Shown: positions 1 through 35,259 of the stretch, one piece after another
How the letters are laid out: the number at the start of each line of letters is the position of its first letter
Numbering within the stretch: the stretch's first letter is position 1
NCBI GenBank assembly: GCA_913057205.1
Contig: CAJXNO010000029.1
Coordinates: 1 to 35,259, forward strand
DNA length: 35,259 nucleotides
Origin: an uncultured Flavobacteriales bacterium
GTDB taxonomy: Bacteria; Bacteroidota; Bacteroidia; Flavobacteriales_G; Salibacteraceae
Direction: 5' to 3'
Notes under the pieces: model-generated
Database searches by the model: none
What the model was told of the DNA's origin: nothing
What the model saw: only the letters and a program-made list of their open reading frames with translations
Position numbers and translations under genes: made by a program

Positions 1-974
1 CCGTACAAGGTAAGCTCAGGCATCGGTTGCACGGTAGAAGTAAAGCCCAGCAAGCTGTTGTCGCTCGAACCAATTCCGTACTCTACTGGTCGGAAGAAGA
101 TCAACGGATTCAAATAATGAATATCAATGCCTCGGTTGATCACACTGTCTTCGGATTCCCACACCACAGACTCAAAGGCACCGACCTTCCAATAGTCGTT
201 CACCTTCACAGTGAGGTAATGCATGGTGCTGTATTTCCGGTAGGTGGGAAAGAAGCGAGTTGGGTAATCAGAAGACTGATCAAACTGCGCGTAAAGCACC
301 ATGTAGCGCAAGCGCCAGACGTTCACATCCGCTTTCGCGTAGTTGTAATTAGGAGCGGCATCACCAAGAAACATGGAACGATAGCCCTCTCCGATGAAGT
401 GACGCCCCCTACCCGCAAAAAGCTCGAAGTACTGCGAAGGTTTGTACGCCACCACCGCACTCACCTGACTTACTCCGAATGCATCTACCCCTCCAATGTT
501 CTGGTTGGCATATCCCCAACCCGTGAACGTGCGCAGGCTGTCGGTGATCTGAGCCATGTGTGTGTATGGCTGCACAGTTCCCCAAATGCCATCTACGTAG
601 AAGTAAAGCTTGTTCTTGATGCCTCCGCCAATTCCTACGCCGCCCATGGCCTCGAACCCCGTTCTTGCGGCACTGCCTGCCTGATTGAAGCCGGTGAGAT
701 TAAATCGCGGTGTAACCCTCAAGTAGGAAGCGTTTACTCTTTTCAACGGTAGGCGAGCATAAGCCGATGAATCAACATCAGCGTCATTCAGCTGTGATTG
801 AACCGTCCAAAAAGACATCGGACGTACATCGAGGTGTTCACCTTTTCCTGCAGCAACAGCCGCACGCTCCACCTGCCAGTGCGAGGCATGCTCTAAGGTA
901 AACAAGCCTTCCTGCGCGTTGGAGGCAAGCGCAAGGAGGCAAGCTCCGATGATCGTGTAGCGATGCTTTCTCAC
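1..974 (-). CDS. Wzi-like outer-membrane beta-barrel protein (3' end outside window)
   Basis: I translated this by eye; 324 codons are visible before the window edge. It starts with GTG at 974, overlapping the TGA of the upstream transferase gene as GTGA, so it is translationally coupled. The N-terminus (RKHRYTIIGACLLALASNAQ) is a signal peptide with likely cleavage before QEG. The rest has alternating aromatic/polar strands typical of an outer-membrane barrel. It contains GRGRHFIGEGYRSMFLGD, which closely parallels GYGYRSMLLSD in the barrel encoded at 2064-3647, so the two are probably paralogues of the Bacteroidota capsule-assembly Wzi-like family. In Wzi-type proteins the barrel binds or anchors surface polysaccharide; that role here is inferred from the motif and from the polysaccharide operon. 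It is the last visible gene of the gmd-fcl-barrel-transferase-barrel operon. The family name is moderately sure; the exported barrel is well supported. Confidence 0.8.
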   Translation of the reverse strand, partial: MRKHRYTIIGACLLALASNAQEGLFTLEHASHWQVERAAVAAGKGEHLDVRPMSFWTVQSQLNDADVDSSAYARLPLKRVNASYLRVTPRFNLTGFNQAGSAARTGFEAMGGVGIGGGIKNKLYFYVDGIWGTVQPYTHMAQITDSLRTFTGWGYANQNIGGVDAFGVSQVSAVVAYKPSQYFELFAGRGRHFIGEGYRSMFLGDAAPNYNYAKADVNVWRLRYMVLYAQFDQSSDYPTRFFPTYRKYSTMHYLTVKVNDYWKVGAFESVVWESEDSVINRGIDIHYLNPLIFFRPVEYGIGSSDNSLLGFTSTVQPMPELTLY

Positions 975-2062
975 GCCTTTTTCAACTTTTCTTTGCGTTT
1001 CAAACGCAGCATCAAACTTGGGATCTGAGAAAAGACCATTGCGATCAGTGCCGTGATTACAAGCACAATGCTTGGCTCGAATCGAAGGGTGGTGGAGAGC
1101 ATGATCACGAATATGGTGGTGGCATAAATCAAGAGCACCGTTTTGCGGTGACCTAGCCCAAGGTCTAGCATACGGTGATGGATGTGGTTGCGATCTGCTG
1201 AAAAAGGAGAAGTACCCTTTCGAATCCGATAGATAAAGATCCTCAAGGTGTCTGTAAGCGGATACATCAAGGTTGCCATGGCAAACACAGGTTTCGATAG
1301 CACCACAATAGAGGCCGGAAGTTGATCCACATCGTACTCAATGAGCTTGATGGCTAAGATGGAGAGGATCAAGCCAATGGTCAGAGAACCACTGTCGCCC
1401 ATGAAGATCTTGGCGGGAGAAAAGTTGTAGACCAAGAAACCAATCAAGCTTCCTGCGAGCGCAAATGCCAAGACCGCGTACTCGGTTCCGCCTGCCAGGT
1501 AAAACCAAATACCCATCGCCGTGGATGCGATCAAACCTACACCACCCGCTAAGCCATCCACCCCATCGATCAAGTTGATGGCGTTAACGATGGCCGTGTA
1601 CGTTAGAATGCTTAAGAAGATGGAGCCCCACTCTGGCAATTCCTGTACACCAAAGATTCCATACATGCTGGTAATACGGATGTCGCCCATAATAACCAAG
1701 ATGAAGGCAACGATGAGGTGACCGACCAGCTTCTTCACCGGGGCAGTTCCTATGATGTCGTCCTTGATCCCAATGAAGAATAAAAGAATCATCGTAGCAC
1801 CGATGTATTGAAAGTCTTTCAGGGCTCTTCCAAGACCGCGGAGATCACTCATTTCATCGAAGGGAAACCACATAAGGAAAGAAAAGAGCGTTCCTGCAAA
1901 GATGATGATGCCACCGATGGTTGGGATGCGACGAAAATGCTGTTTGCGCTCTTCGATCGGTTCATCCACCAGGCGCTTCAGGTAAGCCACTTTGATCAGA
2001 GCTGGCGTAGAGAGCACAGAGACGATGGTAGCAGTGAGGAGGGCAAGTAGGATATTGAACAT
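971..2062 (-). CDS. wecA: Undecaprenyl-phosphate GlcNAc-1-phosphate transferase-like (WecA/TagO/MraY family)
   Basis: This is a 363-residue polytopic membrane protein of the polyprenyl-phosphate sugar-1-phosphate transferase family, which moves a HexNAc-1-phosphate from UDP-sugar to undecaprenyl phosphate on the cytoplasmic face and starts LPS, capsule or exopolysaccharide units. Visible signatures are the acidic pair in GIKDDIIG (about residues 98-105), NAINLIDGVDGLAGG (about 160-174) with its catalytic acidic residues, FMGDSGSLTIG (about 220) and the C-terminal HIHHR motif in DRNHIHHRMLDLG, which is typical of WecA/TagO rather than MraY. About ten hydrophobic segments are present. The ATG start at 2062 lies one base from the stop of the upstream barrel gene, and the stop overlaps the downstream GTG. 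Substrate choice (GlcNAc or another HexNAc) cannot be read from sequence. Confidence 0.9.
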   Translation of the reverse strand: MFNILLALLTATIVSVLSTPALIKVAYLKRLVDEPIEERKQHFRRIPTIGGIIIFAGTLFSFLMWFPFDEMSDLRGLGRALKDFQYIGATMILLFFIGIKDDIIGTAPVKKLVGHLIVAFILVIMGDIRITSMYGIFGVQELPEWGSIFLSILTYTAIVNAINLIDGVDGLAGGVGLIASTAMGIWFYLAGGTEYAVLAFALAGSLIGFLVYNFSPAKIFMGDSGSLTIGLILSILAIKLIEYDVDQLPASIVVLSKPVFAMATLMYPLTDTLRIFIYRIRKGTSPFSADRNHIHHRMLDLGLGHRKTVLLIYATTIFVIMLSTTLRFEPSIVLVITALIAMVFSQIPSLMLRLKRKEKLKKA

Positions 2063-2063
2063 A

Positions 2064-3647
2064 TCAGAAGTCTAGGTATCGGTTAAAAAGGGCAGTGCGG
2101 AATGCGAGGTAGGTGTACTGTTCATTAAACGTATTGATGGCACCAGCAGCAGTTGGCAACGGCCGCTCTGCAGAGCGATGGATATGTCCTAGCACCACCT
2201 GAGCATTGGAGCGCGGGTTGATGATGAAACCAAGCTCTCCATTGAACCAATGGGTTGAAGCAGCTACCAAGGTTGGGTTCTGATTAAAGCGATGGTATCC
2301 GGACCGAACGAAGAAGTCTCTCCATTGGTAATCCAAGCGCACCAAAAATTCTGTCATTTCTACCAAGAAGGGATGCGCCAAACCGTGGTCATTGTGCTGG
2401 TAGTAGTGCTCGAAGTCGGGATCCACACCGAAGGGTTCATCCAAGATCAATGTTGGATTCTGTTCATCATGGTAATAGGCTCCTTGATCGTTTCCATTCA
2501 GTTCGATGGTTAGGGTGAGGTTCTCCGGTGCACCCTGCCACTTCACACCGATTTGATACGCCACTCCACCAGAATTGCGGTTCCAGGCATATTGACCATA
2601 AACGTCGATGAACTTTGCTGGACGGATGAATCCGTTCAATCCCGTGACTTGATTCAACACACCATCACCAAAGTAAACCAATCCATAGGGGAAGTAGTAC
2701 TCAATGCTGGGTGGATGGTTGTTATCCCGCCAATGCCAGGTGGAGCCATCGAACACACCGATTCCCCACCAGTGCTTCGGTTGGAAATGCAGGTAGGAGA
2801 AGCGAGCTCCCATTCGGCGGAACGAGGCCTCCTTATTATTGTAGTTCACCGGAGCAACGCGCTCCAATCCTTGCAGCACCGCCCAAGTAGTGGTATAGGT
2901 AAGCTTTCCGTTGAGCATGCTCATGTGTGCGCGCAAGAAGGGGTAAGGACTCGAAACATCCGACAGCAGCATGGATCGGTAGCCATAGCCAAGGAACTGT
3001 TTATCATGACCGAACTGTAAGAACGATCGTTCTCCAATCGCATATCCAATATAGCCCGTACCGAGGGTGTAGTCGTAGTCGTAGCTGTCTGAAGTATTGA
3101 AGGGCTTCCAACGACCGAAACCGGGAACACTGCCCCGCTCAGGATCGGTTGGTGCATTGAAATCCCCCCGAGCGGACACGACGCTATCCATGTAATTTGG
3201 GAAGATCGACTGGTTCTCATAAAAACTGGTAGCGAAGAAGAAGCGTTCACCGATCGCACCTTGAAACTCAAAGCCTCGGGTATTGGTAAACCGCCGTCTA
3301 CCTTGATCATCTGACTGTCGAGCCGCTTCAAGATTGAATGCAGCATCGCCATTCAACACGAAGTCTCCTTCACGGACCTGAAAGAGGTGTTCATTCCTGA
3401 GCTTTCGCATCACCCATGATGCATGCTCTTTCCGTTGCCATTGCTTGGTGTCAGCGTCAATAGCATCATCCCGAAATGCGATGGATACACGATAGGGCGC
3501 AAAAGCAGTGACCACAGGTTCTTCAGCTCTACGAAGATCCTCCTCAAGTAGGTTGCGCTGTTGCACGTTCAATGGACTCAGGGCCACTTGCGCATGAAGC
3601 AAACCATGCAGCAAAATAAAGGTGAGAAAGAGAATGACCCCACGCAT
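2064..3647 (-). CDS. Wzi-like outer-membrane beta-barrel protein
   Basis: About 527 residues. The start is either ATG at 3647 (MRGVILFLTFILLHGLLHAQ) or GTG two codons upstream at 3653; I prefer ATG. The first 20 residues form a clear signal peptide ending in HAQ. The mature part is rich in aromatic alternating strands with short glycine/asparagine turns and ends in F (RYLDF), as outer-membrane barrels do. The segment QFGHDKQFLGYGYRSMLLSD contains the G-x-GYRS-x-LL-x-D core that Wzi-type capsule-assembly barrels carry, and it matches the barrel at 1-974. It lies between fcl (10 bases upstream) and the WecA-like gene (1 base downstream), so it is co-transcribed with polysaccharide enzymes. A role in surface retention or export of the polymer is inferred. 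Similar barrels are often annotated simply as hypothetical or gliding-associated. Confidence 0.82.
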   Translation of the reverse strand: MRGVILFLTFILLHGLLHAQVALSPLNVQQRNLLEEDLRRAEEPVVTAFAPYRVSIAFRDDAIDADTKQWQRKEHASWVMRKLRNEHLFQVREGDFVLNGDAAFNLEAARQSDDQGRRRFTNTRGFEFQGAIGERFFFATSFYENQSIFPNYMDSVVSARGDFNAPTDPERGSVPGFGRWKPFNTSDSYDYDYTLGTGYIGYAIGERSFLQFGHDKQFLGYGYRSMLLSDVSSPYPFLRAHMSMLNGKLTYTTTWAVLQGLERVAPVNYNNKEASFRRMGARFSYLHFQPKHWWGIGVFDGSTWHWRDNNHPPSIEYYFPYGLVYFGDGVLNQVTGLNGFIRPAKFIDVYGQYAWNRNSGGVAYQIGVKWQGAPENLTLTIELNGNDQGAYYHDEQNPTLILDEPFGVDPDFEHYYQHNDHGLAHPFLVEMTEFLVRLDYQWRDFFVRSGYHRFNQNPTLVAASTHWFNGELGFIINPRSNAQVVLGHIHRSAERPLPTAAGAINTFNEQYTYLAFRTALFNRYLDF

Positions 3648-3657
3648 ATTCACGAAG

Positions 3658-4602
3658 TTACGCTGATTCGTTGAACAGCGGCGAATCCTTCATCTCTTGA
3701 TACACCCGCCTTACACCGGTAGGGAGATCAATGCTCGCCTTCCATCCGTGTGATGCCAACAGCGATACATCCATCAGTTTACGTGGCGTACCATCAGGCT
3801 TGGAGGTATCGAAAACGAGCTCACCATCGAAGCCAACGACATCCGCAACCAGATCTGCAAGCTCACGAATGGAAACGTCGGTTCCAGTACCAACGTTTAC
3901 AAAGCCACGCTCATCGTAGTTTTGCATCAAGTACATACAGGCATCCGCCAGATCGTCTACGTGTAAAAACTCTCTTCGCGGCGTACCCGTGCCCCATATT
4001 TCTACCTGGGCTTGACCGGTGGTCTTCGCCGTATGGAACTTTCGTAGTAAAGCTGGTAGCACGTGTGAGTTCTTCAGGTCATAATTATCGTTTGGACCAT
4101 AGAGGTTGGTGGGCATGGCTGAGATGAAATTGCAACCATACTGATCTCTGAATGCCTCAGCCACTTTTATACCAGCAATCTTCGCGATGGCATAGGGCTC
4201 ATTGGTCGACTCCAAATAGCCCTCAAGCAAGTAGGCTTCTTTGAGCGGTTGTGGAGCCAACTTAGGATAGATACAGCTCGAACCGAGGAACAACATCTTT
4301 TCTACGCCAAAGGTGTGAGAAGCCTTCGTAATGTTTGCCTCGATCATGAGGTTATCGTAGATGAAATCTGCACGATAGGTATTGTTTGCTACGATACCGC
4401 CCACCTTGGCTGCCGCCATGAAAACGTGTGTAGGACGTTCTGCCTCAAAAAAAGCTTGCACTTGAGCTTGATCGCGTAAATCTAACTCGGCAGACCTTCG
4501 GGTGATGATATTGGTGTAGCCGTCTTGCTCTAGTCTACGAACAATGGCAGAACCCACCATTCCGCGATGACCAGCTACGTATATGCGTGCGTCTTTTTGC
4601 AT
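3658..4602 (-). CDS. fcl: GDP-L-fucose synthase
   Basis: This is a 314-residue NADPH-dependent epimerase/reductase of the extended SDR family. It converts GDP-4-keto-6-deoxy-D-mannose to GDP-L-fucose, the second and last step of the de novo GDP-fucose pathway. The N-terminal Rossmann motif is VAGHRGMVGSAI (about residues 9-20). The catalytic Ser-Tyr-Lys set is seen as FLGSSCIYP (about 104-112) and the YxxxK in EPYAIAKIAGIK (about 135-146). The NLYGPNDNYD and RREFLHVDDLADA segments are typical of GDP-fucose synthases. Length matches the family. ATG start at 4602 is two bases from the gmd stop, so the two sequential enzymes are co-expressed. The fucose product presumably feeds the polymer made with the downstream transferase. 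Confidence 0.96.
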   Translation of the reverse strand: MQKDARIYVAGHRGMVGSAIVRRLEQDGYTNIITRRSAELDLRDQAQVQAFFEAERPTHVFMAAAKVGGIVANNTYRADFIYDNLMIEANITKASHTFGVEKMLFLGSSCIYPKLAPQPLKEAYLLEGYLESTNEPYAIAKIAGIKVAEAFRDQYGCNFISAMPTNLYGPNDNYDLKNSHVLPALLRKFHTAKTTGQAQVEIWGTGTPRREFLHVDDLADACMYLMQNYDERGFVNVGTGTDVSIRELADLVADVVGFDGELVFDTSKPDGTPRKLMDVSLLASHGWKASIDLPTGVRRVYQEMKDSPLFNESA

Positions 4603-4604
4603 CC

Positions 4605-5693
4605 CTACTCGTGGCTTTGAACCACCTCGTGTCCACCTTCCATCAAGTACTTATCTCGACTGAAGCGATCCAGGTCAGAGCGCACCATTTCCTGACACAG
4701 CTGCTCTACGGAGCGCTTCGGCTCCCAGCCCAATTGCTCTTTTGCCTTGGTGGCATCGCCGATCAGCAGGTCTACTTCGGTCGGACGGAAATAGCTTGGA
4801 TCCACCTCTACCACAACCTCTCCTGTGGCTTGATCGATGCCCTTCTCATCTACGCCTTCTCCTTCCCATTGGAGGGTGACACCTGCTTCTTTGAACGACA
4901 TTTCAACGAACGCACGCACAGTGATCGTTTTGCCCGTTGCCAGCACGTAGTCTTCCGGTGTGTCTTGCTGCAGCATCAACCACATGCCTTCCACGTAGTC
5001 TTGTGCGTGACCCCAATCGCGCTTGGCATCCAAGTTACCCAAGAAGAGTTTCTTCTGTAAACCGAGCTTATACTTGGCTGCAGCACGGGTAATCTTTCGG
5101 GTCACAAAGGTTTCACCTCGTAAGGGGGATTCATGGTTGAATAGAATTCCGTTGCAAGCGAAAATGTTGTAGGCTTCGCGGTAGTTCTTACAAATCCAGA
5201 ATGCATAAAGCTTGGCAACACCGTAGGGACTTCGTGGATAGAATGGGGTGTTTTCTGTTTGTGGAATCTCCTGCACCTTTCCGTAGAGTTCTGAGGTGGA
5301 AGCCTGGTAAAACTTCGTCTTCTCTACGCGATCGAGGATGCGGATCGCTTCCAAGATGCGCAGGGTGCCGAGTGCATCGGAGTTGGCGGTATACTCTGGA
5401 GTTTCAAAGGAAACCTTCACATGGCTTTGTGCGGCGAGGTTGTAGATCTCATCGGGTTGGGTCTCTTGGATGATCCGGATGAGGTTGGTACTATCGGTTA
5501 GATCACCATAGTGCAGTTTGAACCGAAGGTCTTTCTCATGTGGATCCTGATAGAGGTGATCAATCCGCTCAGTATTGAAAAGGCTGCTCCTACGTTTAAT
5601 GCCGTGAACGATATAACCTTTCTTCAATAGGAATTCGGCAAGGTACGCTCCATCCTGCCCCGTTATTCCCGTAATCAATGCAACTTTCGCCAT
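4605..5693 (-). CDS. gmd: GDP-mannose 4,6-dehydratase
   Basis: This is a 362-residue NADP-dependent SDR dehydratase that makes GDP-4-keto-6-deoxy-D-mannose from GDP-D-mannose, the first step to GDP-L-fucose and related deoxysugars. The N-terminal [16 protein letters not shown] motif (about residues 8-23) and the [15 protein letters not shown] segment are characteristic of Gmd. The active site is visible as STSELYG with the downstream YGVAKLYA YxxxK pair. Length is normal. It is the first gene of the minus-strand surface-polysaccharide operon, with a near-consensus -7 box only five bases before the ATG at 5693. About 30 bases separate that start from the truncated TolC-like reading frame on the opposite strand, so a rearrangement breakpoint lies right at the operon head. 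Confidence 0.97.
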
Positions 5694-5698
5694 GGGTG

Positions 5699-5706
5699 CG
5701 AAGGTA
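5699..5706 (-). promoter_or_regulatory. Candidate -7 box before gmd
   Basis: On the minus strand this reads TACCTTCG, one mismatch from the Bacteroidota -7 consensus TAnnTTTG. It ends five bases before the gmd ATG, so transcription from it would give a nearly leaderless message. No convincing -33 TTG element was seen. Confidence 0.3.
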
Positions 5707-5726
5707 GGCGTTCGTTAGAATTTTGA

Positions 5727-6218
5727 ATCGATAAAAGCGTCTTTGGCAGCTACGGCCTCACGCAAAGCGCTCCCACCTTCGATGCGGTGTATGACAATCC
5801 GGTTGACCGTGAGTTGATTGTTGTGGAGTTGGATGTGCCGCTGTATCAATTTGGGTTCAACCGATCCCGAACGGAACGCGCGAAAACGGAGCAATTGATC
5901 ATCGAGGATCAGATCACCTTAGAGCAGATCGCCTTGGAGCAAACCCTCTTTGAGCGGATCAGCAACTTCACCTTGCTTCAAGAACAGGTGAAGAACACCA
6001 AACGAGCAGACGAAGTGGCGAACAAGGGGTATCAAGTGACCCGTCAGCGGTTCATGATCGGAAAGATCGACCTTCTCGAGCTGAACCAAGCGGTATCTCA
6101 GAAAACTGCAGCACGCATTGCCTACATCAACGCCCTGCGCGATTACTGTACCGCCTACTTTGAAATCAGAAAGCTGACACACTTTGATTTTGTGAACAAC
6201 AAAGAGATCCAGCCGTGA
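5727..6218 (+). pseudogene. 3' remnant of a TolC-family outer-membrane efflux protein gene
   Basis: The frame is open from 5727, just after a TGA at 5724, to the TGA ending at 6218. It encodes about 163 residues with no start or signal peptide at its head; the first possible start is a GTG at 5787. The open part upstream of that GTG (FGSYGLTQSAPTFDAVYDNP) and VVELDVPLYQFGFNRSR resemble the second-half barrel strand of Bacteroidota TolC-like efflux proteins. They are followed by the usual long helical hairpin (coiled-coil residues with NTKRADEVANKGYQVTRQRF and the G-K-I-D-L-LELNQA motif). A normal family member has about 430-500 residues, so the first two thirds are missing; the gmd start lies where they should be. 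The end overlaps the ABC ATPase start as GTGA, so this tail is native to that operon. Without a signal peptide it cannot act as an outer-membrane channel. Confidence 0.8.
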
Positions 6219-6913
6219 AGCAAGATGCCGTCCTCATATTGAAAGACATCGGGAAGACCTACTTCAGCGGCAGCTTGAGCGTTGAGGTACTGAAGCACTT
6301 ATCCTTCGAAATCTATCGTGGTCAATTCTTGGCATTGATGGGGCCTTCGGGCTCGGGAAAGTCGACATTGATGAACATTCTAGGATGCTTGGATAGTCCA
6401 ACCACAGGAAGCTACATCTTGAACGGACTTGACGTAAGTGAAGCAGACGATGCACGCTTGGCGGATATTCGGAACACCCAGATCGGCTTTATTTTTCAGA
6501 CCTTCAATCTACTGCCTCGCTACTCTGCGCTGGAGAATGTGGCCTTGCCGTTGATCTACGCGGGCAAGGACAAGGCACAACGCGAAGAACGGGCGATGCA
6601 AGTATTGGAGCGCGTGAAACTAGGCGACCGCTGGCACCACAAACCGAACGAATTGTCGGGTGGTCAGCGCCAACGGGTAGCGATCGCACGGGCATTGGTG
6701 AATGATCCGGCCATTATTCTTGCGGATGAGCCTACAGGAAACCTCGATTCAAAGACATCTGTAGAAATCTTGAACCTTTTTGACGAATTGCACGCCGCTG
6801 GGAATACCATCATCATGGTGACCCACGAAGAAGATGTGGCGGCACGCGCCGAGAAGATCATTCGCATGCGATGGTCAGATCGAGTAGAAGGAAAGGTACT
6901 TACTGTACGATGA
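6215..6913 (+). CDS. ABC transporter ATP-binding protein, MacB/LolD type
   Basis: A 232-residue nucleotide-binding subunit that would power export or lipoprotein/periplasmic cargo handling with FtsX/MacB-type permeases. Motifs are in order: Walker [10 protein letters not shown] (about residues 44-52), Q-loop [18 protein letters not shown] (about 91-108), signature [15 protein letters not shown] (about 148-162), Walker [14 protein letters not shown] and the switch His in IIMVTHEED. The [20 protein letters not shown] stretch is typical of the MacB/LolD branch. The GTG start overlaps the TGA of the TolC-like remnant, so the pair came from one efflux operon. No permease or HlyD-type adaptor is adjacent, because the next gene, cysQ, is convergent. 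The ATPase may therefore be an orphan left by the rearrangement that cut the TolC gene. Its 3' end overlaps cysQ by 14 bases. Confidence 0.93.
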
Positions 6914-7682
6914 ACCAGTGGTTCAGGAGGTCTTCTTTATTGTAGCGCATCTCCTCACCGGTTTGGTGGTCGATCAATTGCTTACCTGCAGCTTTCGCGA
7001 TGGCATGACCTGCACCCGTATCCCACTCCATGGTGGGACCGAAGCGTGGGTAGATGTCGGCCTTCCCTTCAGCTACCAAACAGATCTTTAGACTCGAACC
7101 CATGGAAGCGAAATCGATGCTTCCTTTTTCCTTCTTTAGCTCATCTACAAAATCCTGGGTCTCGGGACTGAAGTGGCTTCTGCTGGCTACCACGATATAA
7201 GGTTCAGCCGGTTTCTTCACCGGAATGGTAGACTTCTTTGCATATACCTCCTCTGCCCGTGTATCCGGGGTAACCTCATCGGCCACCCAAGCTTCTTGGC
7301 CAACGTTTCCGACAAATAGCTTCTTCAGCACAGGTGCATAGATGATCCCGTAGGTTGGCAAGCCATCCTCGATCAATGCGATGTTGACGGTAAACTCGCC
7401 ATTCTTCTTTACGAATTCCTTGGTACCATCCAATGGATCTACCAGCCAGAACTGCTTCCACGCTGAGCGCTCTGCGTAGTCCAAGTGTTTCCCCTCCTCA
7501 CTAAGTACGGGTAAGTCGGTCTTTTCCAAATATCGCATGATGGCCTCGTGGCTGCGCTTGTCTGCTTCGGTGAGCGGACTGTTGTCTTCTTTGTTTTCTA
7601 CCTCAAAATCCCTAGCGTAAACCTCCAGGATCTCCTTTCCGGCCTCCAGCGAGGCTTCGATCAATAACGTTTCAAATTTCAT
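6900..7682 (-). CDS. cysQ: 3'(2'),5'-bisphosphate nucleotidase
   Basis: A 260-residue member of the inositol monophosphatase/Li+-sensitive phosphatase superfamily. CysQ hydrolyses 3'-phosphoadenosine 5'-phosphate (PAP), the by-product of PAPS-using sulfotransferases and PAPS reductase, to AMP. The metal-site motifs are visible: LSEEGK (about residues 60-65) and [12 protein letters not shown] (about 79-90), with the C-terminal motif [16 protein letters not shown] chose the ATG at 7682 ([15 protein letters not shown]) because the open frame upstream is unlike the family and runs into the preceding gene. A candidate -7 box lies just before it. CysC, CysD and CysN, which make PAPS, are encoded 4 kb away, so the window carries both synthesis and by-product removal. 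SuhB-type inositol phosphatase is the alternative, but the length and the motif spacing fit CysQ. Confidence 0.93.
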
Positions 7683-7687
7683 GGCTG

Positions 7688-7695
7688 CAAGTTTA
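7688..7695 (-). promoter_or_regulatory. Candidate -7 box before cysQ
   Basis: On the minus strand this reads TAAACTTG, one mismatch from TAnnTTTG, ending five bases before the cysQ ATG at 7682. It lies in the 26-base gap after the upstream aldehyde dehydrogenase stop, so cysQ may have its own leaderless transcript. Confidence 0.3.
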
Positions 7696-7708
7696 TTGAA
7701 TTGAGGCG

Positions 7709-8575
7709 TTAATAGCCTCCTCCACCAGAAGCACCGGTTTGGATGGGATGCCAGGTTGTCTTCACCTCTTGTGCATCGAGGATGTGGTAGGGAGAAGCCG
7801 CCGACCATTTCCCGGTCCAATCAAGCATCCGCTTGATGTTGGTGGTTGCAGAAAGCTTGTGATCGGTAGACAATGCGCGGGCGTATACCAAGGCATTGAT
7901 GTCCATGTGCGATGTGAAATGCGGAGCAAGTTCATCGAGCTTACCGGTTAGGATATTGATCACTCCGCCAGGTACATCAGAGTTCTGAATGACCTCTGCG
8001 AAGCTGATAGCGACAGGAGCTTGTTGCTCAGATGCCAGCACCACCACGGTATTTCCTCCGGTAATCAACGGGGCCACGGTGGAGACAAACCCAAGGAGTC
8101 CTTGCTCTTCCGGAGCGATGACACCGACCACGCCCGTAGGCTCATAAACAGAAAAATTGAAATGCGCGCTGGCGGTGGGGTTCACGGAGCTGAACAATGC
8201 GGTGTACTTATCCGCCCACCCTGCGTAGTAGACCAGGCGATCGATGGCTTCATCGACCTCTGTGGTGGCGGCTTTCTTGTTGATTCCCAACAGGATCAAT
8301 TCTTCGATGAAGGAGGTCCTGCGCGACTCGAGCATTTCTGCTAAACGGTAAAGGATCTGAGAACGATTGTAGGCGGTCTTATTGGCCCATCCAGACTGAG
8401 CTTTGCGTGCGGCTACTACAGCGTTACGAAGGTCCTTCCGGGATGCGAGGCACAAGTTGGCAAAGAGCTCACCCTTGGAGTTCTGCAATTCATAGAAGCG
8501 CCCAGACTCCGTCCGAGGAAAGGTTCCACCGATGAAGAGCTTGTAGGTCTTTTGTATGTTTAGTCTTGTTGTCAT
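7709..8575 (-). CDS. Truncated, non-catalytic aldehyde dehydrogenase-fold protein (ALDH16 second-domain-like)
   Basis: A 288-residue protein matching only the NAD-binding half of the ALDH fold (YKLFIGGTFPRTESGRFYEL at the start, then VYEPTGVVGVIAPEEQGLLG and PLITGGNTVVVLASEQQAP). The catalytic Asn of the usual PWN motif is replaced (APEEQG). The LELGG general-base region and the GQ-C-A-SR nucleophile region are absent, and the only Cys is near residue 42. The C-terminus (KTTWHPIQTGASGGGGY) looks natural, not frameshifted. Together with the full ALDH upstream (482 residues) the pair equals the size and order of ALDH16, a two-domain enzyme whose second ALDH domain is truncated and inactive; deoC upstream strengthens this. 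I infer it forms a structural partner for the catalytic subunit. The gene is now separated from its partner by an inserted element. ALDH16 assignment is inference; the ALDH fold and lack of active-site residues are seen. Confidence 0.85.
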   Translation of the reverse strand: MTTRLNIQKTYKLFIGGTFPRTESGRFYELQNSKGELFANLCLASRKDLRNAVVAARKAQSGWANKTAYNRSQILYRLAEMLESRRTSFIEELILLGINKKAATTEVDEAIDRLVYYAGWADKYTALFSSVNPTASAHFNFSVYEPTGVVGVIAPEEQGLLGFVSTVAPLITGGNTVVVLASEQQAPVAISFAEVIQNSDVPGGVINILTGKLDELAPHFTSHMDINALVYARALSTDHKLSATTNIKRMLDWTGKWSAASPYHILDAQEVKTTWHPIQTGASGGGGY

Positions 8576-8591
8576 AGTTGTTTGTTTTTAA

Positions 8592-8628
8592 CCGCAGAGT
8601 ACGCGGAGGTTTCGCAGAGTGCGCGGAG
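8592..8628 (+). repeat. Left inverted repeat of the GxxExxY element
   Basis: It contains two tandem 16-base boxes, CGCAGAGTACGCGGAG (8593-8608) and CGCAGAGTGCGCGGAG (8613-8628), separated by four bases. They differ at one position and repeat with a 20-base period. The second box directly abuts the TAA stop (8631-8629) of the GxxExxY gene. Confidence 0.85.
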
Positions 8629-9012
8629 TTATTCATCGAAATCATTGACTATACGTTCCACTCCGAGTTTGAGCAACGCCACATTAAAATTAATGAGCAG
8701 TCCAAGTTTGCATTCACTGAGCTTCAGGTAAGTGATTACTTGCGCGCGATGAACGTCAGTAAGTGCTTCTACGCTCTTCAGTTCAACTACCACCAAATTC
8801 TCTACTAACAGGTCTAATCGGTATCCTGTATTCAACTGAACATCTTCGTAGATCAACGGCATCGACTTTTCCGCTTGAAACTGGAGGCCTTGCTTTTTCA
8901 ATTCGTACTCCATGCACTTCTGATAAGCACTTTCCAACAAGCCTGGACCAAGTGCCTTATGGACCTTGATCGCACATCCAATGACTGTTCTAGATATGTC
9001 GTTCGCTTTCAT
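8629..9012 (-). CDS. GxxExxY protein (PD-(D/E)XK nuclease-like)
   Basis: A 127-residue protein with the diagnostic motif GLLESAY (G24, E27, Y30) preceded by IGCAIKVHKALGPG, as in the GxxExxY family. A PD-(D/E)XK-type core is visible: D67 in YRLDLLV, then E77 and K79 in VVVELKSV, followed by HRAQVITYLKLS and GLLINFNV. These match the family, whose biochemical function is not established; the fold suggests a nuclease or nuclease-derived protein. It is intact, is encoded on the same strand as the ALDH genes, and is enclosed by 37-bp inverted repeats. Its base composition looks more AT-rich than its neighbours. It is most simply read as cargo or effector of a small mobile element. The ATG at 9012 is chosen because MKANDISRTVIG begins the conserved domain. 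Confidence 0.92.
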   Translation of the reverse strand: MKANDISRTVIGCAIKVHKALGPGLLESAYQKCMEYELKKQGLQFQAEKSMPLIYEDVQLNTGYRLDLLVENLVVVELKSVEALTDVHRAQVITYLKLSECKLGLLINFNVALLKLGVERIVNDFDE

Positions 9013-9022
9013 TTCAAATACG

Positions 9023-9059
9023 CTTTGCGTACTCTGCGGAATCTCTGCGCACTCTGCGG
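9023..9059 (-). repeat. Right inverted repeat of the GxxExxY element
   Basis: Read on the minus strand it is two 16-base boxes, CGCAGAGTGCGCAGAG and CGCAGAGTACGCAAAG, separated by ATTC with a 20-base period. This is the same architecture as the left end but in inverted orientation. On the plus strand the boxes lie at 9023-9038 and 9043-9058. It lies directly upstream of the GxxExxY start codon. Confidence 0.85.
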
Positions 9060-9096
9060 TTTAATTCCATCATCAAATCATCTGCCGTTAGAACAT

Positions 9097-10545
9097 TCAT
9101 TCAAACCTGAGATAAGCTTCCAAGCCATGAACCCCGCCTTCTCTGCCGAAGCCGCTTTCCTTGTATCCTCCAAAAGGACTCGTAGGATCAAATTTGTTAT
9201 AGGTATTCGCCCAAACCACCCCAGCTTTCAAGGCACTCGTCAATTGAAAAATCTTAGACCCTTTATCCGTCCACACCCCCGCTGAAAGTCCGTAGGGTGT
9301 ATTGTTCGCCTGACCGATCACCTCCTCGATGGTTCGGAAGGTTTGTATAGCCAGCACCGGTCCGAAGATCTCCTCCTGTGCAATACGATTGCTCTGTGCC
9401 ACGTGCGTGAACAAGGTTGGCTTGCACCAGAACCCTTTTGCTGGAAGTTCGCAGTCTGTTTGATACATCTCCGCACCCTCTTCTTGCCCGATCTTCAGGT
9501 AGCGATCAATCGTTTCAAGTTGCGATTTGCTATTGATGGCACCGATGTCTGTATTCTTATCCAATGGGTCACCCAAGTACAAGCTATCCATGCGCCGCTT
9601 GAGCTTTAGAAGCACTTTATCGTAAACCGACTCCTGCACAAACAAGCGCGATCCCGCGCAACATACATGCCCTTGATTGAAGTAAATCCCGTTGATGATT
9701 CCTTCTACCGCAGCTTCGATCGGAGCATCGTCAAAAATGATGTTCGCCGCCTTTCCCCCTAGCTCTAGGGTAACGCGTTTGTTTCTTTTGATCGCTGCTT
9801 CTTGGATCTTGCGTCCGACCTCCGTAGAACCGGTGAAGGCAAGCTTTTGTGGAATAGCATGCGCCGTCATCAGCGCACCGGTCTGTCCGTCGCCCGTGAT
9901 GATGTTCACTACCCCCTTCGGCAATTGTGCTGCCTCGATCACCTCTGCAAGCAACAAAGCTGTGAGTGGGGTGGTCTCCGCTGGTTTCAAAACAACCGTG
10001 TTTCCGCATGCCAATGCAGGAGCGATCTTCCATGCGGCCATGAGCAACGGAAAGTTCCAAGGTATGATCTGTGCAACCACGCCGATCGGCTGCGGTTTAC
10101 GCATAGGGAACGCGTATTCCAACTTATCCGCCCAACCGGCATGGTAGAAAAAGTGTGCAGCTGCCAGAGGAATATCGATGTCCCTTGATTCTCTGATGGG
10201 CTTTCCGCCATTCATTGACTCCACCACCGCAAAGGCCCTACTTCGTTCTTGGAGCATACGAGCGATGCGGTAGATATACTTACCACGTTCAGCACCAGAA
10301 AGTGCCTGCCATTTTGGTTGTGCGGCTTGAGCCGCTTTGAAGGCGGCATCAACGTCGTCTTTGTCCGCCTGAGCAACTTCCGCAAGCGTTTCTTCCGTTG
10401 CCGGATTGATGGTCTTGAAATAGGTTCCTGCCTTCGGGGCGGTCCAACTACCGTTGATGAAGAGTTCGTAACGCTTAGCGAGTTGTATATGATCGGCACC
10501 CTCGGGTGCTTCAGAAAGCTTCCAACTTGTCTTGCTCATGTTCAT
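9097..10545 (-). CDS. Aldehyde dehydrogenase, catalytic (ALDH16 first-domain-like)
   Basis: A complete 482-residue NAD(P)-dependent aldehyde dehydrogenase. The catalytic Asn is in IPWNFPLLMA (about residue 164), followed by GNTVVLKPAETTPLTA and FTGSTEVGRKIQ (cofactor binding), the general base Glu in TLELGGKA (about 261), the nucleophile Cys in QGHVCCAGSR (Cys295 by alignment), EEIFGPVLA and PFGGYKESGFGRE. The start is ATG at 10545, immediately after the deoC TAA; a second in-frame ATG two codons later is possible. The context is deoC-ALDH-(element)-truncated ALDH. DeoC releases acetaldehyde from deoxyribose-5-phosphate, so oxidation of acetaldehyde or a related aldehyde is a sensible inferred role. 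With the short partner gene downstream it probably forms a split ALDH16. Confidence 0.95.
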   Translation of the reverse strand: MNMSKTSWKLSEAPEGADHIQLAKRYELFINGSWTAPKAGTYFKTINPATEETLAEVAQADKDDVDAAFKAAQAAQPKWQALSGAERGKYIYRIARMLQERSRAFAVVESMNGGKPIRESRDIDIPLAAAHFFYHAGWADKLEYAFPMRKPQPIGVVAQIIPWNFPLLMAAWKIAPALACGNTVVLKPAETTPLTALLLAEVIEAAQLPKGVVNIITGDGQTGALMTAHAIPQKLAFTGSTEVGRKIQEAAIKRNKRVTLELGGKAANIIFDDAPIEAAVEGIINGIYFNQGHVCCAGSRLFVQESVYDKVLLKLKRRMDSLYLGDPLDKNTDIGAINSKSQLETIDRYLKIGQEEGAEMYQTDCELPAKGFWCKPTLFTHVAQSNRIAQEEIFGPVLAIQTFRTIEEVIGQANNTPYGLSAGVWTDKGSKIFQLTSALKAGVVWANTYNKFDPTSPFGGYKESGFGREGGVHGLEAYLRFE

Positions 10546-11460
10546 TTAATCTTTTGTGAAATGATCGGCGTTTTGGTAAACACCGGTTTCCTGCTTGATG
10601 ATCTGCATCAATACATCATTTGCCAATCTGCTGGCGCCGAATCGGAACCATTCGTTGCTCAACCATCTGTCGCCGAGCACCTCCTTTACCATAACAAGGT
10701 ATTGCAATGCCGTCTTCGCGTCTGAAATTCCACCTGCAGGTTTCATTCCCACTTGAACCCCGGTTTGATCGTAGTGATCGGCAATGGCTTGAAGCATCAC
10801 CAAGGTAACCGGCAACGTGGCAGCAGAGCCGATCTTTCCGGTACTCGTCTTGATGAAGTCTGGATTAGCCTTCAACGCAATATCCGATGCCTTTCTCACC
10901 TCTTCCAAGGAACCAAGCTCACCGGTCTCGAGGATCACTTTGAGCCGTACGCTCTGAGACCTACATCGTTCCAGCACTGCAGCGATCTCGTCATAGACGT
11001 AGTTGTAATCTCCTGCGAGGAACCTACCCCTTGAGATCACCATGTCTACCTCGTCTGCACCTTCACCGATGGCGAAATCCGTTTCTTGTAGTTTCATCTC
11101 TAAGGTTGACTGCCCACTGGGGAATGCCGTAGCCACCGATGCCACCTTCACGTCAGAACCTTCTAACGCCGTCTTAGCAGTACCTACCAACATGGGATAA
11201 ACACAAATGGCCGCAACGCTCGGTAAGCCTTCCAGTTTATCGTGTGGATGCATCGCCTTGTAGCAAAGTCGCTCTACCTTTTTCGGCGTATCCGCTCCTT
11301 CTAAGGTGGTCAAGTCGATCATGTTCAGCGCCATGCGCAATCCTTGCTTCTTCGCCTCCTTCTTTACGCTTCTCGCCTTGATCCGGGCCACACGATCCAT
11401 GACCCCCATTTGGTCTACGGGCTGAAAGGCAAAATCCATTGCTGCTGCTTTGTTTTTCAT
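10546..11460 (-). CDS. deoC: Deoxyribose-phosphate aldolase
   Basis: About 304 residues. It cleaves 2-deoxy-D-ribose-5-phosphate into glyceraldehyde-3-phosphate and acetaldehyde in deoxynucleoside catabolism. The Schiff-base lysine lies in DFIKTSTGKIGSAAT (about K204), the proton-relay lysine in GVQVGMKPAGGISD (about K240) and the conserved Asp in GADEVDMVISRG (about D139). The protein is longer than E. coli DeoC (about 259 residues) because of an extended N-terminus of about 40 residues, as in the longer DeoC branch. I chose ATG at 11460 over the TTG three codons upstream. A perfect TAnnTTTG box ends six bases before it. It heads the operon deoC-ALDH-element-ALDH. Confidence 0.95.
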   Translation of the reverse strand: MKNKAAAMDFAFQPVDQMGVMDRVARIKARSVKKEAKKQGLRMALNMIDLTTLEGADTPKKVERLCYKAMHPHDKLEGLPSVAAICVYPMLVGTAKTALEGSDVKVASVATAFPSGQSTLEMKLQETDFAIGEGADEVDMVISRGRFLAGDYNYVYDEIAAVLERCRSQSVRLKVILETGELGSLEEVRKASDIALKANPDFIKTSTGKIGSAATLPVTLVMLQAIADHYDQTGVQVGMKPAGGISDAKTALQYLVMVKEVLGDRWLSNEWFRFGASRLANDVLMQIIKQETGVYQNADHFTKD

Positions 11461-11466
11461 CGGCAA

Positions 11467-11474
11467 CAAATCTA
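11467..11474 (-). promoter_or_regulatory. -7 promoter box of deoC
   Basis: The minus strand reads TAGATTTG, a perfect match to the Bacteroidota TAnnTTTG -7 element. It ends six bases before the deoC ATG, implying an mRNA with almost no 5' leader. The 130-base gap between deoC and cysC is divergent and holds promoters for both directions. Confidence 0.45.
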
Positions 11475-11576
11475 AGCGAATCCTCGAATGCAGCTTATTT
11501 GAAGCTAGAACTGATAATAGTCTATAGATTTAGTAGATTTTTTAGCTTTCCTGCTTCATTTACATCGACATATGCC

Positions 11577-11584
11577 TACATTTG
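11577..11584 (+). promoter_or_regulatory. -7 promoter box of cysC-cysD-cysN
   Basis: TACATTTG matches TAnnTTTG fully and ends nine bases before the cysC ATG at 11594. The -33 TTG element is not clear. It would drive the sulfate-activation operon from a very short leader. Confidence 0.45.
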
Positions 11585-11593
11585 CCCGCTCAA

Positions 11594-12205
11594 ATGAAGG
11601 ATGAAGGAAATAACGTTTTCAGCGTATTCGACGAGATCATCGGGCGAGAGGAGAAAGAGGCTTTCCTGAAGCAACGCGCAAAAGTGGTTTGGATGACCGG
11701 ACTCTCCGGCTCAGGTAAGACCACCTTGGCGAAGTACTTGGAGCGCCGGCTGATGCAAGCCGGTTACTTCTCTAAGCTGCTCGACGGCGACAACGTTCGA
11801 AGCGGACTCAACAAAGGCCTAGGATTCAGCGAAGAAGACCGAACAGAAAACATCCGGAGGATTGCGGAGGTTTCTAAACTCTTTGTAGACGGGGGCGTCA
11901 TCTGCATCAACTGCTTTGTGAGTCCTACCGAAGCCATCCGCGCGCAAGCAAAGGCGATCATCGGTGATGATCTCTTTTTAGAGGTATTCATCGATACACC
12001 GTTGGAGGTGTGTGAATCACGCGACGTGAAAGGACTTTACAACAAAGCGCGGGCCGGAGAGATCAAAGATTTCACCGGAATCAGCGCACCTTTTGAGGCA
12101 CCTTCCGCTCCAGAAATAGCAATTCAAACTGCCGATAAAACCATTGAGGAAGCAGGCGAAGAACTCTTCAAAGCCTTGCTCCCTTTTATCACGTTAGAAG
12201 CATGA
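11594..12205 (+). CDS. cysC: Adenylylsulfate kinase (APS kinase)
   Basis: About 203 residues. It phosphorylates APS to PAPS, the sulfuryl donor for sulfotransferases and, in some bacteria, the substrate for PAPS reductase. The P-loop is GLSGSGKTT (about residues 36-44). LLDGDNVRSGLNKGLGFSEE (about 61-80) is the APS-binding signature, and RDVKGLYNKARAGEIKDFTG is the typical CysC C-terminal motif. I chose ATG at 11594 (MKDEGNNVF); a TTG four codons upstream would place the start inside the -7 box. Its TGA overlaps the cysD ATG as ATGA. Presence of CysC in an operon with CysDN means the cell makes PAPS, not only APS. Confidence 0.96.
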   Translation: MKDEGNNVFSVFDEIIGREEKEAFLKQRAKVVWMTGLSGSGKTTLAKYLERRLMQAGYFSKLLDGDNVRSGLNKGLGFSEEDRTENIRRIAEVSKLFVDGGVICINCFVSPTEAIRAQAKAIIGDDLFLEVFIDTPLEVCESRDVKGLYNKARAGEIKDFTGISAPFEAPSAPEIAIQTADKTIEEAGEELFKALLPFITLEA

Positions 12206-13104
12206 AATACAATTTAACGCACCTCAAAGAACTCGAGTCAGAAGCCATCTTCGTAATTCGGGAAGTCGTGGCGCAATTCGAGAATCCAGCACTGCTGTTC
12301 TCAGGTGGTAAAGACTCCATCGTATGCTACCATTTGGCCAAGAAGGCCTTCTATCCGGGTAAGATTCCCTTTCCATTGGTGCATGTGGATACAGGACACA
12401 ACTTTCCAGAGACCATCGCATTCCGAGACAACCTTGTGAAAAATGATGGTTTAGAACTCATCGTCGGCTCTGTTCAGGAGAGCATCGATCAAGGACGGGT
12501 AGTTGAGGAAAAGGGATTCAATGCCAGTAGAAACGGTTTGCAAACCACTACCCTGCTCGACACCATCGAAAAGCACAAGTTCGATGCATGTATGGGTGGT
12601 GCGCGCCGCGATGAAGAGAAAGCCCGCGCCAAAGAACGTTTCTTCTCACACCGAGACGAGTTCGGTCAGTGGGATCCGAAGAATCAGCGTCCGGAATTGT
12701 GGAACCTCTTCAACGGAATGAAGCAGATGGGCGAGAACTTCCGTGTGTTCCCGATCAGTAACTGGACAGAAATGGATGTTTGGCAGTACATCTTGCATGA
12801 GAACATCGAACTTCCATCGCTCTACTTTTCGCATGAACGCGAAGTCTTCATTCGCGATGGCGTGATTTACTCCGACGGAGAATTCATGAACAAAAAGCCC
12901 GAAGAGCAAATCGAGAAACGCGTGGTTCGCTTCCGTACCATCGGTGATATGACCTGCACCGGAGCGGTAGAATCTCCTGCAGATGATCTGGAGAAGATCA
13001 TCGAGGAGGTGGCAGCTACCCGTACCACCGAGCGAGGAACGCGGGCAGACGATAAGCGTTCAGAAGCCGCAATGGAAGACCGTAAGAAACAAGGCTACTT
13101 CTAA
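12202..13104 (+). CDS. cysD: Sulfate adenylyltransferase subunit 2
   Basis: A 300-residue ATP pyrophosphatase-type catalytic subunit of ATP sulfurylase. It makes APS from sulfate and ATP together with the CysN GTPase. The PP-loop SGGKDS is at residues 34-39 (LLFSGGKDSIVCYHLA), followed by PFPLVHVDTGHNFPET, GGARRDEEKARAKERFFS and WNLFNG. The C-terminal RFRTIGDMTCTGAVESPADD and ERGTRADDKRSEAAMEDRKK are family hallmarks. Length is standard. It starts within the cysC stop (ATGA overlap), which gives coupled translation, and it ends 33 bases before cysN. Confidence 0.97.
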   Translation: MKYNLTHLKELESEAIFVIREVVAQFENPALLFSGGKDSIVCYHLAKKAFYPGKIPFPLVHVDTGHNFPETIAFRDNLVKNDGLELIVGSVQESIDQGRVVEEKGFNASRNGLQTTTLLDTIEKHKFDACMGGARRDEEKARAKERFFSHRDEFGQWDPKNQRPELWNLFNGMKQMGENFRVFPISNWTEMDVWQYILHENIELPSLYFSHEREVFIRDGVIYSDGEFMNKKPEEQIEKRVVRFRTIGDMTCTGAVESPADDLEKIIEEVAATRTTERGTRADDKRSEAAMEDRKKQGYF

Positions 13105-13137
13105 GCCACAAAAGGATCAACTAGTACGACTATCCCA

Positions 13138-14412
13138 ATGGAAAACACAACAACAGGATACCTGGATATGGAACTACTCCGCTTCACCACGGCGGGGAGT
13201 GTAGACGACGGAAAGAGCACCTTGATCGGCCGTTTGCTGTACGATAGCAAGGCTATCTTTCAAGATCAAATGGAAGCCGTTGAGCGAGCCAGCAAGAAAA
13301 TCGGCGGCGAAGGTGAGGTAAACCTCGCGCTCTTGACCGATGGCTTGCGTTCTGAACGTGAGCAAGGCATTACGATCGATGTAGCTTACCGCTATTTTGC
13401 TACGCCAAAACGTAAGTTCATCATCGCAGATACGCCCGGACACATTCAGTATACCCGAAACATGGTTACGGGTGCCAGCACGGCAAACTTGGCGGTGATC
13501 TTGGTAGATGCTCGCAATGGTCTGGTTGAGCAAACTGCGCGTCACAGCTTCATCGCGTCATTGCTGGGTATCAAGCACGTGGTGTACTGCATCAACAAGA
13601 TGGACCTGGTGGATTATTCACAGGAGAAGTACGAGCAGATCAAGTCTGACCTGGATGATTTCACATCCAAGCTTGAGATCAGCGACATCCGTTACATTCC
13701 GATCAGCGCGCTCAAGGGCGACAACGTAGTAGACCGCTCGAAGAACATGGATTGGTACCAAGGCTCCACCTTGCTTTACACCCTGGAAACCGTTCACATT
13801 GCAAGCGATGCCAACCACGTAGACTGCAGATTCCCTGTGCAGACGGTGATCCGCCCGCAAACGACCGAATACCACGACTACCGTGGGTACGCCGGACGTG
13901 TAGCTGGAGGTATCTTCAAGAAAGGAGATGAAGTAACCGTACTGCCATCTGGATTCACTTCCAAAATCGCGAGGATTGATAGCTACGACGGTGAGATCGA
14001 AGAAGCCTTTCCACCGATGTCTTGTACCATCCTTTTGGAGGATGATATCGACGTGAGTAGAGGAGACATGATCGTTCGGGTGAACAACCAGCCCAACAGC
14101 TCACAAGACCATGAAATGATGGTTTGTTGGATGAGTCAACGTCCGCTTCAGCTGAATGGAAAGTATGCGATCAAACACACGACCAGGGATGCGCGGTGTA
14201 TTGTGAAGGATATCCGTTACAAGGTTGACATCAACACCTTGCACCGTTTGGAAGACGATAAAGAGATCAAGATGAACGACATCGCTCGCATCACCATCCG
14301 AACCACCGTACCCTTGTTCACTGATCGCTACCAGCGTAACCGTCAAACCGGCAGCATCATCCTGATCGATGAGGCGACCAATGAAACGGTAGGTGCGGGT
14401 ATGATCCTGTGA
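13138..14412 (+). CDS. cysN: Sulfate adenylyltransferase subunit 1 (GTPase)
   Basis: A 424-residue EF-Tu-like GTPase that activates CysD. G1 is GSVDDGKST (residues 20-28), the switch segment is EREQGITIDVAYRYF, G3 is DTPGHIQYTRNMVTGAS and G4 is NKMD (CINKMDLVDYS). The beta-barrel domains follow (GYAGRVAGGIFKKGDEV, then ARCIVKDIRYKVDINTLHR). It is CysN alone; the fused APS kinase domain of CysNC is absent, consistent with a separate cysC in the operon. ATG at 13138 gives the usual N-terminus. Confidence 0.97.
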   Translation: MENTTTGYLDMELLRFTTAGSVDDGKSTLIGRLLYDSKAIFQDQMEAVERASKKIGGEGEVNLALLTDGLRSEREQGITIDVAYRYFATPKRKFIIADTPGHIQYTRNMVTGASTANLAVILVDARNGLVEQTARHSFIASLLGIKHVVYCINKMDLVDYSQEKYEQIKSDLDDFTSKLEISDIRYIPISALKGDNVVDRSKNMDWYQGSTLLYTLETVHIASDANHVDCRFPVQTVIRPQTTEYHDYRGYAGRVAGGIFKKGDEVTVLPSGFTSKIARIDSYDGEIEEAFPPMSCTILLEDDIDVSRGDMIVRVNNQPNSSQDHEMMVCWMSQRPLQLNGKYAIKHTTRDARCIVKDIRYKVDINTLHRLEDDKEIKMNDIARITIRTTVPLFTDRYQRNRQTGSIILIDEATNETVGAGMIL

Positions 14413-14419
14413 TACTTCT

Positions 14420-14722
14420 ATGAAGGTTGAGCACCTGAATAAAGAGAAGCGGTTTGTGGTATATGAAGAAGACGACTCCGCTTCGCTCAATTACGGTCTT
14501 CGTGGAAAGACCACGTTCTTCATGCATACCAAGGCCCCCGAAAAGCTCGAGGGAAAAGGAATCGGAACAGCTTTAGTTGAGCATGCCTTGGCGTATGCAA
14601 AGACCAAAGGCTACAAGATCGCTGTGCTTTGCCCATTCAACTCAAGATACGTAAGGAAGCACCCTGAATGGTACGCCTATTATGACCGGGAGTATCACCA
14701 GAATGTTCCTAGCAGTAAGTAG
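14420..14722 (+). CDS. Small GNAT-fold N-acetyltransferase-like protein (YjdJ type)
   Basis: 100 residues. The core (FMHTKAPEKLEGKGIGTALV, then EHALAYAKTKGYKIAVLCPF and SRYVRKHPEWY) is typical of the short Gcn5-related acetyltransferase-like family with an acetyl-CoA loop G-K-G-I-G-T and a conserved cysteine/proline (LCPF) before the final HPEW. Members lack much of the usual GNAT N-terminus and their substrate is unknown. It starts seven bases after cysN, so it is likely co-transcribed with the sulfate-activation genes. There is no evidence for a functional link. It ends seven bases from the convergent TonB-like gene. Confidence 0.85.
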   Translation: MKVEHLNKEKRFVVYEEDDSASLNYGLRGKTTFFMHTKAPEKLEGKGIGTALVEHALAYAKTKGYKIAVLCPFNSRYVRKHPEWYAYYDREYHQNVPSSK

Positions 14723-14729
14723 GCCGCAT

Positions 14730-15407
14730 TCAACGTAACCTAAAATGCACCGGTAGCTTCATGTAGACGGGAACGTTACGCAGCTGTTGTTGGCCGGGTA
14801 TCCATTTCGGCATGTTCTTTACCACACGGATGGCCTCGTCGCTCAAGGACGCGTGTGGGCTTCGCAGTATTTCAAAGCTCTTCGGGTCAATACTGCCGTC
14901 GGCACCGATGGTGAATTTGACATAAACCGGCCCCTGGATCTTATTATCCCGAGCGAAGGCGGGATACCTCAGCTGATCACCCAAGTAAGCGTACAGCGCA
15001 GAATCCCCACCGGGAAACTGCGGCAAGACATCAGGAAAATCTGTTGGCTTGGGTACTTCGGGCGCTTTGATCACTTCCTTCGGAAACCACTCGATGTCAT
15101 CAGGCAGCTCAAAATCAGGCAAGATTTTCTGAGGCTCAGGATCTATGTTCGCGGCAATCACTTGCGGTGTTGGTTGCGGGAGAACATCAGGCTTGGGCTT
15201 CGGCTTTTCGGCAGGAGGTTCGGGGAGCGGCATCGTGATCGGGACGTGGTCCTCTTCGATCCACTCCACATCATCTGGAAGCCAGGCTTGCGCGTGATGT
15301 TGTAAGATGGGTTTGCCGTATTCCAAGGCACAAAGGGATGCTGCAAACGCGATGGTCATTCCAATGAGCAGCTTGAGTTGTTGTTTGTCTTTGACGGTAG
15401 GTTTCAT
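14730..15407 (-). CDS. TonB-family energy transducer (copy 1)
   Basis: 225 residues. It has an N-terminal cytoplasmic stub, one membrane anchor (about residues 13-28, LIGMTIAFAASLCALE), a proline/lysine-rich periplasm-spanning spacer (PLPEPPAEKPKPKPDV), and a C-terminal TonB domain with YPAFARDNKIQGPVYVKFTI, SPHASLSDEAIRVVKNMPKW and a terminal PVHFRLR. TonB proteins couple the ExbBD proton motor to outer-membrane receptors. The C-terminal half is clearly homologous to the next gene (15558-16232), so the two are tandem duplicates, and a terminator between them implies separate transcripts. No receptor, ExbB or ExbD is in the window, so the partner is unknown. Confidence 0.92.
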   Translation of the reverse strand: MKPTVKDKQQLKLLIGMTIAFAASLCALEYGKPILQHHAQAWLPDDVEWIEEDHVPITMPLPEPPAEKPKPKPDVLPQPTPQVIAANIDPEPQKILPDFELPDDIEWFPKEVIKAPEVPKPTDFPDVLPQFPGGDSALYAYLGDQLRYPAFARDNKIQGPVYVKFTIGADGSIDPKSFEILRSPHASLSDEAIRVVKNMPKWIPGQQQLRNVPVYMKLPVHFRLR

Positions 15408-15503
15408 AATGCACTGTTTTAGGGTACAACGCGCGCATCTCAGGGCTTGATATGCTATCGCTGTCAGATTGAGTCAGCGGTAGAAATACTTCAACAAACG
15501 GTC

Positions 15504-15534
15504 ATAAAAAAAGCCTTTCCAATGGAAAGGCTTT
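15504..15534 (-). terminator. Intrinsic terminator of the upstream TonB gene
   Basis: A perfect 11-bp stem (15510-15520 with 15524-15534, AAAGCCTTTCC/GGAAAGGCTTT) with a 3-base loop. On the minus strand it is followed by a T-run (the A-tract at 15505-15512). It lies about 25 bases after the stop of the TonB gene at 15558-16232 and separates the two TonB copies. Confidence 0.88.
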
Positions 15535-15557
15535 GAAACTCTTGAGCGATTATTGAC

Positions 15558-16232
15558 TTAACGCAACGTAAAGCGGAATGGCAACTTGTAGTAAACACGT
15601 ACGGCTTTACCACGCTGACGTCCTGGCTTCCAATCGGGCATACTCTTCACTACTCGGATGGCTTCTGCATCCAAAGCAGGGTGCACACCGCGAAGGATCT
15701 CGATCATATCCTCGTTGATAGACCCGTCTTCCATCACAACAAACTGCACGTAAACGATACCTTGGATACCTGCATCCTTAGCGATCGCAGGGTACTTGGT
15801 GTTTTGTCCGAGGAACTTAAACAAGGCCGCTTCACCACCTGGGAACTCAGGGTTCTCTTCAACGATGGTAAAGATTTGTGGTTCTTCCACCACTTCTTCC
15901 GGCATTTCAACGAATTCGATGATCTCGTCTTCGTCTACTTCTGTGTCTTCAATTTCCAATTCTTCTTCCAACTCCTCATCGTCTTCTACGATCTCGATGA
16001 TGGTGGTTTGGGGGGGTGGTGGGGGTGGGGGCGGAGGCTGTTGCTGCGTGATCGGGATCATCTCCTCTTCTTCAAGCTCAAGCTCTAACTCGCCTAGCGA
16101 TTGCACCTCGCCTTCGTACTGGGTCCACTCAAACGCGATGAGTACAACGCCCAGCGACAAAAGCAAGCCGATAAGAAAGTACACGCCTTTCTTATTCTCT
16201 AGGTTCGCCTCCGGATTTTTCTTTAACTCCAT
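15558..16232 (-). CDS. TonB-family energy transducer (copy 2)
   Basis: 224 residues. It has one membrane anchor (about residues 18-31, YFLIGLLLSLGVVLIAFE), then an unusual spacer with a run of nine prolines and long acidic stretches (glutamate/aspartate over about residues 75-115), and a C-terminal TonB domain (FPGGEAALFKFLGQNTKYPA, IQGIVYVQFVV, EAIRVVKSMPDWKPGRQRGK, PFRFTLR). The acidic spacer contrasts with the usual Pro-Lys spacer and with copy 1. It is followed by a strong terminator. It lies downstream of gcvH-vanZ, as seen in other Flavobacteriales sprA neighbourhoods (from memory). The partner receptor is unknown. Confidence 0.93.
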   Translation of the reverse strand: MELKKNPEANLENKKGVYFLIGLLLSLGVVLIAFEWTQYEGEVQSLGELELELEEEEMIPITQQQPPPPPPPPPQTTIIEIVEDDEELEEELEIEDTEVDEDEIIEFVEMPEEVVEEPQIFTIVEENPEFPGGEAALFKFLGQNTKYPAIAKDAGIQGIVYVQFVVMEDGSINEDMIEILRGVHPALDAEAIRVVKSMPDWKPGRQRGKAVRVYYKLPFRFTLR

Positions 16233-16277
16233 AGTTCAGAATTGTGGGGACCAAAATAACTACTATACCTCGGAATG

Positions 16278-16285
16278 TAAATGTA
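16278..16285 (-). promoter_or_regulatory. Candidate -7 box for TonB copy 2
   Basis: The minus strand reads TACATTTA, one mismatch from TAnnTTTG, 45 bases before the ATG at 16232. This is a weak call; the 88-base AT-rich gap to the VanZ gene holds nothing else I recognise. Confidence 0.22.
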
Positions 16286-16320
16286 GCTACCTTAAATTTT
16301 ACAGTTAATTAGAATTCGGT

Positions 16321-16698
16321 TCATAAATAGGCACGTCGACCATAGATGCTCATGAAGACGAACATTCCGATCAACGAGCCCAATCCATTGAATAACATGT
16401 CAGACACTTCTATGCTTCTCCCGATGAATACATAACCTTGAAGGACCTCCACAAGCACGCCATAGAGCACGGTGATCACAAACACTTTGCGCAAGGTCTG
16501 CTCCCTCAACACCCGATAGGTGGTCTGCTTGATGAAGCCTACGGAAAGCAGAAAGAAAAGTACAGCGTAGAAGAAAACATGGATGGCGGCATCCGCATTC
16601 ACCACATTCGATCGCTCAAATTGATCACCCGGTAAACCGCAGAGCACCAAGATGAGCAACGCCCATGAAAGGCCTTGATAATTGTACCGAAAAAACAT
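16321..16698 (-). CDS. VanZ-like membrane protein
   Basis: A 125-residue protein with four predicted membrane helices. It has conserved VanZ-family features: an aspartate/histidine pair in NADAAIHVFFYAVLFFLL, LYGVLVEVLQGYV with its glutamate, and SIEVSDMLFNGLGSLIG with the D-x-x-x-N-x-x-G end. The family is named after a teicoplanin-resistance protein, but most members sit in ordinary genomes with unknown function. It starts five bases after the gcvH stop and is co-transcribed with it. A gcvH-vanZ neighbour pair beside sprA is common in Flavobacteriia as I recall. Confidence 0.88.
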   Translation of the reverse strand: MFFRYNYQGLSWALLILVLCGLPGDQFERSNVVNADAAIHVFFYAVLFFLLSVGFIKQTTYRVLREQTLRKVFVITVLYGVLVEVLQGYVFIGRSIEVSDMLFNGLGSLIGMFVFMSIYGRRAYL

Positions 16699-16703
16699 AG
16701 GAA

Positions 16704-17084
16704 TTAAGCTCCTATCTCCGCTTTGTAGTCTTCTGGTGATAGCAGACCATCAAGCTCAGACGCATCGGCAAGCTTGATCTTGATCATCCAACCTGCACCG
16801 TACGGGTCATCGTTCACGGTCTCAGGTGCGTCTGCCAACGCTCCATTCACCTCGATCACCTCACCACCAACAGGCATAAAAAGATCAGATACAGTCTTCA
16901 CCGCTTCAACGGTTCCAAATACCTCTTCTTGGTCGATGTTATCACCTTCGGTTTCAATCTCGATGTATACAATATCACCCAGTTCACTCTGCGCGTAGTC
17001 TGTAACACCCACGGTTGCGACATCACCGTCAACCTTCACCCACTCGTGGTCCTTGGTATATTTAAGATCAGATGGAATATTCAT
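16704..17084 (-). CDS. gcvH: Glycine cleavage system H protein
   Basis: 126 residues from ATG 17084 ([16 protein letters not shown]). It is the lipoyl carrier that shuttles the aminomethyl group between the P, T and L proteins of glycine cleavage. The lipoyl-lysine motif is [20 protein letters not shown], with K63 as the attachment site, and the fold ends with [13 protein letters not shown] and [16 protein letters not shown] three codons upstream was rejected as start. P, T and L genes are not in the window. It has its own perfect -7 box 19 bases upstream, so it is probably transcribed apart from sprA. Confidence 0.97.
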
Positions 17085-17103
17085 TTCAAGCAAAAGATTT
17101 GCG

Positions 17104-17111
17104 CAAACCTA
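17104..17111 (-). promoter_or_regulatory. -7 promoter box of gcvH-vanZ
   Basis: The minus strand reads TAGGTTTG, a full match to TAnnTTTG, ending 19 bases before the gcvH ATG. It lies in the 108-base gap after sprA, so gcvH-vanZ can be expressed independently of the sprA operon. Confidence 0.5.
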
Positions 17112-17151
17112 ATTGATTTTTTGTGGCTTTGTAAGTGGAACCGACTGATTT

Positions 17152-17186
17152 TGCTCCTGTTTATGAACGGAATATTCACAGGAGCA
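17152..17186 (-). terminator. Hairpin just downstream of sprA
   Basis: The inverted repeat TGCTCCTGT (17152-17160) / ACAGGAGCA (17178-17186) can extend by three more pairs across a 4-base bulge. It begins seven bases after the sprA stop. No T-run follows on the minus strand, so it is a terminator or 3'-end stabiliser rather than a textbook intrinsic terminator. Confidence 0.4.
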
Positions 17187-17192
17187 TCAAGG

Positions 17193-20100
17193 CTAGCCTG
17201 ACAAGGTGAAGCGCAAGCTGAATCCAGCATTGATGTTCGAGGTCGGGAAGGAGTTGGAAATGGCAGGACGATTCGCTACCCAATCATAGAACAAGCGCAA
17301 GGTCAATGACTGTGTTAGCACGTAGTCTCCTGTGATCTTCAGTGAATAAACCCGTTGCCCTGCCGTTGTCTGTGTCTCCTGTTCTACAATCTTCCTGATC
17401 AGCGTCCTAGAGTCCCTGATACTGAAATCCGCTCGGAGTGTCAAGTCACTGTTCAGCGTATTACCCCTCAATGTGAACGGTAGCTTCACGTCCTTCAAGG
17501 TGTAGCCTGTACCCACGATGTACTCCATGTTTCCAATCTCCGTGATCTGGTTGTTGGTCGTACTCAAGGTCATCGTTCGGTCCCTTCGGATCTCTACCCG
17601 AGTCAGCAAGCTATTCTTCCAGGTCATATCAAAGTTGATCAATGGCGAGAAGGACTCACTGATGGTAACCTGACCGATGATGTACTCCGGCTGAATCCTG
17701 AAGCTATCCAAAGCGAAGGTGTTATCACGCGCCGCCTGCTTCTGGTAACCACCAACTGTGTAGTTCGAACGATAACTGTGGTTGATACTTACGCTTCGGA
17801 AGTATTTCTGGAAGAACTTGATCTTATTCAAACCCGTGTAATTGATCCTCCAGTTCGGAAGTGGTAGCACCCTAAGCCCACCCAACCGCACATCATTGGC
17901 GCCTTGTCCGGTATATGCCGCCAAGAAGGCAGGAATCAAAACATCTTGGTGGGTAGCGTCATAGCCTACCGTATATCCTGCCGAATCCAAGGCATTGATG
18001 TTCTCATTCTCTCCGATCCTGTTCGATATCGTACGTCTGTTGTCTAAGAACTGATTATAGATCGTACGGTTGCTGCTATCCACCCGCTGGAAGGCCGTGG
18101 CGATCGAAAGAATAGAGGCACTGTAGTTACCCGTAATCAACTCGGTGTTATTGTCTGTGAAGCGTGGGTTTGGAATGGTATCGTTGTAGTTCCAATAGCT
18201 CGTGCTCGACTCTGACGCTGTTTGATTCAAGGTTACATCGATGCGCAAGTCCCTCATCGGCTGAATACTCGATCGGAAGGACAGGTTCTCCGTGGTATTC
18301 TGCATGTACGGGTTAAAGAGGTTCCGGTTGCGGATCAACCAGTCTTGTTCATTTCCAGCCCAGTCTGCGAAATGTGTTCCCGTGTCACCAAAATTTGTTT
18401 GCTGCCCGAAGACGAATCCCGGGCCTGGGGCCATAACCGCATTGGGATCCATACCGAGGTAGGTGGATTCATGCTTAAACCCAGGTAAGGTAATACCCCG
18501 ATTCAATGAGTAAGTACCCGAAACATTCTTCACACTCATCAAGAAGCGCGCTGCTCCTTTAAGCACTTTCAAATCGCGTTCTTTCTCTTCTTCCTCTTCT
18601 TCTTCTTCGGCCTCTAACTCGCCTCCTTTGTTGCGTTTTGCGGATGCTCCCACATCACGTCCTCTTTTCGGAGCACTTCCTCGGTTCGCCTCTCGTAAGA
18701 ACGGCACTTTGTTGTAGAGCGATAGTAGGTTCAGGGTAGCATTCAACTGCAATTGCTGCCCATTCGACACCGTATGGCCAATCGTATCTCCACGATAGCC
18801 AATGCCATTCTCAATGTTTTCTCGACGTTGCTGAGGATCAATCAATGGCCCGCGCCTCCATTCATAATTCCCTGTGTAGCGCGTACTCACATTGGTCCAA
18901 TCCAAGAAGGGGATCTTATTCAATGGCAGGCTGTACGATACGCTCGCATTGTGGTTATAATTGGTGGTCAGTCCAAATTCTCTCAAACTCGACAACACCG
19001 AATCTCGGTGTGCCTCATAGCTTCCTTCGTTGAAGTTGATAGAGCCATCTGGATTCAAGCCATAACCTCCTTTACCTGGCCCCTCCCCTTCTGGTCGCAT
19101 GACTTCTTCTCCTTCAAATTCACGCACCAATGCCCGGTTATTGGCATTGAAGTCGATCTTGATCGCTTTACTCAAATCATAGCTCAGGTTGTAGGATCGG
19201 TTCCAGTTGAAGGCTTTATCAACGAACGGTGGCTGATCCAAAGTGGCCTCGGGGTTCAGGTTTCTGATCTTACGCTCCGAATAGCGCCGATCGAATTCAT
19301 TCCTGATCGCTACCTGCTTAGGCACCAAGGAGAAGTTGAAGTCTTTGATCAAACGCAGGTACTTCGATTTTCGCAAGAACTTCACCTTGCTGAAAGGCTC
19401 ATAGACCTTCGGGCTGTTCGTGAAGTTGTAGGCGAGTCCACCGCGGTAGTTCCGCGTAAAGTTGTACTCCGTGTTAAAGTCTCGATAATTTATTTCCGTG
19501 AAGGCATAGGTAGCCGATAGGTTCGAGACATCGTAAAACCGTGAAGGACCATCACTGGTCTTCTCCTTCCTAACGTTGGTGAAGTTCAAGCTCTTTCGAG
19601 TGGTGACCGTTTGAGAGATCGAACGCAAGCTGTCTCGTTCGTCGGGATCGCGTTCATCCAAATAGATCTCCATCGGCGTGTCTGGTTCCTCAGGAGCGAA
19701 TTGGGGTGTGCTTGTATTTTGAGAGTAGCCCACATACATAGGCACCTTCACCCCGGTCTTCTCCGGCAAGAACTTATCCAGCTGCACCTGTGCCGAGGCG
19801 TCCAAATTCGTAATGGTCTCCCGTTGACGTTCGCTCACACGAGATTCCAGCGCACCCCAGTTAGGCGTGGTGATTTGACCGGAAACTGCCACCGTAGCAA
19901 AGTCCGCCAGGTTCGCAGAGACCCTTGCCATGGCCGCCTCACCTCCACTCTGATCAAAGTGGGTCAAGCGAAGTTCATTCGCCCAGACTTCCACACACTT
20001 CGGTAAGCCATCGTCGTTCGGATTATCGCGCTTCGCGGGATTGCGCACCCCGATCATGACCACGCGCGCATCCGCAAGGTTTGGATTACCGACCACATAA

Positions 20101-23100
20101 ATCTTCCTACCGGCCTCTGAATTGACCTCATACCGCTGGTTAAGTTGCACGTCCCCCTCCAAACCTAATCGTTCATTCCTTTCGCGCTTAGCGCGGAAGA
20201 GCTCTTCGAACTCGATGACCACGTTGTTTTCCACTGGCCAGACCGCCTGCTGATCGGATATCACATCGTTTTGATAGACCCCGGGTTGAGTGATGGTAAC
20301 CGGGGTTTCGTATTCGTAGTAGTTATCGGTAAAGTCAGTACCTACCCGAATGAAGACCCGAATGTCGTCGTCGTCCACCAGCTGTGTTTGATCGAATGAC
20401 TCCGCGTGCAGGAACATCTGCAACTTCTTGAAAGAACGCATGTCTAACTGCACGTTGCGGAAGGCGGCTTGTGCCTTACCATCCTCCAAACCACAGGCCT
20501 GAAGCTGCAAAGACTGCTCATTCTGACGTGCCAAGTTCGGTGCACCCGCTTGGATCTCCCGCTGCAATTGAGGTGGCAGCACGTAGTTCACCGGTTGCTT
20601 CGAAGCGTTCTCCTCAATGTTAACCGCACCGATGTTGAAGCTCACGTTCGGGTCGTCTGCGATCACCTCACCTTCCTGATCCAAGTCGCCAATGAAGCGA
20701 CGCCATTCCCCACGCACCAATTCCAAGCGAGCAAAACGAAGCACCACCGGATTCTCGAAGCCTTTCATGAACATACGCATGAAACGGATCGAACGGAGGT
20801 CTTGGATATTACCCACTCGCTTATCGAACTCGCGTACCGGAATACGAAACTGGATCCAGCGAACGGTACGCTCTGGCTGACCTTGTGGTGAAGCTTCCAA
20901 GATGGCGTTGATGTAGTTTTTACCCTCCTGAGACAAGCCTTGAGGCGAGATATCCACCTTGTATTGGAAATAGCTTTCTACGTTGTCGAGGGTGTTGTCT
21001 CGGTTGATATCCTCTGCATCAGGAAGGGTGGATGCGCTGGTAGGATATCCCGGTGCATTCTCCTGAGATGATTGCTCGGAAGTAGGACTGTTGCCATCTG
21101 GACCGTTGAACATCTTGTAGCGTTCAAGGATGTTCAGCTCTTGCTGGTCGTAGTCGTCGTCGCGGTAGAAGTTGTAGTTATCGTGAGATGGATCCTCCAA
21201 GAGGCGATCGAGGATCTCCGGGTTACCAGAGAGTCGTGAGGTCAATGGCTGCACGTAGGCTGAATCAAAGAACGCCTGCTCCTCTTGGTCGCGCAAACCA
21301 TCAAACCCAACGTCTTGAAATGGCCGGGTTGCTGGGTTGTTATCAAAGGCATTAACGATCTGTTGTCCGCGCGGAATACGACCCCACTGGGTGAAGTTCT
21401 CTGGGTTGCTGAGATCGCTTGCGCCCTCCTCGGTTGTTGGGAAGCCGTTCTCAAAACTCTTGATCTCGTCCTTCAAGATGTCCTCAGATATGTTACCGAT
21501 GTTGAAGTAAAGTGCTCCGTCGGTCTCATAACCTGGCGAACCAGGGTTTCCCTCGGTTTCAGCTTCCGCATAGGGGTCCATCATCCAAAACTGAATGAAC
21601 TCAATGTTTGCCGCATCAAAGTCGGTTTGGTCAATGCGACGCTGGATACCCGCCCAGCGTGTTTCTGGTCTTGCCAGTGTTCCTTGATCCGTTAAACCAG
21701 CCGTGGCACCTGGCACGGGATCCACATCATAGTTGTAAGGCCCCGGCTCATCGGGATAGAACGCCAAATCAAACATGTTTGTCCTGAAGTTCTGCAAGCC
21801 CTGAGCCGTATTGAACTCCCGGTTAGGAAACACTTCCTGCTCGAAGACCTGACGTTGTAAGTGGTTCTGTTGGATATCTGGGTTTCCTCTGATGTGTTCA
21901 GGAGTAGTGTTATCGTCCCGATAGAAAAGGTCATCGATGGTGTACCAAGACATTCGAGCCCGGTTCTTATTGAAGGTGAGATCGTTGCGGAACTGCGATT
22001 CCGTCGCCTCTGGGAAGAGGTCCGGCTGACCTTGCGGGGTACTGGCCATCGACCACAACGTGAAGGTTCTCAGGTCAATGGTACTCTGGCTTCCCTCAAA
22101 GTCGTCAATGAAGGAATTACCCTCGTTTCCGATGGCCCTGGAGTGCCCTGGAAAGAGCTTGGCCGCCTCACCCATGATGGTGTAGGTCGACTTCTCTTTG
22201 GTATCGATGAGGGGAATCTTGTCTACTATGGAAGTCAGGAATTGCGACTCACCTGAATAGTTACCATCGATTCCGACTACCGTATTGCTGATCGGCTCAT
22301 CACCAAAGTTCACCTTCTGGGTCAACGGTCGTTCTGAGAGGTTCATGAAGGTACCTCCGAAGTTCAGGTCATCTGATACTTTGTAATCAAAACGTGATGC
22401 AAAAAGGGCCTTGCGGTTGATGCCGAAGGCCGAGTTACTCTCTAAGGACACGTTGATGGGTATGCCCGATTCCAGAATGCCTTGGTTGATGATCTTCACG
22501 GTACCCAAGGTGTAGTCTACCGTGTAATCCGTGTTTTCCATGAGCTGTTGCCCACCTGCCGTAACACGCACCGAGCCCTCAGGCACATTGAAGGCATTGA
22601 GGCGGATTTCTGAACTGTTGGCACTTTGGTACCTACCCTGAATGCTGAATCGATTGACCTGCGGGAAGTTGTATTGGGCGTTGGCTTGGGTGTTCGTATA
22701 CAGCGAGTCGAAGGCATAGCGTTCTGCCAATGCTGCATCACCGGTGACCGCGATGATCTCATCCCTAAGGTGCGATCCAAAAGGTTCCAGCACAGGGAAG
22801 AAGATGCGTCCGTTGGCTGGGTTCACCGTGATCTGCGGATTGGCTAAGAAGTCGAACATACCATCCGGCACCTGTGCGTTGTTGTTGTTGATGCGGTCCA
22901 GTGCAACCACTTGTAACAGGGGACGGTCATTAAAGCCAGGCTGGTCGATTGGCAGGTAGTTGATGTCGATGCCCTTATTGCGATCGAGATACCAAATACC
23001 CAACTCAAAGCCCGTGTTGCTCAACTGATAGGCTCCGATGGAGTAAACGTTCTTCATCATCAGGTCCCACATCGGGAAGCGGGTATTGAGCTCGTTGCTC

Positions 23101-24575
23101 TTCAGCATCTTCAAGATCAGTGCCTCGTCACCGTTGCTTTCGTTGGAGAACTCACCCACCTTGTAGGTCTTTCCGTTGTAGGTATACTCAAAAGATACCG
23201 CCAATACCTGGTTCGGCTGCAGCTCTTGTACCATGGAGATGTAACCCAACTGTGCGTTCAAGTTGTAATCCCTACCTGGCTCAAGCTTTCGTGCCAGCTC
23301 CACCTTGTTGTAGTCAAATCGGCTTTGGAGGCCGAAGCTCTCCAAGCGCTGTGACGACCGATCAAAGCCACGTACCAATTCGTCTTGGTAAACCTGACGA
23401 TATACATCATTGGCCCCGTTGGCTGCCGGTCGCGAGCTGTTTTGGTTCGGATTACCTCCCGAGAAGGATGGGTTGTAAACACGTCTGGATTCACCCAAAT
23501 CCTGGAAGGCAACGACGTTCCTGTTCTGATCGGTAGAGAAATTGGTGTTGGTCACCCAAACCTCCACACGTGTGATGTTCACACTGGAATTGATAATGGG
23601 AGGATTCGCCAAAGCGCGCTCATAGATATCCCGGAAGAAATGCGAGAGGAAGTAGTGTTTGTTGCCTTCATACTCATCCGCCTTCACTTCGAATTCCACC
23701 TCCTGAGCACCCCCTTCAGTGCTGATCTCTCGTCGCTCACTTTTCTGCTGCGTGTAAACCGAGGTCACGGTCAATCGACCAAACTTCAACTCAGACTTTA
23801 CCCCAAAGAGCGACTGACTACCGGAGATCAGGTTGCTTTGCAGTGGCAGCGAGACGTTACCCAACTCCAACTTCTGGATGATCTCATCCTCATAGCCGTT
23901 GTACTCCAACTTCATCTGGTTCTCGAAGTCGAAGGTCGCTTGGGTATTGTAGTTGGTTTGAATCTTCAGCTTGTCGCCGATGTTACCGATCACGTTGAGC
24001 TGGATGTTCTGCCGGAAATCAAAAACGGTGATCCGACGCTGGTTCACCGGTATCGCTGGGTTGTCGGTTTTCGAACTGTTCAATCCGAAGATCAACTCCG
24101 CAGATCCATTCGGACGTATCTCGATCGTGTTGCCCCCAAAGATTCGATCGAAGCCTTCTCCTTCTACGTTGATCGACGGACGAAAACTTCCTCCACCCGA
24201 AGAACCATCCTCACTGTCGCCCGCTTCAATGGCTTCCTTCTCGATGTCCTTCCAGTTGTCGTTCATCGATTTCCTAGCCTGGTAATCCTGGTATTGATCG
24301 AAAGAAAGGTAGGACGGCGGACGATAATTCAACTCACCGTATTTCTGCTGATACTCGTAGTTTCCGGTCTCTGGATCGTACTCGAATTCGGTCTCTACAC
24401 CTGTTGGTGGCTCGCCATAAAGCTTGCGGTTATCATCCTGTAACGGGTCATAGGTATCCTGAAACGGAAATAGCATGTCATTGCCCGTGGTATCCTCCTG
24501 ACTATAAAGCAGGAAAGGCATCACAAAGAATGATGCCCATAGTAGTAAAACCCTATGTAATGAGAGGAGCCGCAA
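17193..24575 (-). CDS. sprA: SprA/Sov, type IX secretion outer-membrane translocon
   Basis: A very large (2460-residue) protein that matches SprA/Sov in size, N-terminal signal peptide (LLLWASFFVMPFLLYSQ) and gene neighbourhood. SprA forms the giant 36-strand outer-membrane channel of the type IX secretion system, which exports proteins with C-terminal sorting domains and is needed for gliding adhesin secretion. Recognisable segments include FQDTYDPLQDD, the INVEGEGFDRIFGGNTIEIR region, LELGNVSLPLQSNLISGSQS and NEGNSFIDDFEGSQSTIDL. The last third is beta-rich and ends in FSLRFTLSG. The only usable start is TTG at 24575; a downstream ATG lies inside the signal peptide and would destroy it. A polyglutamate stretch lies near 18580-18625. 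It follows ruvA by 15 bases in the maeB-ruvA-sprA operon. Partner PorV/PorN/PorL genes are not in the window. Confidence 0.96.
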   Translation of the reverse strand: MRLLSLHRVLLLWASFFVMPFLLYSQEDTTGNDMLFPFQDTYDPLQDDNRKLYGEPPTGVETEFEYDPETGNYEYQQKYGELNYRPPSYLSFDQYQDYQARKSMNDNWKDIEKEAIEAGDSEDGSSGGGSFRPSINVEGEGFDRIFGGNTIEIRPNGSAELIFGLNSSKTDNPAIPVNQRRITVFDFRQNIQLNVIGNIGDKLKIQTNYNTQATFDFENQMKLEYNGYEDEIIQKLELGNVSLPLQSNLISGSQSLFGVKSELKFGRLTVTSVYTQQKSERREISTEGGAQEVEFEVKADEYEGNKHYFLSHFFRDIYERALANPPIINSSVNITRVEVWVTNTNFSTDQNRNVVAFQDLGESRRVYNPSFSGGNPNQNSSRPAANGANDVYRQVYQDELVRGFDRSSQRLESFGLQSRFDYNKVELARKLEPGRDYNLNAQLGYISMVQELQPNQVLAVSFEYTYNGKTYKVGEFSNESNGDEALILKMLKSNELNTRFPMWDLMMKNVYSIGAYQLSNTGFELGIWYLDRNKGIDINYLPIDQPGFNDRPLLQVVALDRINNNNAQVPDGMFDFLANPQITVNPANGRIFFPVLEPFGSHLRDEIIAVTGDAALAERYAFDSLYTNTQANAQYNFPQVNRFSIQGRYQSANSSEIRLNAFNVPEGSVRVTAGGQQLMENTDYTVDYTLGTVKIINQGILESGIPINVSLESNSAFGINRKALFASRFDYKVSDDLNFGGTFMNLSERPLTQKVNFGDEPISNTVVGIDGNYSGESQFLTSIVDKIPLIDTKEKSTYTIMGEAAKLFPGHSRAIGNEGNSFIDDFEGSQSTIDLRTFTLWSMASTPQGQPDLFPEATESQFRNDLTFNKNRARMSWYTIDDLFYRDDNTTPEHIRGNPDIQQNHLQRQVFEQEVFPNREFNTAQGLQNFRTNMFDLAFYPDEPGPYNYDVDPVPGATAGLTDQGTLARPETRWAGIQRRIDQTDFDAANIEFIQFWMMDPYAEAETEGNPGSPGYETDGALYFNIGNISEDILKDEIKSFENGFPTTEEGASDLSNPENFTQWGRIPRGQQIVNAFDNNPATRPFQDVGFDGLRDQEEQAFFDSAYVQPLTSRLSGNPEILDRLLEDPSHDNYNFYRDDDYDQQELNILERYKMFNGPDGNSPTSEQSSQENAPGYPTSASTLPDAEDINRDNTLDNVESYFQYKVDISPQGLSQEGKNYINAILEASPQGQPERTVRWIQFRIPVREFDKRVGNIQDLRSIRFMRMFMKGFENPVVLRFARLELVRGEWRRFIGDLDQEGEVIADDPNVSFNIGAVNIEENASKQPVNYVLPPQLQREIQAGAPNLARQNEQSLQLQACGLEDGKAQAAFRNVQLDMRSFKKLQMFLHAESFDQTQLVDDDDIRVFIRVGTDFTDNYYEYETPVTITQPGVYQNDVISDQQAVWPVENNVVIEFEELFRAKRERNERLGLEGDVQLNQRYEVNSEAGRKIYVVGNPNLADARVVMIGVRNPAKRDNPNDDGLPKCVEVWANELRLTHFDQSGGEAAMARVSANLADFATVAVSGQITTPNWGALESRVSERQRETITNLDASAQVQLDKFLPEKTGVKVPMYVGYSQNTSTPQFAPEEPDTPMEIYLDERDPDERDSLRSISQTVTTRKSLNFTNVRKEKTSDGPSRFYDVSNLSATYAFTEINYRDFNTEYNFTRNYRGGLAYNFTNSPKVYEPFSKVKFLRKSKYLRLIKDFNFSLVPKQVAIRNEFDRRYSERKIRNLNPEATLDQPPFVDKAFNWNRSYNLSYDLSKAIKIDFNANNRALVREFEGEEVMRPEGEGPGKGGYGLNPDGSINFNEGSYEAHRDSVLSSLREFGLTTNYNHNASVSYSLPLNKIPFLDWTNVSTRYTGNYEWRRGPLIDPQQRRENIENGIGYRGDTIGHTVSNGQQLQLNATLNLLSLYNKVPFLREANRGSAPKRGRDVGASAKRNKGGELEAEEEEEEEEKERDLKVLKGAARFLMSVKNVSGTYSLNRGITLPGFKHESTYLGMDPNAVMAPGPGFVFGQQTNFGDTGTHFADWAGNEQDWLIRNRNLFNPYMQNTTENLSFRSSIQPMRDLRIDVTLNQTASESSTSYWNYNDTIPNPRFTDNNTELITGNYSASILSIATAFQRVDSSNRTIYNQFLDNRRTISNRIGENENINALDSAGYTVGYDATHQDVLIPAFLAAYTGQGANDVRLGGLRVLPLPNWRINYTGLNKIKFFQKYFRSVSINHSYRSNYTVGGYQKQAARDNTFALDSFRIQPEYIIGQVTISESFSPLINFDMTWKNSLLTRVEIRRDRTMTLSTTNNQITEIGNMEYIVGTGYTLKDVKLPFTLRGNTLNSDLTLRADFSIRDSRTLIRKIVEQETQTTAGQRVYSLKITGDYVLTQSLTLRLFYDWVANRPAISNSFPTSNINAGFSLRFTLSG

Positions 24576-24590
24576 AAAATTCTTATTCCG

Positions 24591-25193
24591 TCAGAGTTGC
24601 TTCAGTGCCTGCTTGATCAGTGTTTCAACATTAGTAGGTGCGTCCGGCTTCTGCATGATCGCATTGATCACCTTCACCGTAGGTGCCCGGTCAAATCCTA
24701 GTGCACCAAGTGCAGATAACGCTTCTTGTCTTAAACTATTGCCCGATCCAGAAGAATCATCAAATTCCATTTCTTCCTTGCCCAATTTCGAGCCCAATTC
24801 ATGGATGATCTTCTGGGCCACTTTCGGACCAATCCCTTTGACGGAAGTAAGTGTCTTACTGTCGCCGCTTACCACGATCGACTGAAATTCAGAAGGTTTA
24901 AACGAGGATAGGATCATCATCGCGATCGATGAACTGATCCCGGAGATGGCGATGAGTTGACGGAACAACTGTCGCTCCAAGCCGGTTGAAAAGCCAAAGA
25001 GCTGGTGCTTGCTCTCCCCAGACCTCACATCTACGCTCACCGCATAGTGCGTAAGCATCTTTCCTTCGAACAAGGACTGAACATCACTGTAGGTATTCAG
25101 GCTTACTTGAACCATGTAGCCGAGGCCACACGATTCCACGCAGATGTAGGTCGGATTCTTCTCGGTGAATTCCCCCGCAATATACTCGATCAT
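24591..25193 (-). CDS. ruvA: Holliday junction branch migration protein RuvA
   Basis: A 200-residue DNA-binding subunit of RuvAB that tetramerises on Holliday junctions and loads RuvB. An N-terminal OB-fold domain ([20 protein letters not shown]) is followed by two helix-hairpin-helix motifs (RQLIAISGISSSIAMMIL and LTSVKGIGPKVAQKIIHEL). The acidic linker is EEMEFDDSSG, and the C-terminal RuvB-interacting domain is LRQEALSALGALGFDRA. The ATG overlaps the maeB stop as ATGA. The partner ruvB is in the same window but in a separate operon (33203-34231). Confidence 0.96.
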   Translation of the reverse strand: MIEYIAGEFTEKNPTYICVESCGLGYMVQVSLNTYSDVQSLFEGKMLTHYAVSVDVRSGESKHQLFGFSTGLERQLFRQLIAISGISSSIAMMILSSFKPSEFQSIVVSGDSKTLTSVKGIGPKVAQKIIHELGSKLGKEEMEFDDSSGSGNSLRQEALSALGALGFDRAPTVKVINAIMQKPDAPTNVETLIKQALKQL

Positions 25194-27469
25194 ATGCTGG
25201 TCTTTTCGCGGGTTTGTGCGTCCACCACAGAAATGGTCACCATGTTCACGATTTCACGCAGGCTGCTGCCCAACTGGAGGATGTGCACTGGTTTGTTCAT
25301 ACCGATCAAGATCGGTCCGATGGCTTCTCTATCGCCCATTTCTTGCAGCAACTTGTAGGCGATGTTACCCGAAGCAAGGTTCGGGAAGATCAACACATTG
25401 GCGCGTTTACCGGTAAGCTTTGAAAACGGAAAGATCTCATCAATCAACCCGTCATTGATGGCAAAATTGGCTTGTACTTCACCATCCACTACCATATCCG
25501 GATACTTCTTGTGCAGGATGCTGACCGCGTTGCGCACTTTGATCGCCTCTTCCCCATCGCTACTGCCAAAGTTGGAGTAACTCAACAAAGCGATGCGTGG
25601 CTTCAATTTGAAGCGCTCAACGGCTTGGTGAACCATTACAGTCAACTCCACCAAATCTTCGGTAGTCGGGTTGTAATTCACGGTGGTATCGGCCAAGAAC
25701 AATGGTCCTTGCTTGGTCATTACCACATACATCCCCGCGATCTTCCGAACATTAGGATCCGTACCTATCACTTGTAACGCAGGTTTGATGGTAGCGGGAT
25801 AATTTCGGGTGAGACCGCTGATCAAGGCATCTGCTTCCCCTGACTCTACCATGGCTGCACCAAAGTAGTTGCGCTCTCGCATGATCTTCTTCGCCTCAGA
25901 TAAAGTGAATCCGCGGCGCTTTCTGTTCTCGAATAAGATATTAGCGTAGCGCCCCAAGCGATCCTTCTCTTGTTCTTCCTTCGGATCAATGATCTCCACA
26001 TCTTCGAGGTCTAAGCTGTGCTCCTCAATCAATTCTTGGATCGCTTCTTTGTTCCCTAGTAAGATCGGGATAGCCACTCCGTCATCTCGACAGATCTGGG
26101 CGGCCTTAAGAATCTTGAAGTTATCTGCTTCCGCAAATACAACACGCTTCGGACTCTTACGTGCCTTTTGGGTGATGCTCTGGAGCAATTTGTTATCGAG
26201 TCCAAGTCGAGCATCCAGCTCATCCACGTATTTATCCCAATTGGTGATCGGCCTCTGAGCGATACCGCTGTCCATTGCTGCTTTTGCAACCGCAGGAGCC
26301 ACGGTAGTGATCAACCGATAATCCAATGGCTTTGGTATGATGTACTCGTGACCGAAAGCGATGTTCGACTCGCCGTAGGCGATTGTTACTTCTACAGGTA
26401 CCGGTTCTTTTGCCAGGTTAGCCAAGGCATGCACAGCAGCCAGCTTCATTTCTTCATTGATAGACTTGGCACGAACATCAAGCGCACCGCGGAATATGAA
26501 TGGGAAGCCGAGCACATTGTTCACCTGATTTGGATAGTCGCTTCGTCCAGTTGCCATGATGATATCATCACGCGTTGCAACTGCCGTATCATAAGCAATC
26601 TCCGGATCAGGGTTTGCACAAGCGAAAACGATTGGATTCGGCGCCATGGACTTGAGCATGGCCTTGCTAACGATGTTGCCTACCGATAGTCCTAAAAACA
26701 CGTCAGCACCCTTCATGGCATCTTCCAAGTTCTTGCACTTCGTCTTAACGGCATAGCGCTGCTTGATCTCGTCAAGGTCGGTACGATCGGTACTGATGAC
26801 CCCTTTGCTGTCGAGCATTAGTATGTTATCTGGCTTAACGCCAAGTGCACAATACAGGTTCACACAGGAAATGGCTGCAGCACCAGCACCGCTTACGACC
26901 ACCTTCACTTCATCGATCTTCTTCTCTGCCAGTTCCAAAGCATTCAACAAGGCAGCACTTGAAATAATAGCTGTACCGTGTTGGTCATCATGCATCACTG
27001 GGATATCCAACTCCTCCTTTAAGCGTCGTTCAATCTCGAAGGCTTCAGGTGACTTGATATCCTCCAAGTTAATTCCTCCGAAGGTGGGTGAAATGGCCTT
27101 GACCGTTTGGATGAACTGATCCACATCCGTTGCATCAATCTCGATATCAAACACATCAATGTCTGCGAAAATCTTGAACAACAAACCCTTGCCCTCCATA
27201 ACAGGTTTCGACGCTTCAGGACCGATGTTTCCGAGTCCGAGTACCGCCGTTCCATTGGAGATCACCGCTACCAGGTTCCCTTTCGCGGTGTACTTATAAA
27301 CATCCTCCTTCCTTTCAGCGATGCTTAAACAGGGCTCAGCTACACCAGGTGAATAGGCCAAACTCAGGTCGCGCTGAGAGGAGTAGGGTTTCGATGGAAC
27401 AACCTCGATCTTGCCGGGTCTGCCCATTGAATGATAATCCAGCGCCTCTTGCTTTTTTCTTTTCTTCAT
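25190..27469 (-). CDS. maeB: NADP-dependent malic enzyme with phosphotransacetylase-like domain
   Basis: 759 residues. It oxidatively decarboxylates malate to pyruvate with NADP. The N-terminal malic domain shows [12 protein letters not shown] and [15 protein letters not shown], then [13 protein letters not shown] (metal and malate binding) and the NAD(P) Rossmann motif [13 protein letters not shown] (about residues 190-202). From about residue 430 a phosphate acetyl/butyryltransferase-like domain follows ([16 protein letters not shown], then LPNLASGN-type [14 protein letters not shown]). In MaeB-type enzymes this domain is regulatory (acetyl-CoA sensing) rather than catalytic. Length fits MaeB. 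It is the first gene of the maeB-ruvA-sprA operon and divergent from the sirtuin gene. Confidence 0.96.
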
Positions 27470-27490
27470 CTGGGTTGTTTTGCGGGGCGG

Positions 27491-27498
27491 TAAAAGTA
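27491..27498 (-). promoter_or_regulatory. Candidate -7 box of maeB-ruvA-sprA
   Basis: The minus strand reads TACTTTTA, one mismatch from TAnnTTTG, 21 bases before the maeB ATG at 27469. It would drive the operon ending in sprA. A -33 element is not obvious. Confidence 0.25.
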
Positions 27499-27514
27499 GA
27501 AATATTGACCATCC

Positions 27515-27546
27515 TTTCAGCCGCTTAGCATCCTTTATTAGCTTTG
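27515..27546 (+). promoter_or_regulatory. Promoter of the sirtuin gene
   Basis: It has a TTG -33-type element at 27515-27517, a spacer of 21 bases, and a perfect -7 box TAGCTTTG at 27539-27546. The ATG lies 18 bases further on, after a purine-rich GGAAGGAAG stretch. Spacing fits the Bacteroidota promoter rule. Confidence 0.5.
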
Positions 27547-27564
27547 GAAGGAAGCGTAGGAATA

Positions 27565-28260
27565 ATGAAGCGTATTGTGGTTTTTTCTGGTGCTGGGATG
27601 AGCGCTGATAGCGGTATCAAAACCTTCCGGGATTCTGGCGGATTATGGGAGGAATACGACGTTTACGAAGTTGCTACACCAGAAGCTTGGCAGAAGGACC
27701 CCGCTCTTGTCTTGAAATTCTACAATATGCGGAGGCGTCAAGTCTTGGAAGCCAAGCCCAATGCAGCGCACGAGGCCATTGCCCGCTTGGAACAAGCCTA
27801 TGACGTTCAAGTTGTAGCCCAGAACATCGACGATTTACATGAGCGTGCTGGAAGCTCATCGGTGCTCCACTTGCACGGTGAAATCCTCAAAGTTCGCGGC
27901 GAACTTTACCCCGATGATCTCATCGAGGCGAAACACGACATCCACCTAGGAGACCATTGTCCGAAAGGTTCACAACTGCGCCCTCATGTGGTGTGGTTTG
28001 GTGAAGCCGTCACCGAAATGAGCCGAGCTGCAGCGGTGATGAAAACGGCCGACATCGTTTTGATCGTAGGAACCAGTTTGAACGTCTACCCCGCCGCTGG
28101 CTTGGTGCACTACGCTCCTTCCGCTGCACGACGCTACTTGGTTGATCCGGCCGATGTAGAAATCACGAATATTCACCACCTTGAGGTTATTCAAGCAACT
28201 GCGGCAATTGGTGTTCCTCAGGTGGTCGATCGACTGTTAAAAGAGGTAGTTACGGTTTGA
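27565..28260 (+). CDS. cobB: NAD-dependent protein deacylase, class III sirtuin (zinc-less)
   Basis: 231 residues from ATG 27565. It removes acyl groups from lysines using NAD. Motifs are FSGAGMSADSGIKTFR (about residues 7-22), QNIDDLHERAGS (about 86-97) and the catalytic His in LHLHGE (about H104). Y53 and R56 in KFYNMRRR give the Y-x-x-R pair that in CobB/SIRT5 binds the acid group of succinyl-lysine, so desuccinylase activity is likely. The usual four zinc cysteines are missing; only one Cys remains (LGDHCPKGSQLRP). Zinc-less members occur in Bacteroidota as I recall. I rejected the TTG seven codons upstream, which lies in the promoter. It is transcribed alone, divergently from maeB. Confidence 0.94.
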   Translation: MKRIVVFSGAGMSADSGIKTFRDSGGLWEEYDVYEVATPEAWQKDPALVLKFYNMRRRQVLEAKPNAAHEAIARLEQAYDVQVVAQNIDDLHERAGSSSVLHLHGEILKVRGELYPDDLIEAKHDIHLGDHCPKGSQLRPHVVWFGEAVTEMSRAAAVMKTADIVLIVGTSLNVYPAAGLVHYAPSAARRYLVDPADVEITNIHHLEVIQATAAIGVPQVVDRLLKEVVTV

Positions 28261-28387
28261 AATACGAATTTTCGTAGGCTTAACCCTCTACCGATGGTCA
28301 AAACGGAAAACGATTTCTGAGATAGGAAACCAAGCTTCGACAAACAATTCTCCGTTTAAAGAACGTGGCACGACATTCGCTAAAAGG

Positions 28388-28395
28388 TAACTTTG
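28388..28395 (+). promoter_or_regulatory. -7 promoter box of the TlpA/DUF6029/Omp28 cluster
   Basis: TAACTTTG is a perfect TAnnTTTG match, ending 22 bases before the TlpA-like ATG at 28418. The 157-base gap after cobB holds this element and otherwise only AT-rich sequence. Confidence 0.5.
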
Positions 28396-28417
28396 CAACC
28401 CTTTTAAAACAATCGAC

Positions 28418-28927
28418 ATGAAGTATTTTCTCACGTTAGCAAGCATTACCCTTCTCGGAATCTCTAGCCTTTTTGCACAAGATGGACGCAAGATCCCAAT
28501 GGTGGAGATCAAGAATATTGACGGTTCTACCTTCAATACCGCTGACATCAAGAACGACGGTCCGATCATCATCAGTTTCTGGGCAACATGGTGCAGTCCT
28601 TGCAAGCGAGAGTTGAATACGATAGCGGAAGACTTTATTGATTGGCAAGATGACACCGGCGTAAAGCTGGTGGCCATCAGCATTGACGATGCACGAAACA
28701 TGCATAAGGTGAAGCCTTACATTGATGGTCAGGCATGGGAGTACGATGTTTACCTCGATCCTAACGCAGACTTCAAGCGCGCGATGAACGTGAACAACGT
28801 ACCACATACCTTTTTGGTAGACAACGATGGCAACATCGTATGGCAGCACAATTCCTATCAGCCGGGTGATGAGGAAGAATTATACGATCTTGTGGTTCGA
28901 CTGGCAGCAGGCGAATCGATCGATTGA
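28418..28927 (+). CDS. TlpA-family periplasmic thioredoxin-like protein
   Basis: 169 residues with a signal peptide (MKYFLTLASITLLGISSLFA, cleaved before QDG). The thioredoxin-fold active site is WCSPCK in SFWATWCSPCKREL (Cys about 57 and 60), and the cis-Pro loop is NNVPHTFLV. It is a TlpA/ResA-type membrane-periplasm disulfide reductant or oxidant by family; electrons would come from a DsbD-like partner not in the window. It is the first gene of a plus-strand cluster with a DUF6029-like barrel, an Omp28-like CxxC lipoprotein and a small barrel. The cysteine-containing neighbours make them plausible redox clients, but this is inference. Confidence 0.94.
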   Translation: MKYFLTLASITLLGISSLFAQDGRKIPMVEIKNIDGSTFNTADIKNDGPIIISFWATWCSPCKRELNTIAEDFIDWQDDTGVKLVAISIDDARNMHKVKPYIDGQAWEYDVYLDPNADFKRAMNVNNVPHTFLVDNDGNIVWQHNSYQPGDEEELYDLVVRLAAGESID

Positions 28928-28959
28928 TCATCATCATCCGACTAACCTAGACGTTTTTC

Positions 28960-30669
28960 ATGTTCAATAAACTGCTCAAAGGCTTCGTCCTTACCACTTT
29001 CATTTTCTCTGGTCAACTGCATGCTCAAGAAGGTGGAGGCATCTTGGATGGAGCCCAGATCCACGGCAACTTCGATCTCTATGCTCAGCAATACAACCGG
29101 GACTCCATCATCGGGGCACCCATTGTTCCTGAGAAAAGCGGTATCAACGCATTCACGAATCTTATCGTAACCAAAGGCAAGTTCAGCGCGGGTACTCGAC
29201 TAGAAAGCTACATGCCGCCGGTTCAAGGTTTCGATCCGCGGTTTGGAGAGCAGCCCATCGGAATCCCTTTCCGCTACGCATCCTTTGATGATGAAGGTTT
29301 AAGCATCACCGTCGGAAACTTCTATGAGCAGTTCGGTAATGGACTCATTCTTCGTGCCTATGAGGAACGTGGATTGGGTATTGATAATGCATTTGATGGT
29401 CTGCGTGTGAAATACACACCCTTCCGCGGACTTCACCTCAAAGGATTGATCGGCAACCAGCGTTACTATTGGCAAAAGAGCGACGGTATTGTCCGTGCGT
29501 TTGATACAGAGGTGCAGTTCAATGAGATGTTCTCCGCAATGGAAAGCAGTGCACTTCGATTTACCATCGGCGGTAGCTTCGTGAGCAAGTTTCAACAAGC
29601 CGGTAATTCCTCATTGCGTTTGCCTGAAAACGTCGCGGGTGGTGCTGGTCGCTTCCAGCTCAACTATAAGAATTTTGGTTTCATGGGTGAATACGCTTTC
29701 ATTGCGAATGACCCAACCAGAGACAACAAGTACATCTACAGGAACGGACAAGGCATCTTCCTGTCTGCGACATACTCACGAAAAGGTTTCGGGATCAACG
29801 TCTCGGCAAAATCCATCGATAACATGGAATTCCGCAGCGACCGTGAAGCAGGCTTCAATGACCTGTTCATCAATTACCTGCCGGCATTGACACGTCAACA
29901 CACCTACAACCTTTCGGCAACCCTCTATCCTTATGCAACACAGCCGAATGGAGAGATCGGTTTGCAAGGTGATTTGATCTACACCATACCAAGGGGTAGT
30001 GCGATCGGTGGAAAGTACGGAACAACGATCCAGATCAACGTAGCATTGGTGAACTCCATGGAACGGTCTTACTACGCCCATCCTAATGCAGACACGGCCA
30101 TTGCTTTACTGGAGCAACAAACCTATCTGCCGGAGGATCCAAAGCGATTGGGGTACAAAACAGACCTATTGGCGTGGGGCGATGAGGTGTACTACCGCGA
30201 CTACAACATTGAAATCGACCGGAAATTCACAAAGAACTTCAAGCTGAAGGGTAGCTACATCTATCAGAACTACAACATCGAGCTCATCCAATTCAAGGTA
30301 TCGCCGAATGTGGAGGCGCACATCGGGGTACTTGAAGGTTTACACAAATTGAGCCGAAAGCACTCGATCCGCTGGGAGGCACAGGCCTTGTGGACAGAGC
30401 AGGATCAAGGCGACTGGGTATTCGGTTTGATCGAATACGGTTACTCTCCGCACTGGATCGTGACCGTGCTCAACCAATACAACTACGGCAACAAAGTGAA
30501 GGACCTTCGCGTTAATTACCCAACGGCGCAAGTGACCTATGTATGGCGTGCCCACCGACTGAGCATTGGCTACGGAAGGCAGCGTGCGGGTATTTTCTGC
30601 GTCGGTGGTGTGTGTAGAAACGTACCTGCAGCGAATGGCTTGACCTTGGCCATCACTAGCAGCTTCTAA
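28960..30669 (+). CDS. DUF6029-like outer-membrane beta-barrel protein
   Basis: A 569-residue exported protein. The signal peptide is MFNKLLKGFVLTTFIFSGQ to LHAQ; the rest is a strand-rich barrel ending in F (AITSSF). GNFYEQFGNGLILRAYEERG (about residues 119-138), LGIDNAFDGLRVKYTPFRG and GLIGNQRYYW match the Bacteroidota family I know as DUF6029. A CX4C pair (C547 and C552, in GIFCVGGVCRNVPAANG) lies in the last hairpin near the C-terminus; this cysteine pair is unusual for an outer-membrane barrel. It starts 32 bases after the TlpA-like gene and is followed by the Omp28-like gene after 10 bases. Function is unknown; the family name is from memory. Confidence 0.85.
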   Translation: MFNKLLKGFVLTTFIFSGQLHAQEGGGILDGAQIHGNFDLYAQQYNRDSIIGAPIVPEKSGINAFTNLIVTKGKFSAGTRLESYMPPVQGFDPRFGEQPIGIPFRYASFDDEGLSITVGNFYEQFGNGLILRAYEERGLGIDNAFDGLRVKYTPFRGLHLKGLIGNQRYYWQKSDGIVRAFDTEVQFNEMFSAMESSALRFTIGGSFVSKFQQAGNSSLRLPENVAGGAGRFQLNYKNFGFMGEYAFIANDPTRDNKYIYRNGQGIFLSATYSRKGFGINVSAKSIDNMEFRSDREAGFNDLFINYLPALTRQHTYNLSATLYPYATQPNGEIGLQGDLIYTIPRGSAIGGKYGTTIQINVALVNSMERSYYAHPNADTAIALLEQQTYLPEDPKRLGYKTDLLAWGDEVYYRDYNIEIDRKFTKNFKLKGSYIYQNYNIELIQFKVSPNVEAHIGVLEGLHKLSRKHSIRWEAQALWTEQDQGDWVFGLIEYGYSPHWIVTVLNQYNYGNKVKDLRVNYPTAQVTYVWRAHRLSIGYGRQRAGIFCVGGVCRNVPAANGLTLAITSSF

Positions 30670-30679
30670 TTTGAACGTT

Positions 30680-31627
30680 ATGAAAACAAACAGATCCCTT
30701 CTCACGCTATTAGCCCTCTGTTTTTCCTTGCTGGCCTTCAACGCTTGCGACAAGGTAGAGCTGCCCATTCCTGAGCCGAATGTGGTCATTCCAGATGGGA
30801 ACGTGAACGACAGCATCACCTTCCCGACCATTGATTCGGCCAACATCAATCGATCTTTTAAGAAGACCTACGTAGAAGAATACACCGGGCACCAGTGCAT
30901 CACTTGTCCGTTTAACACGAAACTCTTGTTAGCTCAAGCCAAGGATAATCCGGAGCGTATGGTCATTACTGCTATACATGCCGGGCAGTTCGCTAACGTG
31001 GACCCGCCAAACTACCCCACGGATTTCAATACTCCTTTCGGAACAGAGCTTTTTCAGCACTATGGGATTTCAGCTCATCCCATCCCAAGCGCAATCATCA
31101 ATCGACGTCGTTTTAGCACTTTCGGTAACTCGATGATTTTTAACGGAGCTACCCAATTTTGGGATGAACCCATCGACGAAGTCAATGCGAACAATGAGAC
31201 CGATTTCGCAATGGGTGTAGCCGCGGATTACATTGACAGTCTAGACCTGTTTTACATCCGTGTAAGTGTTGAGGTCCTGAACGATGTAAGTGATAATTAC
31301 CGCTTACTCGTCCTGTGCTTAGAAGACAGTGTGATCGCTCCGCAACTAGATGGTCAGGCCGATCCTGATATATATCCTGGTAGGATCGTTACGGATTATG
31401 CGCATCGACATGTATTAAGGGCGAAGCTGTCTCAAGACCAATCGCTATCCGGAGATCTTTTCATCAATGGTGGCGCCGCAGCCAATACCTGGTTCGATTA
31501 CACCTTGAATGCAAACATGCCTGACAATGTTGAGGACCCTGAAAAAACAAGCATTGTGGTTGTTCTGACCGATCCTGCAACAGAAGAAGTCCTACAAGCC
31601 GAAGAAGCACATGTCAACGTTCGCTAG
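30680..31627 (+). CDS. Omp28-related outer-membrane lipoprotein with CxxC motif
   Basis: 315 residues from ATG 30680 (MKTNRSLLTLLALCFSLLAF); an upstream TTG at 30671 is less likely. The N-terminus has a lipobox-type end AFNAC, so it is a probable lipoprotein. The Omp28 thioredoxin-like domain opens with KKTYVEEYTGHQCITCPFNT, whose CITC is a CxxC redox motif (about residues 75-78). VITAIHAGQF follows, and then the ISAHPIPSAIINRR segment equivalent to a cis-Pro loop. Omp28 is a surface protein first seen in Porphyromonas. The gene overlaps the next reading frame by 17 bases. Together with the TlpA-like gene and the cysteine-bearing barrel it suggests an extracytoplasmic thiol role; direct evidence is absent. 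Confidence 0.92.
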   Translation: MKTNRSLLTLLALCFSLLAFNACDKVELPIPEPNVVIPDGNVNDSITFPTIDSANINRSFKKTYVEEYTGHQCITCPFNTKLLLAQAKDNPERMVITAIHAGQFANVDPPNYPTDFNTPFGTELFQHYGISAHPIPSAIINRRRFSTFGNSMIFNGATQFWDEPIDEVNANNETDFAMGVAADYIDSLDLFYIRVSVEVLNDVSDNYRLLVLCLEDSVIAPQLDGQADPDIYPGRIVTDYAHRHVLRAKLSQDQSLSGDLFINGGAAANTWFDYTLNANMPDNVEDPEKTSIVVVLTDPATEEVLQAEEAHVNVR

Positions 31628-32267
31628 AGTCACCTTCGTTGTTCTGTTTGCTTTCATTCTAGGTGCTTGTGCCTCTGAACTAAATGCTCAAGAAGCCATC
31701 AAACGAAGCAAGGGCGAGTTCATCGGTTTGATGCGAGGAGGGATTGTAGGTAGTCATATCTACAATGATGACTTCGGTGGCTACAATAAACTTGGGGGCG
31801 TCGGAGGCTTTGGCGTTAACAGCAATATCCTGCGGTCAGGAAACCTGCAATTCGAGATCCTGTATGCGATGCGTGGAAGTCGCCGACCGGCGGACCCAGA
31901 AAAAGGGATTATTCCGATGCGGTTGGGCGCTCATTACATCGATCTACCCCTGCTTTATTCGAATCAGATTTCTCGGTTCAAGTATGAAGTTGGATTAGTT
32001 AATTCGGTACTCGTATTCTCCAACATTACCGTCAATGGAGTTGAAGTTCCCTTGGTGAATGGCATGGGCTTCAATCGCTATGAACTTGGCGGATTATTAG
32101 GTGTTAGCTTGTCCATCAATGATAAATGGGATGCAAACGTCCGATTCCAGCACTCCATCACACCAGCAATGGGATCCTTCTTTCTCGTGAACGGGTTCAG
32201 CATTACGGGTGGCGCATTTAACAATGCTGTTTCCTTCTGCTTGGTCAGGATGTTCCGACCGAATTAA
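31611..32267 (+). CDS. Small outer-membrane beta-barrel protein (PorT/OmpW-like)
   Basis: 218 residues. The N-terminal region MSTFARVTFVVLFAFILGAC followed by ASELNAQ can be read as either a lipoprotein signal (lipobox LGAC) or a signal peptidase I signal cut after NAQ. The rest is a typical eight-to-ten-strand Bacteroidota outer-membrane barrel with YNKLGGVGGFGVNSNI, LHFEILY-like strands (LQFEILYAMRGSRR), LRLGAHYIDLPLLY-type core (MRLGAHYIDLPLLY) and RFQHSI near the end. The ATG lies inside the Omp28 gene (17-base overlap), so translation is coupled. It belongs to the porin-family/outer-membrane b-barrel group; a specific function is not evident. Confidence 0.85.
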   Translation: MSTFARVTFVVLFAFILGACASELNAQEAIKRSKGEFIGLMRGGIVGSHIYNDDFGGYNKLGGVGGFGVNSNILRSGNLQFEILYAMRGSRRPADPEKGIIPMRLGAHYIDLPLLYSNQISRFKYEVGLVNSVLVFSNITVNGVEVPLVNGMGFNRYELGGLLGVSLSINDKWDANVRFQHSITPAMGSFFLVNGFSITGGAFNNAVSFCLVRMFRPN

Positions 32268-33196
32268 TCGAGCCCGACAAAACGAATGTTACGCATCAGG
32301 CCCTTGTACTTGGTGCGCTTAACGGCTGACCCAGCAAAGAGTTCATCGAATTGCTCCTTGGTCAGCTCCCTCCACTCCTCCTCTGACAGCTCTAACAAGC
32401 CATCTTTTGGTTCGAATGCATCCACTTGATGCGGTTTACTGAATCTGTTCCAAGGACAAACATCCTGGCAGATATCACATCCAAACATCCATCGTTCGAA
32501 GCGTTCCTTCATTTCTGAGGGCAAGTCAGTCGCTTTCAGCTCGATGGTGTAGTATGAAATACACTTGGAAGCATCAAGTTTGTAGGGTTCCTCAATGGCA
32601 TTCGTTGGACAAGCGTCAATGCATGCGGTACAAGAGCCACAGTGATCCGTTGTAGGTTCGTCATAGGCCAATGGAATATCCACGACCAACACGGCTAAGA
32701 AAAAAAAGGAGCCTACCTTCTTGGAGAGGACGTTGGTATGCTTTCCCATCCACCCCACACCTGAGCGTCGCGCCCACGCTTTTTCCATCACAGGAGCGGA
32801 GTCAACAAAGCCTCTACCATATACTTCACCAAATTGTTCGTTCAAAGCTCCTAAAAAGGACTTTAAACGCTTCTTGATCACCTTATGGTAGTCTTTTCCG
32901 TAGGCGTACTTCGAGAGCTTAGGCGCATCTGATCGCTGCTGAGCACTTGGGAAGTAGTTCATCGTTAGCACGATCACGCTCTTTGCTCCTGGAACGAGTT
33001 TGGTGGGATCTGTGCGCAGATCAAAGTGGTTGGCCATGTAGTCCATGCTGCCTTGCTTCTCAAGCCTGAGCCAATCTTCCAAGAAATCGGCCTCCTCGGC
33101 TAGAAATTCGGCCTTTGCGATGCCACAGTCCATGAATCCTAACTCATCTGCCTTCGCTTTGATCCAAGCCGAACGCGTATGGAGTTTCAAGTCCAT
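32264..33196 (-). CDS. queG: Epoxyqueuosine reductase
   Basis: 310 residues. A cobalamin- and [4Fe-4S]-dependent enzyme that reduces epoxyqueuosine to queuosine in tRNA, the last step of Q biosynthesis. Two ferredoxin-like clusters are seen: CGSCTACIDACPTNAIE and GCDICQDVCPWN. Upstream, GRGFVDSAPVMEKAWARRSG has the conserved Asp and the cofactor-binding segment, then GWMGKHTNVL. It overlaps the convergent barrel gene by four bases at the 3' end and starts six bases after ruvB, so ruvB-queG form one operon. Confidence 0.96.
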   Translation of the reverse strand: MDLKLHTRSAWIKAKADELGFMDCGIAKAEFLAEEADFLEDWLRLEKQGSMDYMANHFDLRTDPTKLVPGAKSVIVLTMNYFPSAQQRSDAPKLSKYAYGKDYHKVIKKRLKSFLGALNEQFGEVYGRGFVDSAPVMEKAWARRSGVGWMGKHTNVLSKKVGSFFFLAVLVVDIPLAYDEPTTDHCGSCTACIDACPTNAIEEPYKLDASKCISYYTIELKATDLPSEMKERFERWMFGCDICQDVCPWNRFSKPHQVDAFEPKDGLLELSEEEWRELTKEQFDELFAGSAVKRTKYKGLMRNIRFVGLD

Positions 33197-33202
33197 CGAC
33201 TG

Positions 33203-34231
33203 CTATTCGAAAAGTGAGGCTTGATCTTGTTTTGGCGGTGTGCGCCCCAAGTGCTTGAACGCATCTTGTGTAGCGATGCGTCCACGAGGCGTACGGTGCA
33301 AGAAACCCTCTTGGATCAGGAAGGGCTCATAGACCTCCTCAATGGTACCGGGCTGCTCCCCGACCGCCGTTGCGATAGTGGTCAGTCCAACAGGGCCTCC
33401 CTTGAACTTATCGATGATGATTGAAAGGATCTTGTTGTCCATTTCATCTAAGCCATGGGTATCCACATTCAAGGCTTCTAAACCATAGTTCGCGATCTTG
33501 AAATCGATGGAACCATCGCCTTTGATCTGTGCGAAGTCACGCACCCGTCGTAACAAGGCATTGGCGATACGAGGGGTCCCGCGGCTTCTCCGAGCAATCT
33601 CTTGGGCAGCTTTTGTTTCGATCTCGATGTTCAAGATACCTGCACTCCGCTCAACGATCTGGGTAAGCAGATCAGCGTTGTAGTAATTCAAGCGGGCGTT
33701 GATCCCAAATCGAGCCCGTAAAGGAGAGGTCAATAAACCCGAGCGGGTCGTTGCTCCGATCAAGGTAAACGGTGCCAATTCAATCTGTACACTTCGGGCA
33801 GCCGGCCCTGTATCGATCATGATGTCGATCGTGTAGTCTTCCATTGCGGAGTACAAGAACTCCTCTATGACCGGACTCAGCCGGTGGATCTCATCGATGA
33901 ACAGTACGTCCCTTTCCTCTAGGTTGGTAAGCAAACCCGCTAGGTCACCCGGCTTATCCAAGACGGGGCCACTGGTGGTCTTGATGGATACCCCGAGCTC
34001 ATTTGCAATGATGTTGGCCAAGGTGGTCTTTCCTAAACCGGGTGGTCCGTGAAGCAATACGTGATCAAGCGCCTCATTCCGCTGGGTAGCCGCAGCAACG
34101 AATACCCTTAGGTTTTCAAGGACGGCTTCCTGTCCAGTAAAGTCTTCAAACAAGACAGGACGCAACACCTTCTCGATCTCGCGATCTGAGGAGGAAAGCC
34201 GTGCATCTTCAGGGTCTAGGAACTCGTTCAT
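33203..34231 (-). CDS. ruvB: Holliday junction branch migration helicase RuvB
   Basis: 342 residues from ATG 34231 ([20 protein letters not shown]); upstream TTG rejected. An AAA+ motor that drives branch migration with RuvA. Walker A is [10 protein letters not shown] (about residues 61-70), Walker [10 protein letters not shown], with [15 protein letters not shown], the sensor/arginine segment [37 protein letters not shown] and the winged-helix end [14 protein letters not shown] perfect -7 box lies six bases upstream. Its partner ruvA is 9.4 kb away in the sprA operon, so the pair is separated, as is common outside Proteobacteria. Confidence 0.97.
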
Positions 34232-34237
34232 CGCAGA

Positions 34238-34245
34238 CAAAGTTA
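34238..34245 (-). promoter_or_regulatory. -7 promoter box of ruvB-queG
   Basis: The minus strand reads TAACTTTG, a perfect TAnnTTTG match that ends six bases before the ruvB ATG, again predicting a leaderless message. It lies in the 88-base gap downstream of the cytochrome oxidase terminator. Confidence 0.5.
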
Positions 34246-34269
34246 GCAAGAGGTAAAAGAGTGTGATAC

Positions 34270-34297
34270 AAAAAAGCCCGTCTTCTCAGACGGGCTT
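34270..34297 (-). terminator. Intrinsic terminator of coxA
   Basis: A 10-bp stem AAGCCCGTCT / AGACGGGCTT (34274-34283 and 34288-34297) with a four-base loop. On the minus strand a T-run follows (A-tract at 34270-34275). It begins about 22 bases after the coxA stop. Confidence 0.9.
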
Positions 34298-34319
34298 CAA
34301 ATTTCATTGTTGTTCAGGA

Positions 34320-35259
34320 TCAATGACCTGCGCCACCGTCCAGTTCACCATCTTCTAGTGGAACTGTTTGCGGTACGAAATCTTGCTCCTTACCTGGCTT
34401 GCTGTAGTCATATGCCCAACGGTGTACCGTAGGTAGCGGACCTGGCCAGTTACCATGGATCGGCTCAACCGGAGTTGTCCATTCCAAGGTGTTAGAACCC
34501 CATGGGTTCTGAGAAGCCTTAGGTCCTCTGTACATGCTATAGAAGAAGTTGAACATGAAAATGAACTGAGCCAAGGCTCCAACGATCGCGAAGATCGAAA
34601 CCAACTCATTCAATGAAACGAACTCATCAAACATTGGGAACTCACTGTTCGAGTAATAACGTCTTGGCACACCTGCTAGTCCTAAAAAGTGCTGTGGGAA
34701 GAATACCCCGTAAGCACTCACGAAGGTCAACCAGAAGTGCGCATAGCCCATCTTGCGGTTCATCATGCGTCCGTACATCTTCGGGAACCAATGATATACC
34801 CCAGCGTACATCGCCAACACAGCTGAAAGGCCCATTACGATGTGGAAGTGTGCCACAACGAAGTAGGTATCGTGCAAGTTGATGTCAAGTGCGCTGTCTG
34901 CAAGGATGATACCTGTAACACCTCCAGAGATGAAGGTTGATACCATACCTATGGAGAAGAGCATAGCTGGTGTGAATCGAATATTTCCTTTCCAGAGGGT
35001 GGTGATGTAGTTGAAGGCCTTCACTGCTGAAGGGATGGCGATCAACAACGTGGTAAAGGTGAATACCGCACCAAGGAATGGGTTCATTCCTGTTACGAAC
35101 ATGTGGTGTCCCCATACGATGAAGGACAAGAACGCGATCGCTAGGATTGAACCAATCATTGCGCGGTAACCGAAGATCGGCTTACGTGCGTTGGTTGCAA
35201 TCACCTCTGAGGTGATACCCAATGCTGGAAGTAATACAATGTAAACTTCTGGGTGACCG
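34320..35259 (-). CDS. coxA: Cytochrome c oxidase subunit I, C-terminal part (5' end outside window)
   Basis: The visible 312 residues of the heme-copper oxidase catalytic subunit, which reduces O2 and pumps protons in the inner membrane. The frame is open to the window edge and begins GHPEVYIVLLPALGITS, where the H and Y of HPEVY are a CuB ligand and the cross-linked tyrosine. The copper His pair is in VWGHHMFVTGMNP, and the heme His residues are in HDTYFVVAHFHIVMG. Six to seven membrane helices follow, then NTLEWTTPVEP and a hydrophilic tail. An internal codon at 35222 is not the real start. It is followed by a strong terminator. Upstream genes (coxB, cytochromes) lie beyond the window. Confidence 0.97.
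   Translation of the reverse strand, partial: GHPEVYIVLLPALGITSEVIATNARKPIFGYRAMIGSILAIAFLSFIVWGHHMFVTGMNPFLGAVFTFTTLLIAIPSAVKAFNYITTLWKGNIRFTPAMLFSIGMVSTFISGGVTGIILADSALDINLHDTYFVVAHFHIVMGLSAVLAMYAGVYHWFPKMYGRMMNRKMGYAHFWLTFVSAYGVFFPQHFLGLAGVPRRYYSNSEFPMFDEFVSLNELVSIFAIVGALAQFIFMFNFFYSMYRGPKASQNPWGSNTLEWTTPVEPIHGNWPGPLPTVHRWAYDYSKPGKEQDFVPQTVPLEDGELDGGAGH

Follow-up and report, generated by a model that had tools for sequence, protein, structure and literature searches.

A candidate thiol-disulfide module of the Bacteroidota outer membrane built around a TlpA-DUF6029 gene pair

Introduction

The outer-membrane barrel LptD needs functional disulfides, which are handled by the general Dsb enzymes. 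The locus described here likewise encodes a barrel with a conserved cysteine pair, of the family DUF6029, but instead of general Dsb enzymes it has a dedicated TlpA-like protein that co-occurs with the barrel. This protein resembles the TlpA/ResA/DsbE oxidoreductases in fold family, WCxPC motif, cis-proline and secretory signal, but it belongs to a subfamily tied to DUF6029 and stays below the NCBIfam cut-offs (78.7 of 170 bits for ResA, 48 of 230 for TlpA and 43.3 of 123.15 for DsbE). The Foldseek list for the barrel contains, at rank 18, chain 6r2q_B of the Mtr complex, which we take to be MtrB. The MtrCAB porin-cytochrome conduit also offers a redox passage through a barrel, but the present locus would use thiols and no heme, and the likeness is one of resemblance only.

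Several described proteins of Bacteroidota invite closer comparison (papers are cited by PMC number, each from excerpts). HBP35 of Porphyromonas gingivalis has a surface form, thioredoxin activity and hemin binding (PMC2907840). Its two-domain fold is that of the modelled Omp28 protein of our locus, but the latter is a predicted lipoprotein without a T9SS tail and lies in one run with TlpA and a barrel. Paraprevotella clara 00502, annotated as Omp28-related, is exported by the T9SS to the surface and recruits trypsin; it too is an Omp28-related surface protein, but trypsin recruitment sets it apart, and the excerpts of PMC9477747 mention neither a barrel nor TlpA. The barrels SprF and PorG are linked to GldK by disulfides, SprF through its C-tail (PMC12635249). 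There, as proposed here, cysteines of Bacteroidota barrels engage in disulfide exchange, but the partner GldK is periplasmic whereas the pair in DUF6029 is predicted in the last outer loop. PorA of P. gingivalis (PGN_0123/PG2172; PMC7712824, Table 2) is required for normal T9SS expression, and according to its authors further factors are needed to connect PorA at the surface with PorY in the inner membrane (PMC7712824). In the open-access literature searched, a single paper mentions DUF6029; it likens the family to Wzi-like barrels, with polysaccharide export as an idea (PMC9603273); among our loci, one glycosyltransferase lies directly before DUF6029 (L073).

A search of the open-access literature, a scope that leaves most subscription papers outside, found nothing joining DUF6029 to TlpA, and the excerpts on HBP35, PorA, SprF/PorG and DUF6029 do not join the parts of the module; Omp28 and TlpA occur together in two papers, on Helicobacter and Brucella. 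The observations below point to a redox system of the outer membrane, not described so far, in many Bacteroidota.

The locus and the genomes compared

The window is the whole stretch of DNA that was analysed, 35,259 nucleotides long. It holds four open reading frames in one plus-strand run, with the motifs WCSPC, FCVGGVCRN and CITC, all placed as an earlier sequence-only reading had claimed:

28388..28395, plus strand: TAACTTTG, promoter-like -7 box
28418-28927, plus strand: TlpA-like thioredoxin-fold protein with secretory signal (Pfam PF00578, E 9.4e-20)
28589..28603, plus strand: WCSPC active site, W58-C62 of the TlpA-like protein
28960-30669, plus strand: DUF6029 outer-membrane barrel, 569 residues (PF19494, E 9.1e-179)
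30598..30615, plus strand: CX4C pair C547-C552 (FCVGGVCRN) of DUF6029, on a beta hairpin in the putative last extracellular loop
30680-31627, plus strand: Omp28 lipoprotein, thioredoxin fold plus beta domain (PF11551, E 9.5e-13)
30896..30907, plus strand: CITC motif of Omp28, C73-C76 counted from ATG 30680
31611-32267, plus strand: small outer-membrane barrel (OMP_b-brl_2, E 3.8e-4, 21 bits, below the cut-off of 27)

The first three genes are separated by 32 and 10 bases and the last two overlap by 17; for Omp28, ATG 30680 was preferred over TTG 30671. The cluster is flanked by a sir2-like gene on one side and a convergent queG on the other. None of the four proteins matches a T9SS sorting domain (Por_Secre_tail or CHU_C) at E 0.01. 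Ahead of the first gene, where a promoter had been claimed, the TAACTTTG box begins 30 bases before the ATG of the TlpA-like gene; the sigma-70 scan shows no plus-strand site there. Of 35 loci inspected, 7 (one of them the window) have a box of the form TAnnTTTG, presumably the Bacteroidota -7 motif, between -31 and -27. The sigma-70 scan (9 promoter-like sites versus 6.3 expected) and the terminator scan (1 site versus 5.3) are uninformative.

Comparison drew on 296 genomes sampled across the phylum and 42 from the order. PF19494 matches occur in 80 of the 296, 78 of them above the cut-off, and in 39 of the 42. From 117 other DUF6029-positive genomes, 100 loci in 99 genomes were fetched, giving 101 with the window; L170-L182 stand outside this count and L035-L040 were excluded as duplicates of six fetched loci. 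Alignments comprised 88 of 99 intact DUF6029 barrels, near-identical ones dropped (A1); 66 of 76 non-redundant Omp28 frames, the ten dropped being mostly upstream, on the opposite strand or partial (A2); 65 of 91 adjacent TlpAs, also used as profile (A3); and 29 of 33 PorA-like frames (A4). Lipoboxes were assigned by regular expression, and T9SS tails by our own profile, with which Pfam agreed in all ten proteins checked.

TlpA and DUF6029 form a constant pair

Clustering in other genomes had been set beforehand as a test of the sequence-only reading. TlpA adjoins DUF6029 in 91 of the 101 loci, across the phylum, and because the gene order recurs in this way the cluster is more than chance. 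In 86 of these loci the two genes share a strand, with a median of 12 bases between them and at least 700 in three cases, and in five they diverge (four in family f6, one in f3). The other ten loci comprise one fusion, in which TlpA and DUF6029 occupy a single 667-residue frame (L077), two contig edges (L157, L107) and seven where TlpA is unlinked. In all seven of the latter genomes (G287, G212, G196, G160, G109, G128, G164), none of which contributed to the TlpA profile, the subfamily was found elsewhere.

Counted over the 296 genomes, with the TlpA subfamily taken up to E 1e-34 and DUF6029 up to E 0.001, 79 genomes have both, none has TlpA only, one has DUF6029 only and 216 have neither. Each of the 79 TlpA-positive genomes has a best score of at least 157.9 bits, by a profile that was built partly from genomes it scored and with 12 candidates scored per genome. 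Where DUF6029 is present (19 genomes) the best TlpA scored between 158 and 225 bits, and in 16 genomes that lack DUF6029 it did not exceed 111 bits. The single DUF6029-only genome (G227) has a partial match below the cut-off; DUF6029 is also sub-threshold in G183, yet the DUF6029 frame there contains the cysteine pair and has TlpA as its neighbour (L182). By Fisher's test p is 4e-72, a value that is overstated because the genomes are related and their kinship is ignored. A better statement is that the pair spans 25 families, at least 13 of which (by eye) also have sampled genomes lacking both genes. Judged by these sequence comparisons, there is good support for the proposal that TlpA and DUF6029 function as a unit. 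One genome, G180, carries tlpA-DUF6029-omp28 twice (L113, L114).

The TlpA-like protein has a signal peptide and, by eye, no lipobox. Its W58, C59, C62 and cis-proline P129 are present in 91 of 91 adjacent TlpAs.

An invariant cysteine hairpin predicted at the outer face

In the window, DUF6029 matches PF19494 almost over its full length at 596 bits (cut-off 27), and C547 and C552 are its only cysteines. Conservation of this pair beside the neighbouring genes, which the earlier reading had made a condition of its proposal, was found throughout the loci examined: the CX4C pair is kept in 99 of 99 intact frames, the sole exception being a DUF6029 truncated at 372 residues (L096, G226), in which the pair was not found and TlpA is retained. 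A PorA-like T9SS-tailed frame overlaps the end of that truncated gene. A further DUF6029, broken in frame, retains the motif in another frame (L095). Only seven columns are invariant among the 88 aligned barrels (G119, G128, G204, G544, C547, G550 and C552), and the cysteine pair remains so down to 15% identity. In the stretch that starts at residue 36 and stops short of the last 30 residues, 85 of the 99 are free of further cysteines and 14 have some, one of these by way of its fused TlpA.

The model of the barrel (pLDDT 94.8, pTM 0.88) has about 24 strands by our own count. Its last two membrane strands, 532-541 and 558-568, enclose a hairpin of strands 544-548 and 551-555 with a turn at G549-G550, an arrangement in which C547 and C552 should face each other. 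Topology was read off the strand list of the model, where short turns and long loops by and large alternate, with the exception of 169-172 (short on the loop side) and of 186-199 and 343-355 (long on the turn side). The C-terminal strand of BAM-inserted barrels ends in the periplasm, which would make the CX4C hairpin extracellular. The pair is thereby predicted in the last extracellular loop, on the outer side of the barrel.

Thioredoxin-fold companions with a predicted surface location

Omp28 of the window matches PF11551 at 48.8 bits (cut-off 34.9) and falls short of the lipoprotein model NF033782 (91.7 bits, cut-off 150). In its structural model (pLDDT 92.3) a beta domain comes after a thioredoxin fold. 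The closest solved structure is HBP35 (Z 22.4, rmsd 2.8, 225 residues), with AGR_C_4864 next at Z 16.4 and then, at Z 11.7, the Omp28 domain 2r2c. All 66 aligned rows share C73, C76 and P136. The earlier description of both neighbours of the barrel as thioredoxin-fold proteins is borne out, with CxxC and cis-proline invariant in the aligned rows of TlpA and Omp28 alike. The match to HBP35, which binds hemin (PMC2907840), lends something to the idea of a cofactor site, where hairpin and Omp28 would bind heme or metal and TlpA would keep the ligand cysteines reduced. With only glycines and cysteines in its invariant columns, the barrel offers no conserved extra ligand, and such a site appears very improbable.

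Of the two thioredoxin-fold neighbours noted in the earlier reading, TlpA is the constant partner of the barrel, in 79 of 80 DUF6029 genomes, but a profile search for Omp28 in five genomes of family f24 gave no match in any of them. What follows DUF6029 in f24 is a TlpA-like T9SS-tailed protein in 8 of 8 loci (the tail confirmed by Pfam for three) and, in 6 of 8, also a TlpA-like predicted lipoprotein. In some other lineages the Omp28 gene itself bears the T9SS tail; the long Omp28 paralogs with a T9SS tail that L146, L147 and L149 carry have no CxxC. By family match, with CxxC no criterion, 93 of the 101 loci, drawn from 25 of 26 families, have a second gene of a thioredoxin-fold family within -6/+5 kb, and 84 of the 101 loci have at least one companion that is a predicted lipoprotein or T9SS-tailed. 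From these counts, a surface-directed thioredoxin-fold protein of varying family is a recurrent companion of DUF6029. Upstream of tlpA on the same strand, L144 has a 630-residue frame with Cleaved_Adhesin, Omp28 and a T9SS tail.

PorA-like proteins near the barrel

Of 34 small T9SS-tailed frames near DUF6029, 31 make up a single family, to which another two can be aligned. Two cysteines line up across these 33, in motifs such as FCWGPLCY that resemble the FCVGGVCR of the barrel. A profile of the family (its own 29 rows included) matches 53 frames, 51 with CX3-4C; the exceptions are one with wider cysteine spacing (L078) and one T9SS-tailed frame without the pair (L170:2729-3544, minus strand, 40 bits), the sole PorA-like match in the genome of the window (C14). 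Against the PDB, the only match below E 0.01 is a weak one to the N-domain of PorA of P. gingivalis (6kjk, E 2.7e-4), whose CFGQC lines up with the cysteine pair of the family. PG2173, the tag following that of PorA, is an Omp28 lipoprotein (PMC9722745), and from the consecutive tags the two genes would be adjacent. On this N-domain match, the aligned CX3C and the consecutive tags, the small T9SS-tailed proteins are probably remote relatives of PorA. They differ in occurring here in many families, whereas PMC7712824 reports PorA, by BLAST, only from Porphyromonas. Searched in reverse, with a fragment of PorA, 395 genomes of the class gave 0 matches, an absence that carries no weight.

At E 1e-6 the PorA-like family occurs in 51 of 296 genomes, 42 with the TlpA-DUF6029 pair and 9 without, including one match of 113 bits (G156). 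In 5 of the 7 genomes with unlinked TlpA, a PorA-like gene lies right beside TlpA (L171-L175), and in G216, where a contig end cuts the DUF6029 locus, TlpA, a PorA-like gene and two Omp28 genes stand together at another contig end (L178). In L102, a single frame of 478 residues fuses Omp28 to a PorA-like domain and a T9SS tail. A second T9SS-tailed protein of that locus, 495 residues long (L102:6863-8350, minus strand), contains PorA-like domains and CX3C pairs, three of each.

These proteins could instead be cargo of the barrel. DUF6029 would then be an usher-like channel or docking barrel for them, with a hairpin-to-hairpin disulfide made and broken by TlpA and Omp28. The FimD translocation domain heads the Foldseek list for the barrel (E 7.1e-10, TMq 0.45), the N-domain of PorA resembles the FimH lectin domain and PorA arrives at the surface without the T9SS machinery (PMC7712824), and SprF and PorG show that barrels can be disulfide-linked, to GldK (PMC12635249). 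What DUF6029 is seen to share with ushers (FimD/PapC) is barrel similarity. In VIA-align, however, OccK porins and FimD rank level (Z 19.1 and 18.6), so that the likeness may be generic to large barrels, and neither ranking establishes a function. PorA-like matches are moreover missing from 37 of 79 pair genomes at E 1e-6. Taken together, a role in export or display is unlikely.

T9SS and redox supply

A PorU-family match at E 0.001 is present in 79 of 80 DUF6029 genomes against 222 of 296 overall, a comparison made by eye. As support for the module this co-occurrence is weak, because the distribution follows family lines and two control genomes also have weak PorU matches; the match in G227 is weak as well. 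G230, the one DUF6029 genome without a PorU match, carries tlpA-DUF6029-Omp28 (L091), which suggests that the module is not strictly dependent on the T9SS. In the genome of the window DsbD_TM has a match and VKOR has none, a pattern compatible with a reductive supply of TlpA.

A proposed mechanism and its main competitor

As a unit, an outer-membrane module dedicated to thiol-disulfide chemistry is well supported; the electron direction and a relay across the membrane are our inference. Gene content, clustering, co-occurrence, fusions and invariant cysteines enter the argument as observations, the folds, the topology and the surface location as predictions. To the whole reading, in which TlpA, DUF6029, surface thioredoxins and PorA-like proteins make up the module, we give a probability of about one half. 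The special periplasmic TlpA, probably held reduced by a DsbD-like protein, would serve DUF6029 by setting or resetting the redox state of the CX4C hairpin, its most likely target, which it might reach through the lumen or before the barrel is inserted. At the surface the hairpin would swap disulfides with thioredoxin-fold proteins, namely Omp28 lipoproteins, T9SS-tailed Omp28, TlpA-like lipoproteins or TlpA-like T9SS-tailed proteins, and in about half of the pair genomes also with the small PorA-like CX3-4C proteins. Several points stand against this reading: Omp28 is inconstant, PorA-like proteins occur in only 42 of 79 pair genomes and also in 9 genomes without the pair, L170 lacks the cysteines, L096 keeps its TlpA beside a truncated DUF6029, and G230 carries the three genes with no PorU match.

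The electron or disulfide relay from periplasm to surface that the sequence-only reading had suggested gains from the conserved TlpA-DUF6029 unit and the invariant pair, but the pair is predicted outside. On the outer side it would be beyond the direct reach of a periplasmic TlpA once the barrel is inserted, and TlpA may for that reason only mature the pair. It is possible, if tentative, that maturation is the whole story: TlpA would be a foldase dedicated to the hairpins of DUF6029 (and of PorA-like proteins), whose disulfides it would make, isomerise or reduce in the periplasm, the finished disulfide would be structural, the barrel a channel, and Omp28 would have other clients. This accounts for a constant TlpA despite a hairpin that ends outside and for TlpA beside PorA-like genes when apart from DUF6029, and LptD, a barrel requiring disulfides, is a precedent. 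It does not predict the second thioredoxin-fold gene in 93 of 101 loci or the replacement in f24, and a structural pair might sometimes be lost, whereas that of DUF6029 is invariant to 15% identity. The outer position of the pair favours hairpin maturation during export, and the recurring surface thioredoxins with their replacement in f24 favour continuing exchange at the surface.

DUF6029 gains a testable role from its constant TlpA partner, an invariant hairpin at the predicted outer face and interchangeable surface thioredoxins. PMC12635249 leaves the thiol-oxidizing proteins of the periplasm unnamed, and the module supplies candidates for them. The link to PorA touches the open question of the mediator between surface PorA and inner-membrane PorY (PMC7712824). 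That a thiol-disulfide relay through DUF6029 connects surface and periplasmic redox, with PorA-like proteins as surface sensors or clients and the module as the missing mediator between PorA and PorY, the inner-membrane kinase that controls the T9SS, seems doubtful.

The fourth gene and a nearby SprA-like protein

The cluster had been read as one of four genes. What recurs is the TlpA-DUF6029 core, often with Omp28, which is inconstant; a profile grown from the small barrel collected 28 frames, all in loci of families f1, f53 and f8, and their cysteines vary. Given this limited range and the absence of conserved cysteines, the small barrel is a local addition outside the conserved core. On the same two grounds it was rejected as a PorG-like partner. 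At 3.8 kb before the cluster, the window also encodes a SprA-like protein of 2460 residues (17193-24575, minus strand; SprA_N, E 1.2e-190), by family the T9SS translocon channel.
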